NCBI RefSeq assembly: GCF_023277115.1
Contig: NZ_JALQCS010000001.1
Span: 2,598,001-2,662,000 of the forward strand
Reading direction: 5' to 3'
Source of the DNA: Acidithiobacillus acidisediminis
Lineage (GTDB): Bacteria > Pseudomonadota > Gammaproteobacteria > Acidithiobacillales > Acidithiobacillaceae
Length of the DNA stretch: 64,000 bases
Both the position numbers and the translations under genes were made by a program. Each line of letters begins with the position of its first letter. Within the stretch, counting starts at the first letter, position 1. Below, piece after piece: positions 1 to 64,000 of this stretch. The notes under the pieces are model-generated. The model ran no database searches, had not been told where the DNA came from, and saw only the letters and a program-made list of their open reading frames with translations.

Positions 1-731
1 AGGCCCGCAAACTGATGCTCGGAAATCGTATCGGGGATAGGGGTGACGGCGGCGAGAATGGTGGCCGGGTCCGCCCCATAAGCCACCGCCACCGGAAAGG
101 GCTGACCGGGATTCTGGCGCTGAAACTCGCGCAAGTCCTGGGCGCCACCCCGATGCGCCAGCCAGCGCATGATCACACGATTGGGGCCGATCACTTGCTG
201 GCGATATATCCCCATATTGGCCCGCTTTTTCAGGGGGCCTTTGGTGATGGTCAGGCCCCAGGTCATCAGCGGCCCGACATCCCCTGGCCAACAGGTCTGC
301 ACCGGCCAGCGCCCGAGATCGATCTCCTTCCCTTGCAAGACGACTTCCTGACAGGGCGGGCGGGAGAGCACCGTCGGCGCCATGTAAAGGACCTTGCGCA
401 GGGTGGGTAGCTTTGCCCACAGATCGCGCAGCCCCTTGGGGGGCTCGGGCTCCTTGAGATAGGCCAAGAGATGACCGATGTCGCGCAGGTCCTGCAGGGA
501 TTCGCCGCCCATCCCCAGGGCCACCCGGCGAGTGGTACCGAAGAGGTTGCCCAACACCGGAATGTCAAAACCGCTGGGGCGTTCGAACAATATCGCCGGA
601 CCGCCCGCCCGCAAGGTACGGTCGCAGATCTCGGTCATTTCCAGGACGGGGGAGATGGGCTGGGAGAGGCGCCGCAGTTCACCACGGCGTTCCAGGTCAG
701 CGATAAAGGCGCGCAGATCGATGTAGCTCAT
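1..731 (-). CDS. ubiD: UbiD-family 4-hydroxy-3-polyprenylbenzoate decarboxylase (3' part outside window)
   Basis: This is the prFMN-dependent decarboxylase of ubiquinone synthesis, in the cytoplasm. I translated it by hand because it has no stop inside the window. About 243 codons are visible, starting [20 protein letters not shown], followed by an [17 protein letters not shown] block and a [17 protein letters not shown] block, both typical of the UbiD N-terminal domain. The family is about 490 aa, so roughly half is present. The ATG at 729-731 lies 23 bases after the stop of the PhnD-like gene, so it is probably the last gene of that minus-strand run. Family assignment is firm. The active-site half cannot be checked here. 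Confidence 0.93.
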
Positions 732-754
732 GCGCGGATAGTAGCGAATCGCGC

Positions 755-1627
755 CTAGCTTGTCCCGTCGCCGGGCTCTTCCCGCGCCACCACAAAGGCG
801 CTGTCATCGATCTGCAGGCTCGAGGTGGCCCGTAGATCGATGGCCTCATGACCACTGATGTATTCCTCGGCAAGGGCGGTGAGGCAAGCGACCTCCTCTT
901 CTTCGACCGGAGAAAACCCAGAAAATCCGATGTCTTGCAACAGGCGTTGACCAGCCGGATCGTGACCCATGGCGGCAAGGACTGCGCCCAACGGCGCAGC
1001 AAACTGCGCCATGCGCGGCGAGACACAAAAGGCGTGGAACGCGAAGGCGTCATCCGACTGGGCGATGATGCGCAGACTCTCCCGGGTGATGCGGCTGGCG
1101 CCCTCGAAGACCTCATTGAACACAAAGGCAAGGTCCACTTGCCCCTGTAGCAGACTCTTCAGCGCCGACTGATAGCTACCGGTAAAGGTGAAATCCAGAC
1201 GCGCTCGGTCAATGTCTGCTTTATCCAGCAAAAACAGGCCGACCATATGCACCAGGGTAGCGTCACTCGCCGAGGCAATGCGGATGCGCTCGGGCAGACT
1301 GGCCACATTGGTGAGGCCAGAATCACGGCGGGAACAGAGGAGCACCTCATCGTAGTGCTCTTTCGGCTTCGCTACCGGAATGAAATCCCTCTGGGTAACA
1401 TATTGAACCCAGTCAAAGGGATTCGCATAGACCAGATCAAAACCTCCCTGCAAGACGGCCCGGCGCCCATCTTCGAAGGTTTCATGGGGCACAAAATGCA
1501 GACTACATTGCAAGTGGCGTTGCAGGTACGTGTTCATCAGAAACCAGCCGGGAAGATTTTTCCCCGAATAGTTGGGATCTACGGTAAAGCCGAAGGACTT
1601 TTTCTCCGATGTACTTTCCATACGCAC
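755..1627 (-). CDS. Cytosolic PhnD/phosphonate-type periplasmic-binding-fold protein
   Basis: A 290-aa protein of the PhnD-like (phosphate/phosphite/phosphonate) substrate-binding fold. Visible family features are the [19 protein letters not shown] block near residue 60 and the [20 protein letters not shown] block near residue 160. There is no signal peptide or lipobox, and no ABC permease or ATPase is nearby, so an uptake role is unlikely. A sensory or ligand-binding role in the cytoplasm is an inference. The GTG start shares one base with the TAG stop of the SCP2 gene (TAGTG), implying translational coupling. An in-frame ATG two codons later (1619-1621) is an alternative. The ligand is unknown. 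Confidence 0.7.
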
Positions 1628-2019
1628 TACAGATCAAAGTCCACGGGAATCTCACCCAAAATATTCAAATGAATATTGAATGGAGTCATATATTTCATTG
1701 CGGTCATCATTGATCCCTTGAACTTCAACTTCCGACTCATCAGCGCAGTTTTGCCGGAAACCTCGCCAGAAAGTATTTTTTGCCAGTTTTCCATGGTTGC
1801 CCACATGATGAAATCTCGGCGCCGCCCATCAGATGGACCCGCATAAATCACCTTGCCTGCCTTACAGAATAGCATTACATGGGGGATGTCTGGCCGGTCC
1901 TCGATATAATACTCCCACGTCGCATTAAAATTCTTGAGATCCTTTTGAATCTCTGGATGGGTGTCCCACTGCTTACCCACCAGACGAATCCACTCCGTAC
2001 TCATAAATTTTGGGGACAT
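1627..2019 (-). CDS. SCP2 sterol-carrier-domain lipid-binding protein
   Basis: A 130-aa single-domain protein resembling the SCP2 fold: a VIYAGPSDGRRRDFIMWA strand region, then MENWQKILSGEVSGKTALMS, then a helix-rich end with KGSMMTAMKYMTPFN. SCP2 domains bind acyl or prenyl lipids. UbiJ and UbiT of ubiquinone synthesis are members, and ubiD lies two genes downstream. I chose the ATG at 2017-2019 because GGAGG lies five bases upstream. The longer in-frame start five codons earlier overlaps that ribosome-binding site. It is coupled to the following PhnD-like gene. A ubiquinone link is context only. Confidence 0.7.
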   Translation of the reverse strand: MSPKFMSTEWIRLVGKQWDTHPEIQKDLKNFNATWEYYIEDRPDIPHVMLFCKAGKVIYAGPSDGRRRDFIMWATMENWQKILSGEVSGKTALMSRKLKFKGSMMTAMKYMTPFNIHLNILGEIPVDFDL

Positions 2020-2082
2020 AGGATCCTCCATCATATCAGTATATAATAATTTACAATCAGACTTTCTTGCCTGTTGTCGAGT
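2020..2082 (-). promoter_or_regulatory. AT-rich leader and likely promoter of the SCP2-PhnD-like-ubiD run
   Basis: A short gap after tcdA, markedly AT-rich around 2036-2056 in an otherwise GC-rich region. On the minus strand it contains TATACT about 20 bases upstream of the GGAGG ribosome-binding site, a plausible -10. No convincing -35 is visible at normal spacing, so the promoter call is tentative. Confidence 0.35.
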
Positions 2083-2832
2083 CTAGTTAGCCGAGTTCTC
2101 TGTTCCTGCCAAAAGTCGCTGCAAGATCGCCCCTGCCAAATGGACACCAAAAATCGCCGGCATGTAGGAAATCGTGCCATTCACGGTTTTGGGGCGCCCC
2201 CCCGGACCAGCGTCCGGGGTCGCGCGCGGCGCGGTCGGACGGGGTTGCTCTCGCGAGTACACCGCCCACAGATCCAGAGACGCACCCGCATGGCGGAGTA
2301 GTCCCCGCAGTTCCCGCGCCAATGGACAAACCTCCGTCTGATTCAGACGTGCCAAACGGACCTGACCAGGATCCAGACGATTTCCGGCCCCCATGCTGGA
2401 GTAGATCGCCATTCCGAGACCCTGGGCGGCCTGAATCAATGCCGCTTTGCAGGCAATGGCGTCAATGCAATCCGCCAACACTGTCGCAGCGCTGTCCCGC
2501 AGCACCGCTTGCACATTGCCCGCCTGCAGAAAGGTCTGCTGCGTCGTTACCCGGCAATTTGGCGCAATGTCCGCGATACGTCTTGCCATGACCTCAACCT
2601 TGGGCATTCCCTGGGTACTGTGCAGAGCCACCAGTTGTCGGTTCAGGTTGCTCCCGGAAACACAATCATGGTCTACCAAGGTCAGCTGCCCGACCCCCGC
2701 ACGGGCAAGGTTTTCGGCGACATAAGCGCCAACCCCACCGAGGCCAGCGAGAAAGACATGGGCGTCGGCGAGGCGGGCCAAGCCGTCGTCACCTACCAGA
2801 ATGCGGGTTCGTTCAAAGGCATCATCAAACAT
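2083..2832 (-). CDS. tcdA: ThiF/E1-like tRNA threonylcarbamoyladenosine dehydratase
   Basis: TcdA cyclises t6A37 of ANN-decoding tRNAs to ct6A using ATP. The 249-aa frame from ATG 2830-2832 begins MFDDAFERTRILVGDDGLAR, has the nucleotide-binding GLGGVG at residues 30-35, LTLVDHDCVSGSNLNRQ in the E1 adenylation core, and SSMGAGNRLDP before the C-terminal part. The start overlaps the tatD stop by eight bases. A longer upstream extension lies wholly inside tatD and is not family-like. The stretch near residues 195-215 is rich in Pro, Arg and Ala and diverges from E. coli TcdA. Confidence 0.88.
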   Translation of the reverse strand: MFDDAFERTRILVGDDGLARLADAHVFLAGLGGVGAYVAENLARAGVGQLTLVDHDCVSGSNLNRQLVALHSTQGMPKVEVMARRIADIAPNCRVTTQQTFLQAGNVQAVLRDSAATVLADCIDAIACKAALIQAAQGLGMAIYSSMGAGNRLDPGQVRLARLNQTEVCPLARELRGLLRHAGASLDLWAVYSREQPRPTAPRATPDAGPGGRPKTVNGTISYMPAIFGVHLAGAILQRLLAGTENSAN

Positions 2833-3625
2833 CGGAAAGTACCTGCTCCAGGCGCGGAAATGCGCGCAGCGTATTGTCATAACAAATTTTTGCCAAACCA
2901 GCGCGGGAATCGCCGCGCAAGTCAGCCACAAAGTCTACGATTTCGCTCAGGTAGGCAGGCTCGTTGCGTTGCCCACGGTGAGAACTGCCGGACTGAAAAG
3001 GGGCGTCGGTCTCCAAGAGCAAGGACTGCGCCGGCAAGGAGCGCAGCACACGCTGCAGCCGCACTGCTCGCGGATGGGTGACAGCACCGCCGAAGCCCAG
3101 GCACAAACCCATCTGTATGGCCTTCTGTGCCTGTTCCGGACTACCGGAAAAGCTATGCCATACCCCATCGATCGGCGCCCATGGACGCAGCGTTTGCAGC
3201 AGAACCTCCGTTACCCCGCGGGCATGGAGGATCACCGGCAAGCGTAGGGATCGTGCCATCTCCAACTGTTTCTGCAGAACGGGTAGTTGCCGCTCCAAGG
3301 CCGGCGCTCCCGGCCCCTGATCCAAGCCAACCTCCCCCACAGCCACCGCATGGCCAAGTAATTGCTCCAGACGGGACCAGTCTGCATCCACGAGGTCGTC
3401 GAGAAACAGCGGATGCACACCGAAGGCGATCCCCACGCCATTTTCCTCTCGCCCCAGGGATTGCAGACGACACCAATGCTTTGGGCTATAGCCCGGAACG
3501 ACCCACGCGCTCACGTCGGCGGCGCGCGAACGCGCAAGTACAGCAGCGCGATCGCTGCAAAACTCTTCGTGATCCAGGTGACAATGGCTGTCGATCAGCA
3601 ATTTGCCTATCCCAACATTTGACAA
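2825..3625 (-). CDS. TatD-family metal-dependent hydrolase (paralogue 1)
   Basis: TatD-type TIM-barrel nuclease/hydrolase. Metal-ligand motifs visible are DSHCHLDHEEF near the N-terminus, VAVGEVGLD, VILHARG, WHSFSGSPEQA and LLETDAPF, in the usual family order. It forms a coupled pair with tcdA. The start is uncertain: TTG at 3623-3625 sits two bases from a TetR operator, while TTG at 3599-3601 (reading LLIDSHCHLD) has a GATAGG just upstream and better matches the usual TatD N-terminus. A second TatD gene lies at 20257-21054. The sequence does not show whether the substrate is DNA. Confidence 0.85.
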   Translation of the reverse strand: MSNVGIGKLLIDSHCHLDHEEFCSDRAAVLARSRAADVSAWVVPGYSPKHWCRLQSLGREENGVGIAFGVHPLFLDDLVDADWSRLEQLLGHAVAVGEVGLDQGPGAPALERQLPVLQKQLEMARSLRLPVILHARGVTEVLLQTLRPWAPIDGVWHSFSGSPEQAQKAIQMGLCLGFGGAVTHPRAVRLQRVLRSLPAQSLLLETDAPFQSGSSHRGQRNEPAYLSEIVDFVADLRGDSRAGLAKICYDNTLRAFPRLEQVLSDV

Positions 3626-3626
3626 G

Positions 3627-3644
3627 ATACCGATTGGTAGGTAT
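3627..3644. promoter_or_regulatory. TetR-family operator, copy 1
   Basis: ATACCGATTGGTAGGTAT, an imperfect inverted repeat (ATACC/GGTAT with a central TTGG), lies 10 bases before the tetR start and two bases before the longest tatD start. The same palindrome recurs at 4288-4307 in front of the enzyme genes. That pairing is the basis for calling it the operator of this regulator. Confidence 0.75.
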
Positions 3645-3654
3645 TTATACGGTT

Positions 3655-4272
3655 ATGAATCCCGTTGCAACGCGAAAACTTCGAAACCCCGAGCAGACCC
3701 GTATCGATCTGCTTGCGGCTGCGTACAACGAAATCCTCGAAAGTGGTTTTCAAGCAGCGAGCCTGGATCGCATTCTGGCGAAAACCTCCGTCAGCAAAGG
3801 CGCACTGTACCACCATTTTGGCACCAAACAGGAGCTGGGGCTGGCGGTCATCGAGGACGTCATTGCACCACAACTGGCGGAGCGCTGGTTCGCGCCGTTG
3901 CAGCGCACTTCCGACCCGGTGGCCTGTTTGCGGCAACTGCTGGCGGAAAAGATTGATGCTGCGGACGAACGTCTCCTGCGCTACGGCTGCCCCCTGAACA
4001 ATTTGATCCAGGAAATGAGCCCCTTGGACGAAAACTTTCGTCAAGGACTGCAGAAGATCCTCGATCAATGGATTCAGGTCATCGCCGAAGCGCTCACGCG
4101 CGGGCGGGCACATGGTAATGTCCGCGCCGACATCGTCCCGCGAGACGCTGCCCTCTTTTTGGTTGCCGCGATCGAGGGTTGTGTGGGCCTAGGGAAGAAT
4201 GCACAGTCCCTGCACAGCTATCAAACCTGCCTCGGCCAACTCCTGCATTACCTCGACACCCTCGGTCACTGA
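3655..4272 (+). CDS. TetR/AcrR-family repressor of the electrophile/ene-reductase operon
   Basis: A 205-aa TetR regulator. The N-terminal helix-turn-helix is visible as TRIDLLAAAYNEILESGFQA then LDRILAKTSVSKGALYHHFG at about residues 14-56, followed by a helical ligand-binding domain. The start is ATG 3655-3657; the open frame extends far upstream but only by antisense overlap with tatD. The operator at 3627-3644 overlaps its promoter, suggesting autorepression. The same palindrome precedes the dienelactone hydrolase and ene-reductase genes. The pattern recalls E. coli NemR-nemA, which responds to quinones, hypochlorite and methylglyoxal. The inducer here is unknown. Confidence 0.9.
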   Translation: MNPVATRKLRNPEQTRIDLLAAAYNEILESGFQAASLDRILAKTSVSKGALYHHFGTKQELGLAVIEDVIAPQLAERWFAPLQRTSDPVACLRQLLAEKIDAADERLLRYGCPLNNLIQEMSPLDENFRQGLQKILDQWIQVIAEALTRGRAHGNVRADIVPRDAALFLVAAIEGCVGLGKNAQSLHSYQTCLGQLLHYLDTLGH

Positions 4273-4287
4273 GCGCGGATTTGCGTA

Positions 4288-4307
4288 GATACCGATTGGT
4301 CGGTATC
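4288..4307. promoter_or_regulatory. TetR-family operator, copy 2
   Basis: GATACCGATTGGTCGGTATC contains perfect 7-base arms ATACCGA/TCGGTAT around TTGG. It lies about 37-57 bases upstream of the dienelactone hydrolase start, where it would cover the promoter. It is a better palindrome than copy 1. Confidence 0.8.
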
Positions 4308-4338
4308 CTCTTGTCGTCTTTTCCCCGCCCAGGAGTAC

Positions 4339-5073
4339 ATGCATATGTCGCAAATCCAATCCGAATGGTTGCAAGTCTCTTCCGACCTTCGCGCCTATTA
4401 CGCGCGTCCCTCTGGAAATGGGCCATTTCCACTGATCTTGGTGTTCATCGAGGCATTCGGCGTCAACGAACACTTCGAGGAAGTCGCACAACGCTTGGCG
4501 CAGGAGGGATACGCCGCAATCGTCCCCGATATTTACCACGGTAACGTTTACGACTATACCGACTTCCAGAATGCGATCGGACACTTGCGCACCCTCAAGG
4601 ATGAACCCGTCATGGCCGAGGCCAAGGCCACGATTGCCGCGCTGCAGCAACGTCCCGAAATCGCCCCAGGAAAGATTGGCGTCGTAGGCTTCTGCATGGG
4701 CGGGCGTTATACCTTCCTTGCCAATGCGGCGCTTGCCGAACACATCGCCGTGGCCGTTGCCTTCTATGGCGGTGGCATTGCGCCAGAATCCGATCCTGCC
4801 GGCAGACCAGCGTTGCTGGAACATGTACCCGCCATGCAGGCTCCCCTCACCTTGCTCTATGGGGCAGAAGACCAATCCATTCAGCCAGACGAACACGCCC
4901 GCATCGTAGCAGCCCTCAGCGGCGCCAAAAAACGCTATAACCTGAGTGTTTTCCCCGGAGCGCCACATGGTTTCTTCAGCGACCGGCGCGACAGTTATCG
5001 GCCAGAGGTAGCAGCGGAGGCCTGGCAGATTACCCTGCAGGCGTTTGCACAGCATCTGGGAGGCGATCAGTGA
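4339..5073 (+). CDS. Dienelactone hydrolase family protein
   Basis: An alpha/beta hydrolase of up to 244 aa. The catalytic triad is readable: the nucleophile Cys in GFCMGGRY near residue 118, Asp in LYGAEDQSI and His in PGAPHGFF. The Cys nucleophile is typical of dienelactone hydrolases as opposed to Ser esterases. Two starts are possible. ATG 4345-4347 has AGGAG nine bases upstream and ATG 4339-4341 only three, so the second is a little likelier. The stop overlaps the GTG start of the ene-reductase by four bases. With an Old Yellow Enzyme and a TetR repressor, a detoxification role is more likely than chloroaromatic catabolism. Confidence 0.9.
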   Translation: MHMSQIQSEWLQVSSDLRAYYARPSGNGPFPLILVFIEAFGVNEHFEEVAQRLAQEGYAAIVPDIYHGNVYDYTDFQNAIGHLRTLKDEPVMAEAKATIAALQQRPEIAPGKIGVVGFCMGGRYTFLANAALAEHIAVAVAFYGGGIAPESDPAGRPALLEHVPAMQAPLTLLYGAEDQSIQPDEHARIVAALSGAKKRYNLSVFPGAPHGFFSDRRDSYRPEVAAEAWQITLQAFAQHLGGDQ

Positions 5074-6146
5074 GCAAGCTGCTGTTCCAGCCTTGGCAGC
5101 TGCGCAGCGTCACCCTGCGCAACCGCGTCATCATGGCGCCCATGTGCCAGTACTCGACTCCCGATGGCATCGCGAGGGAGTGGCATCTGGTGCATCTCGG
5201 CAGCCGCGCAGTAGGCGGTGCCGGCATGGTCATGGTCGAGGCCGCCGCTATCAGTCCGGAAGGGCGAATCTCCCCCGATGATCTCGGCATCTGGAACGAC
5301 GCGCAGGCTGACGCCCTACGACCCATCGTTCAGTTCATCCAAGATCAGGGCGCGGTGGCGGCTATTCAGATTGCCCACGCCGGGCGCAAGGCGTCCACCG
5401 CGGCGCCATTCCGTGGTGGTGCGCCCATCGCTCCCGAGGCAGAGCGTGGCTGGCAACCCGTGGGGGCCAGCCCCCTACCCTTCAGCCCGCAACATACCAC
5501 GCCGCAGGAAATGAGCACGGCCGATCTCGCCAGGATTCGCGAGGATTTTGTCGCCGCGGCAGAGCGGGCCCGCGCGGCGGGCTTTTCGGTGCTTGAACTG
5601 CACATGGCGCATGGATATCTCCTGCACAGTTTTCTCTCGCCAATCAGCAATCAACGGCAGGATTCGTACGGTGGCAGCCTGGACAATCGCCTCCGCTTCC
5701 CCCTCGAAGTTGCACGTGCAGTACGCGCCATCTGGCCCGAAGAGCTCCCGCTCTGGGTGCGCATTTCCGCTACTGATTGGGTGGACGGTGGCTGGGATAT
5801 CGAACAGTCCGTGCAGCTGGCGCGAGAGCTGAAAAAGATTGGGGTGGAGGTGATCGATTGCAGTAGTGGTGGAATGACACCCGATGCTCAGATCCCTGCC
5901 GGACCAGGCTTTCAGGTCCCCTTTGCGCAACGAATCCGCGAGGAAGTGCAGATCCCAACGGTTGCGGTAGGCTTGATCACCGAACCGATGCAGGCCGAGC
6001 AAATCCTGCTAACCGGCCAAGCGGATGCCGTGGCTTTGGCGCGTGAGCTGCTGCGCAATCCCTACTGGCCACTTCAGGCCGCGCAAATGTTGGGCGTGGA
6101 CTGGAGTTGGCCACCGCAGTACGATCGCGCCAAGCCTGTCCACTAA
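5070..6146 (+). CDS. Old Yellow Enzyme family NAD(P)H:flavin oxidoreductase (YqjM-like)
   Basis: A 358-aa FMN ene-reductase that reduces electrophilic alkenes and quinones. It belongs to the YqjM (thermophilic-like) subgroup: APMCQYS carries Cys26, the redox-tuning residue at the same number in YqjM, and HAGRKAS and ELHMAHGYLLHSFLSP are the substrate/FMN regions. Barrel-end motifs TVAVGLI and ADAVALARELLRNP are present. The GTG start shares GTGA with the preceding stop, so translation is coupled. A hairpin terminator follows at 6163. Confidence 0.94.
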   Translation: MSKLLFQPWQLRSVTLRNRVIMAPMCQYSTPDGIAREWHLVHLGSRAVGGAGMVMVEAAAISPEGRISPDDLGIWNDAQADALRPIVQFIQDQGAVAAIQIAHAGRKASTAAPFRGGAPIAPEAERGWQPVGASPLPFSPQHTTPQEMSTADLARIREDFVAAAERARAAGFSVLELHMAHGYLLHSFLSPISNQRQDSYGGSLDNRLRFPLEVARAVRAIWPEELPLWVRISATDWVDGGWDIEQSVQLARELKKIGVEVIDCSSGGMTPDAQIPAGPGFQVPFAQRIREEVQIPTVAVGLITEPMQAEQILLTGQADAVALARELLRNPYWPLQAAQMLGVDWSWPPQYDRAKPVH

Positions 6147-6162
6147 TCCACCGATGATCGTA

Positions 6163-6195
6163 ACCGGGGAGCGTCGTCTCCCCGGTTTTGCTTTT
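6163..6195 (+). terminator. Rho-independent terminator after the ene-reductase gene
   Basis: Stem ACCGGGGAG/CTCCCCGGT with loop CGTCGT, followed by TTTTGCTTTT. It separates the TetR-controlled pair from the EamA gene. Confidence 0.85.
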
Positions 6196-6214
6196 CGAAA
6201 AAGGTACCCCACAA

Positions 6215-7123
6215 ATGCGTTCTCGTGAAACGACGCTGGCTTTTGCCTCAATTTTCCTGCTGGCGTTGATCTGGGGCTACAACTGGGTAGTGATGAAAGT
6301 TGCCCTGCAAGACAGTGCGCCACTGTTGTTTGCGGCTCTGCGGGTGCTGTTCAGTGCACCAATCTTGTTGCTGTTTCTGTTGTTACAGAAGCGATCCCTC
6401 GCCCTTCCACCCCTGCGCTATATCCTGCCCTACGGACTCTTGCAAAGCACCGGCTTCGTCGGCGCCACTTTGCTTGCATTGGAATATGCGGGAGCGGGCA
6501 AGACGGCGATCCTGGTCTACATGATGCCCATCTGGTTGATGCTGTTTGCCTGGCCGGTGCTGGGAGAACGCCTGCATGGTCTACAGATTCCCGCCTTGCT
6601 TCTCGCCCTCATCGGTTTGTTGATCATTCTGGAGCCCTGGAAGGCCGAATCTGCGCCCTGGCAAGGGCCTTTTTTCGCCATCCTCTCAGGGATTTCCTGG
6701 GCCGCCTCCGCCATCTGGCACAAACGCTACGTGCCTCAGGGGCAGGATCTGATCAATGCCACCTTCTGGCAAGCTTCCATTGGCGGTGTCGTGCTCTTGT
6801 TTGGCGCCTTATTGCTGGAAGGCTGGCGAGTGCATTGGACCGCTCCGTTTGTCGCGGCGCTGGCCTACAACGCCATCCCCGGCACGGCCCTGGCCTATGT
6901 GCTCTGGCTTTTTGCCCTGCGCCACCTGCCCTCTGGAGTCGCCGGCATCGCCACACTCCTGGCCCCCTTGATCGGCGTCTTCGCCGCCTGGTTACAGCTC
7001 GGCGAGCAGCCAGACATCTGGGAAGGCATCGGAATGGCCGGTATTTTCTCTGCCCTCTTCCTGGTCAGTTGGCAGCATCTGCAGCCGAAGGAGCACAGTA
7101 CTGCTCTCCCAGCACAGGAGTAA
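6215..7123 (+). CDS. EamA/DMT-superfamily transporter (RhaT/YdcZ-like exporter)
   Basis: A 302-aa inner-membrane protein made almost wholly of hydrophobic segments (about ten), with the two-fold EamA repeat. The first half starts at LLALIWGYNWVVMKVAL and the second at FFAILSGISWAASAIWHKRY. Family members export amino acids or other metabolites. The ATG at 6215 follows AAAAAGG by about ten bases. An upstream TTG (6188) lies in the terminator T-run and is unlikely. A strong terminator intervenes, so it need not belong to the TetR operon. Substrate unknown. Confidence 0.88.
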   Translation: MRSRETTLAFASIFLLALIWGYNWVVMKVALQDSAPLLFAALRVLFSAPILLLFLLLQKRSLALPPLRYILPYGLLQSTGFVGATLLALEYAGAGKTAILVYMMPIWLMLFAWPVLGERLHGLQIPALLLALIGLLIILEPWKAESAPWQGPFFAILSGISWAASAIWHKRYVPQGQDLINATFWQASIGGVVLLFGALLLEGWRVHWTAPFVAALAYNAIPGTALAYVLWLFALRHLPSGVAGIATLLAPLIGVFAAWLQLGEQPDIWEGIGMAGIFSALFLVSWQHLQPKEHSTALPAQE

Positions 7124-7259
7124 TGGCGGGGTCACTGGAACTGGTGCTGGCATCCTGCCTCGCATCGATAGTTGCTACTCGCCCCGTGCTGCGGTACACC
7201 TGATTGATTGGTGAGTCTTTTGACCTGTAGCCGTGCTTCTTGACCCTCGGAGGCAATCC

Positions 7260-8408
7260 GTGCGCGTTCTTATCGTACCCGACCATTTCAAAGGTAGCCT
7301 CAGCGCAGGGGAAGCAGCGGAGGCAATGCACGCAGGCTTTTCCACCATCTTTCCGCATTGGCAGTACCAGTTGCTTCCCTTGGCCGACGGCGGCGAAGGC
7401 ACCTTGGATTTGCTTCTGCAATCCATGCCGGGAAGACGAGTGGTAGCAACCGTGCAGGATCCCCTCGGACGGGAAATCTCGGCTGAATTTGGCTTGCTGG
7501 ACGGGAAGCGTACCGCTTTGATTGAAATGGCGCAGGCCAGTGGTCTGCTGCTCCTGCGTGCTGAAGAACGGAATCCCTTGCGCAGCTCCAGCACGGGAAC
7601 CGGAGAGCTTTTGCGCGCCGCTCTGAACATGGGCTGCACGCGGATCATCCTGGGGATCGGCGGCAGTGCTACCAATGATGGCGGCATGGGTTTGCTGACT
7701 GCTCTGGGCTTACGTTTTTTCGACGACTCCGGGCATCTGCTCACCGCTTCCGGCGCCGCCCTCGAAAAGGTAGCAAAGATCGATACCGAACAACTGGATA
7801 CGCGCCTGCAACACTGCGCGATCGAAGTAATGTGTGATGTCGATAATCCCCTGCTCGGAGAGTCTGGCGCTACCCGAATGTTTGGAAAACAAAAGGGAGC
7901 GAACGCAACCATGCTCGCCTCCCTGGAGGCCGGGATGACAAACTATGCCGACCATCTGGAGCAGGCGAGTGGCATATGCGTCAACTCGATTCCCGGGAGC
8001 GGTGCGGCCGGCGGCGTTGGCGCCGCCTGCCTCGCCTTCTTAGGGGCCAGGTTACGACCGGGCATTGAGGTGCTGGCCGATCTGCTGAACCTGCGCCAGA
8101 AGATTGCGGACGCTGATCTGGTTCTTAGTGGTGAGGGTTGCGTAGATGCGCAGACACTTCATGGAAAAACCATCGCCGGGGTGGCGCAAATCTGCAGAGA
8201 ACTGGGCAAACCCCTGATCGTCCTCGCTGGCTCCCGCTCAGGCAACCCCGATACCCTGCGGGAGGCTGGCATCAGCGTCATCGTCACCAGCCTGCCCGGC
8301 TTGGGCGCGGAGGCAGAACTCTTTGCTGCGGGTGCGGCGCACCTTCGGGAAACGGCACAGAATACCGCCCGCTTGCTAGATCTCGGCATGGAACTGCGGC
8401 GTCCCTGA
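7260..8408 (+). CDS. Glycerate 2-kinase (GarK/GlxK type)
   Basis: A 382-aa glycerate kinase phosphorylating D-glycerate to 2-phosphoglycerate, the final step of glyoxylate/glycerate assimilation. Recognisable blocks are DHFKGSLSAGEAAEAM at the N-terminus, PLADGGEGTLD, GTGELLRAAL, GIGGSATNDGGMG, CDVDNPLLGESGA, PGSGAAGGVGA and GEGCVDAQTLHGK. The start is GTG 7260 with GGAGG six bases upstream; the longer TTG start lacks this. It converges on gdhA and faces the glycolate oxidase operon, fitting a role in recovering carbon from glyoxylate. Confidence 0.93.
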   Translation: MRVLIVPDHFKGSLSAGEAAEAMHAGFSTIFPHWQYQLLPLADGGEGTLDLLLQSMPGRRVVATVQDPLGREISAEFGLLDGKRTALIEMAQASGLLLLRAEERNPLRSSSTGTGELLRAALNMGCTRIILGIGGSATNDGGMGLLTALGLRFFDDSGHLLTASGAALEKVAKIDTEQLDTRLQHCAIEVMCDVDNPLLGESGATRMFGKQKGANATMLASLEAGMTNYADHLEQASGICVNSIPGSGAAGGVGAACLAFLGARLRPGIEVLADLLNLRQKIADADLVLSGEGCVDAQTLHGKTIAGVAQICRELGKPLIVLAGSRSGNPDTLREAGISVIVTSLPGLGAEAELFAAGAAHLRETAQNTARLLDLGMELRRP

Positions 8409-8418
8409 CTACCCCCGT

Positions 8419-9717
8419 CTAGGGATATAGACCGCGCTGTGTGGTAGCGGTCAAGACGCGCTCACATCCCACCACGAGAGCAGCCGTACGCAGGCTGATC
8501 TTGAGTCGTTTGGCAGTGTCCCAGACATGGCCAAGGGCACCGGTCAGGATCTTCTCGAGTTGCGCGTGCACCTCATCCTCACTCCAGAAAAAGCTGGACA
8601 GGTTTTGCACCCACTCAAAATAACTGACTGTCACACCACCAGCATTGCAGAGAACATCCGGCACCACCACGACATCCCGCTCGGCAAAAATATCGTCCGC
8701 TATCGGAAACGTAGGGCCATTTGCACCCTCCAGAATGAGTCTTGCCGAAATCGAACGTGCCCGCTCCGCGGTGATCTGTCCTTCCAACGCCGCCGGGATG
8801 AGAATGTCGCAAGGCACCTTCCAAAAATCTTCCGCCGCCAGAACCTCTGCCGACGAAAAATCTGCCAGACTGCCACCCCTTGCCAAATGTGTCTGCAACG
8901 CAGCTACGTCCAGGCCAGCCTCGGCATAGACCGTGCCTGAAGAATTTTGCACTGCAACCAAGACCGCGCCCGCCTCTACAAAGAGCTTTGCTGCGATCGC
9001 CCCCACATTGCCAAACCCCTGCACTGCAACACGCGCATCCTGCAAAGGCATCTTCAGGCGCCGAGCCACCTCACGTCCGGTGATGAAGACACCACGGCCC
9101 GTGGCTTCTTCCCGCCCCACTGACCCGCCAAGCTGCAGCGGCTTACTGGTCACCACACTGGGGATGGTATGGCCGGCATTGACCGAATAGGTATCCATCA
9201 TCCAGGCCATGATTTGCGCGTTGGTGTTGACGTCGGGAGCCGGAATGTCTTGTTGTGGCCCAATGATAATGCCGATTTCACTGGTATAGCGCCGGGTGAG
9301 ACGCTCGAGTTCCTTGGCGGACAGCATATTCGGCTGCACCCGGATGCCGCCCTTGGCGCCGCCATAGGGTAGATCCACGACAGCGTTTTTCATGGTCATC
9401 CACGCAGATAGTGCCATGACCTCCTCCAAGGTCACCTGCGGGTGAAACCGCACACCCCCCTTGCCCGGGCCACGCGCCAGATTGTGTTGTACACGAAAGC
9501 CCTCAAAATGACCGATGCTCCCATCGTCCAACTCGATGGGCACATCGACAATCAAGGCGCGTTTGGGGTGGCGCAAGGTTTCTACCCAGCGCGATAATTC
9601 GCCCAAATAAGGCAATACCGATTCAATTTGTGATAAATAGGTCTGCCAGGGGCTGGTGGAATGGGAACGAATATAAGACAGGGGTGAGACTAGTATTTCG
9701 TTGGAAGTCAATGGCAT
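8419..9717 (-). CDS. gdhA: Glutamate dehydrogenase (Glu/Leu/Phe/Val dehydrogenase family)
   Basis: A 432-aa oxidoreductase interconverting glutamate and 2-oxoglutarate plus ammonia. The substrate-binding and catalytic lysines are in GPGKGGVRF (K86), WMTMKNA (K110) and PYGGAKGG (K122), and the nucleotide motif is [12 protein letters not shown]. The C-terminus has [16 protein letters not shown]. It lies 71 bases downstream of glcF on the same strand and may be cotranscribed. Glutamate is a usual amino donor for glyoxylate-to-glycine transamination, but no transaminase is present here. The ATG at 9717 has GGAG only two bases away, so initiation may be inefficient. Confidence 0.94.
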
Positions 9718-9788
9718 TTCTCCGCGTCGTTTTTACTCATTATAGCCTACATCAAGATGCATTGTGCGGAATGCTGGAAATACGTGTT

Positions 9789-11018
9789 TTATTCCTGCGA
9801 GACGGCCTCTGCCAACAACTCCAGCCAATGGCGCACAGGAACCGCCGCCTCCTGCTGCAAGTGGAGTTGGCATCCGACATTCGCAGTAGCTATCACCTCA
9901 GGTTCAGCGGCCTGCAGATTCCTGAGCTTGCGGGTGCGCAATTCATTTGCCATTTGTGGCTGGAGCAAGGAATAACTACCCGCTGAACCACAACAGAGAT
10001 GCCCATCAGCGACGGGAAGCAACTGATAACCAGCGGCTCGCAGAAGTCCCTCGATCTGGCCGTGCAAGCGCAGGGCATGCTGCAGGGAGCAGGGGTTGTG
10101 CAGAGCAACCCGGGCGCGGGTCTGCCCGGAAAACCGCCAATCGGCGCCAGCCGCCAAGAGCCAGTCTCCGGGATCGCGCGCCAAGGCAGAAATGCGCTCG
10201 GCCTTGGCGGCGTACTGCGCATCGTGGCGCAAGGCCTGGGCATAGTCTTTCAACATGGAAGCACAGCCGCTGGCACTGATCAGGATTGCCTCGGCCCCCT
10301 GCTCTACCCACGGCCACCAGGCGTCGATATTGCGGCGCATGAACCCCAACGCCTCCTCTTCCGCGCCCAAGTGCATGCTCAGGGCGCCACAACACCCGGC
10401 CGCAGGCGCAATTCGCCAGGATATGCCGAGGTGATCGAGGATGGCTTTGAGCGCTGCGTTGGTGTTTGGCGTGCTGACGCTTTGTACACAGCCAGCGAGG
10501 AGTAGCACGCGGGGGCGCTCTGGTACTGGCGACGAGCGTTCTCCAGGCTGATCTGGGCAAGCAGGGATGCGCCGTGCCCAATCGTCGCGCAAAATGTCCT
10601 TGAGCGATTGACCGAGCCACAACAAGGGCCGCAAGCGCTGTGGATAGGGGAATACCTGCCGCATCAAGGCCCGATTGAGCCGATCCGCGGCGGGGCGGGG
10701 CAATTGTCGATCCATCTCTCGACGGGAGATTTCCACCAGTCGTCCGTAGCGAACCCCCGACGGGCAGGTCGTCTCACAAGCACGACAGAGCAAGCAGCGA
10801 TCCAGATGTTCCCGGGTTTCCGCGCTCGTTTCGTGCCCTGCCAGGAAATCTTTGATCAGATAAATACGCCCACGCGGGCCATCCAGCTCATCCCCAAGCA
10901 CCTGATAGGTAGGACAGGTAGCAGTACAAAAGCCACAGTGGACGCAACTGCGCAGGATGCCCTCGGCCTCATCAATGTCTACATCCTGGCGAAATTGGCT
11001 GGCGATCTCGCTTTGCAT
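9789..11018 (-). CDS. glcF: Glycolate oxidase/dehydrogenase iron-sulfur subunit GlcF
   Basis: A 409-aa subunit with two 4Fe-4S ferredoxin motifs: CVHCGFCTATCP (Cys25, 28, 31, 35) and CLLCRACETTCP (Cys75, 78, 81, 85). The C-terminal half carries two CCG-domain motifs, AAGCCGALS and HLCCGSAGSY. It passes electrons from the flavin subunits GlcD and GlcE to the quinone pool at the membrane. Its start is two bases after the glcE stop. Confidence 0.96.
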   Translation of the reverse strand: MQSEIASQFRQDVDIDEAEGILRSCVHCGFCTATCPTYQVLGDELDGPRGRIYLIKDFLAGHETSAETREHLDRCLLCRACETTCPSGVRYGRLVEISRREMDRQLPRPAADRLNRALMRQVFPYPQRLRPLLWLGQSLKDILRDDWARRIPACPDQPGERSSPVPERPRVLLLAGCVQSVSTPNTNAALKAILDHLGISWRIAPAAGCCGALSMHLGAEEEALGFMRRNIDAWWPWVEQGAEAILISASGCASMLKDYAQALRHDAQYAAKAERISALARDPGDWLLAAGADWRFSGQTRARVALHNPCSLQHALRLHGQIEGLLRAAGYQLLPVADGHLCCGSAGSYSLLQPQMANELRTRKLRNLQAAEPEVIATANVGCQLHLQQEAAVPVRHWLELLAEAVSQE

Positions 11019-11020
11019 CG

Positions 11021-12082
11021 TTATAGCTCCGGGTAGAGATGACCGGGATTCAGGATCTGCCGCGGATCGAAGGCGAGCTTCAGACGCCGATGCAGCTGCA
11101 GCAGGGCAGGAGGCAGGGAGGAGAAGGGATCAACCCCTGCTGACCCACGAAAGAGGGTCGCGTGCCCACCATGTTGGCGTGCCACTGCACGAAACTCTGT
11201 TGGATCTTGCGTCGCATGCAGCCAACGGACTGCACCACCCCACTCCCAAACCTGTGGGATCCCCGTCAGAAAAGGGGGAGTTGCCGGCGCCACGGAAAAG
11301 CGCCACAGGGGTGCATCGGCAGCAAAGAAGGGTAAGCGCTGCTCGCGTAGGTCGGCCCAGAAGCGAGTGGCGTCCGCTGGCGCCAGCGGGCTACCACCGA
11401 TCTTGTGCTGTGCCGTCGTTACCGCACCGACGGTCCCCGAGAGGCGCAGGTAGAGCCGATCATTGAGATGGGCGGAAGCGGATAGCGGAAGTGGCTGCAC
11501 TCCCCATTGGCTCCAGCGCTGTAGGGCGGCCTCGGGCGTACACTCCTGCACCAGGGTAATGGTTGCCGGGGCCAGCGGCAGCACCTTGAGGGTGGCCTCG
11601 AGGATGACGCCGAGCGTGCCAAGGGCCCCAACCATGAATCGTGACAGGTCATAGCCGGCGACATTTTTCATCACCTGGCCACCAAACTGCAGATCCTCGC
11701 CCCGGCCGTTGAGAATGCGCATCCCCAGAACCTGGTCGCGCAAAGAACCCGCATAGGGCCGCGCCGGCCCCGAGAGGCCACAGGCGAGGGCCCCACCAAG
11801 AGTGGCCGGTGTACCAAACGCTGGCGGCTCGCAGGCCAGCCCCTGCCCCCGCTCGGCCAGAGTGGCGTTGATCTCTGCCAGGGTCGTCCCTGCTCGAGCA
11901 CGCAGAAACAGCTCCTCCGGACGATAGTCAACAAGCCCGCGGTTGCCGCTGACAGACAGCTGGGCATCAGCCTGCACCGGCCGACCGTAGAAGGACTTTG
12001 TTCCCCCCGCCATAATGCACAAAGACCGGTCGCTGGCGTAGGCATCTTGCACCTGCGCCTGCAGCTCGGCACTGAGATCCAT
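11021..12082 (-). CDS. glcE: Glycolate oxidase subunit GlcE (FAD-binding)
   Basis: A 353-aa FAD-linked subunit shorter than GlcD. FAD_binding_4 features are visible: IMAGGTKSFYGRP near residue 23, RAGTTLAEINATLAERGQGLA, GTPATLGGALACG, and GGQVMKNVAGYDLSRFMVGALGTLG. The C-terminus ends in DPRQILNPGHLYPEL. The ATG overlaps the glcD stop by one base, so glcD and glcE are coupled. Confidence 0.95.
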   Translation of the reverse strand: MDLSAELQAQVQDAYASDRSLCIMAGGTKSFYGRPVQADAQLSVSGNRGLVDYRPEELFLRARAGTTLAEINATLAERGQGLACEPPAFGTPATLGGALACGLSGPARPYAGSLRDQVLGMRILNGRGEDLQFGGQVMKNVAGYDLSRFMVGALGTLGVILEATLKVLPLAPATITLVQECTPEAALQRWSQWGVQPLPLSASAHLNDRLYLRLSGTVGAVTTAQHKIGGSPLAPADATRFWADLREQRLPFFAADAPLWRFSVAPATPPFLTGIPQVWEWGGAVRWLHATQDPTEFRAVARQHGGHATLFRGSAGVDPFSSLPPALLQLHRRLKLAFDPRQILNPGHLYPEL

Positions 12083-13560
12083 CAGAAACGCTCCAGCTCG
12101 GGAAACGGCAACGCACCATGATGGACGTGCATGGCGCCCAGTTCAGCACAACGGTGCAGACTGGGAACCGCCTTGCCTGGGTTGAGGCGTCCCTGCGGGT
12201 CACAGGCGCGCTTCACCCGATGCATCTGCTCCAATTCTGCAGCATTGAATTGCACGCACATGCTATCGAGTTTTTCCACCCCGACGCCGTGTTCTCCGGT
12301 AATGCTACCGCCCACTTGCACACAGAGGGCCAGAATGCGCTGCCCGAAAGCCTCTGCAGCAGCCAGTTGTGCCGGCTGATTGGCATCGTAGAGGATGAGG
12401 GGATGCAGATTACCGTCCCCCGCATGGAAGACGTTGGCCACGGCAAGGCCGCATTCCTGCGACCATTGTTGAATCTGCGCGAGGACTTCCGCCAAGCGTG
12501 AGCGCGGAATGGTGCCATCCATGCAGTAATAATCCGGCGCCATACGCCCTACGGCGGGAAAGGCGGCCTTGCGACCCTTCCATAGCAAGGCGCGGGTCTC
12601 GGCATCGCGCGCTACGCGAATACTGTTTGCCCCCTGTTTCTGCAGCAGAGACTCCACTTGCTGTACTCGCTCCGCCAGCTCCGCGTCACTGCCATCCAGC
12701 TCACAGAGCAGAATGGCTGCCGCCTCGGTTGGGTAGTCGGCGTGAACGAAGGCCTCCGCAGCCTCAATCGCCAGGTGATCCATCATCTCCAGCCCGGCCG
12801 GAATGATGCCGGCGCCAATAATGGCCGCCACCGCATCCGCGGCTGCCTCCACGGCGTCATAGGCGGCAAGCAACACCACCGTGTTCTCGGGCAAGGGCAG
12901 CAAGCGCAGGGTCGCCTCGACTACGATCCCCAGGAGCCCCTCGGAGCCGATGAACAGGGCCAGAAGATCATACCCGGCAGCATCCAGCGCTGCTCCCCCG
13001 AGTTGGAGCAGCTCACCATCGGCGCTGAGGACATCCAGGGCAAGAACGTTGTGCACCGTGAGCCCATATTTCAGGCAGTGCACCCCACCGGAATTTTCCG
13101 CCACGTTACCGCCGATGGTGCAGGCAATCTGCGAGGAAGGATCTGGCGCATAGTACAGCCCATAAGGCCGAACTGCCTCACTGATGGCCAGATTGCGCAC
13201 CCCCGGCTGTACCCGGACACAGCGGTTGTCTACGTCTATGTCCAGGATGCGATTCAAGCGCGCCAGTGAGAGCAGGACGGCACCGGCAACGGGGCGCGCC
13301 CCACCCGAAAGCCCCGTACCGGCGCCGCGGGGCACGACGGGGATCTGATGCTCCTGACAGAGGCGCAGGACGGTCTGCACCTCGTCGCGATCTTGCGGCA
13401 GGACGACGCAAAGGGGTAACTCCCGCAGGACGGAAAGACCATCACACTCATAGGGTTGCAAGGCCTCTTGCCCCAGGCGCAGGCGCTCTGCCGGCAGGGA
13501 CGCCGCCAAATCCTGGAGAAAGGCCTGTTCCGCCGCCGAGTTTTCGCGTTCCATCCTCAT
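12082..13560 (-). CDS. glcD: Glycolate oxidase subunit GlcD (FAD-linked catalytic)
   Basis: A 492-aa FAD-dependent 2-hydroxyacid dehydrogenase of the GlcD/D-lactate dehydrogenase family. The FAD domain shows VVPRGAGTGLSGGARP, VRVQPGVRNLAISEAV, SQIACTIGGNVAENSGG and IGSEGLLGIVVEATL. The C-terminal domain has VFHAGDGNLHPLILYD and GSITGEHGVGVEK, including the conserved catalytic-site histidines. With glcE and glcF it oxidises glycolate to glyoxylate. The start overlaps the kinase stop by four bases (ATGA); ATG 13552-13554 is an alternative. Confidence 0.96.
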   Translation of the reverse strand: MRMERENSAAEQAFLQDLAASLPAERLRLGQEALQPYECDGLSVLRELPLCVVLPQDRDEVQTVLRLCQEHQIPVVPRGAGTGLSGGARPVAGAVLLSLARLNRILDIDVDNRCVRVQPGVRNLAISEAVRPYGLYYAPDPSSQIACTIGGNVAENSGGVHCLKYGLTVHNVLALDVLSADGELLQLGGAALDAAGYDLLALFIGSEGLLGIVVEATLRLLPLPENTVVLLAAYDAVEAAADAVAAIIGAGIIPAGLEMMDHLAIEAAEAFVHADYPTEAAAILLCELDGSDAELAERVQQVESLLQKQGANSIRVARDAETRALLWKGRKAAFPAVGRMAPDYYCMDGTIPRSRLAEVLAQIQQWSQECGLAVANVFHAGDGNLHPLILYDANQPAQLAAAEAFGQRILALCVQVGGSITGEHGVGVEKLDSMCVQFNAAELEQMHRVKRACDPQGRLNPGKAVPSLHRCAELGAMHVHHGALPFPELERF

Positions 13561-14888
13561 TCCGTGCCCCGCAGGCGTCTCCGTGCCAAGGCCAAGGCAT
13601 CGGCATCCCCCACATTACCCGGAAAGATCACCACTGGCAGCGCCGGAAACTGGGCGTGGTTTTCCGGACACTGCAGCACCGAACAGCCCGGCAGAATCTG
13701 TCCCAATACCCGTGCCTGGCGCAGGGCGAGTCCCTGGCTCAGAACGTCATTCGAGGTGATGCCACCTTTACTGATCAAATAGCCCAAGCTCTTCGGCACG
13801 GCTTGCAAAGCGCGCATGAGAAACGCCGATACCGCCGCGCCAAAGGCCAGGCGGGTAGGCTGATCGGCAAACTGCCGTTCGCTGCGACTGGTATAGAGGA
13901 CGATATCCTTGCCATGGGCATGGATCGCCGCCGCCCGCCGGACAATGTCGGCGAGTTGCGTCTCGGCAGCGGCACCCTGGCAACGATCGACGTCCACCTC
14001 GACGCCCTCCAGATCTGGCTCCTGCAGCAAACGTTCCAACTGTTCTGTCGTCTTGCGCACATGCGAGCCGACCAAGATCAGGCCCGGACGGGCATTCCGC
14101 ACCCAGCGCCGCATCTCCGCTGCCGCTACGGGTTGCGGCGGCAAATCCGCCAAGGCCGTCAGCAGGCTCGCGGCACTCCGGAACAGAAAACGTTTGCCTT
14201 GCGCCACGGCCTGTTGCACGTCGCGCGCAAAGGCGGCCAAATCTGCAGGAGTCTCCGCATCCACAACGACGCAAGCGTTGTTCTGCAGGGCAAGGAGGCG
14301 CGGCAGACATCCCCCTTCGCGCAACTCGCCCAGGGAAATCCGTTGCACTGCCGCAGCGGGAATCCGGCCCCGCGTCTTCTCGGCAACGTAGTCCGGGAGA
14401 TAGCTATGATGAAAGGCGAAGACCGAGTCGCGGGCAAATTCCGTCTCGTGCGCGGGGACATCCACACCATTCTGCCGCACATAGTGGATCCCGTTGCGTG
14501 TGGTGCGCCCTCCCTCGAAGAACGCAGGCACCAGAAAATGCGCATCGAAGGGGCCCAGAAGCTCCACCAGGACATCGGTTTCAAAGGGATAATGACCGCG
14601 CAACGTCGAGTCGGAGCGGCTGACCAGGATTGGTGGTGCCTTGGCAGATGCCGCTGTCTCTTGCAGAACTACGCGTAAATTCCCAGCAATCTCGCGCATG
14701 ACTTGCGCCGCCTGCTCTGGCGTCATGGCCCGTGTATTGCTCAGGATGAAGCAAAGCGGCGACGGGTCTGCCAGACCAGCACGCAAGGTCTCCACGTCCC
14801 AGCGCAGGAGCAAGGGACAGGAATGGACGGTCTGCGAACCCGTCGGGTCGTCATCAATGACAATGATCTTGCTTTGCTCTGCGCTCAC
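13557..14888 (-). CDS. Four-carbon acid sugar kinase family protein (DUF1537/OtnK-like)
   Basis: A 443-aa ATP-dependent sugar-acid kinase. The N-terminal substrate domain begins IIVIDDDPTGSQTVHSC and contains SRSDSTLRGHYP and PAFFEGGRTTRNGIHYV. The C-terminal nucleotide-binding domain includes VGSHVRKTTEQL and SKGGITSNDVLSQGL, all characteristic. Known relatives phosphorylate D-erythronate, D-threonate or L-threonate at the 4-hydroxyl. The usual partners (PdxA2-type dehydrogenase, OtnC decarboxylase) are absent, and a ThDP enzyme and glcDEF are present instead. The start is GTG 14888 with GGAGG eight bases upstream. It is coupled to glcD by a four-base overlap. Confidence 0.9.
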   Translation of the reverse strand: MSAEQSKIIVIDDDPTGSQTVHSCPLLLRWDVETLRAGLADPSPLCFILSNTRAMTPEQAAQVMREIAGNLRVVLQETAASAKAPPILVSRSDSTLRGHYPFETDVLVELLGPFDAHFLVPAFFEGGRTTRNGIHYVRQNGVDVPAHETEFARDSVFAFHHSYLPDYVAEKTRGRIPAAAVQRISLGELREGGCLPRLLALQNNACVVVDAETPADLAAFARDVQQAVAQGKRFLFRSAASLLTALADLPPQPVAAAEMRRWVRNARPGLILVGSHVRKTTEQLERLLQEPDLEGVEVDVDRCQGAAAETQLADIVRRAAAIHAHGKDIVLYTSRSERQFADQPTRLAFGAAVSAFLMRALQAVPKSLGYLISKGGITSNDVLSQGLALRQARVLGQILPGCSVLQCPENHAQFPALPVVIFPGNVGDADALALARRRLRGTE

Positions 14889-14903
14889 AGACTGCGCCTC
14901 CGC

Positions 14904-17117
14904 TTAGGCCGACAGGGCTAGGACCTTGGCGACGATAGCGGCGCTGGTCAGGCCATTAAACGCCATCAACTCCCCGGCGCTCGCCGTCGTCTCGCCGCGC
15001 TGCCAGGACAGGGTATCGCGTCGGGCAATGCGGCTGCGCAAGAAGACCGGCTCCAGCGGCGCCGATCCACCGCCACTGATGCCAAGGAGATAGTCCCCAG
15101 CAAAGAGCTGGTGGAACTCTGCATCGGCAAGGAAGCCATGGTCGGGCTCTGCCACCGTTGTCACAGCAACATCCGTCTCGCGATACATCTGGCGCGGATT
15201 GAGCACGCTGACAATACGCACTCCAAAACCGGCATTTTCCAGTTCCGTCTGGGCCGCAAAGACCGGCAGAAGCACCATGTCGCCGGTAACGGCCAAGGTC
15301 ACCGTGCCGCGTGTTCCGGTACTTTCGTGCAGTAGTGCCGCTCCCTGGCGGATAGCCGTGCGCGCCTTGTCCATGGGTAAGTACACCGGCAACGGGCTCT
15401 TCGAGGCAATGATCACCATCACCTTGTTCCGGCTCTCCACGGCATATTCGTACGCTGCCTGCACGGCGTTGGCGTCGCAGGGGTACAGAAGAAAGACATT
15501 CCCGTTACGCATCTGCGCCGCAATATAGCCCTCGATCTCTGGCCGCTGATGGGTCCAACCATTGCGCCCCTGCTCCAATGCCCCGGCGGTAAACATGCAG
15601 ACCACGGCGGGAGTCGGACGGCGCAATTCCGCCATCGCCTGCCCTACGGTCTGTACAATCGGCCAGCCATTGATGACAAAGGACTCATAGGACAGCCACA
15701 GGGAGCGACCGCCAAATAGGGCCAGCCCGGCCGCGAGACCAGCACACGCGTCTTCGTTCAGGGGCTCGTAGACCTGCCCGTTGGGCCGCTGATTGTAGAG
15801 CGGGTCCTCGGTAGGATGGCGGATTTTCAGGGCGTCGTTGATGTTCTTCATCGCCGAGGCCTCATTGCCGTCGGCATTGGTTACAACAAAGCGTCGATCC
15901 TGTTGTCCCAGCCAGGCAACTAGGGCACCAAAGGCTGTAGCGGGCACCGCCTGTTCCCCCACCGCAAAGTCCTGCAGCGGGAATGCGCCCAGAGGCGCTA
16001 GATCCAGCACTTTCTCCGTCACCACCGTCTGGCCAGCGGCGCCGCCACCTGCACGATGCGCGTTTTCCCGCACCACGGCCCAAGCTTCGGGCGCCAGGGC
16101 CAGACGCTCGAGAGCGGCGCGGATCTCCGGAGACTCCGGCGTATCTTTTGGATAGAGATTGTGCGACTTGGCCCCGCTGACGTGCATGCCCGCGCCTTTG
16201 AGTTGCTTGAGGATCAGTGCCGTGTGTCGCCCGCCAAGCGCAGACTCTGCGGCCTTGGCGGTGGCCGCCAACACCGCTTCCATGAAGGCCAGACGCTGCG
16301 GGAAAGAGAAGCGTGCCGAATCGACATACGGCCCCGCTTGCCCGGCATCGTCGAAATCCTTGGCGTCGATGAGAATAACCTCGTCAAAATCATGCGCCTT
16401 CCAGTAGGCAATCATCTCCGCATTGCTCATGCGCGAGACCATGGAGTGGTGCTCCTGACTGAAGCCGTTCCAGACCAGGATGGGCAGGTAATTGGTCACC
16501 TGCGGATAGGCAAAATGAAAGTGCTTCAGGCTGCTCAGCACATAGGGTTCACCAAACCCGCCATCACCAATGGTGACCGGGAAAAGCGTTCCTGGATTCA
16601 GCAAGGCACCTGCCATGGCGAAATGTTGTCCTTGCCCCAAAGGTCCAGCGGGGGCCAGCAGGCCCGGAATCGCGCCAGACAGATGTCCCAACAGACCATG
16701 GCGCTCGCGGAAGCGGGCCATGAAGTCGTTCATATCCTGTATCCCCATCGCCTCCAGGGAGCCATCCAGAAACATCGCACTGTAGAAGCCAGGTGCGTGG
16801 TGACCGACTTCGGTGACGATGTTGGTGTGACCCAGCATCACTAGGGCGGCGTAAGCCTCGACACTGGAGGCGAAACCGCCAGGATGCCCGGACGATTTTG
16901 CGGCACAGACCTGCAGCGTGCAGTAGCGCAGGGCATCAGCGAGGAGCAAGGTCTGATAGATGGCACCTTTATCCGCCGGATCGCGAATAGCCGCAGCCCC
17001 CTCTGCAATCGCCGCCTCTCGACCAAAACGCTCAAATTCCGGCCAAGGGCGCCCATAGAAAAACATCCCTTTGCAAAAAGTCGGGGCGTTGCTGGGTAGG
17101 GATGCTGATTCAGTCAT
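14904..17117 (-). CDS. ThDP-dependent transketolase/phosphoketolase-superfamily enzyme, function unassigned
   Basis: About 737 aa. The N-terminal half reads like transketolase: SSGHPGGFASSVEAY, VGHHAPGFYSAM, and the cofactor motif IGDGGFGEP closed by an Asn 30 residues later in VWNGF. The C-terminal pyrimidine domain is closer to phosphoketolase: VYEPLNEDACAGLAAGLALF, LWLSYESFVINGW, QGRNGWTHQRPEIEGYI. Such proteins are often filed as Xfp-like or xylulose 5-phosphate 3-epimerase without good evidence. It is first in the minus-strand operon with the DUF1537 kinase and glcDEF, divergent from iclR. The ATG at 17117 has no clear ribosome-binding site; a TTG at 17138 gives seven more codons. The reaction is unknown to me. 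Confidence 0.85.
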   Translation of the reverse strand: MTESASLPSNAPTFCKGMFFYGRPWPEFERFGREAAIAEGAAAIRDPADKGAIYQTLLLADALRYCTLQVCAAKSSGHPGGFASSVEAYAALVMLGHTNIVTEVGHHAPGFYSAMFLDGSLEAMGIQDMNDFMARFRERHGLLGHLSGAIPGLLAPAGPLGQGQHFAMAGALLNPGTLFPVTIGDGGFGEPYVLSSLKHFHFAYPQVTNYLPILVWNGFSQEHHSMVSRMSNAEMIAYWKAHDFDEVILIDAKDFDDAGQAGPYVDSARFSFPQRLAFMEAVLAATAKAAESALGGRHTALILKQLKGAGMHVSGAKSHNLYPKDTPESPEIRAALERLALAPEAWAVVRENAHRAGGGAAGQTVVTEKVLDLAPLGAFPLQDFAVGEQAVPATAFGALVAWLGQQDRRFVVTNADGNEASAMKNINDALKIRHPTEDPLYNQRPNGQVYEPLNEDACAGLAAGLALFGGRSLWLSYESFVINGWPIVQTVGQAMAELRRPTPAVVCMFTAGALEQGRNGWTHQRPEIEGYIAAQMRNGNVFLLYPCDANAVQAAYEYAVESRNKVMVIIASKSPLPVYLPMDKARTAIRQGAALLHESTGTRGTVTLAVTGDMVLLPVFAAQTELENAGFGVRIVSVLNPRQMYRETDVAVTTVAEPDHGFLADAEFHQLFAGDYLLGISGGGSAPLEPVFLRSRIARRDTLSWQRGETTASAGELMAFNGLTSAAIVAKVLALSA

Positions 17118-17173
17118 GACACTAGATTTCCATTGCAATAAAGATAACTATGATGGTAGTCGGCAGATCGTGA

Positions 17174-17207
17174 TTCCGCAATAAGGGACGTATTCCACAT
17201 CATGGAA
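17174..17207. promoter_or_regulatory. Putative IclR-type operator, copy 1 (iclR start region)
   Basis: A 34-base site whose left part TTCCGCAATAAGG and central TATTCCAC are identical to the site at 19448-19481. By hand alignment 28 of 34 positions agree. The right end covers the iclR start codon (17202), so binding there would repress iclR; the ThDP operon starts about 57 bases away on the other strand. A related TTCCATTGCAATAAAG lies at 17128-17143. Confidence 0.65.
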
Positions 17208-18005
17208 CAAGATAGAGCGCATTCTGAAAATCGCGGTTCGGTGCAGGTCATTGATCGGCTGTGCCTGCTACTCGATGCATTGGCGCAAGAGGGCGGCAAT
17301 ACCTCCCTGAAGGTGCTTTCCGCCGTTACCGGACTGGCTCCATCCTCTGCTTACCGAATCCTCGCCTCGGCCCTGGAAAACCGGCTACTCGAGCGTGACC
17401 TGCACGGAAACTATCGCTTCGGCACTCGCCTGCTCGACTGGAGTCGACTAATTCATGGTCGGGCTGATCTTCGCGCCCTGGCGCAACCGGCAATGGCGGA
17501 GTTACGCGATGAAATCGAGGAGACAGTCAACCTGACGGTTGAGCATGGCGATGAGGTCCTCTATATCGAACGCGCCATCTCCCCGCGTATGATGCGCGTA
17601 GAGCAAGTCATCGGCTCCCATGCACCCATGCACTGTACGGCTGTCGGTAAACTCATGTTGGCACAGCATGGTTACGATTGGGTGCGTGCCTACGCCAGGC
17701 GATCTGGCCTACCAACCCTCACTGCACATTCTCTCGGCACTCTCCCCGCGCTCTGGAAAGCGCTTCAGCAAGCGCAGGCGGACGGCTACGCGCGCGATGA
17801 CGAGGAGGCCGAGATTGGGGTTGGCTGTCTCGGCGTCCTCATTCACACTCCCCTTCCTTGCCTCATCGGCCTCAGCATCTCCTCCCCCATTCATCGCCGG
17901 AAGGAGGAATGGATACCCTTACTGCACCGGGCCGCAGAGCAGATCGAACAGCGTCTGCAGGGTTTGACGGTGGTGCTCGATCTGAACTCTACCGCTGTAC
18001 GCTAG
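17202..18005 (+). CDS. IclR-family transcriptional regulator
   Basis: A 267-aa regulator. The N-terminal winged helix-turn-helix is seen at about residues 14-75 (VQVIDRLCLLLDALAQEGG, then LAPSSAYRILASALENRLLER). The C-terminal GAF-like effector domain has HCTAVGKLMLA and the usual REIGVGCLG-like block (here AEIGVGCLGVLIHTP). IclR proteins bind small carboxylic acids such as glyoxylate or pyruvate. It is divergent from the ThDP-kinase-glcDEF operon and overlaps the convergent MFS gene by four bases. No ribosome-binding site precedes ATG 17202, and the putative operator sits on it. It is the obvious candidate regulator for both neighbours. Confidence 0.92.
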   Translation: MEQDRAHSENRGSVQVIDRLCLLLDALAQEGGNTSLKVLSAVTGLAPSSAYRILASALENRLLERDLHGNYRFGTRLLDWSRLIHGRADLRALAQPAMAELRDEIEETVNLTVEHGDEVLYIERAISPRMMRVEQVIGSHAPMHCTAVGKLMLAQHGYDWVRAYARRSGLPTLTAHSLGTLPALWKALQQAQADGYARDDEEAEIGVGCLGVLIHTPLPCLIGLSISSPIHRRKEEWIPLLHRAAEQIEQRLQGLTVVLDLNSTAVR

Positions 18006-19300
18006 TGACTCAGGCCCGCAGCGCAGGACACGGAATCCTCGGCTTCGCCCTCGATCTCGATGGGCAGACGCGTCTGGGTAGCGAGATAGTTCACGCCGAG
18101 CCCGACAACGGCCAATCCGACCATCACCCAGAAGACGCCATTCCATCCCACGGTGCGGATGATGACAGACGACACCACTGGCCCGATGGCGCTCACCGAA
18201 TTGGAAATCACGCCGATTGCGAAAGCACCAGCGCCCATCGTCGCAACCGGGAACATATTACATGGCGACGCCCAATAGTTCGGCGGAGTTGCCATGGTGC
18301 AAGCCACTACGAGGGCAGAAAGCAACAATAGGGGATAGGAAATCGGCGCGATATACAGAATCATCAACGCCCCGACAATGATGAATCCATTGGCAACGCT
18401 GATGACGCTCAATCGGGCATTAACGAAATTCCGATGGGTATTGTCGCGTTTTGCCCAATAATCGCCAAGTAGCGCCCCCAATATCGCAGCAGCAAAGCCC
18501 ATCAGCCCCCAGATGAACATCACATTGCCAGTTTCTTCCGGCTTGTAGCCAAGGTGATAGGCATAGATTGGCAAAAAACCGCCGATGGTAAACAGCGTCC
18601 AGTTGTTTGGAATTTGCACGATTCCCATGATCCAGGTCATTGGATACGACCACAGCTTATGCTTACGATGATCTGCCTTAGATTTCTTGATACCTTCCGC
18701 ATGGCTTTTCGCATCACGTGCAAAGACAAAATAGACCACCGCTCCCAAAATCATGATAGCAGCAGTGATGAAATACACCGCTTGCCAGCCTAAAGATGCA
18801 AGGTCGCCGGTAATCACACCGCCAACTGCCCCACCCAGGGTGATTGCGCCAAGCATTGCCGCCAGAGAAATCCCGCGTTGACTGGAACGAAACCATCCTG
18901 CCAACTGCAGGGAAAACAACGCAATCATCATGATCATCAAGCCCTGAAGAAAACGAAGGACGATCAGCAAGATGATAGACTGCGTAACCGGCATGAGGAT
19001 AGGGATCAGAATTTGTGGGACAATCAAAAACAGCTGTGCAACCAGGACACCCAGGCGGATCCGCGTATCAAATATGCCGCCATGACCAAGAAAAAAAGCG
19101 ATGAACAAACCAACTGAGAAGGCATCCACACCAGCGGTTGACAGAGTCGCCACGGAAACGTGCATTGCTGCCGCCATGGCCGGTGCTGATACCCCAAACG
19201 AGGTAAGGGAAATAAAGCTGGTAGTCATGATGACCCCAGTGATCGCCGCCATGACCCAACGATATGGGGATGAGTATTCGGGCATTTCTTGTATTGACAT
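18002..19300 (-). CDS. MFS transporter, likely organic-acid permease of the IclR cluster
   Basis: A 432-aa inner-membrane protein with about 12 hydrophobic segments, a FARDAKSHAEGIKKSKAD central cytoplasmic loop after the sixth, and RIRLGVL at the loop between segments 2 and 3. I start at ATG 19298-19300, which has AGGAG eight bases upstream; the frame is open further upstream without a site. Its promoter region carries the second copy of the putative IclR operator. Base composition looks richer in A and T than its neighbours. Glycolate, glycerate or another sugar acid is a guess from context. Confidence 0.88.
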   Translation of the reverse strand: MSIQEMPEYSSPYRWVMAAITGVIMTTSFISLTSFGVSAPAMAAAMHVSVATLSTAGVDAFSVGLFIAFFLGHGGIFDTRIRLGVLVAQLFLIVPQILIPILMPVTQSIILLIVLRFLQGLMIMMIALFSLQLAGWFRSSQRGISLAAMLGAITLGGAVGGVITGDLASLGWQAVYFITAAIMILGAVVYFVFARDAKSHAEGIKKSKADHRKHKLWSYPMTWIMGIVQIPNNWTLFTIGGFLPIYAYHLGYKPEETGNVMFIWGLMGFAAAILGALLGDYWAKRDNTHRNFVNARLSVISVANGFIIVGALMILYIAPISYPLLLLSALVVACTMATPPNYWASPCNMFPVATMGAGAFAIGVISNSVSAIGPVVSSVIIRTVGWNGVFWVMVGLAVVGLGVNYLATQTRLPIEIEGEAEDSVSCAAGLSH

Positions 19301-19402
19301 GATCACGTCTCCTACCCTGGTTGCGATATCCTCGTAAGGAACGAGGCGTATATACCGCAAGGGAGAAGATTATTGTTATCTTATATTTTTATTCACTAAA
19401 AC

Positions 19403-19417
19403 TTCCACCAATTGCGG
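19403..19417. promoter_or_regulatory. Partial inverted copy of the IclR-site elements
   Basis: TTCCACCA directly followed by ATTGCGG. The first matches the centre of the full site at 19448-19481 (TTCCACCA) and the second is the reverse complement of its CCGCAAT. It lies about 100 bases upstream of the MFS start, next to the full copy. Confidence 0.35.
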
Positions 19418-19447
19418 TTGCAAAAGAGAGTAGGGCAACATTTTGTT

Positions 19448-19481
19448 TTCCGCAATAAGGTATTTATTCCACCATATGGAA
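19448..19481. promoter_or_regulatory. Putative IclR-type operator, copy 2 (MFS promoter)
   Basis: TTCCGCAATAAGG, then TATTTATTCC, then ACCATATGGAA. It shares 28 of 34 positions with the site over the iclR start. It lies about 150 bases upstream of the MFS start codon, between the MFS and MBL genes. Part of it, TTCCACCATATGGAA, is itself a near-palindrome. Confidence 0.6.
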
Positions 19482-19516
19482 AGATGAAAATCAGAATATT
19501 ATGATACAAACAACAA

Positions 19517-20275
19517 CTACACCTCTACGCACAATCCATCATAGGCTGGGGCGATATTTTCTGGCAGCCGGCGCCGCAAGGCATGGTAGTCCAGCTCGTG
19601 AGTCATGTGGGTGAGCAAGGTTTGTTTGGCGGCAATGCGCGCAGCAATCGCCAACGATTCTTCCAGGTTGACGTGAGTCGGATGCTCCTCCTCGCGCAAA
19701 CAGTCGAGGATAAGGAGATCGAGATTTTCCAGCCGGGCGTAACTTTCTTGCGGGATCGTTTTCAGGTCAGTCAGATAGGCCGCTTTGCCAAAGCGGTATC
19801 CGTAGATGGGCAGGTTGCCATGCAGAACCGTGACCGGCAGGACTTCGAGAGCGCCCACGCGTTGCTCTTCCACAATCACCGTCATCGATAGCGAAGGCTT
19901 CGCCCAGCCTGGATCCGGCGGCAAGAAACAGTAGCGAAAACGGCCTTCCAATTCTGCGGCCGTGCGTGCATCGGCGAAGCAGGGTATGACCTTCTTGGCA
20001 AGAAAATTGAAAGCGCGCAGGTCATCGATCCCATTGATATGATCGGCGTGAAAATGGGTATAGAAAACGGCATCCAGTGATTGAATTCCGGCGCGCAGCA
20101 TTTGTGTGCGCAAATCTGGACCAGTGTCGATCAGGATGCGGGTGCCCTCGTTTTCAACCACAATGCTCGCGCGGCTGCGCTGATTGCGCGGCTCGCCACC
20201 GCGGCACACTGGACAGTCACAACCAATCACCGGTGTCCCGGCGCTGGAGCCCGTCCCTAGGAAATGGATGCGCAT
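19517..20275 (-). CDS. PhnP-like MBL-fold phosphodiesterase
   Basis: A 252-aa metallo-beta-lactamase-fold hydrolase of the PhnP/ribonuclease Z-like group. Metal ligands are visible in THFHADHINGIDDLR (HxHxDH) near residue 78, HGNLPIYGYRFG, the YLTDLK strand and THMTHELDYH near the C-terminus. The N-terminus MRIHFLGTGSSAGTPVIGCDCPVC has the extra Cys pairs of PhnP. It follows tatD with a 19-base overlap, a pairing common in gamma- and betaproteobacteria. A role in phosphonate use is not suggested, since no phn genes are near. Probably a housekeeping cyclic-phosphate diesterase. Confidence 0.9.
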   Translation of the reverse strand: MRIHFLGTGSSAGTPVIGCDCPVCRGGEPRNQRSRASIVVENEGTRILIDTGPDLRTQMLRAGIQSLDAVFYTHFHADHINGIDDLRAFNFLAKKVIPCFADARTAAELEGRFRYCFLPPDPGWAKPSLSMTVIVEEQRVGALEVLPVTVLHGNLPIYGYRFGKAAYLTDLKTIPQESYARLENLDLLILDCLREEEHPTHVNLEESLAIAARIAAKQTLLTHMTHELDYHALRRRLPENIAPAYDGLCVEV

Positions 20276-21054
20276 TCAACCTCCGGCACATGAAACAAGC
20301 GGCGAAAATTTTGGCTCGTCATGGCTGCCAATTCCTGTCGATCGTCACCTCGGAGCTCAGCCAGAAAATTTGCCACGTGCGCGACAAAACCAGGCTCATT
20401 ACGCTTGCCACGCATGGGTACAGGCGCGAGATACGGGGCATCCGTCTCCACCAGCAAGCGATCGCCAGGGATGACCCGTGCAACTTCCTGAAGATCCTTG
20501 GCATTCTTAAAGGTGACGATGCCGGAGAAAGAAATGTAAAAACCCAGATCTAAGGCCTGCCGCGCAAAATCGAGGTTCTCGGTGAAGCAATGGATGACGC
20601 CCCCGCAGTCCCGTGCCCCCTCACTGCGCAGCAAGGCCAAGGTATCCGCCGCGGCTTCTCGGGTATGCACGATGATCGGCTTGCCGGTCGCTCGGCCAGC
20701 AGCAATGTGGAGGGCAAAGCGCTCCTGTTGCCAGGCAAGGTCCCCCTCCGTGCGAAAATAATCCAGGCCGGTTTCTCCAACCGCCAGGATTTTCTCGTGC
20801 GCCAATGCCGCGATCAGCGACTCGTAACTCGGGCTCTCTTCCGCGGCCCCATTCGGATGTACCCCCGCTGCCCCCCAGATACCCTCTTCGCTTTCCGCAA
20901 GCGCTCGCACCCGCCCCCAATCGGCTTCACGCACGGCGGCGATCAGCAGCGCCGCAACGCCTGCCGCGCGAGCGCGCTGCAGGACGGCATCACGGTCGTC
21001 GGCAAATTCCTCAAAATCCAAATGGCAGTGGGAATCGATGAGACTTGCGGTCAT
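20257..21054 (-). CDS. TatD-family metal-dependent hydrolase (paralogue 2, YcfH-like)
   Basis: A 265-aa TatD/YcfH hydrolase with the complete motif set: IDSHCHLDFEEFADDRD, AVGETGLDYFR, PIIVHTREA, GVIHCFTENLDFARQAL, LLVETDAPYLAPVPMRGKRNEP. It is closer to canonical TatD than the copy at 2825. The start is ATG 21052-21054 with GGAG five to six bases upstream; the longer frame adds MGPHSGED without a site. It is cotranscribed with the MBL gene. Confidence 0.93.
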   Translation of the reverse strand: MTASLIDSHCHLDFEEFADDRDAVLQRARAAGVAALLIAAVREADWGRVRALAESEEGIWGAAGVHPNGAAEESPSYESLIAALAHEKILAVGETGLDYFRTEGDLAWQQERFALHIAAGRATGKPIIVHTREAAADTLALLRSEGARDCGGVIHCFTENLDFARQALDLGFYISFSGIVTFKNAKDLQEVARVIPGDRLLVETDAPYLAPVPMRGKRNEPGFVAHVANFLAELRGDDRQELAAMTSQNFRRLFHVPEVECASIS

Positions 21055-21174
21055 GTCCTCTCCTGAATGAGGACCCATTCTAACGCGAACGCGCCAGCTC
21101 TGCCTCCTCTCGACTAACCGAATCGCTCCGTGGCAGGGAGGTTAGCCAAACATCAGCCTGTCCAAGCCGTCTTG

Positions 21175-21183
21175 TGCTAGACT
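21175..21183 (+). promoter_or_regulatory. Extended -10 promoter element for the FdhF-like gene
   Basis: TGCTAGACT, an extended -10 (TG, one base, TAGACT), 28 bases upstream of the start codon. The longer string TGTGCTAGACT occurs again before the APH-like kinase at 37453. No clear -35 is visible, as is common with extended -10 promoters. Confidence 0.5.
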
Positions 21184-21210
21184 CAGAGGGTTCGGGCACG
21201 GAGATAGTTC

Positions 21211-23475
21211 ATGGACAAGAATCCGCGGGTCAATCTTCCCAAGCCCCCGGCTGGCGGCTGGGGCTCCGTAGAGGGCATTGTGCATATCTATGGGGAGAGC
21301 TGGGCCACACCGGCTGCCCTTGAGACCCTGGCGCGGCTCAACAAGCCAGGTGGGAGCATGTGCACCTCCTGTGCCTGGCCCAAGCCGGTGAATTATCACC
21401 CCTTCGAGTTTTGCGAAAACGGCGCCAAGGCCATTTTGTGGGACACCACTTCGGCGCGCTGCACGCCCAATTTCTGGGACCGGCATACGGTCACGGAACT
21501 ACGCGGTTGGACAGATCATGCCTTGGAAAAAACTGGCCGTCTGACCGCCCCCCTACGCTACGACGCGGCACAGGATCGCTATGTAGAGGTCAGCTGGGAC
21601 GAAGCCTTTGCCGACATGGGCAAAATCCTGCGTGCCTTACCGCGCCAGCAGGTGGTCTTCTACGCCTCCGGTCATGCCGGCCTCGAAGCCTCGTATCTCT
21701 ACGCCTTGCTGGCCCGCGTATACGGCAACAATAACCTACCTCAAAGCTCCAATATGTGCCACGAGACCACCAGCGTGGGGCTGAAGCGCGTAATCGGCTC
21801 GCCGGTAGGAACGGTGATCTGGGAAGACTTGGCCGAGGCCGATTGTTTCTTTTTCTTCGGCCAAAATCCGGGGGTCAATTCCCCCCGTTTTCTGCATCCG
21901 CTCAAGGACGCCAAAAAGCGGGGCGCCAAGGTGATTACCTTCAATCCCGTGCGCGAGCAAGGGCTCGTCGCCTTTGTCGACCCCAGCAGCGCCGCGGATA
22001 TGCTCACCGGGCGGGAGACACAGATTTCTGATCAGTACCACCAGTTGCGTGCCGGGTCCGACATTGCTGCCCTGACCGGGCTCTGCAAGGCCGTGTTGGA
22101 AGCTGACGCGGCCCAAGGCGGCACGGTCATTGATCATGCCTTTCTGGCCGAGCATACCCACGATGCCGAAGCCTTCTTTGATTTCTTGCGGAACACCTCC
22201 TGGGCCGCGATCTGCGCCGAAACTGGCCTTACGGAAGAGGCGTTACGCTCGGCCGCAGCGGTCTACATGAGCTCCGAGCGGGTGATCGGCGTCTATGGCA
22301 TGGGATTGACCCAGCAGGTCCATGGCTCCACCAACGTGGGGATGCTGGTGAATTTTCTGCTTCTGCGCGGCAATATCGGGCGCCCTGGCGCGGGTTGTTG
22401 TCCGGTGCGCGGACATTCCAACGTACAAGGGCAGCGTACGGTAGGCGTTGCGGAAAAGGCCGCCTTGGTGCCCATGGACAAGCTCCGCGCACTCTTCGAC
22501 TTTGAACCACCCCAAGAGGATGGCCTGCACATTGTCGAAGTGGGTGAGGCACTGCTACGCGGTGAAGTTGCCGCGACCATCAGCCTGGGTGGCAACCTGC
22601 TGCGGGCGATGCCCGATATTGCGCGTCTGGAGGAGGTCTGGCCGCAGCAGGCGTTGACCGTCACCGTTTCGACCAAGCTGAATCGCAGCCACCTCTATCC
22701 CGGGAAGTCCTCCTACATACTTCCCTGCCTCTCCCGGGTTGAAATCGATGCCCAGGCTACGGGAAACCAGACTGTCACCATCGAAGACAGTTTTTCCATG
22801 ATTCATCCATCGGTGGGTCATCGCGAGCCCGCCTCGCCCAAACTGCGTTCGGAACTCGCCATCGTCGCGGGCATTGCCAAGGCGACCCTCGACGCCCATC
22901 CCAAACTGCGCTGGGTCGACTGGCAAGCCGATTATGGCTTGGTGCGTGAGCTCATTGCCGCGACCTACCCCGAAGACTTCCACGACTTCAATGCCCGCAT
23001 TCGGCAGCCCGGCGGCTTCTGGCGGGTAAATGCCGCGCGCGAACGGGTCTGGAAAACCCCCAGCGGTAAGGCCGAATTCACGGTGCCAGACCGCCTCAAT
23101 GCCCTGAATTTTGATGATGCGCCGGGACGTTACCGGCTCATCACCCTGCGTTCCAATGATCAATTCAATACCACGGTATATGGGTACTCCGACCGCTTCC
23201 GCGGTATTGAGGGCACCCGGGACGTCCTCCTCATGCATGAGGACGACATTGCCGCCGCAGGCCTGCAAGCTGGGCAACGGGTTACCCTACTGAGTGATGC
23301 GGCCGATGGCATCGAGCGGCGCGTGACGGGTTTGGAAGTCGTTGCCTACGAGATCCCACGCGGTACCGTGGCCGGCTACTACCCCGAGTTGAATCCGCTC
23401 ATTCCCATCTCCCAGCATGATCAGCTCTCCAAAACACCGGCATCCAAGGGGATCGCCGTGCGGGTAGCGAGCTGA
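21211..23475 (+). CDS. FdhF/YdeP-family molybdopterin oxidoreductase
   Basis: A 754-aa bis-MGD enzyme of the YdeP branch of formate dehydrogenase-like alpha subunits. The N-terminus has only one Cys pair (MCTSCAWPKP, Cys51 and Cys54) and not the four-Cys cluster of true FdhF. The Mo ligand position is Cys183 in SSNMCHETTS. Further blocks are FFFGQNPGVNSPRF, VYGMGLTQQVHGSTNVG and the C-terminal molydop-binding domain with TLRSNDQFNTTVYGYSDRFRG. No NADH or b-type cytochrome partner is adjacent, only fdhD. YdeP is linked to acid resistance in E. coli; whether this protein oxidises formate is open. Confidence 0.9.
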   Translation: MDKNPRVNLPKPPAGGWGSVEGIVHIYGESWATPAALETLARLNKPGGSMCTSCAWPKPVNYHPFEFCENGAKAILWDTTSARCTPNFWDRHTVTELRGWTDHALEKTGRLTAPLRYDAAQDRYVEVSWDEAFADMGKILRALPRQQVVFYASGHAGLEASYLYALLARVYGNNNLPQSSNMCHETTSVGLKRVIGSPVGTVIWEDLAEADCFFFFGQNPGVNSPRFLHPLKDAKKRGAKVITFNPVREQGLVAFVDPSSAADMLTGRETQISDQYHQLRAGSDIAALTGLCKAVLEADAAQGGTVIDHAFLAEHTHDAEAFFDFLRNTSWAAICAETGLTEEALRSAAAVYMSSERVIGVYGMGLTQQVHGSTNVGMLVNFLLLRGNIGRPGAGCCPVRGHSNVQGQRTVGVAEKAALVPMDKLRALFDFEPPQEDGLHIVEVGEALLRGEVAATISLGGNLLRAMPDIARLEEVWPQQALTVTVSTKLNRSHLYPGKSSYILPCLSRVEIDAQATGNQTVTIEDSFSMIHPSVGHREPASPKLRSELAIVAGIAKATLDAHPKLRWVDWQADYGLVRELIAATYPEDFHDFNARIRQPGGFWRVNAARERVWKTPSGKAEFTVPDRLNALNFDDAPGRYRLITLRSNDQFNTTVYGYSDRFRGIEGTRDVLLMHEDDIAAAGLQAGQRVTLLSDAADGIERRVTGLEVVAYEIPRGTVAGYYPELNPLIPISQHDQLSKTPASKGIAVRVAS

Positions 23476-23515
23476 GCCTAGACTGAAGCGGTGGCAGGCC
23501 TATTGGGGAGCGTGC

Positions 23516-24451
23516 ATGGAGACTGATTTTGCGCCATCCGAATACCGGGATGGTACGCCGGCACATTCTGCGCTTTCTGACGCGGACGGGCGTTCGGGCG
23601 CTTGGGATGATTCCGGAGCCGCCGGCCGGCCGAAGACCCTTGGCTACACCTGCCGACGTTGGGATGGCCAGGCATGGCAAGACGATCAGGACAGTCTGGT
23701 CGAGGAAATGCCCATATCCCTGGTGATCAACGGCGATATTTACGCGTTGATGATGGCGAGTCCCTATGATCTGGAGGATTTTGCCCTGGGGTTCTTGTGG
23801 ACAGAGGCAGTACTCCGATCCCTCAAAGAAGTGCAAGCTCTGGAGACAGAGGCAAGCAGCGAAGGCGTCGCGATCTACCTGCAACTGGATCCAGACGCCG
23901 GCGCACGGGCGGCGGCCCAACGTCGTCATCTCCCCGGCGCGAGTGCTTGCGGCCTTTGTGGTCGACCCGATTTTACCGGCTTGCAACCCTTCCCCGCCCT
24001 ACCCTCAGCGACGCGCCCGCCCGATTTGCGCTGCATCGGAGATACCATGAGGGAGCTGATCGCTCGTCAGCAAGCACATCGAGAGAACGGCAGCACCCAT
24101 GCTGCGGCACTGCGCTTGCGCAGTCACGGGATTCTGGTGCGCGAAGACATTGGGCGACACAACGCCGTCGACAAGGTGATCGGCGCGGCACTGCGGCGTG
24201 GCGAGAAACCCGGGTCGGCAGAACTCCTGGCCGTCTCTTCCCGTTTGCCTTTCGAGATTGTGCGCAAGGCCCTGGCTTGGCAAATCCCCGCGATAGCCGC
24301 CATGTCGGGAATCAGCAGCATGGCCTTGCGGGTTGCCCGCGACCATCATGTTCACCTCGCCGGCTTTGTCCGCGATGGCCGCTGCACCCGGTATTGCCGC
24401 GTGGGCCGTTTTGCGGAGCACTGGGAGCATGGTGAGGATGATTTTTCCTGA
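23516..24451 (+). CDS. fdhD: Formate dehydrogenase accessory sulfurtransferase FdhD
   Basis: A 311-aa protein transferring sulfur from IscS to the molybdenum cofactor of formate dehydrogenases. The catalytic Cys pair is in ASACGLCGRPDF. Other family blocks are PYDLEDFALGFLWTEAV, GSTHAAAL, REDIGRHNAVDKVIGAAL, SSRLPFEIVRKAL and MSGISSMALRVA. The N-terminal 50 residues are longer than in E. coli FdhD and look disordered. ATG 23516 has GGGGAG five bases upstream. It lies 40 bases after the YdeP-like gene and surely serves it. Confidence 0.95.
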   Translation: METDFAPSEYRDGTPAHSALSDADGRSGAWDDSGAAGRPKTLGYTCRRWDGQAWQDDQDSLVEEMPISLVINGDIYALMMASPYDLEDFALGFLWTEAVLRSLKEVQALETEASSEGVAIYLQLDPDAGARAAAQRRHLPGASACGLCGRPDFTGLQPFPALPSATRPPDLRCIGDTMRELIARQQAHRENGSTHAAALRLRSHGILVREDIGRHNAVDKVIGAALRRGEKPGSAELLAVSSRLPFEIVRKALAWQIPAIAAMSGISSMALRVARDHHVHLAGFVRDGRCTRYCRVGRFAEHWEHGEDDFS

Positions 24452-24489
24452 GATGGATGCTGCTGGGATTTGACATGATGGGAATCTTA

Positions 24490-24510
24490 CTCCGGCCCCT
24501 GTAGCCGGAG
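24490..24510 (+). other. Perfect hairpin 3' of fdhD
   Basis: CTCCGGC/GCCGGAG stem with loop CCCTGTA, 39 bases after the fdhD stop. There is no T-run, so it is not an intrinsic terminator alone; it may protect the mRNA end or act with the next hairpin. Confidence 0.5.
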
Positions 24511-24515
24511 GCTGG

Positions 24516-24555
24516 CTTGTCCTACCCCCACCTAGGACAAGGCCGCTCTTTTTCT
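24516..24555 (+). terminator. Probable terminator of the fdhF-like/fdhD unit
   Basis: Nine-base stem CTTGTCCTA/TAGGACAAG with loop CCCCCACC, followed after GCCGCTC by TTTTT. The T-run is displaced about six bases from the stem, so efficiency is uncertain. Confidence 0.6.
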
Positions 24556-24597
24556 GTGCAAAGCGATGGACTCGCCGTCCCCTTCATGAGGCATAAT

Positions 24598-24614
24598 TGC
24601 ACCATATTGGAGCA
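24598..24614. promoter_or_regulatory. NtrC-like enhancer site upstream of the porin promoter
   Basis: TGCACCATATTGGAGCA is an imperfect palindrome and matches the NtrC consensus form TGCAC-N7-GTGCA closely, with one mismatch in the right arm. It sits about 85-100 bases upstream of the sigma-54 element, a normal enhancer distance. The rest of 24556-24697 shows no gene. Confidence 0.5.
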
Positions 24615-24697
24615 TCATATGCTTGATCATAGTGCAAATATTCGAACATCCTGCATGCGTTGCCACAAAAACAACCGACTGTTGCGCTTTTTTCACA

Positions 24698-24714
24698 TTG
24701 GCACAATATCTGCT
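24698..24714 (+). promoter_or_regulatory. Sigma-54 promoter of the porin gene
   Basis: TTGGCACAATATCTGCT carries the -24 GG (24700-24701) and -12 GC (24712-24713) with exactly ten bases between, and fits the YTGGCACG-N4-TTGCW consensus at nearly all positions. Transcription would start near 24725, giving a 29-base leader containing the GGAGAC ribosome-binding site before ATG 24754. Confidence 0.75.
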
Positions 24715-25228
24715 TGCATTGGGTTTGAGATTCACCCTTCGGAGACAATTGCTATGAAAAAAACTAACAGGAAGTCCATTGCACTCGGTGTTGTAGCCGC
24801 TCTTGCTGTTCTTGCCGCACCCATCGCGAATGCATCTATTAATGTTCCAAATCCAATATCCGTGGACGCAGGACCGCTAGGAAAAATCGGCGTGCAGGGC
24901 ATAGCCAGCGCCATGGGATTTTGGCAGGACAATCCCCAAGGCACGCCTGGCACTCTCGGGGCAAAGTATGCTGGAGCAACCATTACCAATGGCATGGTAA
25001 TTGTGCAAAAGAGTAGTGGTCTGGTGCAGTTTTACGCGCAGGCGGGAGCCTATGGTTTTCCGACCCTGGCGGCCTCGCTGGCAGGCGCCAACCCCACTTC
25101 CACGATCAACGATTTTGGCGCATTACCCGTTGCTTACCTGAAAATTGCGCCAAGTTCCAATTATTCCGTAGAGATCGGCAAACTCCCGACCTTAATTGGT
25201 GCGGAGGGCGGCTTTACCTACCAGAATA

Positions 25229-25232
25229 TTAA
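25229..25232. repeat. Target-site duplication, left copy
   Basis: TTAA directly before the left end of the insertion; repeated at 26382-26385. A four-base duplication is normal for the IS5 group. Confidence 0.85.
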
Positions 25233-26381
25233 GGAAGCTCTGACCTAGCCTAAAAAGGTGCGCCTTGTCCCCAGTATTGACCTAAGCACGTTGCTATCAG
25301 GTCACTTATCCGTCAAATTCCCCCATTTTCTGGAGAATTATTGGATATTGGGCACACCACTCCCTACGCGGCCAGGAGATATCTCCTCAGCATGTACAGA
25401 TTGGCCAAGGCAAAGAGCGTGGTCAGTTGAGCACCGTTCTTGGCCAGACCCCGATATCTGGTTCGCTGATAACCGAATTGGCACTTCAGCACCCGGAAGG
25501 CGTGTTCTCCCCGGGCACGGATCCGGGCAATGGCGCGGTTGTAGCGCTTGAGGGCCGCCAAGCCGGTTTTCTGCCCAGGATAGCGTCGCCGCGCTACCGC
25601 GTTCCGTATGCCTCGGGCCACCAGCGTGTCATGCACCTGGGGATAGTCATAGCCCCGGTCAGCGAGGACCACCGACTCCTCTCCGGTAAGGAGCCCCTCC
25701 AGCCGCTGATGATCCGGTACCTTGGCCGCCGTGAAGTCCACCGCCTGTACGATACCTTGGAGATCCGTTGCCACATGCGCCTTCATCCCGAAATACCACT
25801 GATTCCCTTTCTTGGTGGAACTCATCTCTGGATCCCGCTTGCGGTCTCGGTTCTTGGTGGAGCTCGGGGCGTGAATCAAGGTGGCATCCACGGTCTTGCC
25901 TTCCTGCAGCAAGAGCCCTTTCTCCTGCAACACGGACTGCACCTCGGCAAAGATGGCCTGGGCAAGCGCATGGCGCTCCAGTAAGCGGCGGAACTTCAGG
26001 ATCGTGGTCTCATCGGGAACGAAGTCCCGACCCAAGTCGATACCGACGAATTGACGGAGCAGAGGAACCTCGTACAGGGCCTCTTCCATCCCCGGATCGG
26101 AGTAGCCGAACCATTGCTGGAGAAAGTGGATCCGCAGCATCCGCTCCAAAGGCATAGGTTTGCGGCCGCTGCCCCCCTTGGGGTAGTGCGGCTCGATCAA
26201 GGCCACAAGCCTGGCCCAGGGAACCACGGCATCCATCTCGGCCAGAAAGCGTTCTCGCTTGGTCTGCTTGCGGCGTCGCGACAGGCTGGGCTCCTCGGCA
26301 AAGGTTATCTGTCCGGACATGGATAGCATCTCCTCGCTACTCGGTCAGCCCATTGTATCAGATGGCTAAATCAGAGACTCC
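25233..26381 (-). mobile_element. IS5-family insertion sequence, 1149 bp, complete
   Basis: The ends are inverted repeats: left GGAAGCTCTGACCTAGCC and right (reverse complement) GGAGTCTCTGATTTAGCC, 14 of 18 identical. It is flanked by TTAA on both sides and carries one intact transposase in the minus orientation relative to the window, antisense to the porin it interrupts. Ends, frame and duplication are all intact, implying recent insertion. Confidence 0.93.
25364..26320 (-). CDS. IS5-family DDE transposase
   Basis: A 318-aa transposase with the N-terminal DUF772-type domain (MPLERMLRIHFLQQWFGYSD) and the DDE catalytic core: Asp in KTVDATLIHAPSST, Asp in VVLADRGYDYPQVH, Glu in RARGEHAFRVLKCQFG. 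The KGNQWYFGMKAHVATD block before the second Asp is typical of IS5. The start is ATG 26318-26320, nine bases after GAGGAG; the ATG nine bases earlier abuts that site. No frameshift is needed, so it should be active. Confidence 0.94.
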   Translation of the reverse strand: MSGQITFAEEPSLSRRRKQTKRERFLAEMDAVVPWARLVALIEPHYPKGGSGRKPMPLERMLRIHFLQQWFGYSDPGMEEALYEVPLLRQFVGIDLGRDFVPDETTILKFRRLLERHALAQAIFAEVQSVLQEKGLLLQEGKTVDATLIHAPSSTKNRDRKRDPEMSSTKKGNQWYFGMKAHVATDLQGIVQAVDFTAAKVPDHQRLEGLLTGEESVVLADRGYDYPQVHDTLVARGIRNAVARRRYPGQKTGLAALKRYNRAIARIRARGEHAFRVLKCQFGYQRTRYRGLAKNGAQLTTLFALANLYMLRRYLLAA

Positions 26382-26385
26382 TTAA
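26382..26385. repeat. Target-site duplication, right copy
   Basis: TTAA immediately after the right inverted repeat; the porin frame resumes at 26386. Confidence 0.85.
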
Positions 26386-27177
26386 TATCGAGCGCGGCTT
26401 GCTCTGGGATATGGAGCCAATCGTCAGCCGAGGCATTCAATTTAACGCGAGTGCAGGACCCGTGAGTGCTTCGCTCTCCTTGAATGATGGCTACTACTCT
26501 AATCGTTATAATGTACTAAGCGGCATCGTGACGTACGCCATCAATGGCGCCAATACGGTCAGCTTCTATGCCGATGGCCCCCTTGGTAAGGTACGGACTT
26601 CAGCTAATAATGCCGCCTACTCGGCCATTGGTACCGTCAGCCAGATCTACGGCTTGGAATATGAATACAGCTCTGGTCCTTGGATGATTGAACCCTATTT
26701 CCAGTATATGCATACGCCTAAAAGTGTGCAAGCCGGAGTTCCCCATTCGTTTGACAACTATGGCGGATCAATTCTGCTAAATTACAGCTACAACAGTGAC
26801 TGGTCTATGGGCGCCAGGGTCGAATATCTAGAAGTTGGTGGACCACTGGGATACGGCCTTAATCTGCACTCCGTCGCTTCGACACTCACAGATTTACCCG
26901 CAGATTCCCACGCCTGGTCGCTAACTGTAACACCAACTTACCAGGCAGGGGACTTTTTTGCGCGCGCAGAACTGTCTTATGTAACGGCTTCTACGCCAAC
27001 GGGTACGGGCTTTGCCGGACAGAGTGGATTGGCAACAAACCAAGTGCGCGGCATGGTAGAAACTGGCTTTGTTTTCTAGTCCTTACTAGCACCAAAAGAG
27101 GCACGTTGACTCATTTTGCAGAATGATGACCGTGCAAATTCTCGTGCTCAGACTGAAAATATAGATGTTTCTGTAGT

Positions 27178-27206
27178 AACACCGCTCTAATCGAGCGGTG
27201 TTTTTT
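27178..27206 (+). terminator. Rho-independent terminator of the porin gene
   Basis: Ten-base stem AACACCGCTC/GAGCGGTGTT with loop TAATC and six Ts. About 100 bases after the porin stop. The rest of 27080-27269 holds nothing recognisable. Confidence 0.92.
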
Positions 27207-27217
27207 CAAAGGATTGA

Positions 27218-27346
<129 letters not shown>

Positions 27347-27360
27347 GTGCAGACAAAAGT

Positions 27361-27987
27361 TTATTCGTGGCGGGGGCGGAAGTCCAGCGCCAGCCAATAC
27401 TGCTCCGCCGAGCGGGCGCGCGAGGCCTCGGGTTTACGCACTACGATCTTGGCAAAGCTTTGCTTCAGGGCCCGGCGCAGCTCTTCAGCTCCTGCCCCCA
27501 TGAAGACTTTCATCAACAGAGCCCCACCCGGAACCAACCACTCCTGGGCCAGGTCAAGGCTCAGTTCGCATAGACCGATGGCGCGTGCCTGATCGGCACT
27601 GGCAATACCGGACATATTGGGGGCCATGTCACTCATCAGCAGATCGATACCCGCCGGAAAAGCCTCCCGACATTGGGCGATGACCGCCTCATCGTAGATA
27701 TCTCCTTCGATGACCAGGGCATCTCCTACTGGATCCATGGCTAACCGATCGACCGCCACCAAGCGCCCTTCCGGACCCAAGATGGGCGCGGCCACCTGGG
27801 TCCAGCCGCCCGGCGCTGCGCCCAAGTCCAGCACCCGCATCCCGCGCCGCAGAATGCGGTCTTTCTCTTGGATTTCCAGCAGCTTGTAGCTGGCTCGGGA
27901 GCGGTATCCTTCCTTCATTGCCCGCTGCACATAGGGGTCTTGAAAGTGCTCTTTGAGCCACCGTCCACTGGATTTACTGCGCGCCAA
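27361..27987 (-). CDS. rlmE: 23S rRNA 2'-O-ribose U2552 methyltransferase RlmE (FtsJ/RrmJ)
   Basis: A 208-aa SAM-dependent methyltransferase, the same length as E. coli RlmE. It has SRASYKLLEIQEKDRIL with the catalytic Lys, the SAM motif VLDLGAAPGGWTQVA, MSDMAPNMSG with the catalytic Asp, and GGALLMKVFMG with the second Lys. The start is TTG 27985-27987, preceded by AAGGAG at five bases; the longer frame runs through the divergent yhbY promoter. It is divergent from yhbY as in E. coli. Confidence 0.95.
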   Translation of the reverse strand: MARSKSSGRWLKEHFQDPYVQRAMKEGYRSRASYKLLEIQEKDRILRRGMRVLDLGAAPGGWTQVAAPILGPEGRLVAVDRLAMDPVGDALVIEGDIYDEAVIAQCREAFPAGIDLLMSDMAPNMSGIASADQARAIGLCELSLDLAQEWLVPGGALLMKVFMGAGAEELRRALKQSFAKIVVRKPEASRARSAEQYWLALDFRPRHE

Positions 27988-28062
27988 ATTCTTCTCCTTT
28001 TGACCCCATCTGCCACGAACCGTACACTTTCTATCTTCACCACCCGGAGTGTTGAGCATACC

Positions 28063-28365
28063 ATGCTGGACAGCAAAGCCCGACAGGACCTGCGCGCCCG
28101 CGCGCACCACCTGAAACCCATCATCACCGTCGGCAATCAAGGCGTAACAGCAGCGGTCTTGAGCGAACTCGATCGCGCTCTTTTCGATCATGAACTGCTG
28201 AAGGTTCGTTTGCCTGCTCTGGACAAAGACGAGCGCGATGAGTGCATCCACCAACTCGCCACCGGCGCGGAGGCAGAAATTATTGGCCGCGTCGGGCGAA
28301 TTCTCATGCTCTATCGGGCGCGCCCAGCAGGCAGCACATTCGTTCCTCTACAAGCAAAACCATGA
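28063..28365 (+). CDS. yhbY: CRM-domain ribosome assembly factor YhbY
   Basis: A 100-aa single CRM RNA-binding domain involved in 50S subunit assembly. It shows MLDSKARQDLRARAHHLKPI, the VGNQGVT loop (GxxG-type) and LLKVRLPALDKDERD. The ATG is 28063; the longer frame lies antisense within rlmE. The stop overlaps leuS by four bases (ATGA). Confidence 0.93.
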   Translation: MLDSKARQDLRARAHHLKPIITVGNQGVTAAVLSELDRALFDHELLKVRLPALDKDERDECIHQLATGAEAEIIGRVGRILMLYRARPAGSTFVPLQAKP

Positions 28366-30833
28366 CCGAAAACCACAGTTATCATCCGCAGAGCCTCGAA
28401 ATCGCCATACAGGAACGTTGGGAGCGCGAAGGCTATTTTCGTGCGCCAGAACGGCCAACCGGCGAAAAATTCTATGCCCTGGCCATGTTCCCCTATCCTT
28501 CCGGCCAACTCCACATGGGCCATGTCCGTAATTACAGCATCGTCGATGCCATCGCCCGCTACCAGCGCATGCGTGGCAAGACCGTGTTGCATCCCATGGG
28601 CTGGGACGCCTTCGGTCTACCGGCAGAAAATGCAGCACTCAAGAACGGCACGGCACCCGCAGCATGGACCTATTCCAATATCGAGCACATGCGTGGGCAA
28701 CTCAGACGTCTGGGTCTTTCCTACGACTGGTCGCGGGAAATCGCCACCTGCACCCCAGAATACTACCACTGGGAACAGTGGCTGTTCCTGCAGTTATGGA
28801 AAAAGGGCCTCGCCTACCAGAAACTCAGCACGGTGAACTGGGATCCCGTGGACCAGACCGTACTCGCCAACGAACAGGTCGTGGACGGACGCGGTTGGCG
28901 CTCCGGCGCGCTGGTGGAGCGGCGCGAGATCCGTCAGTGGTTTCTGCGCATCAGCAATTACGCGGACGAGCTGCTGGCTGGTCTCGATACCTTGCAGGGG
29001 CAATGGCCCGATCAGGTGCTGGCCATGCAACGCAACTGGATTGGTCGCTCGGAAGGGGCGGAAATCCATTTTCCCCTCGCTGCTGGCGATGGCGTGATCA
29101 AGGTCTTCAGCACCCGCCCCGACACCCTCTTCGGTGCCACCTACCTGGCCGTGGCGGCGGAGCATCCCCTCGCGCAGCAGGTGGCGCAGACCAATCCCGC
29201 CGTCGCCGCCTTCATCGCCCGCTGCAAGCATGTCGCGGTTTCGGAAGCGACGATGGAAACGCAGGAAAAAGAGGGCGTTCCCCTGGGGGTCCAGGTGCGC
29301 CATCCATTGACTGACGAACTGCTCCCGGTTTGGGCCGCCAATTTCGTACTGATGGGCTATGGCGAGGGGGCCGTCATGAGCGTACCCGCCCACGACCAAC
29401 GCGACTTTGAGTTTGCCCGCAAGTATGGATTGCCGATCCGCATCGTTATTCGCGGCGATGGCGAGGACAGCGAGAATCCTGATGATTTGGCAGTCGCCCA
29501 TACCAGCACTGGAATATTGATCCACTCGCGGGAATTTGATGGGCTCGATAGCCAGACGGCAAAAGCAGCCATCAGCCAAGCCCTGGAAGAACGGGGGCTC
29601 GGCCGCAAAACCATCAACTACCGCCTGCGCGACTGGGGAATCTCACGCCAGCGCTACTGGGGTACACCGATCCCCATGATTCACTGCCCGCATTGCGGCA
29701 TCGTACCCGTAGCGGAAGAGGATCTTCCCGTCGTCCTGCCCACGCACTATCAGCTGCAGGATCCCCGTTCCCCCCTCCTCGACGATCCAGCCTTTTTGCA
29801 GGTGGATTGTCCCCAATGCGGTGCGCCGGCACAGCGCGAGACGGACACCATGGACACCTTCGTGGAAAGTTCCTGGTATTACGCCCGTTTCGCCTGCCCC
29901 GACGCAGAGGCCATGCTGGACGAACGCGCCGCTGCCTGGCTGCCAGTAGATCAGTACGTCGGCGGCGTCGAACATGCCGTACTGCACCTCCTCTACGCCC
30001 GTTTCTTCAATCGCTTGCTGCGCGACGCTGGGCTCTTGCCCAACGATGGCGCCCACGATGAGCCTTTCCGTCGCCTCCTTACCCAAGGAATGGTCTTGAA
30101 GGACGGCAGCAAGATGAGCAAATCCAAGGGCAATACCGTCGATCCCCAGGCGATACTCGATCGCTACGGCGCCGACACCGCCCGCCTGTTCATCCTCTTT
30201 GCCGCGCCACCGGAGCAGTCTCTGGAATGGTCGGACAGTGCCGTGGAAGGTGCGCATCGTTTTCTGCAGCGAATCTGGCGCATGGTGCAAGACTATTCCC
30301 TGCCCGTCCCGCCGTTGCCGGAAACTCTCGCTGATGAGGCCCGCGACCTTCGTCGCGCAGTGCATCAGTGCATCGAGCGCGTCAGCATGAACATGGAAGA
30401 TCGGCAGCATTTCAATGTTGCCATTGCGGCCTGTATGGAACTGAGCAATCAGCTCATGAAGGTCGATGCGGTCCCGGGAAGCGATCTTCATGCCGCCCTC
30501 GGCGAGGGGTTGCGTGCCCTGCTGCTCTTGCTCAACCCCTTCGCGCCGCACCTGGCCGAGGCCCTCTGGGAGCGCATTGGTGATGGTCAATTGCTGCACA
30601 CCCACCCCTGGCCCGAGCTGGACCCCGCTGCCTTGCAGAGCGATACGGTTACCTTGGTCATCCAGATCAACGGCAAGCTGCGTGAACGCCTGGATTTCCC
30701 GGCCAATAGTCAGCCGCAGGAGCTGGAAGCCGCGGTCCTGCGCCACCCAGAGATGGCACGCCATCTCCAGGGCAAGACCGTGCGCAAGGTGATCGTGGTG
30801 CCCGGTCGATTGATCAATATCGTGGTGGCCTGA
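28362..30833 (+). CDS. leuS: Leucyl-tRNA synthetase
   Basis: An 823-aa class I synthetase charging tRNA-Leu. Signature motifs are HMGH (in GQLHMGHVRNYSIVD) and KMSKSKGN, with the editing domain between, including the WGTPIPMIHC region and a CPHCG/CPQCG zinc-knuckle pair around residue 440-490. The start is ATG 28362, coupled to yhbY; the 40-codon extension upstream is yhbY in another frame. The order leuS-lptE-holA is the classic gamma/betaproteobacterial one. Confidence 0.97.
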   Translation: MTENHSYHPQSLEIAIQERWEREGYFRAPERPTGEKFYALAMFPYPSGQLHMGHVRNYSIVDAIARYQRMRGKTVLHPMGWDAFGLPAENAALKNGTAPAAWTYSNIEHMRGQLRRLGLSYDWSREIATCTPEYYHWEQWLFLQLWKKGLAYQKLSTVNWDPVDQTVLANEQVVDGRGWRSGALVERREIRQWFLRISNYADELLAGLDTLQGQWPDQVLAMQRNWIGRSEGAEIHFPLAAGDGVIKVFSTRPDTLFGATYLAVAAEHPLAQQVAQTNPAVAAFIARCKHVAVSEATMETQEKEGVPLGVQVRHPLTDELLPVWAANFVLMGYGEGAVMSVPAHDQRDFEFARKYGLPIRIVIRGDGEDSENPDDLAVAHTSTGILIHSREFDGLDSQTAKAAISQALEERGLGRKTINYRLRDWGISRQRYWGTPIPMIHCPHCGIVPVAEEDLPVVLPTHYQLQDPRSPLLDDPAFLQVDCPQCGAPAQRETDTMDTFVESSWYYARFACPDAEAMLDERAAAWLPVDQYVGGVEHAVLHLLYARFFNRLLRDAGLLPNDGAHDEPFRRLLTQGMVLKDGSKMSKSKGNTVDPQAILDRYGADTARLFILFAAPPEQSLEWSDSAVEGAHRFLQRIWRMVQDYSLPVPPLPETLADEARDLRRAVHQCIERVSMNMEDRQHFNVAIAACMELSNQLMKVDAVPGSDLHAALGEGLRALLLLLNPFAPHLAEALWERIGDGQLLHTHPWPELDPAALQSDTVTLVIQINGKLRERLDFPANSQPQELEAAVLRHPEMARHLQGKTVRKVIVVPGRLINIVVA

Positions 30834-31322
30834 ATGCTGCGGCGGCGTTTCCTGCTCCTTGGCGCGGCGGTCTTGCTGGGTGGTTGTGGTTTTCATCTGC
30901 CGCAAGGCAGCACCATTCCCGCCCGCCTGCAGGGGCTGCAGGTAGAGGCCAGTGGTCCGGCTGGTGGGCAATTGGCCCAGGCGGTTCAGCGAGCTTTGGA
31001 ACGGGACGGCAACGTGGCCAGCAAAAACGGTCCGGTCCTGCATCTCGATGATATTTCCATGGATCAGCGCGCTACCAGTATCAGCCCGACGAGCGGGGCG
31101 GCCCTGGAGTTTCTCAACACCCTGCGCGGCACTGTGCGTGTGCAACAGGGCAAGGAAACGCTCTTGCCCAGCGAGCCACTGCTGGTGGAGCAAAGTTTTA
31201 CCTACAACAGCAGCAATCCCCTCGCCACCAACGAGCAAGGAATCGAAAGCCAGCGCCAGCTGTTCGACGAGGCAGCGCGCATGGTGTTGCGCCGGGTCTT
31301 GCTCGCCCCTGCGCTGCGCTGA
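30834..31322 (+). CDS. lptE: LPS-assembly lipoprotein LptE
   Basis: A 162-aa outer-membrane lipoprotein that plugs LptD for LPS export. The N-terminal Arg-rich leader and LLGGC lipobox put the lipidated Cys at residue 18, directly followed by the family start GFHLPQGSTIP. It begins immediately after the leuS stop and shares one base with holA. Confidence 0.92.
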   Translation: MLRRRFLLLGAAVLLGGCGFHLPQGSTIPARLQGLQVEASGPAGGQLAQAVQRALERDGNVASKNGPVLHLDDISMDQRATSISPTSGAALEFLNTLRGTVRVQQGKETLLPSEPLLVEQSFTYNSSNPLATNEQGIESQRQLFDEAARMVLRRVLLAPALR

Positions 31323-32329
31323 TGCGGGTCAAGGCAAGGGACTGGCCAACGCAAATGGCACGCGGCAGCGCGCCCTTCTATGCCCTGTTTTCCGATGCGC
31401 CACTCCTCCTTGCCGAAGCCGAAACCCAACTGCGCAATCGCTGGCAGAAAGAGGGATTCCAGCGTTTACAACGCCTCCCGCAAGAGGATCCGTGGGCCGT
31501 GTTGCGCAGCGAGCGCGACGCCCTATCCCTTTTTCCCGAGCCACGTATTCTGCTGCTGCGACTGAACGACCTGCGCTTGTCTAAAGACGCCCTGGGCGCC
31601 CTGGAATTCTGGCTTGCCCAGCCGCCCGAAGATACCCGCTTGCTGCTCACGGGCGCGCGACCCGATGCCAACACGCAAAAATTGAAGTGGTTCCAGACCC
31701 TGGATCGTGCTCCACAGGTCATTTGCGCCATTTTTTATCCTCCCGAGGCAGAAGACTGGCCGCGCTGGATCGAACAGCGTTTGCGTCAGGCGAAGATATC
31801 CGCAAGCGCCGAGGCCATTGCGCTTTTGGCAGAACGCAGCCAAGGCAATTTGAGTGCCGCCGATCAGGCCATTCGTCGCTGGGCGGAAATCTATCCCCAG
31901 CAACGGCTGGAGGCGGCGGACTTGCCCGAGCTCCTGGACGATAGCAGCCAGTTTTCTATCTTCGATCTGAGTGATGCTGCGCTGCAGGGGGAGCCCCGCG
32001 CCATCCTGCGTAGCATGGAGCGTTTGCGCAGCGCCCAGGCCGAGCCGATCCTGATCCTCTGGACTCTACATCGTGAGCTCTCCCTGCTCCTCCAGTTACA
32101 AGAGGGAAAAAGCGAAGAGCTAATACGCCGCGAACGCCTCTTCCCGCCCCGTAGCGAACGTCTCTTGGCAGCCGCGCGCCGCCTATCCAGGGCAAATTTG
32201 CGGCGGGCCTTGTTTCAATGCCAGGAAATCGATGCTCGCATCAAAGGTCAGGATCCTCGTCCCCTCTGGCCGGCACTGACCGATCTCGCACTGCTTTTTT
32301 GCCAGTTAGACAAAGTCCCGGCACAATAA
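31322..32329 (+). CDS. holA: DNA polymerase III delta subunit
   Basis: A 335-aa clamp-loader delta subunit. N-terminal AAA+-like region with FYALFSDAPLLLAEAE, RSERDALSLFPEPRILLLRL, then LAERSQGNLSAADQAI and the C-terminal collar domain with LHRELSLLLQL. ATG overlaps the lptE stop (TGATG). It lacks a nadD neighbour, which often follows. Confidence 0.93.
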   Translation: MRVKARDWPTQMARGSAPFYALFSDAPLLLAEAETQLRNRWQKEGFQRLQRLPQEDPWAVLRSERDALSLFPEPRILLLRLNDLRLSKDALGALEFWLAQPPEDTRLLLTGARPDANTQKLKWFQTLDRAPQVICAIFYPPEAEDWPRWIEQRLRQAKISASAEAIALLAERSQGNLSAADQAIRRWAEIYPQQRLEAADLPELLDDSSQFSIFDLSDAALQGEPRAILRSMERLRSAQAEPILILWTLHRELSLLLQLQEGKSEELIRRERLFPPRSERLLAAARRLSRANLRRALFQCQEIDARIKGQDPRPLWPALTDLALLFCQLDKVPAQ

Positions 32330-32408
32330 AGCGAATTTCTCAGCGAAGTCATCGCCGCGTCCATCCCGTGGGCACCGCCATGATCTCGCCCCAGCCTAAG
32401 GAGCGATT

Positions 32409-33671
32409 ATGTCCGAAGATCTCCATTCCCTGATGCAAAACACTGGTCAGCGCGCGCGCCAGGCACAGCGCCGCGCCCTGGCCCTGGAACCGGGGCGCAA
32501 GAATGACGCCCTGCACCTGATGGCCGAGTTCCTCCGCCGCGACGCCGACGACTTGCAGCGGGCCAATCGCAAAGATCTGCGCAGCGCCGAGCAGGCGGGC
32601 CGCGACCCGGCCTTCATCGATCGCCTGCGTCTTGATGAAAAACGAATCGAGGCCATGGCCGTGGGTTTGGAAGAAATCGCCAGCCTCGCCGACCCGGTGG
32701 GGGAAATCACCGATCTGCACATGCGCCCCAGCGGCATTCAAGTCGGTCATATGCGCATGCCTCTCGGGGTGATCGCCATGATTTACGAATCCCGCCCCAA
32801 CGTCACGGCCGATGCCGCCGGCCTCTGCGTCAAGTCCGGCAATGCGGTCATCCTGCGCGGCGGTTCCGAATCGCTGCACAGCAACATGGCGATTGCCGAA
32901 CGCTTGCGCGCCGCACTGGGCAAAGCCGGCCTGCCCCTCGATCTGGTGCAATATGTGCACACTGCCGACCGCGAGGCAGTCGGGGCCCTGATCCGCATGG
33001 ATCGTTACGTCGACGTGATCATTCCCCGCGGCGGCAAAAGCCTCCTCGCGCGCATCCGCGACGAGGCCACGGTACCGGTCATTATGCACCTGGATGGCAA
33101 TTGCCATGTCTACGTCGATCAGGATGCCGACAGCAAAAAGGCCCTGCAGGTGGTGGTCAACGCCAAGACCCAGCGCCTGGGCACCTGCAACACCGCCGAA
33201 AGCCTGCTGATTCACCGCTCTCGCGTCGACGACCTGCTGCTGCCCATCGCGCAGGCACTGCAAGAAAAAGGGGTCGAAATCCGTGCTTGCCCAGAATCCT
33301 TGCCCCTGATCCCCGGTGCGGTAGCGGCGACGGAGGAAGACTATGGGACCGAGTATCTGGCAGCGATCATTTCGCTCAAGATCGTTGCTGATCTCGATGC
33401 CGCCCTGGCCCACATCAGTCAATACAGCTCCCAGCATACCGAGAGCATCATCACCGAAAACTACAGCCATGCGCGCCGCTTTCTGCGTGAAGTCGATTCC
33501 AGCTCGGTGATGGTCAATGCCTCCACCCGCTTCGCCGACGGCTTCGAGTATGGCCTGGGGGCCGAGATCGGCATCTCGACCAACCGCCTGCACGTGCGCG
33601 GGCCGGTGGGTCTGGAAGGGCTGACCCTGCAGAAATGGATCGTACTGGGAGATGGTCATATCCGCTCCTGA
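32409..33671 (+). CDS. proA: Gamma-glutamyl phosphate reductase
   Basis: A 420-aa NADPH-dependent reductase of proline synthesis, forming glutamate 5-semialdehyde. The catalytic Cys is in [13 protein letters not shown]; other blocks are [39 protein letters not shown] and [21 protein letters not shown] 32409 follows AAGGAG by six bases. The 3' end overlaps birA by 20 bases. Confidence 0.97.
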
Positions 33672-34566
33672 GCTACCATCGGCGGATTTCCTCCGGATTC
33701 TGGAACAATCCTATCGCGGCATTCTCGTAGCAGAACCAGAGGGCCTCTGCTGGGAACAGGAATCCCGGCGCTGGGGCATTCCACTACAACGGCACGACGG
33801 TGTCCTGCAACTCGTGCACCCGGAACAGGCTTGGGATGCGGATCGTCTCGCTGCGGATTCCGGCTTTTCGGCGGAGCAGGTGGCGATCTGGCCCCTCTGC
33901 GACTCCAGCAACACTCGGCTGCTCGCGCAGCCTGCTTTGCGACTTGGGCTTGCCGAGGCTCAGTGGGCGGGGCACGGGCGCCATGGGCGCTTTTGGCACT
34001 CCGCTTTTGGTCGACACCTTGCCGCCAGTTTCGCCCTGGAGATCGACCCAAGTTACGCCACAGTCCTTCCTCTGGTAGCCGCCTTGGGGATCTACACGGT
34101 ACTCCGCGAACGGCTGCCGGAACTATGGGTAAAATGGCCCAATGATCTGTGGATAGGGCAACGCAAGGTAGCCGGGCTCCTCCTCGAGGGACGGCATGGG
34201 CCGGCAGGGCAACGTTGGGTGCTGGGCTTTGGCGTCAATGTGCAGACAGATCCCGGTCTACCCGCAACAGCCATCAGCCTCGCTGAGGCAGGCTGCCAGA
34301 TCACGCGTCACGAGCTCCTTCTGGCCATTCTTGCTCAGTGGCGCCAGGACCTTCCGCTGCTGCAACAAGGGGGGCTGGCGCCGTTTCGCCGCCGCTGGGA
34401 AGAGGCGGATCGCTTGCGCGGGCGCTGGGTTGAGCTGTGCAGCGACTACAACAACGCCATCTGGCAAGTCGAAGATGTGGAGGACGATGGCAGGCTGCGT
34501 CTGGTGGATGGTCAGCGCAATCTATGCATCCACGCCGGCCAACTCCGTCTACGACCCCTGACATGA
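33652..34566 (+). CDS. birA: Biotin--[acetyl-CoA carboxylase] ligase
   Basis: A 304-aa BirA that activates biotin and attaches it to the carboxyl carrier. The biotinyl-AMP loop is seen in [14 protein letters not shown] (variant of GRGRxGRxW) and the catalytic Lys in [18 protein letters not shown]. The small C-terminal SH3-like domain follows RGRWVEL. The first 75 residues may hold a weak winged helix ([20 protein letters not shown]), so regulation is uncertain. It overlaps both proA and coaX. Confidence 0.9.
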
Positions 34567-35309
34567 TCCTGATCAGCATTGGCAACACCCGCACCCTTCT
34601 CGCCCGCACGACTGATGGCGAGCAATTTGTCGTTGCCCATCGATCCAGCAAGGAAAGTCCAGCGCGGATCCGGCACAGCCTGCCTGCAACATGGACGGAT
34701 TGGTGGAAGGAAGAGGAGATCTTTCTGGCCGGGGTAGTTCCTGAGGTGCTGCAGCACTGGCAGGAAGAGCTGCAGAACCACTACCTACCCGACTGGGATC
34801 CCGGCCTGTTTCATCAGCTTCTCCCCAATGCCTATCAGCCCCCCGAGGCCTTGGGCTTCGACCGCCGCTGTTGTCTGCTTGGTGCCTGGCAACAGCTGGA
34901 ACCGGGTGGTGCTGCCCTAGTCATCGATACCGGGACGGCCATCACCATCGACACCTTGGCTGGCGAACAATTCCTCGGGGGGCGGATTCTTCCCGGTCTG
35001 CAGAGTCAATTGGATTGCCTGCAACGGCAAACAGCGCTCTTGCCGCAGGTGACCCTCACCGTTCCCGAAAAATTTCTAGGCAACGACACCACGACCAGCA
35101 TGCTGGCTGGCGTATGGTACGGCACCCTCAGTGCCATCCGTCAGGCCATAGAGGAGTTCCAGCGCCTCTATCGGCACGGCCGCGTCTTTCTGACGGGCGG
35201 AGACGCCGAGACTCTCCTACCCCATTTGGCGAGGGTGACCTACGATCCACAGCTCCTGTTGCGCGGTTTTTCCCGACTGGTAAAAAAAAATAACAAGTAC
35301 AGCAAATAG
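34563..35309 (+). CDS. coaX: Type III pantothenate kinase
   Basis: A 248-aa CoaX, the first step of CoA synthesis. It has [15 protein letters not shown] (phosphate 1 motif), PEALGFDRRCCLLGAW, VIDTGTAITID (adjacent Asp-Thr-Gly-Thr), GGRILPGLQSQLDCL and FLTGGDAETL. Start ATG 34563 overlaps the birA stop (ATGA). It ends in a Lys/Asn-rich tail. Confidence 0.94.
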   Translation: MILISIGNTRTLLARTTDGEQFVVAHRSSKESPARIRHSLPATWTDWWKEEEIFLAGVVPEVLQHWQEELQNHYLPDWDPGLFHQLLPNAYQPPEALGFDRRCCLLGAWQQLEPGGAALVIDTGTAITIDTLAGEQFLGGRILPGLQSQLDCLQRQTALLPQVTLTVPEKFLGNDTTTSMLAGVWYGTLSAIRQAIEEFQRLYRHGRVFLTGGDAETLLPHLARVTYDPQLLLRGFSRLVKKNNKYSK

Positions 35310-35349
35310 ATACCGCAACCGACTGTTTTTATGAGTTTTTTACAATCTA

Positions 35350-35378
35350 TTGATTTTTATTGAATATTTTGGGATAGT
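35350..35378 (+). promoter_or_regulatory. Putative sigma-70 promoter of the double-psi-barrel protein gene
   Basis: TTGATT, then 17 bases, then GATAGT; 4 of 6 matches in each hexamer in an AT-rich gap after coaX. Predicted start near 35385, giving a leader of about 70 bases. Confidence 0.45.
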
Positions 35379-35409
35379 CTCTGCCCTGAAAACAGTTATC
35401 TTGGGAGAA

Positions 35410-35449
35410 GGTGCCTTGAGGCACCCTAGCCACTGAGAAGGCCCTGGGG
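35410..35449 (+). promoter_or_regulatory. Paired stem-loops in the leader before the DPBB gene
   Basis: GGTGCC/GGCACC (loop TTGA, 35410-35425) followed by CCCTAG/CTGGGG (35424-35429 with 35444-35449), which share two bases and so cannot both be fully formed. The second ends about three bases before the AAAAGGAG ribosome-binding site. A translational control element is possible but no known riboswitch matches. Confidence 0.3.
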
Positions 35450-35458
35450 TAAAAGGAG

Positions 35459-36025
35459 ATGAATCGGTTGTTGGAAAAGATTGGTATGGGCGTGGCCGTG
35501 GCTTTGCTGGCGGCAATCCTCCCCAACGCAGTATCCTTGGCACAACCCGGCTTACCGGTCGGCTTAGTGCATCAGGCCATGGACAAACAGAGCGCTGATC
35601 TGGCAGCCGCGGAAGCGCAGTTGCAGGCGCAAAACAATACGATGATCTCGGTCAATGGCGCCATGATGCTCGGCCACCGGCTCATCTATCTGCACCGGGT
35701 AACGGCATATAACGCAGTCGCCTGGCAAACCAGCAGGGATCCCGAAATGTCCGCCTGCGGCCCCACGCGTCCGGATCAAGTTGCGCTTTCCCAAGATCTG
35801 TTCTTCCGTCGCAACGGCACCAACCGCTGTGGAGAAAAAGTCGACATCTTGCTCAGCTCTGGGCAAGTCGTCCACGGGGTCGTCTGGGATGTCATGAACC
35901 CACGCTATCACATGGCCGCCGATATCCTGATGAATACCCTGCAACAGGCAGTGGATTTTGGTGTTCAGCGCGCCGAACTGCGCCTGCTTCCCAAACCCGG
36001 TCACCCGAAGGCTATCAACTCCTGA
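35459..36025 (+). CDS. Secreted 3D/double-psi beta-barrel domain protein
   Basis: A 188-aa exported protein with an N-terminal signal sequence (GMGVAVALLAAILPNAVSLA, cleavage near residue 28). The C-terminal half from residue 85 resembles the 3D/RlpA-like barrel: AWQTSRDPEMSACGPTRPDQ, VALSQDLFFRRNGTNRCGEKV, then VVWDVMNPRYHMAADI and a closing FGVQRAELRLL strand. Such domains bind or cut peptidoglycan, but the catalytic Asp pattern of lytic transglycosylases is not assured. It is monocistronic, convergent with pepP. ATG 35459 directly follows AAAAGGAG with almost no spacing, so the true start could be slightly further in. Confidence 0.7.
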   Translation: MNRLLEKIGMGVAVALLAAILPNAVSLAQPGLPVGLVHQAMDKQSADLAAAEAQLQAQNNTMISVNGAMMLGHRLIYLHRVTAYNAVAWQTSRDPEMSACGPTRPDQVALSQDLFFRRNGTNRCGEKVDILLSSGQVVHGVVWDVMNPRYHMAADILMNTLQQAVDFGVQRAELRLLPKPGHPKAINS

Positions 36026-36041
36026 GTGCAGGAGGGCTGCC

Positions 36042-37379
36042 TCAGCGCAGCCCGCCGGCCATCAGCTCCTCGATCTCATCCATCTCTTTTGGTACTGCGG
36101 CGCTCAAAATCTCTACCCCGTCTGCGCCAAGGAAAAGATCATCCTCGATCCGAATCCCGATTCCCTGGTAGGCCTCGGGCACTCCTTCCTGTCCAGGCGC
36201 AAAATACAGACCGGGTTCCACCGTCAGGACCATGCCTGCCGCGAGGGGACGCCAACTTTTCTCCACACCTTGCCGATAGGCTCCAACATCATGCACATCC
36301 ATGCCCAGCCAGTGGCCAGTGCGATGCATGTAAAAGGGTCGATATAACTGCTTCTCGAGGATCTCCTCACGCCCTTCCCGCAGGATCTTGAGCTCGCGCA
36401 GACCATCGACCAGAACCTCTACTGCGGCATCGTGATACTCACTTACGGGCCGGCCAATCTGCACCGCGGCGATGGCCGCCTGCTGGCTCGCCAGCACCAA
36501 GCCGTAAATATCCCGTTGTGGCCCAGAAAACTGGCCGTTGACCGGCCAGGTGCGGGTGATATCCCCCGCATACCCGGCAATCTCGGCACCCGCATCGACC
36601 AACACGAGATCCCCATCCTGCAATTCAGCGTTGTTTTCCACGTAGTGCAGAATGCAGCCGTTGGCGCCGCCCCCCACAATACTGGAATAGGCAACGCGCT
36701 CGGCGCCCTGGCGTTGAAAGACATACTCGATTTCCGCCTGGAGCTGATATTCCTTCATTCCTGGCCGCGTTTGGCGCATCCCGTGCCGATGTCCAGCGGC
36801 GCTGACGCCCGCTGCTGCCCGCATCAGTTCCCGCTCAACGGGATCTTTGTGCAAGCGCATCTCATCAAGAAAATGGGCAGCATCCACCAATTCCATGGGA
36901 TAGCCGATACCCTGCCGGCTCCGCGACCGGGCCTGATTGCGCCACAGTTGCACACGCGCATCAAAGTCCGCGCCAAGACCCATGGGGTAGAGCAAGATCT
37001 CCCGATTCTCCAGGAGCTTGGGCAAGACGGTGTCGAGATCCTGAATTGGGTAACACTGATCGACCTGACAAATTTCTTTTGCCCCCTCGATGCCAGCGCG
37101 ACGGCCATCCCAGGTCTCCCGCTCTGGATCGCGGGGGCGGCAGAAGAGAAACTGCTCCCCATCGGCATGGCCTGGGGCCAGGACCAGCAGCGCCTCGGGC
37201 TCGGCAAAGCCGGTCAGATAGTAAAAATCGGAATCGGGTCGGAAAGGATAGTGGACGTCCCGATTGCGAATCTGCTCCCGTGCTGTCGGGAGCACGAGAA
37301 TCCCCCGCTCCCCAATCTGCGCCAACAGGCGTTGACGACGGGCGAGGGTATCCGGGTGAGGAAGACCGAGATCAAACAT
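36042..37379 (-). CDS. pepP: Xaa-Pro aminopeptidase
   Basis: A 445-aa M24B metallopeptidase removing residues before proline. The N-terminal domain contains NRDVHYPFRPDSDFYYLTGF and the C-terminal pita-bread domain the metal ligands LVDAGAEIAGYAGDITRTWP, HRTGHWLGMDVHDVG, LTVEPGLYF and GIGIRIEDDLF. I start at ATG 37377-37379 (MFDLGLPHPDTL), with CAGGTG upstream. It converges with the DPBB gene. Confidence 0.96.
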   Translation of the reverse strand: MFDLGLPHPDTLARRQRLLAQIGERGILVLPTAREQIRNRDVHYPFRPDSDFYYLTGFAEPEALLVLAPGHADGEQFLFCRPRDPERETWDGRRAGIEGAKEICQVDQCYPIQDLDTVLPKLLENREILLYPMGLGADFDARVQLWRNQARSRSRQGIGYPMELVDAAHFLDEMRLHKDPVERELMRAAAGVSAAGHRHGMRQTRPGMKEYQLQAEIEYVFQRQGAERVAYSSIVGGGANGCILHYVENNAELQDGDLVLVDAGAEIAGYAGDITRTWPVNGQFSGPQRDIYGLVLASQQAAIAAVQIGRPVSEYHDAAVEVLVDGLRELKILREGREEILEKQLYRPFYMHRTGHWLGMDVHDVGAYRQGVEKSWRPLAAGMVLTVEPGLYFAPGQEGVPEAYQGIGIRIEDDLFLGADGVEILSAAVPKEMDEIEELMAGGLR

Positions 37380-37452
37380 GAGCACCTGCACAAACGCTAT
37401 GAAAGCGTACAGTATGGCACAAAAGGCTGGTAAAGGCGTTGTGGCGCAGGCC

Positions 37453-37463
37453 TGTGCTAGACT
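37453..37463 (+). promoter_or_regulatory. Extended -10 promoter of the APH-like kinase
   Basis: TGTGCTAGACT, identical to the element before the YdeP-like gene at 21173-21183. Transcription near 37470 rules out starts upstream of it. Confidence 0.5.
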
Positions 37464-37477
37464 GGGGCCTCGGAAAG

Positions 37478-38491
37478 GTGGACAGCGAGGTCAACGCATT
37501 GCGATATCTGGGACACCTGCAGCGTAGCGACCCACTGTACGATTATCTCTACCACGAAATCTTCGTCGCCAGGCTGGGGCTCGAGCCGGACAAGGGCTTT
37601 CGCGTCTTTGCGCTACACGGCTCCAATGCCGTTTATTTGTATGAAGACCGACGCCATGCGCGGCGTGTCCTCGGCAAGTTTTTCGACCGTCACCACGATC
37701 ATGACAATAATGCAGCGGCAGAACATGAGTTCCAGGTCCTTTCCTGGCTGCACCGGAACGGCCTCGGACAGGGGCAACATCGGGTGGTGCAACCGCTAGG
37801 CGTCAACCCGAATTTTGCCGGTGTGTTGTTTGAATGTTTCGTGCTCGGCGAGCCGCTGCATCGTATCTGGGCACGTAGCCATCCGGGAACGGATGACGGG
37901 GAAATGATGCACAGCCTGTCCGATCTGGCGTTTTTCCTGGCGCGTTTGCACAACCACAACGTCCGTGGTGACCCAGTCCAGTTTCGGGAGGTATTTCCCT
38001 ATTTCGACAAGATCGTCGCCCGCCTCTGGCGTCGTGGCCGTGCGCAACAGCAGGAAATCGATCATCTGTATCACCTGCGCCATCTCTGGGAGATGGACCC
38101 GGCCATGTATTCCGACCATTGCGTGCGCCTGCACGGCGATGCAACACCCGCCAATTTCCTGGTTACGGGACATCATCAGCTTACCGCCATCGATTTCGAG
38201 CGCTCTCATTTCGGCGATCGGGCCTATGATCTCGGCATGGTAAGCGGAGAACTACAGCACTGGGCCCTGCGCCAGCATGGCGATGCGCAGCTTGCCGAAA
38301 ACTATATCGGTCACTTCTTGTGGGAATATAGTCGCCACTTTCCAGACCAATCGGCGGCGTTTCGTGCCATCACCCAGCGCCAGCCCTTTTACCAGGCACT
38401 GACCTTGTTGCGCATTGCACGCAACAGCTATCTCGGCGATCACCACGCCCACACTCTCATTCACCAGGCCACTGCTTGCCTAGGGAGATAA
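37478..38491 (+). CDS. APH/choline-kinase-fold phosphotransferase
   Basis: About 337 aa, with the small-kinase catalytic loop VRLHGDATPANFLV and the metal motif AIDFERSHFGDRAYDLG, as in aminoglycoside/hydroxyalcohol kinases. The N-terminal lobe has VLGKFF (candidate ATP Lys) and an FECFVLGEPLHRIW hinge. The start is uncertain: GTG 37478 (SD GGAAAG touching it) or TTG 37499 (GCGAGG eight bases upstream). The HAD gene begins four bases after its stop, so they are cotranscribed. The substrate is unknown; resistance is not implied. Confidence 0.75.
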   Translation: MDSEVNALRYLGHLQRSDPLYDYLYHEIFVARLGLEPDKGFRVFALHGSNAVYLYEDRRHARRVLGKFFDRHHDHDNNAAAEHEFQVLSWLHRNGLGQGQHRVVQPLGVNPNFAGVLFECFVLGEPLHRIWARSHPGTDDGEMMHSLSDLAFFLARLHNHNVRGDPVQFREVFPYFDKIVARLWRRGRAQQQEIDHLYHLRHLWEMDPAMYSDHCVRLHGDATPANFLVTGHHQLTAIDFERSHFGDRAYDLGMVSGELQHWALRQHGDAQLAENYIGHFLWEYSRHFPDQSAAFRAITQRQPFYQALTLLRIARNSYLGDHHAHTLIHQATACLGR

Positions 38492-38494
38492 ATC

Positions 38495-39274
38495 ATGACC
38501 ATCCGCGCCGTTCTCTTCGATCTGTACGGTACCCTGATTCATATCGAGACCGATGAATCCCAAGGGGAAATCTACTGGGCAATAGCGCGCTACCTGAGTT
38601 ATCACCGCGTCCGCATCAGCCCGGACAACTTGCGTGAGCGCTATTTTTCCCTCGCCAAACAGCAGAAACGGGATTCCTCGGAAAATTACCCGGAAATGAA
38701 CGCCCGCGCCGTCTGGCGAGAGATACTGCGCACCGGCTCCAAGCACTTTCGCCCCGAGAGCGTGGCGAGTGAGGGAGAAGATCGCGTGCGGGAGGTGGAA
38801 AAACGCCGCGAGCGCCTGGCCAAGGAATTGGTGCGCTTGCACCGTGCCCTGTCGCGGCGCAGCATCGAGCGCTACCCGGGCGCAAAAGAGCTGTTGGAGA
38901 GCGTTGCCGGAGAGTTTCAGCTCGGGATCGTCTCCGATGCCCAGGTGGAATTTGCCAAGCCAGAAATGCGGATTACCAAGATCCACAAATACTTTCCCGT
39001 CAAAACCATTTCTGCGCACTATGGCTATCGCAAACCGGATCCGCGCCTGTTTACGGAGACCTGTGCGACGTTGCAGGCACGCCCCGAGGAAAGCATCTAT
39101 GTTGGCAATGACATGTACCGCGATATCTTCGGTGCCGCGCAGGCGGGGCTGAAGACCATCCTCGTCTGGTCGGACCAGGGACGGAAAGACTATCGCGACG
39201 TGCGCGCCGATTATGATGCCCGGGACCTCTACCAGGCCCTGGAGGGGATCCATTTCCTCGCCGCCCGCCACTGA
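38495..39274 (+). CDS. HAD-superfamily hydrolase
   Basis: A 259-aa HAD phosphatase with the four motifs: DLYGT (nucleophile Asp in LFDLYGTL), VSDAQ, KPDPRLF with the Lys, and GNDMYRDI. The cap is an extended helical insertion (residues 30-125) rich in Arg and Glu. Paired with the upstream kinase-like gene, so it may act on the same phosphorylated small molecule. Confidence 0.85.
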   Translation: MTIRAVLFDLYGTLIHIETDESQGEIYWAIARYLSYHRVRISPDNLRERYFSLAKQQKRDSSENYPEMNARAVWREILRTGSKHFRPESVASEGEDRVREVEKRRERLAKELVRLHRALSRRSIERYPGAKELLESVAGEFQLGIVSDAQVEFAKPEMRITKIHKYFPVKTISAHYGYRKPDPRLFTETCATLQARPEESIYVGNDMYRDIFGAAQAGLKTILVWSDQGRKDYRDVRADYDARDLYQALEGIHFLAARH

Positions 39275-39321
39275 GCGGCAAACATTGCCCCACCCGGGAA
39301 AGGCAGGTAATTTAGCATCCC

Positions 39322-41328
39322 ATGACACGCCAAATCCTGCTCACCAGCGCCCTACCCTACGCCAACGGCCCGCTGCACATCGGCCACCTGGTGGAATATA
39401 CCCAAACCGACATCTGGGCCCGCTATCAGCGCCTGCGCGGCCATGAGTGCCGGTATTTCTGCGCCGACGATGCCCACGGCACCCCCATCATGCTGCGTGC
39501 GCAGAGCGAGGGCATCTCACCGGAGGAACTGATCCAGCGCATGCATGGCGAGCACTTGCGCGATTTCACCGACTTTGGCATTGCCTTCGATCTCTACCAC
39601 AGTACCCATTCCCCCGAAAATTTCGCCATTTCCCAGGATCTCTACCGTGCCCTGCGCGCGGCGGAGCACATCACCGTGCGTGAAATCGAGCAAGCCTATG
39701 ATCCCGTCGCGGAGATGTTTCTCCCCGATCGCTTTATTCGCGGCACCTGCCCGCGCTGCAAGGCAGCCGATCAGTATGGCGACAATTGCGAAGTCTGTGG
39801 TGCCACCTATAGCCCCACCGACCTGATCGAGCCCCGCTCGGCGGTATCTGGGGCTGCGCCCGTGCGGCGTAGTTCCGAGCATTACTTTTTTCAGCTCGCA
39901 GACTTTGCTGAATTTCTCCAGCGCTGGATCCACAGTGGCACCCTGCAGGAGGAGATGGCCAACAAGCTCGATGAGTGGTTTGCAGCGGGGCTCAGCGATT
40001 GGGATATCAGTCGGGATGCGCCGTATTTTGGTATCCCCATTCCCGATACCCAGAACAAGTTCTTTTACGTCTGGCTCGATGCCCTGCCCGGCTACATGGC
40101 TGCAACAAAGCACTGGTGCGACAAGCAGGGGCGCGATTTTGCCGAATTCTGGGGCAAGGACTCCCGCGCCGAGCTTTACCATTTCATCGGCAAGGACATC
40201 ATCTATTTCCATGCCCTCTTCTGGCCGGCCATGCTGCAGGGCTCCGGGCACCGTCTGCCCAGCGGCGTCTTTGCCCACGGACATCTCACCGTCAATGGGG
40301 CAAAGATGAGCAAATCTCGCGGCACCTCCATCACCGCACGCCAGTATCTCGATCGCCTCGATCCAGAATTCCTGCGCTATTATTTTGCCTGCAAGCTGAA
40401 CAGCCACGTGGAAGACATCGATCTGAACCTGGATGATTTCCTGCTCAAGGGCAATGGCGATCTCGTCGGCAAGGTGGTCAACTTGGCATCCCGTGCAGCG
40501 GGCTTCATCCATCGACAGTTTGGCGGGGGACTGGCAGACAGTCTGGGCGAGGACCTAGCGCTATATCAGAACTTGGCGGCCCGTCAAGAAGAGATCGGTG
40601 CCCATTACGAAGCCCGAGAGTACGCCAAGGCGATGCGCGAGATCCTGTCCTTGGCCGATGAGCTCAATGCCTACGTCGATCAGCATGCACCCTGGCTGCT
40701 CGCCAAGGATCCAGCGCAGCAGGAAAAATTACACCGTGTTTGCACCGTTATCCTGAATGGATTTCGCCTGCTCATCACCCTACTGAGCCCGGTGTTGCCG
40801 CGACTGGCAGAGCGTTCCTGCGCGTTCCTGCGCTGCGAACTCAGCTGGGACCAGCTCCGTGATCCTCTGTTACAGCATGCAATCGAGCCTTACTCTCACC
40901 TATTACAACGAATGGAAAAAACGCAAGTGGATGCCCTGATTCAAGAACCCAGCCCATCGAAGCCCAGCCCCGTCAGCACGGAAATCGCGGCGAATTCTGC
41001 GACCATCAGCATCGATGACTTCACCAAGGTCGATCTGCGTGTTGCCCGCATCGTCAGCGCCGAAGCGGTCGAAGGGGCAGATAAGTTATTGCATTTGACC
41101 CTCGACATTGGCGAAGAAAAGACCCGCTCGGTCTTTGCCGGTATCAAGAGCGCCTATGATCCCGCCAGTCTGGTGGGGCGGCTCACGGTCATGGTGGCCA
41201 ACCTCGCACCTCGCAAGATGCGCTTTGGCCTTTCGGAAGGCATGGTCCTAGCCGCCAGCGGCAGCGCTGGCGGTCCGTTCTTGCTTAGCCCAGACAGCGG
41301 TGCCCAGCCGGGAATGCGCGTCAAATAA
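39322..41328 (+). CDS. metG: Methionyl-tRNA synthetase with C-terminal tRNA-binding domain
   Basis: A 668-aa synthetase. HIGH motif in [18 protein letters not shown] in [13 protein letters not shown], the zinc insert [18 protein letters not shown], and a C-terminal Arc1p/EMAPII-like module from residue 570 ([26 protein letters not shown]). This domain layout is the homodimeric MetRS1 type. No obvious close ribosome-binding site precedes ATG 39322. Confidence 0.97.
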
Positions 41329-41346
41329 TCCGGTGTTGCCGCCACC

Positions 41347-42468
41347 TCAGACGGCGGCGTTCTGTGCCGCCGCCAGCAGGCGGCGCTCCTCATAGGTTTC
41401 CCGCGCCAGGCGCACATCCTCCAGAAACCACGGCAATTCCTTGAGCAGCAGGGCCTGTGGTCCATCGACCAAGGCCGTCGCGGGATCTGGATGGAAATCC
41501 ACCAACACCATGTTGGCCCCGGCGATGACTCCTTGCGCAGTCACATGAAAAACGTCGAGAATCCCATCTGGCCCCGCGTCTCGGGTGCCGACGGAGTGCG
41601 AGGGATCGATGCAAACGGGCATACGGGTGAGACGTTTCACTACCGGCACTTGCGCAAAATCGACAAAATTCCGATGCGGATCCCCCAGGTTGGTTTTCAT
41701 GCCACGTAACCCGAAAACCACCTGATTATTTCCTTCCGAGGCCAGATATTCCGCTGCATTCAAAGATTCTTCCAGAGTGATACCAAAGCCCCGCTTGAGC
41801 AACACCGGAAACTCCTGCTGCCGACCCACGGCCTTGAGCAACTCAAAATTTTGCGTATTACGGGTGCCAATCTGCAGCATGACGCCGGTGGGATGGCCGG
41901 TCTGCGCCAAGGCCTCGCGAATCTCATCCATATGCTGTTCGTGCAGGATCTCCATGGCAATGACCTTGATGCCATATTTCCCTGCCAATTCGAAGACCCA
42001 GGGCAGACACTCCTTGCCATGCCCCTGAAAGGCGTAGGGGCTGGTACGCGGTTTGTAGGCTCCCATGCGGGTGCAGACCTGCCCATTCTCCTGCAAGGCA
42101 CGCAGCATCTGCTCGACATGCTCCGGGGTGTCGACGGCGCAGAGGCCAGCGAAGACATGCAAGGTATCCTGACTGAATTCAACCCCATTGTAGGTAAAGC
42201 CGTTGGCGCGGGCGTCATCCTGATGTCGTCCCAGAACGCGATATTCCCGCGACACGCGAATCGCCTTGGCCACACCGGGCAACGATTCCATCTCCCCGAG
42301 ATCCAGGGCCTTGGTATTGCCAATCAGATAGATTTCGCTGAGCAGTTGCTCCGCGCCCTGCACCCGATGCACGCGGTATTCGATGGCCGCGAGACCATCC
42401 AGATACCGCAACAACGCCTGGTATTCTGGCGCGCTCTCCTGCAACTCCGCCTCGAGAATCAAAATCAT
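41347..42468 (-). CDS. aroF: 3-deoxy-7-phosphoheptulonate synthase (DAHP synthase, type I-beta)
   Basis: A 373-aa enzyme making DAHP from phosphoenolpyruvate and erythrose 4-phosphate, first step of the shikimate pathway. An N-terminal ferredoxin-like regulatory domain (about 80 residues) precedes the barrel, as in T. maritima AroF. Motifs: GAYKPRTSPYAFQG, IGTRNTQNFELL, VLLKRGFGITLEE, VCIDPSHSVGTRDAG, DFHPDPATALVDG. The usual AGPCSVE is AGLCAVD here, which keeps the Cys but changes its neighbours. It follows fumC by 24 bases and converges with metG. Confidence 0.88.
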   Translation of the reverse strand: MILILEAELQESAPEYQALLRYLDGLAAIEYRVHRVQGAEQLLSEIYLIGNTKALDLGEMESLPGVAKAIRVSREYRVLGRHQDDARANGFTYNGVEFSQDTLHVFAGLCAVDTPEHVEQMLRALQENGQVCTRMGAYKPRTSPYAFQGHGKECLPWVFELAGKYGIKVIAMEILHEQHMDEIREALAQTGHPTGVMLQIGTRNTQNFELLKAVGRQQEFPVLLKRGFGITLEESLNAAEYLASEGNNQVVFGLRGMKTNLGDPHRNFVDFAQVPVVKRLTRMPVCIDPSHSVGTRDAGPDGILDVFHVTAQGVIAGANMVLVDFHPDPATALVDGPQALLLKELPWFLEDVRLARETYEERRLLAAAQNAAV

Positions 42469-42492
42469 CGTCTTTTCCCTTCCTCGCCCATA

Positions 42493-43884
42493 CTATTGTG
42501 TGTCCGGTGCCAGCATCTGCTCCGGACGCAAAATTTCCTCCAGCTCTTGGTCCTCGATCCAACCACTCGCCAATGCCGCCTCGCGCAAGGTCGTGCCCTC
42601 GCGGTGCGCGGTCTGCGCAATGCTTGCCGCGCGCTCGTAGCCCAGACGAGGCACCAGCGCCGTCACCAGCATCAAGGAACTGTCGAGATGATTCCGTAAT
42701 TGCGCTTCGCGCGCCTGCAGGCCCTGAATACAATGAAGTGCAAAGGAGTTCATGGCATCCGCCAACAAGCGAATACTTTGCAACACATTGTAGCCTAGGA
42801 CGGGCTTATAGACATTGAGTTCAAAATTCCCTTGCGAAGAGGCAAAGGCAACCGTCGCGTCGTTACCAAAGACCTGCGCACAGACCATGCTCAGCGCCTC
42901 GGCCTGGGTGGGATTGACCTTGCCCGGCATGATCGAAGAGCCCGGTTCATTCTCTGGCAGCGCAAGCTCGCCGAGCCCCGCCCGCGGTCCCGAACCCATC
43001 CAGCGGATGTCATTGGCAATCTTCAACAGCGACATGGCCAGACTGCGTAGCTGGCCGCTAAGCTGGCATAGTGCCTCCTGCCCCGCCAGGGCCGAAAAAG
43101 GGTTGCTTGCTGGCCGCAGCGGCAAATCCAGTTCCTGCGCCAGGACGGTACAGACCTGCTCGGCAAAATCGGCGTGGGTATTGAGCCCTGTCCCAACCGC
43201 CGTACCCCCGAGTGCCAGGGCATGCAAGCCAGGCAGTACCAAGCGGATTCCCGTCTCTCCCTGCTGCAGCTGATCGACATAACCAGAAAATTCCTGCCCC
43301 AAGCTCATCGGCACGGCATCCATCAAATGGGTGCGGCCAATCTTGAGCATGCCGGCAAACTCTTCACTGCGCTGTTGGAGGAGATCGCGTAAGTTGGCGA
43401 TGGCCGGAAACAGCTGCTCCCGCAGCGCCAATGCTACACTCAGATGCAGGGCACTGGGAAAAACATCGTTGGAAGACTGCCCCAGGTTGACGTGGTCATT
43501 CGGATGCACCGGAGACTTGCCACCACGGCTGCCCCCCAGGCGCTCATTAGCCAGATTGGCAATGACCTCGTTGACGTTCATGTTGCTCTGAGTGCCGCTA
43601 CCGGTTTGCCAGACGCGCAGCGGAAATTGCTCGTCCCACTGACCTGACGCGACCTCCAGCGCCGCCAGGGCGATAGGCTCGACCAGGGCGCCAGGCAGCT
43701 TACCCAGACCACCGTTCACCTGAGCGGCAGCCGCCTTTATGCGGGCCAGGGCGTGGATGATCGCGAGCGGCATCCGTTCCTCGCCAATGGCAAAAAAATG
43801 CAGAGAACGCTGGGTTTGGGCGCCCCACAGGGCCGTATCGGCTACTTCAATCACGCCCAGACTATCACGCTCCTGGCGCATCAT
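42493..43884 (-). CDS. fumC: Class II fumarate hydratase
   Basis: A 463-aa iron-free fumarase of the citric acid cycle. The signature GSSIMPGKVNPTQAE carries the catalytic loop; VWQTGSGTQSNMNVNEVIA and the NDHVNLGQSSNDVFPSA block are also clear. The start ATG 43882-43884 overlaps the pepF stop (ATGA); a longer frame upstream lies inside pepF. Confidence 0.97.
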   Translation of the reverse strand: MMRQERDSLGVIEVADTALWGAQTQRSLHFFAIGEERMPLAIIHALARIKAAAAQVNGGLGKLPGALVEPIALAALEVASGQWDEQFPLRVWQTGSGTQSNMNVNEVIANLANERLGGSRGGKSPVHPNDHVNLGQSSNDVFPSALHLSVALALREQLFPAIANLRDLLQQRSEEFAGMLKIGRTHLMDAVPMSLGQEFSGYVDQLQQGETGIRLVLPGLHALALGGTAVGTGLNTHADFAEQVCTVLAQELDLPLRPASNPFSALAGQEALCQLSGQLRSLAMSLLKIANDIRWMGSGPRAGLGELALPENEPGSSIMPGKVNPTQAEALSMVCAQVFGNDATVAFASSQGNFELNVYKPVLGYNVLQSIRLLADAMNSFALHCIQGLQAREAQLRNHLDSSLMLVTALVPRLGYERAASIAQTAHREGTTLREAALASGWIEDQELEEILRPEQMLAPDTQ

Positions 43885-45665
43885 TGCGTCTCCGCCAAGC
43901 GTTCGGCCTCGGCCACCATCTCCTCCAGATAGTCCAGGGCGCTGTCCCAAATCTGGGGGTCATCGAGGCGCACCCCTGCCGCTGCCACCACCTCGACCGG
44001 GGAACGACTTCCCCCCAGGGTCAGCATGCGTTGGTAGCCCGGCACAAAGGCTTCGCGCTCACTGCGATACCGTTGAATCAGCGCCAGGGTCAGTAGTTCG
44101 CCAAAGGCATAGGCATACACATAGCCGGGAGAGCCAATGAAGTGAGGGATGTAGCTCCACCACCAGCGATAGCCCTCGCTGAAACGGATCGAGCCGGCAA
44201 ATTGCTCTTCCTGTGTCTGCATCCAGAGTTCCGCCAGCCGCTCCTTGCTGAGTTCCCCCTCGCTGCGCCGGGCCTCGTGCATGAGCGCCTCAAAGCGATG
44301 CATGGCCATCTGCCGGAAGACCGTGGCAAAAGTGTCTTCGATCTTACCGCAGAGCAGGGCCAGACGCTGCTTGGCCTCGGGCTCACTGCGCATGAGGCGC
44401 TCAAAGGTCAGCATCTCACTGAACACCGATGCCGTCTCCGCCGTCGTCAGTGGGGTATCGGAGTTCAGGAATCCCTGCTCACGTGCCAGATACTGGTGGA
44501 TACCGTGCCCCAGCTCGTGCGCCACGGTCATCACGTCGCGCACCGTGCCGGTGTAGTTCACCATCAGGTAGGGATGGACGTCGGGGGTGACGGGATGGGC
44601 GAAGGCACCACCGCGTTTGCCAGGGGCCAGGGCTGCGTCGATCCACTGCTCGTCGAAGAAGCGCTGACCGATGGCCGCCAGCTCCGGCGAGAAGTCGGTG
44701 AATGCGCCCAGTACGATGGACTGACATTCGGACCAGGAATACTGCCGCGACGACCCGGGAAGGGGCGCGTAACGGTCATAATCATAGAGGGGACTGACGC
44801 CCAGCAAACGCGCCTTGAGACGATAATAGCGGCCAACCAACGGAAAGCGCGCCACCACGGACCGTTCCAATGCCGCGACCATGGTGTCATCGATCTCGTT
44901 GGCCAGATTGCGCTCCGCCAACCAGTGCGGATAGCTGCGCAAGCGATCATCGAGGGCTTTGTCCGCAAGGATGGCATTAAAGCAGAAGGTCAGGGTATGC
45001 AAGCGCCCCTGCAAACCGGCACTCAGGGATTCAGCCGCATCCTTGCGCAGATTGCGATCGGCATGGGAGAGCTTGCTCAACACCTCCTGCTCACTCAGCT
45101 CCCTGCCGCGCAAGGAAAATCGCATCTCCGTCAGGGTCTCATCAAAGAGCCGTTCCCAGAGACTGTGCCCCGTCACTGCCTTTTCAGCCAGGATCTGTTC
45201 TTCTGCTTCGTTGCGTAAATGGGCCGCGTAGTTGCGCCAGTTGCGCAAGAGATGCGTCCAATGGGCAAGTTCGGGGGCCTGCAAGAGTGCCTCGGCGCGC
45301 TCGGCGGGCAGGGAGTTCCAGGCGATGTCGAAAAAAACCAATTGGTTTCCGATCTGCGTTGCCTGTTCCTGATACTGTTGCAGCGCAGCACCAAAAAGGG
45401 GGTCGTCCGCATGGGTGACATAACTCAGATAGCGATAGGCGCCTACCCGCGCCAGAGGCAAGCGGATTTCCTCCAGCGCCTGCATGGCCGCATGCAGATC
45501 AGCGGCGCTGAGTTGGGCGAAGTCCTGTCGATAACGTTGCGCAAAATCGCGCGCAGCCGCCGCTGCCTGCGTCATATCGGCTTGTAGACGCGGATCCTCT
45601 CGGCCGGCGTAGAGGTCTTCCAAACGCCAATGTATCGACTCCGCTCCTGTTTTGGCTTCCGCCAT
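43881..45665 (-). CDS. pepF: Oligoendopeptidase F (M3B)
   Basis: A 594-aa zinc metallopeptidase with HELGH in TVAHELGHGIHQYLA, the downstream Glu in SVFSEML and a long helical N-terminal half. M3B enzymes degrade short peptides in the cytoplasm. ATG 45665 has AGGAG seven bases upstream; the earlier GTG is inside that leader. Coupled to fumC. Confidence 0.95.
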   Translation of the reverse strand: MAEAKTGAESIHWRLEDLYAGREDPRLQADMTQAAAAARDFAQRYRQDFAQLSAADLHAAMQALEEIRLPLARVGAYRYLSYVTHADDPLFGAALQQYQEQATQIGNQLVFFDIAWNSLPAERAEALLQAPELAHWTHLLRNWRNYAAHLRNEAEEQILAEKAVTGHSLWERLFDETLTEMRFSLRGRELSEQEVLSKLSHADRNLRKDAAESLSAGLQGRLHTLTFCFNAILADKALDDRLRSYPHWLAERNLANEIDDTMVAALERSVVARFPLVGRYYRLKARLLGVSPLYDYDRYAPLPGSSRQYSWSECQSIVLGAFTDFSPELAAIGQRFFDEQWIDAALAPGKRGGAFAHPVTPDVHPYLMVNYTGTVRDVMTVAHELGHGIHQYLAREQGFLNSDTPLTTAETASVFSEMLTFERLMRSEPEAKQRLALLCGKIEDTFATVFRQMAMHRFEALMHEARRSEGELSKERLAELWMQTQEEQFAGSIRFSEGYRWWWSYIPHFIGSPGYVYAYAFGELLTLALIQRYRSEREAFVPGYQRMLTLGGSRSPVEVVAAAGVRLDDPQIWDSALDYLEEMVAEAERLAETQ

Positions 45666-45686
45666 TTCCTTTCTCCTCACGTTATC

Positions 45687-46124
45687 TTACCGTCGTTCCG
45701 CCGCCTGCATGCAGGACAATAACCCATGCAAATCTGGCTCGGCACCGGCGCGCTGCGCCTGCCAGATCAATTCTCCGAGGCAATCCACCACCAGATGCTC
45801 CGCCACTCGATCCCCATGCTGTGCACACAGCCGCGCATAAGCCTGCACCATACCCGGCGGCTGTCCCGTCGCCAAGAGCTCCAACAGGGCCACATGCAAC
45901 GACATATGGGCAAAGGGATTACTCTGCCCGAGTTCCGGTGGAAAGTCCGCCCCCAGGGCGAGCTCAGGATCCTCCAGCAGGGCGTGGTATTCGGGATGCG
46001 CCTGGATGACATGCACGACGCGCTGCGCCATGGCATCCAAAGGCTGCCCAGCACGAAAACGCTGCCAGTAATCGACGAAGACCTGACGATAGGTTTCTCT
46101 CCTGCTTCCATAAAGCATATTCAT
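45687..46124 (-). CDS. DUF1841 family protein
   Basis: A 145-aa small helical protein. YRQVFVDYWQRFRAGQPLDAM, VIQAHPEYHALLEDPE and NPFAHMSLHVALLE are the typical DUF1841 blocks. Function unknown. The start is ATG 46124 (MNMLYGSRRE) or two codons later; the long upstream frame crosses the divergent promoter. It lies 21 bases upstream of pepF in the same operon. Confidence 0.85.
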   Translation of the reverse strand: MNMLYGSRRETYRQVFVDYWQRFRAGQPLDAMAQRVVHVIQAHPEYHALLEDPELALGADFPPELGQSNPFAHMSLHVALLELLATGQPPGMVQAYARLCAQHGDRVAEHLVVDCLGELIWQAQRAGAEPDLHGLLSCMQAAERR

Positions 46125-46302
46125 TACCCAATCGTGGCAGATTCTTCCATCATACGGACCCGTAAAACTGGGGCAAGAAGTAGGTGAATTCCATCGTTCT
46201 GCGCATCGATACCTTGGAATATCATACTTCTTTGTGTTAAATAAGCGTGGCTCGGCCAATTTAGGCAGCTATCAGCATCGTTCAGCGGGAGATGAATACG
46301 TC

Positions 46303-48000
46303 ATGGCCAACGGAAATGCAGCAGCGGAAACAGTAGTCGCTCTTACCCCCAAACAGTGGGAGGGGCTCGGAAAAGTGGGCGATGCCGCCCTTCAGCTTCA
46401 GAACCTTCTGCAGATGTTCCGCGACGTACTCAACGAACTCCCCAACGCGATCGACACCGACAAGCTGCTGACAAAATACCAGCCGCAGCTGGATGCGCTG
46501 CGGGAAACCGTGGAATCCCTGCAGGGCATGCTTACGGTCGACGGTGGCGTCGACCGCCTGAAGCAGCTTCTCGGTGAGGTCAAGGATGCCCAGCTCGACA
46601 AGACCATTGGCGAATTGTTGACCATCCTCAACAACCTACAAAAATCGGGATTTTTCAGCTCCTTGGCGACCTTGAGCGGTGAACTCCAGTGCCCGCTGAT
46701 TGGTGATAGCGCCGAGGACATGGTAAACAAGCTGCGCAGCGCCATTGCCAACCTGCAGTACTATTGGACCAGTGCCAAACAAGGCGTTGGCGTCATTGGC
46801 AACATGGCGGGTGAGTTGAGTCTCCCAGATCGTCTGGACGAGCTGCAGGAAATGGCCGACCAGTGGCTGCAAATGGCCAAGCGGGCGCAAAAACTCATCC
46901 AGGGTGACGCCCCCAGCGTGCAGGCGCGCTTGGAAGGGCTCCTCGACATGGCAGAGATTCTGGGTGGGCAGATGAGTGTCGCCCTCGGCACCCTGAAGGA
47001 TACGGCGCCAGAATTGCTGAACAGTGCCGATCTGAGTGGAACCATCGGCACGGTGGGCATTGCTGGCAAGCGCTGGTTACAGGTTGCTATGCGCGTCAAG
47101 AATCTGGCCGCGGGCGAGAATGGGGATTTGGTCAGCCGGGTAGAGATGCTTCTCGATCAGGTCGAGAAGGTTGCCGGCTACGCCGGCAATGCTGGATTCT
47201 TCCTCCAGGCGGGCAAGGATGGTCTGGCTGCGGTGCAAGGGATCATCACCGACCTGGATCTGCCAGAAAAACTCGACACCCTTGCGGAAGAGGCGGAAAA
47301 ATGGGTCAAGATCGCGCAGCGGGCCAAACACATCGCGATCGGTGAGGCCAGCTCCGGGGATGTAGCGGACCAGATCAATGGGCTCCTCGATCACGCCGAA
47401 ACCATCGCCGAAACCATGCGCAATCTTGCCTGCAATCTCGAGCGGCAGGGCATTCACCTGGGCGATATTCTCTCCCCTCGCGGCGACTTGAGTATTGCCG
47501 CATGTACGGCTACCGACTTCATCGGTGAAATGTGGCGGGATGGCACCATCAAGAACATTGGCGCAGAGATCAGCCAGGGCGCCTTGGCATGGATGGAAAT
47601 CGCGCAGCTCGGTATGGCCATGGTCAAGGGTGACGCACCGGACATCACCACGCGCGTCAAGGCGTTGGTGAAGGATCTGCATCAGGCCAACCTGATGGAT
47701 ATGGTGCCGGAGGCTCTGGCCCTGATCAGCAAGGTGCAGAAGGCCGGCGTGCTGCACAAGGTCAATCTGTTATTTGACAAGGCCTTACCGTTGATTCCCT
47801 CGGATGCGGTCTTTGCCAGCGGCGTGGATAAGGCCGTCAAGGCCTTGGAACAGACCCAGGTGGAGATGAAGGACGAAGCCAACAAAGGAGGCGGTATCTT
47901 TGGCCTGATGAAAATCTTCTTCGCCAAGGATACCCAGTATGTGCTGAAGTTTGCGGTGCGCTTCGCCAGCATCTTCCTCAAGGCCTGGAAGCAAGCATAA
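46303..48000 (+). CDS. Large DUF1641-type repeat protein
   Basis: A 565-aa soluble, helix-rich protein that I do not recognise beyond its C-terminus, where GGGIFGLMKIFFAKDTQYV followed by LKFAVRFAS matches the DUF1641 signature (residues 529-560). The body has a repeated unit: WLQMAKRAQKLIQGDAPSV (residue 188), WLQVAMRVKNLAAGENGDL (258), WVKIAQRAKHIAIGEASSG (334) and WMEIAQLGMAMVKGDAPDI (430), each followed by a Leu-rich helix. DUF1641 proteins are usually 100-200 aa and often sit beside sulfide:quinone oxidoreductases or formate dehydrogenases. It is monocistronic, ending at a strong terminator. GGGAG lies 11 bases before ATG 46303. Confidence 0.8.
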   Translation: MANGNAAAETVVALTPKQWEGLGKVGDAALQLQNLLQMFRDVLNELPNAIDTDKLLTKYQPQLDALRETVESLQGMLTVDGGVDRLKQLLGEVKDAQLDKTIGELLTILNNLQKSGFFSSLATLSGELQCPLIGDSAEDMVNKLRSAIANLQYYWTSAKQGVGVIGNMAGELSLPDRLDELQEMADQWLQMAKRAQKLIQGDAPSVQARLEGLLDMAEILGGQMSVALGTLKDTAPELLNSADLSGTIGTVGIAGKRWLQVAMRVKNLAAGENGDLVSRVEMLLDQVEKVAGYAGNAGFFLQAGKDGLAAVQGIITDLDLPEKLDTLAEEAEKWVKIAQRAKHIAIGEASSGDVADQINGLLDHAETIAETMRNLACNLERQGIHLGDILSPRGDLSIAACTATDFIGEMWRDGTIKNIGAEISQGALAWMEIAQLGMAMVKGDAPDITTRVKALVKDLHQANLMDMVPEALALISKVQKAGVLHKVNLLFDKALPLIPSDAVFASGVDKAVKALEQTQVEMKDEANKGGGIFGLMKIFFAKDTQYVLKFAVRFASIFLKAWKQA

Positions 48001-48037
48001 GGCGCAAAGGCACTCCCGATCAGCATATCGGCGTAAC

Positions 48038-48069
48038 AAAAAGGCCAGGATTTCATCCTGGCCTTTTTT
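48038..48069. terminator. Bidirectional rho-independent terminator
   Basis: GGCCAGGA/TCCTGGCC stem with loop TTTCA, flanked by five As on the left and six Ts on the right. It can end both the DUF1641 transcript (plus) and the Asr-like gene (minus). Confidence 0.93.
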
Positions 48070-48092
48070 GTGCAACACCGTTTCCGGGTTAC

Positions 48093-48329
48093 TTACTCGG
48101 CTGCAGGAGCCTCGGCAGGGGCCTCAGCCTTCTTCTCCACCTTCGCCACTTCATGCTTCTTTACATGATGGTGATAATGCTTCTTCACATGATGCTCGGC
48201 CTTCTTCACCGGAGCCTTTTCCATCGCCTTCTGGTCCGTAGGCGCAGCGGTCGGGGTCTCTTCTGCAGCAAAGCTGGCGCTGGCAGTCAGAAACGCAAGG
48301 GCTGCGGTGAGGGCAACGATTTTCTTCAT
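48093..48329 (-). CDS. Small His/Lys-rich periplasmic protein, Asr-like
   Basis: A 78-aa exported protein. The signal peptide is MKKIVALTAALAFLTASASF with likely cleavage after ASFA. The mature part (about 57 aa) is low complexity: AEHHVKKHYHHHVKKHEV plus Ala/Glu/Pro runs, seven His in 16 residues. The pattern and size match the E. coli acid-shock protein Asr, a periplasmic basic protein, though there is no alignable identity beyond composition. AAGGAG lies six bases before ATG 48329. Confidence 0.65.
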   Translation of the reverse strand: MKKIVALTAALAFLTASASFAAEETPTAAPTDQKAMEKAPVKKAEHHVKKHYHHHVKKHEVAKVEKKAEAPAEAPAAE

Positions 48330-48630
48330 GGTACACTCCTTCCAAAAATTAGAGGTCCGCACTCTGGCGGGCTGATTCCGTTTCAGCGCCCAATGCAAAG
48401 CATATTCCATGCCATATTTTTATGCTTAATAAAACAGTGAATTAGAAAATCGGACTTGATCTGTCAAGGAAGAATTGTCGGGCAGAAGCGAAGAGAAAAT
48501 CGGCTAAATCTCTAAACTCGATAACTGGCTGGATAGGCTATCTACTTGATCAGATAGTAACTGCCCTATCCCTGATGAGGATTTGGGGCGGCAATGCCGG
48601 CCCCAAGAATCGTCGTGGAAACACGACAAG
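48330..48630. other. 301-base intergenic stretch with several inverted repeats, no gene
   Basis: No coding frame of note. It holds the Asr-like promoter side (48350-48440, AT-rich, GCATATTCCATGC near 48399) and three inverted repeats towards yggX: CTATCT/AGATAG (48538-48557), TTGGGGC with GGC-AAT-GCC inside and GCCCCAA (48572-48596), and GTCGTG-GAAA-CACGAC (48613-48628) just after the yggX stop. None has a T-run, so they are not standard terminators. Confidence 0.6.
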
Positions 48631-48906
48631 TCAGTCCTTTTGTTCAGGCACGAATCCCTCAGGCGTTTGCGCTCCATCGCCAAAGAAAAATGCCTCCATC
48701 TGCTTTTCGAGAAAGGAACGGGATTTGGGATCGATGGGAGAGAGGCGATACTCGTTGATGAGCATGGTTTGATGCTTCAGCCAATCCTGCCAGGCCGCTT
48801 TTGACACTTCCTGGTAAATACGGACACCCAAAGGGCCAGGATAAGGGGGGCGATCCAGCCCTTCCGCCTCTGTGCCCAGTTTTACGCAATGCACCATTCT
48901 CGCCAC
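48631..48906 (-). CDS. yggX: YggX-family Fe(2+)-trafficking protein
   Basis: A 91-aa protein with [53 protein letters not shown], and [12 protein letters not shown], aligning end to end with E. coli YggX, including the N-terminal Cys. It protects iron-sulfur clusters. The start is GTG 48904-48906 with GGAGG seven bases upstream. It lies downstream of mutY, as in many proteobacteria. Confidence 0.95.
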
Positions 48907-49010
48907 GTGATACCCTCCCAATCCAAAGTCTCTCCGGCACCGGGCACCTTGCCCTGCCGCTGAAGCTCGAAGGGTAGCGACAGCACCTGCCAATGTCCAG
49001 AAAGCGCCAG

Positions 49011-50054
49011 TCATGCAGACAGCAAACGGCGCACTGGGCTTGGCAATGCAAGCTGCGCGAGTTGATCTGGCGGGTAGTACGAAGCCGCCTGCCGCGCCTC
49101 TGCCACCACAGTGGCAGAAATTTGTGCAGTCACCACCACATAGTCCAGGTGAAAATGGGTAAAGCTGTGTCGACGCCAGGGCTGACACTCCTGAATCCGC
49201 AGACGCAGGCCATATTCCCTCTCGGCCCAGGCCACCAGCTCTGGCAAGCGAAGTGCTGCCTCTTCTTCCCCGCCCAGGCTATACCACGGCAAGGCCCAAA
49301 GACCGCCCCAAATCCCCTTGCTTGGCCGCTGCTCCAACAGGATCTGCCCATCTTCTGTTCTTGCCAGTAAAAAATAGGCGCAGCGCACCGGTTTCTGAAT
49401 GCGCTCCAATCGAGTCGCGCGGCCCGGTCCGGCGCAAGGCCCCTGCAGCGGACACTCCGAGCAACGTGCCTTCCGAGCTAGACACCGCAGGGCGCCAAGA
49501 TCCTGAATGGCTTGATTGTAGTCATGCGCTGCGTCTGGTGTCTCTTGCTCCGCGAGCACCCACAGGAGTCGCTCGTTTTGCCCAGCGCGAGGCTCTCCAC
49601 CCAGACCATGATAGCGAAACAGAACGCGTCGCGCGTTGGCATCGAGAATTGCCTGCCGCTGCCCATAGGCACTAGCGAGCACCGCCGCCGCAGTACTCCG
49701 TCCCACACCCGGCAATTCCAGGGCCTGCGCCAGATCTTCTGGGAACTGACCCTGATGTTTTGACAGAATCCTTTGTGCGGCGGCATGGGCATTGCGAGCG
49801 CGGGCGTAGTAACCGAGCCCACTCCAAAGCGTCAGGACATCGTCAAGGGGAGCGCTCGCCAATGCCTGCCAGTCGGGATAGCGGGCAAGAAAACGACAAA
49901 AATACGGTAGCACCGTCTCCACGCGCGTCTGCTGCAGCATGACTTCGGCAAGATAGACCCGGTAGGGGTCACGCTGATGCCGCCAAGGCAAATCAAGGCG
50001 ACCAAAACGGGCATACCAAGGCAGGAGCCGCTCGGCGATCGGCGGACGCTTCAT
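49011..50054 (-). CDS. mutY: A/G-specific adenine DNA glycosylase
   Basis: A 347-aa MutY removing A opposite 8-oxoG. It has the helix-hairpin-helix ([12 protein letters not shown]), catalytic Glu37 and Asp138, and the 4Fe-4S cluster Cys191, 198, 201, 207 (C-x6-C-x2-C-x5-C). A C-terminal NUDIX-like domain follows from residue 230. The start overlaps the AsmA-like stop (ATGA). Confidence 0.96.
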
Positions 50055-51310
50055 TTTTGCACTGCCTGCAGCTGGATTTGCAGCTTCTTTGCCTGCCATT
50101 GTCCCCAGCGCAGCTCCCCAATCCGCAGCGTTCCGCGCAACGCTGGCCAATCCTTGGGCAAGGGGAAAATAAGCTTGGCGGAAGGTGTCGTTTTGGCGCT
50201 CGACCGCAACCAAGGGGTGAGATCCAGGCGGGAAATCTCCGCATGAATCTGCCAGGGCAGCTGCGGATCGGCGCGGGAGATCGCCCCCTGGAACTGTGCA
50301 CTACCTAGCGTGCCACGTACTTGATCTAGCTGAACGAGCCCGCCAGAGGTCCAGTGCAAATCGCCAGACAACGCCGCCGGCTGCAGGGCGCGCTGCGGAT
50401 CAGCGAGGGCTGGCTTGAGGCCGAGCAAATGCACCCAGGGCAGCAATTGTTCCGCGTGCAGGCGAAAATCACTCTGTACCGTCAGGGCATGCTTCCAGAA
50501 CAGCGCGAGGGTCCCTTCCCCCCCCAGCTGCGGCTGCGCCGACAAGCGCCAACGGACCAATGTCAGACTCTGCTGCGCCGCTGCATAACGGAGGCCCTGA
50601 AAATCAAGGCCTCCATGAAACTGTTTCCAGACCAGTCGAGCATCCCCGCGCGGAATCCGTATGGTATTTGCGCCCGACAGATGTAGCGACGGGACGTTGA
50701 CGTCCAGCAGCCCCTCTTTGCTGCGGGCCTCCATAGACACGCTGCCCGCTTGCCCTGGCCGCGCGGCACGATAGTTTCCCGATACGGAAAATGCCTGCCC
50801 GTCATAGCGGAGCTGCCCACCAATCGTTGCCTCTTGGCCAGCCCGATACTCCGCCTGCAGTGCCGAGACTTGCAGCTCTCGTGCGCCGAGGGGCCAATCT
50901 ACGCTGCCATCACGCAAAACGAAATTTTGCGGCAAGGTGATGGCGAAGCCCGTGCCCTGGCGATGCGGAGTACTGGGCCAAGGGCCACGCAGGTGCAACC
51001 CCATCACCTGTAAACGCAGTTCCATCCAGCGGCGCTGCCATAATGCCGACCAAGGCCAGGCAGCCTGGATCTGCTGGAGCCGTAGCAGGTTCTGGCCAAT
51101 CCGCAGCCCTTGCAGGTTGATCTGTAGGCGGGAGAAGTTGGCGGAGATCTGTGGATTCTGTGCCAGCCGCACGGGCATCTGCAGCTCGCTACTGAGCAGA
51201 CGGGAGAGCAGGATACGCGGCACACCGAACAGCACGCAGAGATACAGCAAGAGTGCGAGGACACCAAGCGCCAGTGCAAAAAGACCGAGACGCTTAGCCG
51301 CCAAGGTCAT
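50051..51310 (-). CDS. AsmA-like membrane-anchored protein
   Basis: A 419-aa protein with one N-terminal transmembrane helix (LGLFALALGVLALLLYLCV) and a long beta-strand-rich periplasmic region (repeated QL/DL/GTL strands, no enzyme motifs). It fits the AsmA/DUF748 type of lipid-transfer bridge proteins, but lacks the clear C-terminal AsmA signature, so the family is a moderate call. Upstream of mutY as in other proteobacteria, overlapping ptsI. Confidence 0.6.
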   Translation of the reverse strand: MTLAAKRLGLFALALGVLALLLYLCVLFGVPRILLSRLLSSELQMPVRLAQNPQISANFSRLQINLQGLRIGQNLLRLQQIQAAWPWSALWQRRWMELRLQVMGLHLRGPWPSTPHRQGTGFAITLPQNFVLRDGSVDWPLGARELQVSALQAEYRAGQEATIGGQLRYDGQAFSVSGNYRAARPGQAGSVSMEARSKEGLLDVNVPSLHLSGANTIRIPRGDARLVWKQFHGGLDFQGLRYAAAQQSLTLVRWRLSAQPQLGGEGTLALFWKHALTVQSDFRLHAEQLLPWVHLLGLKPALADPQRALQPAALSGDLHWTSGGLVQLDQVRGTLGSAQFQGAISRADPQLPWQIHAEISRLDLTPWLRSSAKTTPSAKLIFPLPKDWPALRGTLRIGELRWGQWQAKKLQIQLQAVQK

Positions 51311-53015
51311 CCGATTGCAGAAAGAGACGGGAGTTACCAGCGAGTGCCGCCAAAGCGACGACTTGTGCTTCCGCCACTGCGCTGTGGCGAATGGCCGCCT
51401 TTACCTCGGGGATTGCGCCCGGAAACATGCTGAAGTGACGCAATCCCAGCCCCAGCAATAAAGGGGTCCATTGGGGATTGGCAGCCATCTCGCCACACAT
51501 GGCCACGGGAATTCCCGCCGCCTCCCCCGCCGCAATCGTGTGCTGGATCATGGACAGCACCCCCACATGAAGCGGGTCAAAGAGTCCATTGACGTCATCA
51601 TCGCCGCGATCCACCGCCAGGGCATACTGGGTAAGGTCGTTGGTACCAATGGAGAAGAAGTCGGCAACCTCGGTGAAACAATGCGCTGCCATGGCCACCG
51701 CTGGCACTTCCACCATGATACCAATGGGTAGATGCTCGGCTACTTTGTGGCCCTCGGCGCGCAGCTCGTCACGCAACTGCCCCACCAGCTGCCGGGCCTG
51801 TATTACCTCGTGGACGGTACTGACCATGGGCAGCATCAGGCGCAGCGGTGCCAGGGCAGAGGCACGCAGAATCGCCCGCAGATGGCTGCGAAACCAGTCT
51901 GGGCGACGTAAACAAAGACGCAAACCGCGCAGTCCCAGGGCGGGGTTGAGTCCCTGCGCGTGCAATTGCAATTCACTGTCGGCCAACAGTTTGTCGGCGC
52001 CCACGTCGACCGAACGGATTGTGATTTCCGCTCCCGGCAGCCCGCGCAAGACGCGGGCAAAGGCTTGATACTGCTCTTCCTCACTCGGGCTATCGGCCCG
52101 ATTCATGAAGAGAAACTCACTGCGGAACAGACCAATCCCGTCGGCGTTGCTGCGTTGCACCCACTCCACGTCTTCTGGGAGTTCGATATTGGCAAACAGG
52201 CGAATCTGGGTTCCGTCCGTCGTGATCGCGGGTAAGTCGCGCTGCTCTTCCAGCAGCTGCCGCCGCCGCTGCCGCCGCGCTTGCGCCTCGCGACACTCCG
52301 CCAAAAGTTCTGGACTGGGGTTGACCAATACGGTGCCGTACTCACCATCCACGACCAACAAGTCGCCACTGCGCAGCAAGCGGGTGGCCTGGTGCGTACC
52401 CAACACCGCTGGCAAGCCCAGGCTGCGGGCGAGAATCGCGGAATGCGAGGTAGCCGCACCAAAGTCCGTCACCCAGCCGAGAACGGAGCCATTTTTGAGC
52501 AAGACCGTATCGGCGGGACTGAGCTCGGAAGCAACAATGATGCGCTCTGCTGCCGCACTTAAACTGGGCACCTGCGCGCCGAGGAGGTGACGCAGTACCC
52601 GGTCGGTCACCTGCAGGATATCTTCGCGCTTGCCGCGCAGGTAGGGATCCTCCATGCGATCAAAGATTTCGAGCAAATGTTCGCGTTCGTGATGCAGAGC
52701 CCAGGCTGCATTCCGTCGCTGTTGCCGAATCAGGCGTATCGGCCGGTCGCGCAGGGCAGGATCATCAAGCATGAGCAAATGCGCATCGATGAACAGGCGC
52801 GTATCTTGCGGGGCATCCTTGGGGATCGCCTCACGTACCCGCAGCAATTCATCGCGGGCCAGGGCCAGGGCGCCACGCAGGCGTTGCTCCTCGGAGTCGA
52901 GAGCCGTGGGGGCGATGCGATATTCGGGAATTTCGATACTGGACGACTCGAGCACCACCGCCGTCCCAATGGCGATCCCCGCCGCTGCGCCAATCCCTGC
53001 AAGTTCGAAGGTCAC
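51294..53015 (-). CDS. ptsI: PTS enzyme I
   Basis: A 573-aa phosphoenolpyruvate-protein phosphotransferase. The phospho-His is His191 in GAATSHSAILARSLGLPAV; the PEP site includes GIGLFRSEFLFM, SVDVGADKLL, MVEVPAVAMAA and SIGTNDLTQY, with the reactive Cys in VAMCGEMAANP. The start is GTG 53015 (overlapping the ptsH stop as GTGA), with GAAGGGGA just upstream. Confidence 0.97.
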   Translation of the reverse strand: MTFELAGIGAAAGIAIGTAVVLESSSIEIPEYRIAPTALDSEEQRLRGALALARDELLRVREAIPKDAPQDTRLFIDAHLLMLDDPALRDRPIRLIRQQRRNAAWALHHEREHLLEIFDRMEDPYLRGKREDILQVTDRVLRHLLGAQVPSLSAAAERIIVASELSPADTVLLKNGSVLGWVTDFGAATSHSAILARSLGLPAVLGTHQATRLLRSGDLLVVDGEYGTVLVNPSPELLAECREAQARRQRRRQLLEEQRDLPAITTDGTQIRLFANIELPEDVEWVQRSNADGIGLFRSEFLFMNRADSPSEEEQYQAFARVLRGLPGAEITIRSVDVGADKLLADSELQLHAQGLNPALGLRGLRLCLRRPDWFRSHLRAILRASALAPLRLMLPMVSTVHEVIQARQLVGQLRDELRAEGHKVAEHLPIGIMVEVPAVAMAAHCFTEVADFFSIGTNDLTQYALAVDRGDDDVNGLFDPLHVGVLSMIQHTIAAGEAAGIPVAMCGEMAANPQWTPLLLGLGLRHFSMFPGAIPEVKAAIRHSAVAEAQVVALAALAGNSRLFLQSDDLGG

Positions 53016-53278
53016 TCCCCTTCTCCGAAGTAATCCGCCGCCAAGGCAGAAAGAGCCGCGCTGCATTCCGCCTCTTTTTCCCCCTCCGTCTCCAGAGAGA
53101 GCACCGTGCCTTGGGAGGCAGCCAGGGTCATCAAGCCCATGATACTTTTCCCATTGACCCGCTGCCCATCCCGTTCCAACCAGACTTGGCAGGGAAAGCG
53201 CGCCGCAATACTGACAAATTTCGCCGAGGCGCGGGCATGCAGACCCAAACGATTGATGATGGGGAAATCGACTCGCAT
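53012..53278 (-). CDS. ptsH: PTS phosphocarrier HPr
   Basis: An 88-aa HPr with the active-site His14 in NRLGLHARAS and Ser45 in GKSIMGL, the residue that HPr kinase phosphorylates. No sugar-specific EII component is visible in the window, so it is probably a regulatory PTS. AAGGA lies nine bases before ATG 53278. Confidence 0.95.
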   Translation of the reverse strand: MRVDFPIINRLGLHARASAKFVSIAARFPCQVWLERDGQRVNGKSIMGLMTLAASQGTVLSLETEGEKEAECSAALSALAADYFGEGE

Positions 53279-53393
53279 GAATAGTGTTCCTTTTGCTGGG
53301 CACTAACGGCGAGGATAGCGCCGCGATGACAGGGGGCCAAGTGCCTGCGCCGATCCGGTAACGGCCCGCGTTGGCGTCATGCGGGCGCGGACA

Positions 53394-53422
53394 TAGACAG
53401 ATTCAGACCCTAACCATATAAT
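53394..53422 (+). promoter_or_regulatory. Sigma-70 promoter of the DUF4870 gene
   Basis: TAGACA (5 of 6) and TATAAT (6 of 6) spaced by exactly 17 bases, 31 bases before the start codon. The best sigma-70 promoter in the window. Confidence 0.85.
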
Positions 53423-53452
53423 TTTCCGATCAATACACACAGGGAGCGTAAC

Positions 53453-53806
53453 ATGTCTGATTCGTCTGTCGTGGTACCGGAAACCTCCAACGAAGATCGT
53501 AACACGGCCACCTTGGTGCATGCTGGTGGCATTCTCTTTGGCTTTCTTCCCTCTCTGATCGTTTACCTGCTCAAGAAGGACCAAGCTGGGCCTTGGTTGA
53601 TGGAGCAACTACGCGAAGCACTGAACTTTCAGATCACCATGCTCATCGCCTATGTTGCCGCCACTATTCTCAGTTCCTTGCTCATCGGCCTGGTTCTATT
53701 TCCCATCCTATTTTTCGTCGATCTCATTTTTTGCATCTTGGCGGCGGTCAAGACCAGTAGTGGCGGCTCCTACCGCTATCCCCTGAGCATCCGCCTGGTC
53801 AATTGA
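53453..53806 (+). CDS. DUF4870 domain membrane protein
   Basis: A 117-aa inner-membrane protein. TATLVHAGGILFGFLPSLIVYLLKK, MEQLREALNFQITM and the following hydrophobic segments, ending YRYPLSIRLV, match DUF4870 (Tic20-like). Function unknown. GGGAG lies seven bases before ATG. Monocistronic with its own strong promoter. Confidence 0.9.
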   Translation: MSDSSVVVPETSNEDRNTATLVHAGGILFGFLPSLIVYLLKKDQAGPWLMEQLREALNFQITMLIAYVAATILSSLLIGLVLFPILFFVDLIFCILAAVKTSSGGSYRYPLSIRLVN

Positions 53807-53897
53807 ACCGTCCCGGCCCCGCACCCTACCCCTTGTCAGGGCCAGTCGCCCTCCCCTAAGCTGCGCCAGAACGCGTTGTTACAGGAAGGGGGAGATT

Positions 53898-55736
53898 TTG
53901 CCCGTATTGGAGTTGCGCTCGGGGCTCATCGAATGGGGCGGTAGAGTATTATTGGACCATGCCGATCTGCGTGCCGAGGCAGGGGAACGCATTGGTCTGA
54001 TTGGACGCAACGGCGAGGGAAAATCGACCCTTCTGGCAGCGCTGGCGGGCCAGTATCCCCTGGACGGCGGCAGTCTCTGGATCGACCCGGCCCTGCGCCG
54101 GGCCTTCTTGCCGCAAGAACCACAACTGCCGGCAGAGCAAAAGGTCCTGGACTATCTGTTGGCCGCACCACAAGACAGCGCGGGCGCGGAAAATTTCCAC
54201 GACGACACGCCCGAGCGCTGGAGCCTGCCGGCTCGGGCAGACGCCCTCTGTGATAGCCTGAGCCTACCACGGGATCAGCAGATCGGCGGTTTGTCTGGGG
54301 GGCAACAGAAACGCCTCGCCATTGCCAGCACCCTTATTCATGGCGCAGAACTCCTGTTTCTCGATGAGCCGACCAATCATATGGACCTGGCGGGGATCGA
54401 GGCCCTGGAAAAGACCTTGCTGCGTTATCGCGGCACGCTGTTCTTTGTCACCCACGACCGACGCTTTCTCGAATCCCTCTGCACCCGCATCGTCGAGCTC
54501 GACCGCGGACAGCTGCGGAGTTTTCCCGGGCAATTTTCCACCTATCTCCAGCGCAAGGAAGAGCTCCTGGATGCCGAGGCAGCGGATCTCGACCGTCTCG
54601 AACAGCAGCTGGCGACGGAAGAGGCCTGGCTGCGCCAGGGCGTGAAGGCGCGTGCCAAACGCAATCAAGGGCGCCTGCGGCGGCTGGAACAACTGCGGGA
54701 GGAACGCAAGAGCCGCGGTGGCCGGATTGGCGAGGCACAGATCCACATCCAACAGTCTGAGCGTTCGGGGAATTTGATCGTGGAACTCGAGAATATCTCG
54801 CTGCGTCTGGGTACGCAGCAGATTCTGCAGGGCTTTTCGACGCGGATCGAACGCGGCGACCGGGTCGGCATCATTGGTCCCAACGGCGCCGGCAAGACGA
54901 CTCTGTTACGCCTGCTCTTGGGTGAGTTGGAACCGGACAGTGGCAGCATCCGGCGCGGCACCCGGCAGTCCATCGCCTATTTCGACCAGTTGCGGGAGCA
55001 ATTGGATCCCGAGCAGCGCGTAGTGGATGTCATTGCTGATGGCAACGATTTTATCGAGGTAGACGGCGAGCGCCGCCACGTCCTGGGGTATCTGCAGGAC
55101 TTTCTCTTTCCACCCGATCGTGCCCGGGGTCTGGTCAAGGGTCTCTCCGGCGGCGAGCGGGCGCGCTTGCTCCTTGCCCGTCTCTTCGCCAAACCGGCCA
55201 ACATTCTCGTCCTCGATGAACCGACCAACGATCTCGATCTGGAAAGCCTGGAGGTCCTGGAGGACCGCCTGCTGGCCTTTCCTGGGACCGTACTACTCGT
55301 CTCCCATGATCGAGATTTTTTGGATCATGTCGTGACGCAAAGCATTGTTCATCTGGGCGATGCCGAGTGGTTGAATACCGCGGGCGGTCATCAGGAATTC
55401 CTGGCTTGGCAAGCGCAGCAGTCTGTCGCGGCAGCAGCGGAAAAGACCAAGAGCAGGGATGGCCAACGCCGGGACAAAGCGGCGCGCCGTCCCAAGTCTT
55501 TGAGCATGCGTGAACGCCAAGAACTGGATGAACTTCCGGCGCGCATCGAAGCCCTGGAGGCGCGGCAGAGCGCTCTGGCTGAAACAATGGGCAAAGCGGA
55601 AACCTATCAAAACTCCGAAAGCGCCATGGCGGTACAAGAGGAAGCCGCAATACTGGCCGCGGAGCTCGCCGCCGCTTATGCGCGCTGGGAGGAATTGGAG
55701 GCCAAAGAAGCGGAACTGCTCAGTGGCTCAGGGTAG
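53898..55736 (+). CDS. uup: ABC-F ATPase Uup
   Basis: A 612-aa soluble ATPase with two nucleotide-binding domains: Walker A GRNGEGKSTLL and GPNGAGKTTLL, signature LSGGQQKR and LSGGERAR, Walker B LLFLDEPTNHMDL and ILVLDEPTNDLDL. The C-terminus has the RRPKSLSMRERQELDELP linker and a coiled coil, as in E. coli Uup, which binds branched DNA. The start is TTG 53898, with AGGAAGG about eight bases upstream. It overlaps the convergent gene by nine bases. Confidence 0.95.
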   Translation: MPVLELRSGLIEWGGRVLLDHADLRAEAGERIGLIGRNGEGKSTLLAALAGQYPLDGGSLWIDPALRRAFLPQEPQLPAEQKVLDYLLAAPQDSAGAENFHDDTPERWSLPARADALCDSLSLPRDQQIGGLSGGQQKRLAIASTLIHGAELLFLDEPTNHMDLAGIEALEKTLLRYRGTLFFVTHDRRFLESLCTRIVELDRGQLRSFPGQFSTYLQRKEELLDAEAADLDRLEQQLATEEAWLRQGVKARAKRNQGRLRRLEQLREERKSRGGRIGEAQIHIQQSERSGNLIVELENISLRLGTQQILQGFSTRIERGDRVGIIGPNGAGKTTLLRLLLGELEPDSGSIRRGTRQSIAYFDQLREQLDPEQRVVDVIADGNDFIEVDGERRHVLGYLQDFLFPPDRARGLVKGLSGGERARLLLARLFAKPANILVLDEPTNDLDLESLEVLEDRLLAFPGTVLLVSHDRDFLDHVVTQSIVHLGDAEWLNTAGGHQEFLAWQAQQSVAAAAEKTKSRDGQRRDKAARRPKSLSMRERQELDELPARIEALEARQSALAETMGKAETYQNSESAMAVQEEAAILAAELAAAYARWEELEAKEAELLSGSG

Positions 55737-55988
55737 GCGCAGACTGCGCAACAATACGTAGTCGACGAGTGCAGGGACGAGGGTCGCCAAGAGGGCAAGG
55801 GCCATGGCGGTCCAAGGAGCCGGGGTATGCAACGGACTGGGAACATATCCCGCCCAGTGCCAGGGGGTGCTGGTCAGGATGTAGGCGAGGAGCAAGCCGG
55901 GGATCAACAACAAGACATCCACCAGGAGCCCGAGGAGCACCGCCACCAGAACCGCGATGACGCCGAGCAGGCCGCGAATGTACGGCAT
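55728..55988 (-). CDS. Small inner-membrane protein, unknown
   Basis: An 86-aa protein with two hydrophobic segments (GVIAVLVAVLLGLLVDVLLLI and ALALLATLVPALVDYVLL) and a short loop HWAGYVPSPLHTPAPW between. I do not recognise a family. Its ATG shares a base with the stop of the previous gene (TGATG), and both follow the transpeptidase gene, so a cell-envelope role is possible. The longer upstream frame is antisense. Confidence 0.55.
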   Translation of the reverse strand: MPYIRGLLGVIAVLVAVLLGLLVDVLLLIPGLLLAYILTSTPWHWAGYVPSPLHTPAPWTAMALALLATLVPALVDYVLLRSLRLP

Positions 55989-56308
55989 CAACCGCGGTAG
56001 ACCCAGAGCAACACGTCGCTGCGAGGCAGATCGACAGAATTTCCCGAGGCAAAAAAGAGCGTTGCCATGGCCGTGAAGGCCGGACTGGTCGCGCGCGCGT
56101 TGACCCGATACGCGCCGGGCCAATCCGGCGCGGAATGCACAGGGATATGCGCGCTACGTAGCAACTGCACGCCGCTGGCGTTGACATACAAATGGGATAC
56201 CGGCACCCGGGTACGGAAGGCCACCAGCAAGATCGCGAGCAGGATCAACACCACTCCCAGCGCCAATGTTCCTGCCACCCAACGATCCGTGCGCTCCATC
56301 GCCGCCAT
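55988..56308 (-). CDS. Small membrane-anchored periplasmic protein, unknown
   Basis: A 106-aa protein with one N-terminal transmembrane helix (AGTLALGVVLILLAILLVAF) and a periplasmic part containing HLYVNASGVQLLRSAHIP. Its start ATG overlaps the transpeptidase stop (TGATG). No family recognised. Sits between the transpeptidase and the two-helix protein in a coupled operon. Confidence 0.55.
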   Translation of the reverse strand: MAAMERTDRWVAGTLALGVVLILLAILLVAFRTRVPVSHLYVNASGVQLLRSAHIPVHSAPDWPGAYRVNARATSPAFTAMATLFFASGNSVDLPRSDVLLWVYRG

Positions 56309-58059
56309 CACTGCCCACCTCCTTCGGCCCAAATTTCCGCCTGCGCTTGGGTAATCTGGCTACTTGCCGATACGCAGGGATGCGCACCACACCAACGCGG
56401 TGCGACCCCCAGTTCTTGCAATGCGTGGTGCATGGTCACCCGAAAGACTGGCGCCGATTCCACCCCACCAAAGTTCCAGTAGCGCGTGCTCCCGCGCAAG
56501 GATACCGCCATCACCAGATCTGGCGCAAAGCCTGGGGCAAAGCCCACGAAGGTGGCGTTGGTCTTGTTTTTCTGAAAGCCATCTTTACCGTCGGCCAGAT
56601 TGGCCGTGCCGGTTTTGCCAGCGACGGCATAGCCGGGAATGGCAGCGAGGATGCCCGTACCGTTGGCACTGCATACACCCTCCAACCAATGGCGTAGATG
56701 CGCAGCAATCTGCGTGGACATGATACGTTCCTGCCGGGCAGGCTGCCCGGCGATCAGGGTGGGCTGCATATGCACGCCGCCATTGGCAATAGCGGCATAG
56801 GCCTCGGCGAGTTGGAGTGTGGTGACCGAAACCCCATAACCCAAGGCAATCGTGGCATGGCGGGCCTTATCCCAGGTGTTTGGCGGGGGCAGAACGCCCG
56901 CCGTACCGCCGTCAAAACCGAGGTCAGGATCACGCCCAAAGCCCGCCCTTTGGTACATGCTGTAGATGGCGTCCGGTGCCGTGCGCAAAGCAATCTTGGC
57001 GGCACCAATGTCACTGGAGTACTTGAGGATGTGTGCGACATTCAACTCGTGATGGACGACATCATCGCGCAGACAAAAGCCGCCTATGGGCAAGCAATGC
57101 GAGACATTGAAGCTCTGATCGGGCTGGATACTCCCCGTCTTCAGGGCAGCGGCGACGACAAAGGGTTTCATCACCGAGCCTGGTTCAAAGGCCTGATGCA
57201 CGGCATTGTTGACATAGTCATTGGGGTTGACGCAACCCTCCTGCAGGTTGGGGTTGCAGGATGGCACACTGACCATCGCCAGGATCTGTCCAGTATGCAC
57301 GTTCATCACCACGGCGGAACCATTTTCGGCAGCAAAATGACGCTGCGCCGCACGCAGGGTCATGTAGGCCCAATACTGGATCTGTGGCTGGATGGTCAGG
57401 TGCAAATCGTGGCCATTCTGTGCCGGCTGCATCTGCAACACCCGCAAGATGTCACCTTTCCCATCCACCAAGACCTTTTCGCGTCCAGCCTTTCCTTGCA
57501 GCCAGCCATCGAAACCGCGCTCCAGACCGGCAGCACCGTGGTGATCGAGATGCACCAGCCCCAGCAGCGGCGTGGTCACCGCCCCGAGGGGATAGTAGCT
57601 GCGGCTAGTCTTCTCCACATAAATGCCCGGTACATGGAGCTTTTCCAGCGCCTGCCCGAGCTGCGGATGCACCTGGCGCAGGAGATACACGAACTGCGCG
57701 CCGCCCGCGTGCAGACGTTGCTGCAAAGTTGCGGTGGAGATTCCCAAGGCTTGTGCCACCGATGGCCAATCTTGGCGATAGCGCTGAAAAATCCGCGGAT
57801 CCGCCCAGATGGTTACCGCTGGGACATTCACCGCCAAGGCCTGCCCATTGGCAGCGTAGATGATTCCGCGCTGAGCCGGTAAGGGCCGTTCTTGCAGGTA
57901 GCGAATGTCTCCCTGACCCCTGAGCAAATGCTCTTGCAAAAACTGTAATTCGGTATCCCGCGCCAGCACCAAAACCAAGCCAAGCAAGATCAACAAGATC
58001 AACAAGCCGGCCCGCCAGCCGGGAAGTTTACGAAACCGAGAACTGACCTCTTGCTTCAT
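56308..58059 (-). CDS. Penicillin-binding protein 2 / FtsI-type peptidoglycan transpeptidase
   Basis: A 583-aa class B PBP with one N-terminal transmembrane helix and the three active-site motifs: SxxK in FEPGSVMKPF, SxN-like in KYSSDIGAAK (SSD in place of SxN), and KTG in VAGKTGTANL. The PBP dimerisation domain precedes it (PAQRGIIYAANG, TTPLLGLVHLDHHGAAGLERG). In most proteobacteria ftsI is in the dcw cluster with mraY and murE; here the neighbours are small membrane proteins. The ATG 58059 overlaps the PP0621-like stop. Confidence 0.92.
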   Translation of the reverse strand: MKQEVSSRFRKLPGWRAGLLILLILLGLVLVLARDTELQFLQEHLLRGQGDIRYLQERPLPAQRGIIYAANGQALAVNVPAVTIWADPRIFQRYRQDWPSVAQALGISTATLQQRLHAGGAQFVYLLRQVHPQLGQALEKLHVPGIYVEKTSRSYYPLGAVTTPLLGLVHLDHHGAAGLERGFDGWLQGKAGREKVLVDGKGDILRVLQMQPAQNGHDLHLTIQPQIQYWAYMTLRAAQRHFAAENGSAVVMNVHTGQILAMVSVPSCNPNLQEGCVNPNDYVNNAVHQAFEPGSVMKPFVVAAALKTGSIQPDQSFNVSHCLPIGGFCLRDDVVHHELNVAHILKYSSDIGAAKIALRTAPDAIYSMYQRAGFGRDPDLGFDGGTAGVLPPPNTWDKARHATIALGYGVSVTTLQLAEAYAAIANGGVHMQPTLIAGQPARQERIMSTQIAAHLRHWLEGVCSANGTGILAAIPGYAVAGKTGTANLADGKDGFQKNKTNATFVGFAPGFAPDLVMAVSLRGSTRYWNFGGVESAPVFRVTMHHALQELGVAPRWCGAHPCVSASSQITQAQAEIWAEGGGQ

Positions 58060-58250
58060 GCTTGATATGGGCACTGCGGATCGTGACAGGGATGCTGGTC
58101 TGCAACGTAGCGGGCGCAATGCGGACATTGCTGCAGCTGCTGCACGCCAGACTGCGGGGAATGCGACGGGTTACGGCTCTGTCGTAGTGCACGCCGCCAG
58201 CGCCAAATGGCATACGCAACTACTGCGATCAGGATGAGAAATTTCCACAT
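58056..58250 (-). CDS. PP0621-like short membrane protein with C-terminal zinc ribbon
   Basis: A 64-aa protein: an N-terminal transmembrane helix (MWKFLILIAVVAYAIW), a basic linker, and CPHCARYV with a further CHDPQC, four Cys that could bind a metal. It resembles the PP0621 family of Pseudomonas. ATGA overlap with the transpeptidase gene. Confidence 0.65.
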   Translation of the reverse strand: MWKFLILIAVVAYAIWRWRRALRQSRNPSHSPQSGVQQLQQCPHCARYVADQHPCHDPQCPYQA

Positions 58251-58272
58251 CCGAGCAGCGGCCTCCCTCTAG

Positions 58273-58298
58273 AAAAACGCCCGCTTTGCCAGCGGGCG
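58273..58298 (-). terminator. Rho-independent terminator after tRNA-Pro
   Basis: On the minus strand CGCCCGCT/AGCGGGCG with loop GGCAA and a T-run (As at 58273-58277 on plus). It separates ispB-tRNA-Pro from the PP0621-like gene. Confidence 0.88.
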
Positions 58299-58305
58299 CT
58301 ATTGT

Positions 58306-58382
<77 letters not shown>

Positions 58383-58387
58383 TGGTG

Positions 58388-59356
58388 TTAGTGGTCACGA
58401 TGGACCGCAAAATCTGCCAGAAACAACAACGCATCTTTCTGGACGCTATCCGCAAAGCCCTGCAGGCAGCCCCGAGCACGTTGCGCAATTTGCTCAGCAG
58501 AGCGCAGAGTGTATGCAATGGCGTCGGTCTTGGCAATTATTTCGAGGACCTGCGGCAAATGTTGCCGGGATTCGTCGGCCAATGCCGCCCGCAATACGCG
58601 CTGATCCTGCGCCCCACTGCTGCGCATGGCGTGAATGAAGGGCAGGGTCGCTTTCCCGTCCGCCAGATCATCACCGCGGTTCTTGCCCATCCGCTCTGCC
58701 TCGGCTTCATAGTCGAGGGCATCATCCATGAGCTGGAATGCCGTGCCCAGAAGCCGGCCATATTCGGCCAGGGACTCTTCCTGCTCGGCAGTCATGCCGT
58801 TGATAATGGCCCCGAGCCGCGCTGCAGCTTCAAAGAGCTTGGCCGTCTTGGCCGCGATAACCGCGTAGTAATTTTCGGGATCGAGATCGGCATCGTTGGC
58901 ATTCTCCAACTGCGCCACCTCGCCCTGGGCGATGATGCTGGTTGCCTCCGCCATGGTCGCCATGACCCGCATGTCGCCATCTTGCACCATCATTTCGAAG
59001 GAGCGCGCATAGAGAAAGTCGCCCACGAGAATTGCCGCGGCGTTACCCCACAACTGATTGGCTGTCGCATTGCTGCGGCGCAGCTCCGAGCCATCAACGA
59101 CATCGTCGTGCAATAGAGTGGCGGTATGGATGAACTCCACCACCGCCGCCAGGGGAATCGGACGCTCGCTGCAGTCCCCGCCCAAGCGGGCCGCGAGCAA
59201 CAAGATGATCGGACGCAACCGTTTACCACCCGCATTGACCAGGTAGGCACCCATGGCCGGGATGGTGGGAACACCCGATTGCAGTTGTTCCTGGATGACG
59301 CGATTTACGGCCAGCATATCCGCATGGACCAGTTCCTTGACGCCATCAAAATTCAT
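58388..59356 (-). CDS. ispB: Octaprenyl (polyprenyl) diphosphate synthase
   Basis: A 322-aa trans-prenyltransferase that makes the ubiquinone side chain. The two Asp-rich motifs are LLHDDVVD (FARM) and QLMDDALDYE (SARM), with GGKRLRPIILLL near residue 43. The chain length cannot be read from the sequence alone. It shares the ubiquinone theme with ubiD at the other end. Confidence 0.94.
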   Translation of the reverse strand: MNFDGVKELVHADMLAVNRVIQEQLQSGVPTIPAMGAYLVNAGGKRLRPIILLLAARLGGDCSERPIPLAAVVEFIHTATLLHDDVVDGSELRRSNATANQLWGNAAAILVGDFLYARSFEMMVQDGDMRVMATMAEATSIIAQGEVAQLENANDADLDPENYYAVIAAKTAKLFEAAARLGAIINGMTAEQEESLAEYGRLLGTAFQLMDDALDYEAEAERMGKNRGDDLADGKATLPFIHAMRSSGAQDQRVLRAALADESRQHLPQVLEIIAKTDAIAYTLRSAEQIAQRARGCLQGFADSVQKDALLFLADFAVHRDH

Positions 59357-59506
59357 TCTCGACTCTCTTTCTGTCTATGGCGCCAACCCCATGGCCTGCG
59401 CTAGCTGGGGCGATTGTCGATAGCCCAGCGCGCCTTTGTCAAGGCAAGTTCTTGCTCCATCCCCTACACTTTTATGTACAGTCTTCGCTACAAGGAGCTC
59501 CCCCCC

Positions 59507-61861
59507 ATGCCCCACGCCCCATCCCCGTCCTGGAGTCGCCCCGTCTGGGCCAGTGCCCAAAAAAGTTGTGTCGGGGTCGCACCTGGCAGTAGCCGCGTCT
59601 GGTTCACCACGGCGCGGGGGATTCTGACGGAGGTTTTTTACCCGCGCATCGATATCCCGCAAATCCGCGACATGGGCTTTTTGATTGCGGACGACAAGGG
59701 CTTTTGGGTCGAGTTGAAGACCCTGCCCGAACCGGAGCTCCACCTGGAAGACGCCCAGATTCCTCTACCCCAGATCACCCACGAACACGAGCGCTTTCGC
59801 TTTTCTTTTCGTCTCTGCCCAGATCCGCGTCGAGATGTCTTACTCCTGGAATACCACCTGGAGGGTGACGAGAGCCTGCGTCCTTACGTGCTCTGCGCGG
59901 CACGCCTGGGTGGTGATGCGGAAAACAATGCGGCGTGGTGCGGCAGCTGGGAAGGCCGGGATTTACTCTGGGCGGAACAGGGCCCCTTTGGCGCGGCCCT
60001 GCTCTGCGCGGACGAGAAGGGGTTGCCAGGCTTTACCCGCCGCTCGGTGGGCGAGGTGGGGGCGAGTGATCTGTGGCAGGATTTCTCGGATCATGGCCGG
60101 ATGACCTGGGCTTACGACAGCGCTGGTCCAGGAGAAGTCGCTCTGGCCGGCGAACTCCCCCGCCAGGGGACCCTGGCCCTGGGCCTCGGTAGCAGTAAGG
60201 AGGCGGCGGCCACCAATGCCTGGGCCGCTTTGGTCTGTGGCTTTGGGCAGATCGAGGAGGGATACACGGCGGCGTGGCGGCAGTGGCATCGCAGCCACCC
60301 CCTCCCCCGCAATTTCAGTAAGAAGATTCCCGAAGAGCTCCATACTCTCTACGCCCGCTCCATCAATGTGCTCAAGGTCCATGAGGACCACACCTTTCCC
60401 GGCGCCCGGGTCGCGAGCCTGTCAGTGCCCTGGGGCGAGACCAGTGACAGCCGGGGCGGCTACCATCTGGTCTGGTCCCGCGACTTGGTGGAGAGTGCCG
60501 GTGCCCTGGTCGCCATCGGCGCCCTGCAGGAGGCACGGCAAGTACTCGCCTATCTCATTAGTACCCAACAGGCAGACGGCCACTGGCTACAGAATCAATG
60601 GCTGGGGGGTAAACCCTTCTGGCAGGGTATTCAGCTGGATGAGGCGGGCTTTCCGGTCCTCCTCGCGAGCCTCTTGCAGGACCGCCAGGCACTGGACGGG
60701 ATGCAGATCGGCGACATGGTACAGCGCGCCTTGCAGTTCATCGTCTGCGAGGGACCGGTGACGGGGCAGGACCGCTGGGAAGAGGACGGCGGCATCAATG
60801 CCTTCACCTTGGCGGTCGCCATTGCTGCCTTGGTCGAAGGGGCGCAGTTTTTGCCGGGCAAGGCAGCCGACTGCGCCTTGATGCTAGCGGATTACTGGAA
60901 TGCCCATATCGAGGACTGGACCTTCGTTCGCGATACGGATCTGGCGCGGCGCTTTCACGTGTCGGGCTACTATCTGCGCATTGCGCCCGAAGATGTGCTG
61001 ACCCATGCGGGGGCAAAGGACGAGTGGGTGCTGGTCAAAAACCGCGCCCAGGACCCCCATTGGGCGGCCAGCGAGCAAGTGGCAACGGACTTCCTGCAAC
61101 TGGTGCGCTACGGCCTGCGCAGCGCCGACGACCCGCATCTGCAGGATGCGGTAACGGTGATGGATGGTCTGCTCAAGACCGATACCCCCAATGGTCCGGT
61201 CTGGCACCGCTACAACGGTGATGGCTATGGTGAACACCGGGATGGAAGTCCCTTTGATGGGGCGGGCGTTGGTCGGGGCTGGCCCCTCCTGACCGGCGAG
61301 CGCGGCCACTATGCCTTGGCTGCTGGGGAAGATCCCCTGCCCTACTTGCGCGCCATGGCGGGCATGACCGGCAAGGGTGGTCTGCTTCCCGAACAGATCT
61401 GGGAGAGCGACCCGATCCCCGAAAAAGGCCTGTATCCGGGACAACCCAGCGGCTCGGCCATGCCCTTGGTCTGGACCCATGGCGAATTTTTGAAGCTCTG
61501 CCACAGCAGTATCAAGGGCCACCCGGTAGACCGGCCAGCGCAGACCTGGAAACGCTATGCCGGCAAGCGTCCGCAGCTGGACTATCGAATCTGGCGCCTG
61601 CGCCATCGGCTGCAATCCCTGGAGCAGGGACAGGAACTCCGCATCCTGCTGCCCCGGCCCTTTCGCGTGCACTGGGGTATCGACGGCTGGCAAAAAGTCC
61701 AGGATCTGGAGGCGGAAGATTGGGGACTCGCCCATCTGGCACCCCTCCCCAGCCGCGCTTTGCGCGCCGGCCAAAGCATTCAATTCACCCTCTTCTGGCT
61801 CGATATAGAGCACTGGCAGGGGGAAGATTTCAACGTGGAAATCCGTGGAGGTGAGGCGTGA
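59507..61861 (+). CDS. GH15 family glucoamylase/glucodextranase-like glycoside hydrolase
   Basis: A 784-aa enzyme with an N-terminal beta-sandwich domain (residues 1-270, TTARGILTEVFYPRID typical of the glucodextranase N domain) and a C-terminal alpha/alpha barrel with ARVASLSVPWGE, GGYHLVWSRDLVES, QNQWLGGKPFWQGIQLDEAG, RWEEDGGINAFT (catalytic acid region) and GLLPEQIWE (catalytic base). It releases glucose from glucan ends. No signal peptide is seen, so it may act on intracellular glycogen. ATG 59507 has AAGGAG nine bases upstream; earlier in-frame starts lack a site. Coupled with the next gene. Confidence 0.92.
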   Translation: MPHAPSPSWSRPVWASAQKSCVGVAPGSSRVWFTTARGILTEVFYPRIDIPQIRDMGFLIADDKGFWVELKTLPEPELHLEDAQIPLPQITHEHERFRFSFRLCPDPRRDVLLLEYHLEGDESLRPYVLCAARLGGDAENNAAWCGSWEGRDLLWAEQGPFGAALLCADEKGLPGFTRRSVGEVGASDLWQDFSDHGRMTWAYDSAGPGEVALAGELPRQGTLALGLGSSKEAAATNAWAALVCGFGQIEEGYTAAWRQWHRSHPLPRNFSKKIPEELHTLYARSINVLKVHEDHTFPGARVASLSVPWGETSDSRGGYHLVWSRDLVESAGALVAIGALQEARQVLAYLISTQQADGHWLQNQWLGGKPFWQGIQLDEAGFPVLLASLLQDRQALDGMQIGDMVQRALQFIVCEGPVTGQDRWEEDGGINAFTLAVAIAALVEGAQFLPGKAADCALMLADYWNAHIEDWTFVRDTDLARRFHVSGYYLRIAPEDVLTHAGAKDEWVLVKNRAQDPHWAASEQVATDFLQLVRYGLRSADDPHLQDAVTVMDGLLKTDTPNGPVWHRYNGDGYGEHRDGSPFDGAGVGRGWPLLTGERGHYALAAGEDPLPYLRAMAGMTGKGGLLPEQIWESDPIPEKGLYPGQPSGSAMPLVWTHGEFLKLCHSSIKGHPVDRPAQTWKRYAGKRPQLDYRIWRLRHRLQSLEQGQELRILLPRPFRVHWGIDGWQKVQDLEAEDWGLAHLAPLPSRALRAGQSIQFTLFWLDIEHWQGEDFNVEIRGGEA

Positions 61862-62643
61862 TTGCGATTGACTTGCAAGGAAAAAATGCTCTGGTGACGG
61901 GGGGTAGCGGAGGTTTGGGACGGGCGATCAGCGAAATACTGGCGGCTGCCGGGGCGCAGGTGGCGGTGCATTATCGCAAGGGCCAGGACGAGGCCGAGGC
62001 CGTCGTCCAAAGCATCGAGAAGGCGGGCGGCAAGGCACGCGCCTTTGCCGCCGACGTCTCCGACCCGCAGGCGGTGGAGCGCTTGTTACAGGAAGTAGAA
62101 TCGGCCTTTGGCGGTCTCGACATCTTGGTCAACAACGCCGGCATGGACGGACCCCACGCCCTGGTCGGTGACGATGACCCCCAGGCCTGGGAAAAGGTCA
62201 TCGCCGTGGATCTCCAAGGGCCTTACTACTGCGCCCGCGCCGCCATCCCGCGCATGGAAAAGCAAAAGGCCGGCGTGATCCTGAACGTCACCTCAGTCCA
62301 CGAATTCATCCCCTGGGAGGGCTACAGTGCCTACACCAGCGCCAAGGCAGGCCTATCCATGTTCACCAAGACCCTGGCCCAAGAGACTGCCGATAAGGGC
62401 ATTCGCGTTGTCGCCCTCGCCCCGGGGGCCATCAAGACCCCCATCAATCAATCGGTATGGGACGACCCCGAGTCGCTCAAGGACCTGGACAAGAAGATCT
62501 CCATGGGGCGCCTGGGCAAACCCGAGGAAATCGCCCATGTAGTGGCGTTTCTGGTCAGCGATCTGGCCAGCTACGTGACGGGCACCACCTTGGCTGTGGA
62601 TGGCGGGATGCTGATCTATCCTGACTTCCGTCACGGGGGCTGA
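61858..62643 (+). CDS. SDR-family glucose 1-dehydrogenase-like oxidoreductase
   Basis: A 261-aa short-chain dehydrogenase. NAD(P) motif TGGSGGLGRAI near residue 14, NNAGMDG, and the Ser-Tyr-Lys triad (VTSVHEFIPWEG, YSAYTSAK). The HYRKGQDEAEAVV acceptor after beta strand 2 favours NADP. VDGGMLIYPDF at the C-terminus is typical of glucose dehydrogenases. The GTG start overlaps the glucoamylase stop (GTGA), which supports glucose as substrate by context. Confidence 0.88.
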   Translation: MIAIDLQGKNALVTGGSGGLGRAISEILAAAGAQVAVHYRKGQDEAEAVVQSIEKAGGKARAFAADVSDPQAVERLLQEVESAFGGLDILVNNAGMDGPHALVGDDDPQAWEKVIAVDLQGPYYCARAAIPRMEKQKAGVILNVTSVHEFIPWEGYSAYTSAKAGLSMFTKTLAQETADKGIRVVALAPGAIKTPINQSVWDDPESLKDLDKKISMGRLGKPEEIAHVVAFLVSDLASYVTGTTLAVDGGMLIYPDFRHGG

Positions 62644-62646
62644 GTC

Positions 62647-64000
62647 ATGGACGCCGATGTCCTGATCGTGGGCAGTGGTGCCGGCGGGGGCACCCTCGCC
62701 CGCGCCCTGGCCGACAGTGGGTTACGCATCCTGATCCTGGAACGGGGTGACTATTTGCCCCGGGAATGGGGCAACTGGGATCCCCAAACGGTCTTCGCCA
62801 GTTTTCGCTACCATACGGACGAAGAATGGTTCGATACCGAGGCCAGTGCGCCGTTCCATCCGGTCACTGGCTACCACGTGGGGGGGAACACCAAGTTCTA
62901 TGGTGCTGCCGTCCTGCGCCGTCGGCCCGGTGACTTCCAGCCCCGGCGCTACCCCGATGGCGCCACCCCGGCCTGGCCCATTGCCTATGGCGATCTGGCG
63001 CCCCACTACGCCCAAGCCGAGGACTGGTACTTTACCCACGGGCAGGCCGGGGCCGATCCCACCGAGGGGCCACGCGACGCCTATCCCTTCCCGCCCTTCC
63101 CCCACGATGCGGACATCGCCCGGGTAGAGCAGGCCTTACGGGAGCAGGGTCTACACCCTTTTCCGCTGCCGTTGGCCCTGCATCGCCTGGACAATGACCC
63201 CGCCCACAGCCCTTGCGTGCGCTGCCCTACCTGCGATGGTTTTCCGTGCATGGTCCACGCCAAGGGGGACGCGGAGCTGTGTGGGGTACGGCCAGCCCTC
63301 CAGTTACCCAACGTCCAACTGCGCTGCAATGAGCGGGTGCGGCGGATTCTACTGGCCGAGGATGGTCAGCGGGTAAGCGGGGTAGAGACCGACAGCGGTC
63401 GCTTTACCGCACGGGTAGTCGTGCTCTCTGCCGGCGCCATCAACAGTGCCGCAATCCTGCTGGCCTCCCGCAGCGAGGCCTTCCCCAATGGCCTTGCCAA
63501 TCGCAGTGACCAGGTTGGACGCAACTATATGTGCCACCTCAATAGTGCCTGCATGGCCATCCAGCCCCAGCGGGAGAATCGCAGCGTCTTTCAAAAGACC
63601 CTGGCCCTGAATGACTTTTATGAGGACTCGGGTGATCCCGACTACCCCCACCCCCTGGGCCATATTCAGGGACTGGGAAAGGTGACACCAGCGCTTTTGC
63701 ATGCCCAACGACCGCGCTGGCCAATCCCCATGACCGCCTGGGCGGCGAGCCACTCAGTGGACTGGTGGCTGACTACGGAAGATCTCCCCGACCCGGAAAA
63801 CCGCGTGACCCTCAGTGACGAGGGGCAAATCCGCCTGCGTTGGCAGCCCAATAATCGGGAGACCCATCGCCGCCTCTGCGAGAAATGGCGCTGTATCTTG
63901 CAAGGCGCGGGCTTCCCTTTCGTGTTCTTCCAAGCCATGGACATCTCCGCCACAGCCCATCAGGTGGGCACCTGCCGCTTTGGCACCGATCCGCAGGACA
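62647..64000 (+). CDS. GMC-family FAD oxidoreductase (3' part outside window)
   Basis: The ATG lies three bases after the SDR stop. About 451 codons are visible, without a stop. N-terminal FAD motif VLIVGSGAGGGTLARAL, the VGGNTKFYGAAVLRR block near residue 79, CVRCPTCDGFPCMVHAKGDA (a Cys-rich segment common in this subgroup), VVVLSAGAINSAAILLAS and GRNYMCHLNSA. The C-terminal His-Asn active-site pair would be near the edge (SATAHQVGTCRFG is reached). Sugar or alcohol oxidation, consistent with the glucan-glucose context. Confidence 0.9.
   Translation, partial: MDADVLIVGSGAGGGTLARALADSGLRILILERGDYLPREWGNWDPQTVFASFRYHTDEEWFDTEASAPFHPVTGYHVGGNTKFYGAAVLRRRPGDFQPRRYPDGATPAWPIAYGDLAPHYAQAEDWYFTHGQAGADPTEGPRDAYPFPPFPHDADIARVEQALREQGLHPFPLPLALHRLDNDPAHSPCVRCPTCDGFPCMVHAKGDAELCGVRPALQLPNVQLRCNERVRRILLAEDGQRVSGVETDSGRFTARVVVLSAGAINSAAILLASRSEAFPNGLANRSDQVGRNYMCHLNSACMAIQPQRENRSVFQKTLALNDFYEDSGDPDYPHPLGHIQGLGKVTPALLHAQRPRWPIPMTAWAASHSVDWWLTTEDLPDPENRVTLSDEGQIRLRWQPNNRETHRRLCEKWRCILQGAGFPFVFFQAMDISATAHQVGTCRFGTDPQD

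Follow-up and report, generated by a model that had tools for sequence, protein, structure and literature searches.

A conserved operon of a transketolase-like ThDP enzyme, a DUF1537 kinase and glycolate oxidase, and its possible part in glyoxylate salvage by Calvin-cycle bacteria

The window, a stretch of 64,000 nucleotides from Acidithiobacillus acidisediminis (contig NZ_JALQCS010000001.1, positions 2,598,001 to 2,662,000; coordinates below count from its first letter), carries five consecutive genes on its minus strand. The first (14904..17138, with an ATG at 17117 from which 737 amino acids are read) encodes a ThDP enzyme and is followed after 15 bases by the gene for a kinase of the DUF1537, or four-carbon acid sugar, type (13557..14888), in which Pfam finds both DUF1537 domains (SBD_N, 195 bits; NBD_C, 136 bits). 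The kinase gene overlaps glcD (12082..13560) in an ATGA, glcD overlaps glcE (11021..12082) in a TGATG, and glcF (9789..11018) begins 2 bases further on. GlcE and GlcF exceed the cut-offs of their models (PRK11282, 461 bits against 284; PRK11274, 563 against 333). GlcD scores below both of its curated NCBIfam cut-offs (PRK11230, 754 of 897 bits or 84%; TIGR00387, 537 of 568 or 95%), but it stands in order with the other two, and judging by sequence all three subunits of glycolate oxidase are present. An IclR-family regulator (17202..18005, plus strand; IclR_C, 112 bits) is divergent from the operon and is followed by an MFS carrier (18002..19360, minus strand; MFS_1, 92 bits). Gene order, junctions and both flanking genes had been described in the same way by an earlier sequence-only reading of this DNA. 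That reading did not mention a gene for a Glu/Leu/Phe/Val-type dehydrogenase (8419..9717, minus strand; ELFV_dehydrog, 261 bits), which lies 71 bases behind glcF, between it and a glycerate kinase gene (7233..8408, plus strand; TIGR00045, 450 bits, cut-off 168), and is probably a neighbour of the operon and not part of its core.

Genome contigs yielded 154 relatives of the ThDP protein, and 80 loci were kept, of which 79 contain the ThDP ORF. The DUF1537 kinase gene directly follows the ThDP gene in 71 of the 74 relatives with enough contig, and the three loci scored as kinase-less break off 0.9-1.3 kb past the ThDP gene, which leaves no space for a complete kinase ORF. A divergent IclR gene lies beside the module in 67 of the 76 relatives with room for it. 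GlcD is nearby in 44 of the 80 non-redundant loci (the window being one of these rows), with 18 or more changes of this state along the ThDP tree. A chance neighbourhood is ruled out by the 154 relatives, nearly all with the kinase behind where the contig allows, and the operon is confirmed as real and conserved; the possibility that it is peculiar to one strain, raised by the sequence-only reading, does not hold. Its link to glycolate or glyoxylate recurs as well, since GlcDEF, malate synthase A or G and tartronate-semialdehyde-reductase (GlxR)-like genes lie near the module in various relatives. This emerges from a neighbour survey of 82 long loci (3 duplicates included) that rests on best BLAST matches above 70 bits, with family scans on examples only. 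A phylum-wide search of 299 genomes gave three matches at 1e-40 or better, the window genome among them and all full-length members of the family; none was found on plasmids at 1e-20.

The association with Rubisco that the sequence-only reading suggested looking for was found. Among 369 genomes of the class, Rubisco occurs in 32 of 33 ThDP-positive and 155 of 336 ThDP-negative genomes (p 2e-9), at a ThDP search threshold of 1e-100, at which weaker homologues would not appear, and with the overlap matched by eye between two listings. Some of the 187 Rubisco-family (PF00016) matches in these genomes are weak, and PF00016 matches Rubisco-like proteins too. The ThDP enzyme is thus almost confined to Rubisco-bearing genomes, and the kinase always accompanies it: it is found in 33 of 33 carriers, in one of them (G358) unlinked to the ThDP gene, as against 1 of 47 hand-picked, mostly complete genomes that have Rubisco and lack the ThDP enzyme (p 1e-21). 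Glyoxylate carboligase (Gcl), noted earlier as missing from the window, is missing from the whole genome, whose 588-aa TPP enzyme is an acetolactate synthase, and from all 33 carriers. As Gcl is rare in the entire sample (4 of 369 genomes, with Rubisco-family genes in 187), its absence from carriers makes no contrast, and we dropped the idea that the ThDP enzyme and Gcl exclude each other. Malate synthase was found neither in the window genome nor in 24 other carriers; its frequency of 8/33 compares with 11/47 in the ThDP-negative set, again without contrast (p 1).

The region between the IclR and ThDP genes holds a paired operator-like motif (17173..17207, unstranded) that extends over the initial codons of IclR, and a second copy of the same 35-base composite lies upstream of the MFS gene (19447..19481, likewise unstranded). 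The pattern was written from these two copies themselves, and none appeared in 100 shuffles; single half-motifs mean nothing, as 20 matches were seen and 17 expected. Its palindrome, nATTTCACAnTGTGAAATn, is found in relatives. Scored with a matrix trained on the same intergenic regions, none of 565 other genes exceeds 12.5 bits and 3 exceed 10 bits. No such motif lies upstream of the glycerate kinase, which by BLAST adjoins the module elsewhere only in L002 and L159 among the 82 long loci. The earlier reading had its position right, but given this rarity and the lacking operator the gene is probably a neighbour and not core. By their shared putative operator, the operon and the carrier would belong to one regulon, from which the glycerate kinase would be left out. 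The best NCBIfam model for the regulator is BhcR (127 bits, cut-off 350). A comparison of its pocket with E. coli IclR, AllR and KdgR, made in order to infer glyoxylate sensing, was dropped as uninformative on the effector because the conserved pattern is common to KdgR.

Transport genes raise the question whether the module instead serves the catabolism of an imported sugar acid that yields glycolate or glyoxylate incidentally. The kinase would then handle the imported acid itself at the start, and a later intermediate would be left to the ThDP enzyme. Besides the MFS carrier in the window, TRAP DctP genes (12/82) and LivK-type ABC genes (11/82) lie near the module in long loci, and operator-like sites are found upstream of MFS in three genomes (weaker ones in L002 and L159), of DctP in 2/12 and of ALDH in 1/9; two further sites counted as LutB sit inside LutA. 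However, transporter type varies between loci while the ThDP enzyme, the kinase and IclR stay, LtnD- and OtnI-like genes (as well as OtnC-like ones) are absent by BLAST from the surroundings of all 82 long loci, and Rubisco in nearly every carrier is not what such a function would lead one to expect. We regard sugar-acid catabolism as unlikely.

The ThDP enzyme passes the looser Pfam domain cut-offs of XFP (45.7 bits), XFP_N (39.0) and Transket_pyr (34.4), while its best NCBIfam scores are 117 bits for phosphoketolases, with cut-offs of at least 777, and 49 bits for transketolases, with cut-offs of at least 488. It is 20-25% identical to phosphoketolases from carrier genomes and 21-23% to the E. 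coli transketolase TktA. An AF2 model (mean pLDDT 81, below 50 at residues 139-160 and 513-524, i.e., around His145 and Arg518) gave query-normalised Foldseek TM scores of about 0.7 to phosphoketolases, with which it shares the full-length fold, and about 0.6 to transketolases. His78, His106, His145, His319 and His523, five active-site columns, and Asp185 align with both TktA and phosphoketolases. An alignment with phosphoketolases only is seen for Asn217 and, as a reliable one, for the column of Glu455, which we take to be the textbook catalytic Glu; the E. coli column (Glu398) is probably misaligned. Gln516, Asn519 and Lys573 are common to XFP, whereas the GHPG and GPLGQG motifs are transketolase-like, Arg518, invariant within the family, replaces a His of the phosphoketolases, and Asp469, Arg520 and Leu466 of TktA correspond to Asn, Lys and Gln. 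Modelled fold, ThDP/Mg motif and catalytic His/Glu place the protein in the transketolase/phosphoketolase superfamily, within which it appears, from its sequence, to form a family of its own, hitherto uncharacterised. That it might prove an ordinary phosphoketolase or transketolase, a reservation of the sequence-only reading, is ruled out by scores, identities and the true phosphoketolase (>130 bits) that coexists with it in 22/33 carriers.

A divergent phosphoketolase is another matter. It would turn ketose phosphates into acetyl phosphate beside glycolate oxidase, and acetyl-CoA would then meet glyoxylate through malate synthase. The best PDB matches of the enzyme, by sequence and by fold, are phosphoketolases (XFP, PF03894/PF09364), the residues shared with XFP point the same way, and a malate synthase gene directly follows the kinase gene in L143 (with others nearby in L068, L070 and L074). 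But the low identity to the carriers' own phosphoketolases, the coexistence just mentioned, the transketolase-like motifs and the 25/33 carriers without malate synthase all speak against it, and the kinase would have no role. We consider it quite improbable.

The kinase itself scores 94 bits with the NCBIfam D-threonate kinase model (cut-off 450), is 25% identical to E. coli YgbK and has one weak match, 4xfr, in a PDB sequence search. Among the substrates of known DUF1537 kinases are C4 acid sugars, 3-oxotetronate being one of them, on routes that lead to DHAP (PMC12540250). The explanation that we find best, with a probability of roughly 0.45, is that the ThDP enzyme uses glyoxylate as the recipient of a C2 unit taken from a sugar phosphate. 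GlcDEF would make glyoxylate by oxidising glycolate, which would either derive from the Rubisco oxygenase product or be imported through the carrier. The ThDP enzyme would then carry out a transketolase reaction in which glyoxylate accepts two carbons from a ketose phosphate, forming 3-oxotetronate (HOCH2-CO-CHOH-COOH), and the kinase would phosphorylate the terminal CH2OH. The resulting 4-phosphate would give DHAP and CO2, with an aldolase-type enzyme as catalyst in genomes that have a gene for it; in the others the step would be spontaneous or fall to another enzyme. The net reaction would be glyoxylate + Xu5P + ATP -> GAP + DHAP + CO2 + ADP, a redox-neutral route without ammonia whose triose phosphates would return to the Calvin cycle, with operon and carrier under IclR control. 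We infer all reactions after glyoxylate, their direction and what IclR binds; a literature search found no report of a transketolase with glyoxylate as acceptor and no biochemistry of the proposed reactions. The earlier suggestion that the ThDP enzyme joins glyoxylate to a C2 unit, giving a C4 acid for the kinase, is consistent with the data but unproven.

Several observations count for this salvage route: the distribution of Rubisco, kinase, Gcl and malate synthase among the carriers, the recurrence of GlcD and of malate synthase, another glyoxylate enzyme, near the module, the His columns shared with both enzyme classes together with the invariant Arg518, and the fact that the HOCH2-CO-CHOH end of a transketolase product is what the kinase and a DHAP-type aldolase would use. 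On the other side stand the low pLDDT around His145 and Arg518, the lack of contrast in Gcl and malate synthase with ThDP-negative autotrophs, and the retention of only one of the two glyoxylate carbons. Moreover, Allochromatium vinosum is reported to have C2-cycle genes (PMC4213376), so that some carriers may use another route.

The decarboxylation step deserves closer attention. An F_bP_aldolase gene lies directly behind the kinase gene in five relatives (L031, L044, L057, L074 and L144), in L057 also overlapping glcD by one base, and across IclR from the module in two (the neighbour survey counted 6 without L144, hidden by an overlapping ORF, and 7 with it). This supports the 3-oxotetronate/DHAP reading, as the alternative decarboxylase 2-OtnC belongs to the F_bP_aldolase class, though it is described on a 2-oxo and not a 3-oxo compound (PMC12540250), which counts against the route. 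The sequence-only reading had noted that the usual DUF1537 partners are missing; this is so for OtnC, but not for the 2-OtnC class in these five relatives. In the window genome, searches for F_bP_aldolase and Aldolase_II found no dedicated decarboxylase, and none stands beside the module: the single F_bP_aldolase is Calvin-type by likeness and by eye adjoins a pyruvate-kinase-like gene, and the stronger of two Aldolase_II matches is MtnB. This is a weak point of the proposed route. So is the finding, in a survey of carriers alone, that only 11/33 have a second aldolase clearly like the module-adjacent ones (10 Dabb-fused, of which 1 is module-linked and 9 are 44-73% identical to linked ones, and 1 short).

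The DHAP route also leaves unexplained the GlxR-like genes near the module in 7/82 long loci and the MOFRL glycerate-kinase-like genes in 4/82. The GlxR-like genes of L031 and L048, the only two scanned, exceed the TIGR01505 cut-off, and the one MOFRL gene scanned matches glycerate 2-kinase models best, with a score under their cut-offs. Such genes, the lack of Gcl in all carriers and the glycerate kinase adjoining the operon in the window, L002 and L159 would suit a ThDP enzyme that is a non-homologous glyoxylate carboligase, converting two glyoxylate to tartronate semialdehyde and CO2. A GlxR-like reductase would then form glycerate, to be converted to phosphoglycerate either by a classical glycerate kinase or by the DUF1537 protein. 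We think this doubtful, for no GlxR was found near the other 75 long loci, the glycerate kinase lacks the operator and, standing next to the operon, would leave a DUF1537 kinase that is always present with nothing to add, and the aldolase directly behind the kinase would be left without explanation. To our knowledge, no enzyme of the transketolase/phosphoketolase fold acts as a glyoxylate carboligase.

Compared with known pathways, transfer of a C2 unit to glyoxylate followed by phosphorylation would resemble the OtnK/OtnC and 2-OtnK/2-OtnC pathways from L-threonate to DHAP (PMC12540250) in the DUF1537 kinase and, in five relatives, the 2-OtnC-class aldolase. Here, however, the C4 acid would come from glyoxylate through the ThDP enzyme and not from tetronate oxidation, and the LtnD-, OtnI- and OtnC-like genes are lacking. 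Like the glycerate pathway (Gcl-Hyi-Tsr-GK) of Cupriavidus necator, it would serve glyoxylate from GlcDEF in an autotroph, but in carriers without Gcl. Like the malate cycle (Claassens et al. 2020, PMC7486775), it would be an alternative phosphoglycolate salvage in chemolithoautotrophs, though most carriers, the window genome included, lack malate synthase.

In the same study (Table 1, PMC7486775), nine Acidithiobacillales genomes with Rubisco had malate synthase in 0%, and together with the rarity of Gcl in the class this leaves the fate of the Rubisco oxygenation product in many chemolithoautotrophs an open gap. The enzyme pair, which is conserved, linked to Rubisco and frequently found next to glycolate oxidase, offers testable genes for that gap. 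Somewhat short of even odds, we would say, iron-, sulfur- and light-driven Calvin-cycle bacteria without Gcl, and mostly without malate synthase, possess a further natural phosphoglycolate salvage through a dedicated transketolase-like enzyme, a route that was apparently undescribed before. The ThDP enzyme might then add a thiamine-enzyme reaction of use for photorespiration bypasses, and the gene set conserved in CO2-fixing bacteria may serve to bring the waste of Rubisco back into use.

The minus-strand operon that the sequence-only reading had described, with genes for the ThDP enzyme, the DUF1537 kinase, glcD, glcE and glcF, is present in the window, and its gene junctions have the values reported there. 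Pfam assigns phosphoketolase/transketolase domains to the first protein and both DUF1537 domains to the second; the remaining three have FAD-oxidase and iron-sulfur domains. GlcE and GlcF are confirmed by NCBIfam, GlcD stays below its cut-offs (at 84% and 95% of them), and the ThDP protein falls far under all phosphoketolase and transketolase cut-offs. A Glu/Leu/Phe/Val-type dehydrogenase gene, which had not been listed before, separates glcF from the convergent glycerate kinase gene (7233-8408, plus strand).

A scan of genome contigs found 154 relatives of the ThDP protein, of which the best 80 were retained. These 80 come from Acidithiobacillus, Gallionella, Sideroxydans, Sulfuriferula, Mariprofundus, Allochromatium, Thiorhodococcus, Thiococcus and many MAGs and are 66-86% identical over the best segment, the closest named one being that of Acidithiobacillus sp. 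YTS05 (86%). The neighbourhood recurs across many genera and is not confined to one strain. At those of the 80 loci with enough contig, the kinase follows the ThDP gene in 71 of 74, the other three contigs stopping before a complete kinase gene could fit, and a divergent IclR gene precedes it in 67 of 76. Of 80 non-redundant long loci, including the window, 78 have the kinase nearby and 44 have GlcD; 58 have GlcD or LutB. On the ThDP tree, the state of having GlcD close by switches at least 18 times, so that this association was repeatedly kept or remade.

In an even draw of 369 genomes from the class, 187 have Rubisco and 33 the ThDP family, and 32 of these 33 carriers are Rubisco-positive (Fisher p 2e-9); the sole exception is an assembly that is 86% complete. 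In a panel of the 33 carriers and 47 hand-picked Rubisco-positive, ThDP-negative genomes, the DUF1537 kinase occurs in 33/33 carriers versus 1/47 (p 1e-21), GlcF above its cut-off in 31/33 versus 33/47 (p 0.01), and malate synthase in 8/33 versus 11/47. One genome, G358 (locus L154), has a ThDP gene without an adjoining kinase and retains both genes, with the kinase ~750 kb away. Glyoxylate carboligase was detected in 4 of the 369 genomes, though 187 have Rubisco-family genes, and in none of the 33 carriers. A true phosphoketolase (>130 bits) accompanies the ThDP enzyme in 22 of the 33 carriers; neither it nor malate synthase was found in the window's own genome, and the accessible part of Claassens et al. 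(2020, PMC7486775) gives malate synthase as 0% in nine Rubisco-bearing Acidithiobacillales genomes. Across 299 genomes of the phylum, the three ThDP matches at 1e-40 or better, the own genome's included, are all full-length members, and the family looks discrete.

Neighbours were assigned by best BLAST match in 82 long loci. LutB-type genes are near the module in 16, 14 of which have no GlcD in the stretch covered around it, and the LutABC-like iron-sulfur/LUD genes (L009, L011, L013, L014, L015, L016, L020, L024, L028, L034, L051, L063, L068, L074, L081, L143) might provide an alternative 2-hydroxyacid dehydrogenase. Transporter genes (TRAP DctP in 12/82, ABC LivK in 11/82) and aldehyde dehydrogenase genes (9/82) also recur. 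In L009, L011, L014, L015, L025 and L039, the kinase has an aldehyde dehydrogenase and an ABC transporter of the branched-chain type downstream of it; the aldehyde dehydrogenase of L009, the only one scanned, scores above the model cut-off for CoA-acylating methylmalonate-semialdehyde dehydrogenase. Malate synthase is found directly behind the kinase in L143 (type A) and near the module in L068, L074 and the shorter locus L070 (type G).

The structure model of the ThDP enzyme (mean pLDDT 81, below 50 at 139-160 and 513-524) matches phosphoketolases with a TM of ~0.7 and transketolases with ~0.6 over most of their length. In pairwise alignments it is identical at 20-25% of positions with phosphoketolases and at 21-23% with TktA, similar to the distance between phosphoketolase and transketolase (20-21%). 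It has five His columns and the Mg-binding Asp in common with both; Gln516, Asn519 and Lys573 (ThDP enzyme numbering) are shared with phosphoketolases, and the GHPG and GPLGQG motifs with transketolase. Asn519 and Lys573 correspond to residues 469 and 520 in the E. coli transketolase, which, according to the accessible part of PMC5073344, are two of three positions altered in a variant that was evolved to take other acceptor aldehydes. At position 518 the family has an invariant Arg of its own, against His in phosphoketolases and Glu in TktA; near the substrate channel, in a region where the model is poor, Arg518 could act as a carboxylate binder.

By the known chemistry of the transketolase fold, transfer of a C2 unit onto glyoxylate is expected to yield 3-oxotetronate, and the ThDP enzyme would form this product by adding a two-carbon unit to glyoxylate. 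Among the C4 acid sugars that DUF1537 kinases phosphorylate toward DHAP is 3-oxotetronate, and one such pathway has a decarboxylase of the F_bP_aldolase class (PMC12540250, accessible part). If 3-oxotetronate 4-phosphate lost CO2, the result would be the same DHAP enediolate that class II aldolases form. An aldolase encoded behind the kinase, as several lineages have it, fits such a decarboxylation to DHAP: class II aldolase-like genes are near the module in 6/82 long loci, a count that omits L144, and immediately follow the kinase in L031, L044, L057, L074 and L144. The order in L031 is ThDP, kinase, aldolase, glcD, glcE, glcF, reductase. The aldolase gene of L057 has a one-base overlap with glcD, and its product just reaches TIGR00167 (217.3 versus a cut-off of 215.6 bits), under every other NCBIfam aldolase cut-off. 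Across the IclR gene from the module, L037 (6731-7906, minus strand) and L141 (8535-9713, plus strand) carry a class II aldolase with a C-terminal Dabb fusion, and nine further carriers have aldolases 44-73% identical to it away from the module. In three carriers, L197 (G311), L198 (G334) and L199 (G335), a gene for the Rubisco large subunit lies ~10-13 kb from the fused form.

Either module-type aldolase occurs in 11/33 carriers (10 fused, 1 short), and neither was found in the window's own genome. There, the single F_bP_aldolase is Calvin-type by likeness and the stronger Aldolase_II match is MtnB, so that the decarboxylation step is without an assigned gene here, and this aldolase set counts against the 3-oxotetronate route. 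Some relatives have reductase or glycerate-kinase genes near the module (tartronate-semialdehyde-reductase-like genes in 7/82, MOFRL glycerate-kinase-like in 4/82, glycerate kinase in 2/82), and these keep a carboligase-like reading of the ThDP enzyme alive; no gene in the 82 long loci has its best BLAST match to Gcl, Hyi, OtnC, OtnI, LtnD, isocitrate lyase or TktA. The 3-oxotetronate route is, tentatively and at a little below even odds, the best single mechanism.

A palindrome, nATTTCACAnTGTGAAATn, recurs in the IclR-ThDP intergenic regions, of which 63/69 beat 99% of shuffles with a matrix trained on the same regions it was scored on; sites above 12.5 bits lie upstream of 67/79 ThDP genes versus 0/565 other genes. 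The window's only sites above 9.5 bits are two copies of a 35-base composite motif, the first in the IclR/ThDP gap, the second (19447-19481) upstream of the MFS carrier gene (18002-19360, minus strand), which is preceded by sites above 10 bits also in loci L002 and L159 (background 3/565 other genes). The glycerate kinase gene has no palindrome site. To judge by these sites, the regulon of the operon's IclR-type motif probably includes the carrier and probably leaves out the glycerate kinase.

The open-access papers searched gave no account of the operon or its reaction; PMC5418355 and the accessible part of PMC4213376 have nothing on this operon, nor does PMC3770913, from which the relevant terms are absent. 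The operon is real and conserved, a glycolate module that goes with Rubisco and includes a member of an uncharacterised enzyme family, and the company its genes keep makes it likely, with a probability of roughly 0.85, that the module serves glyoxylate.
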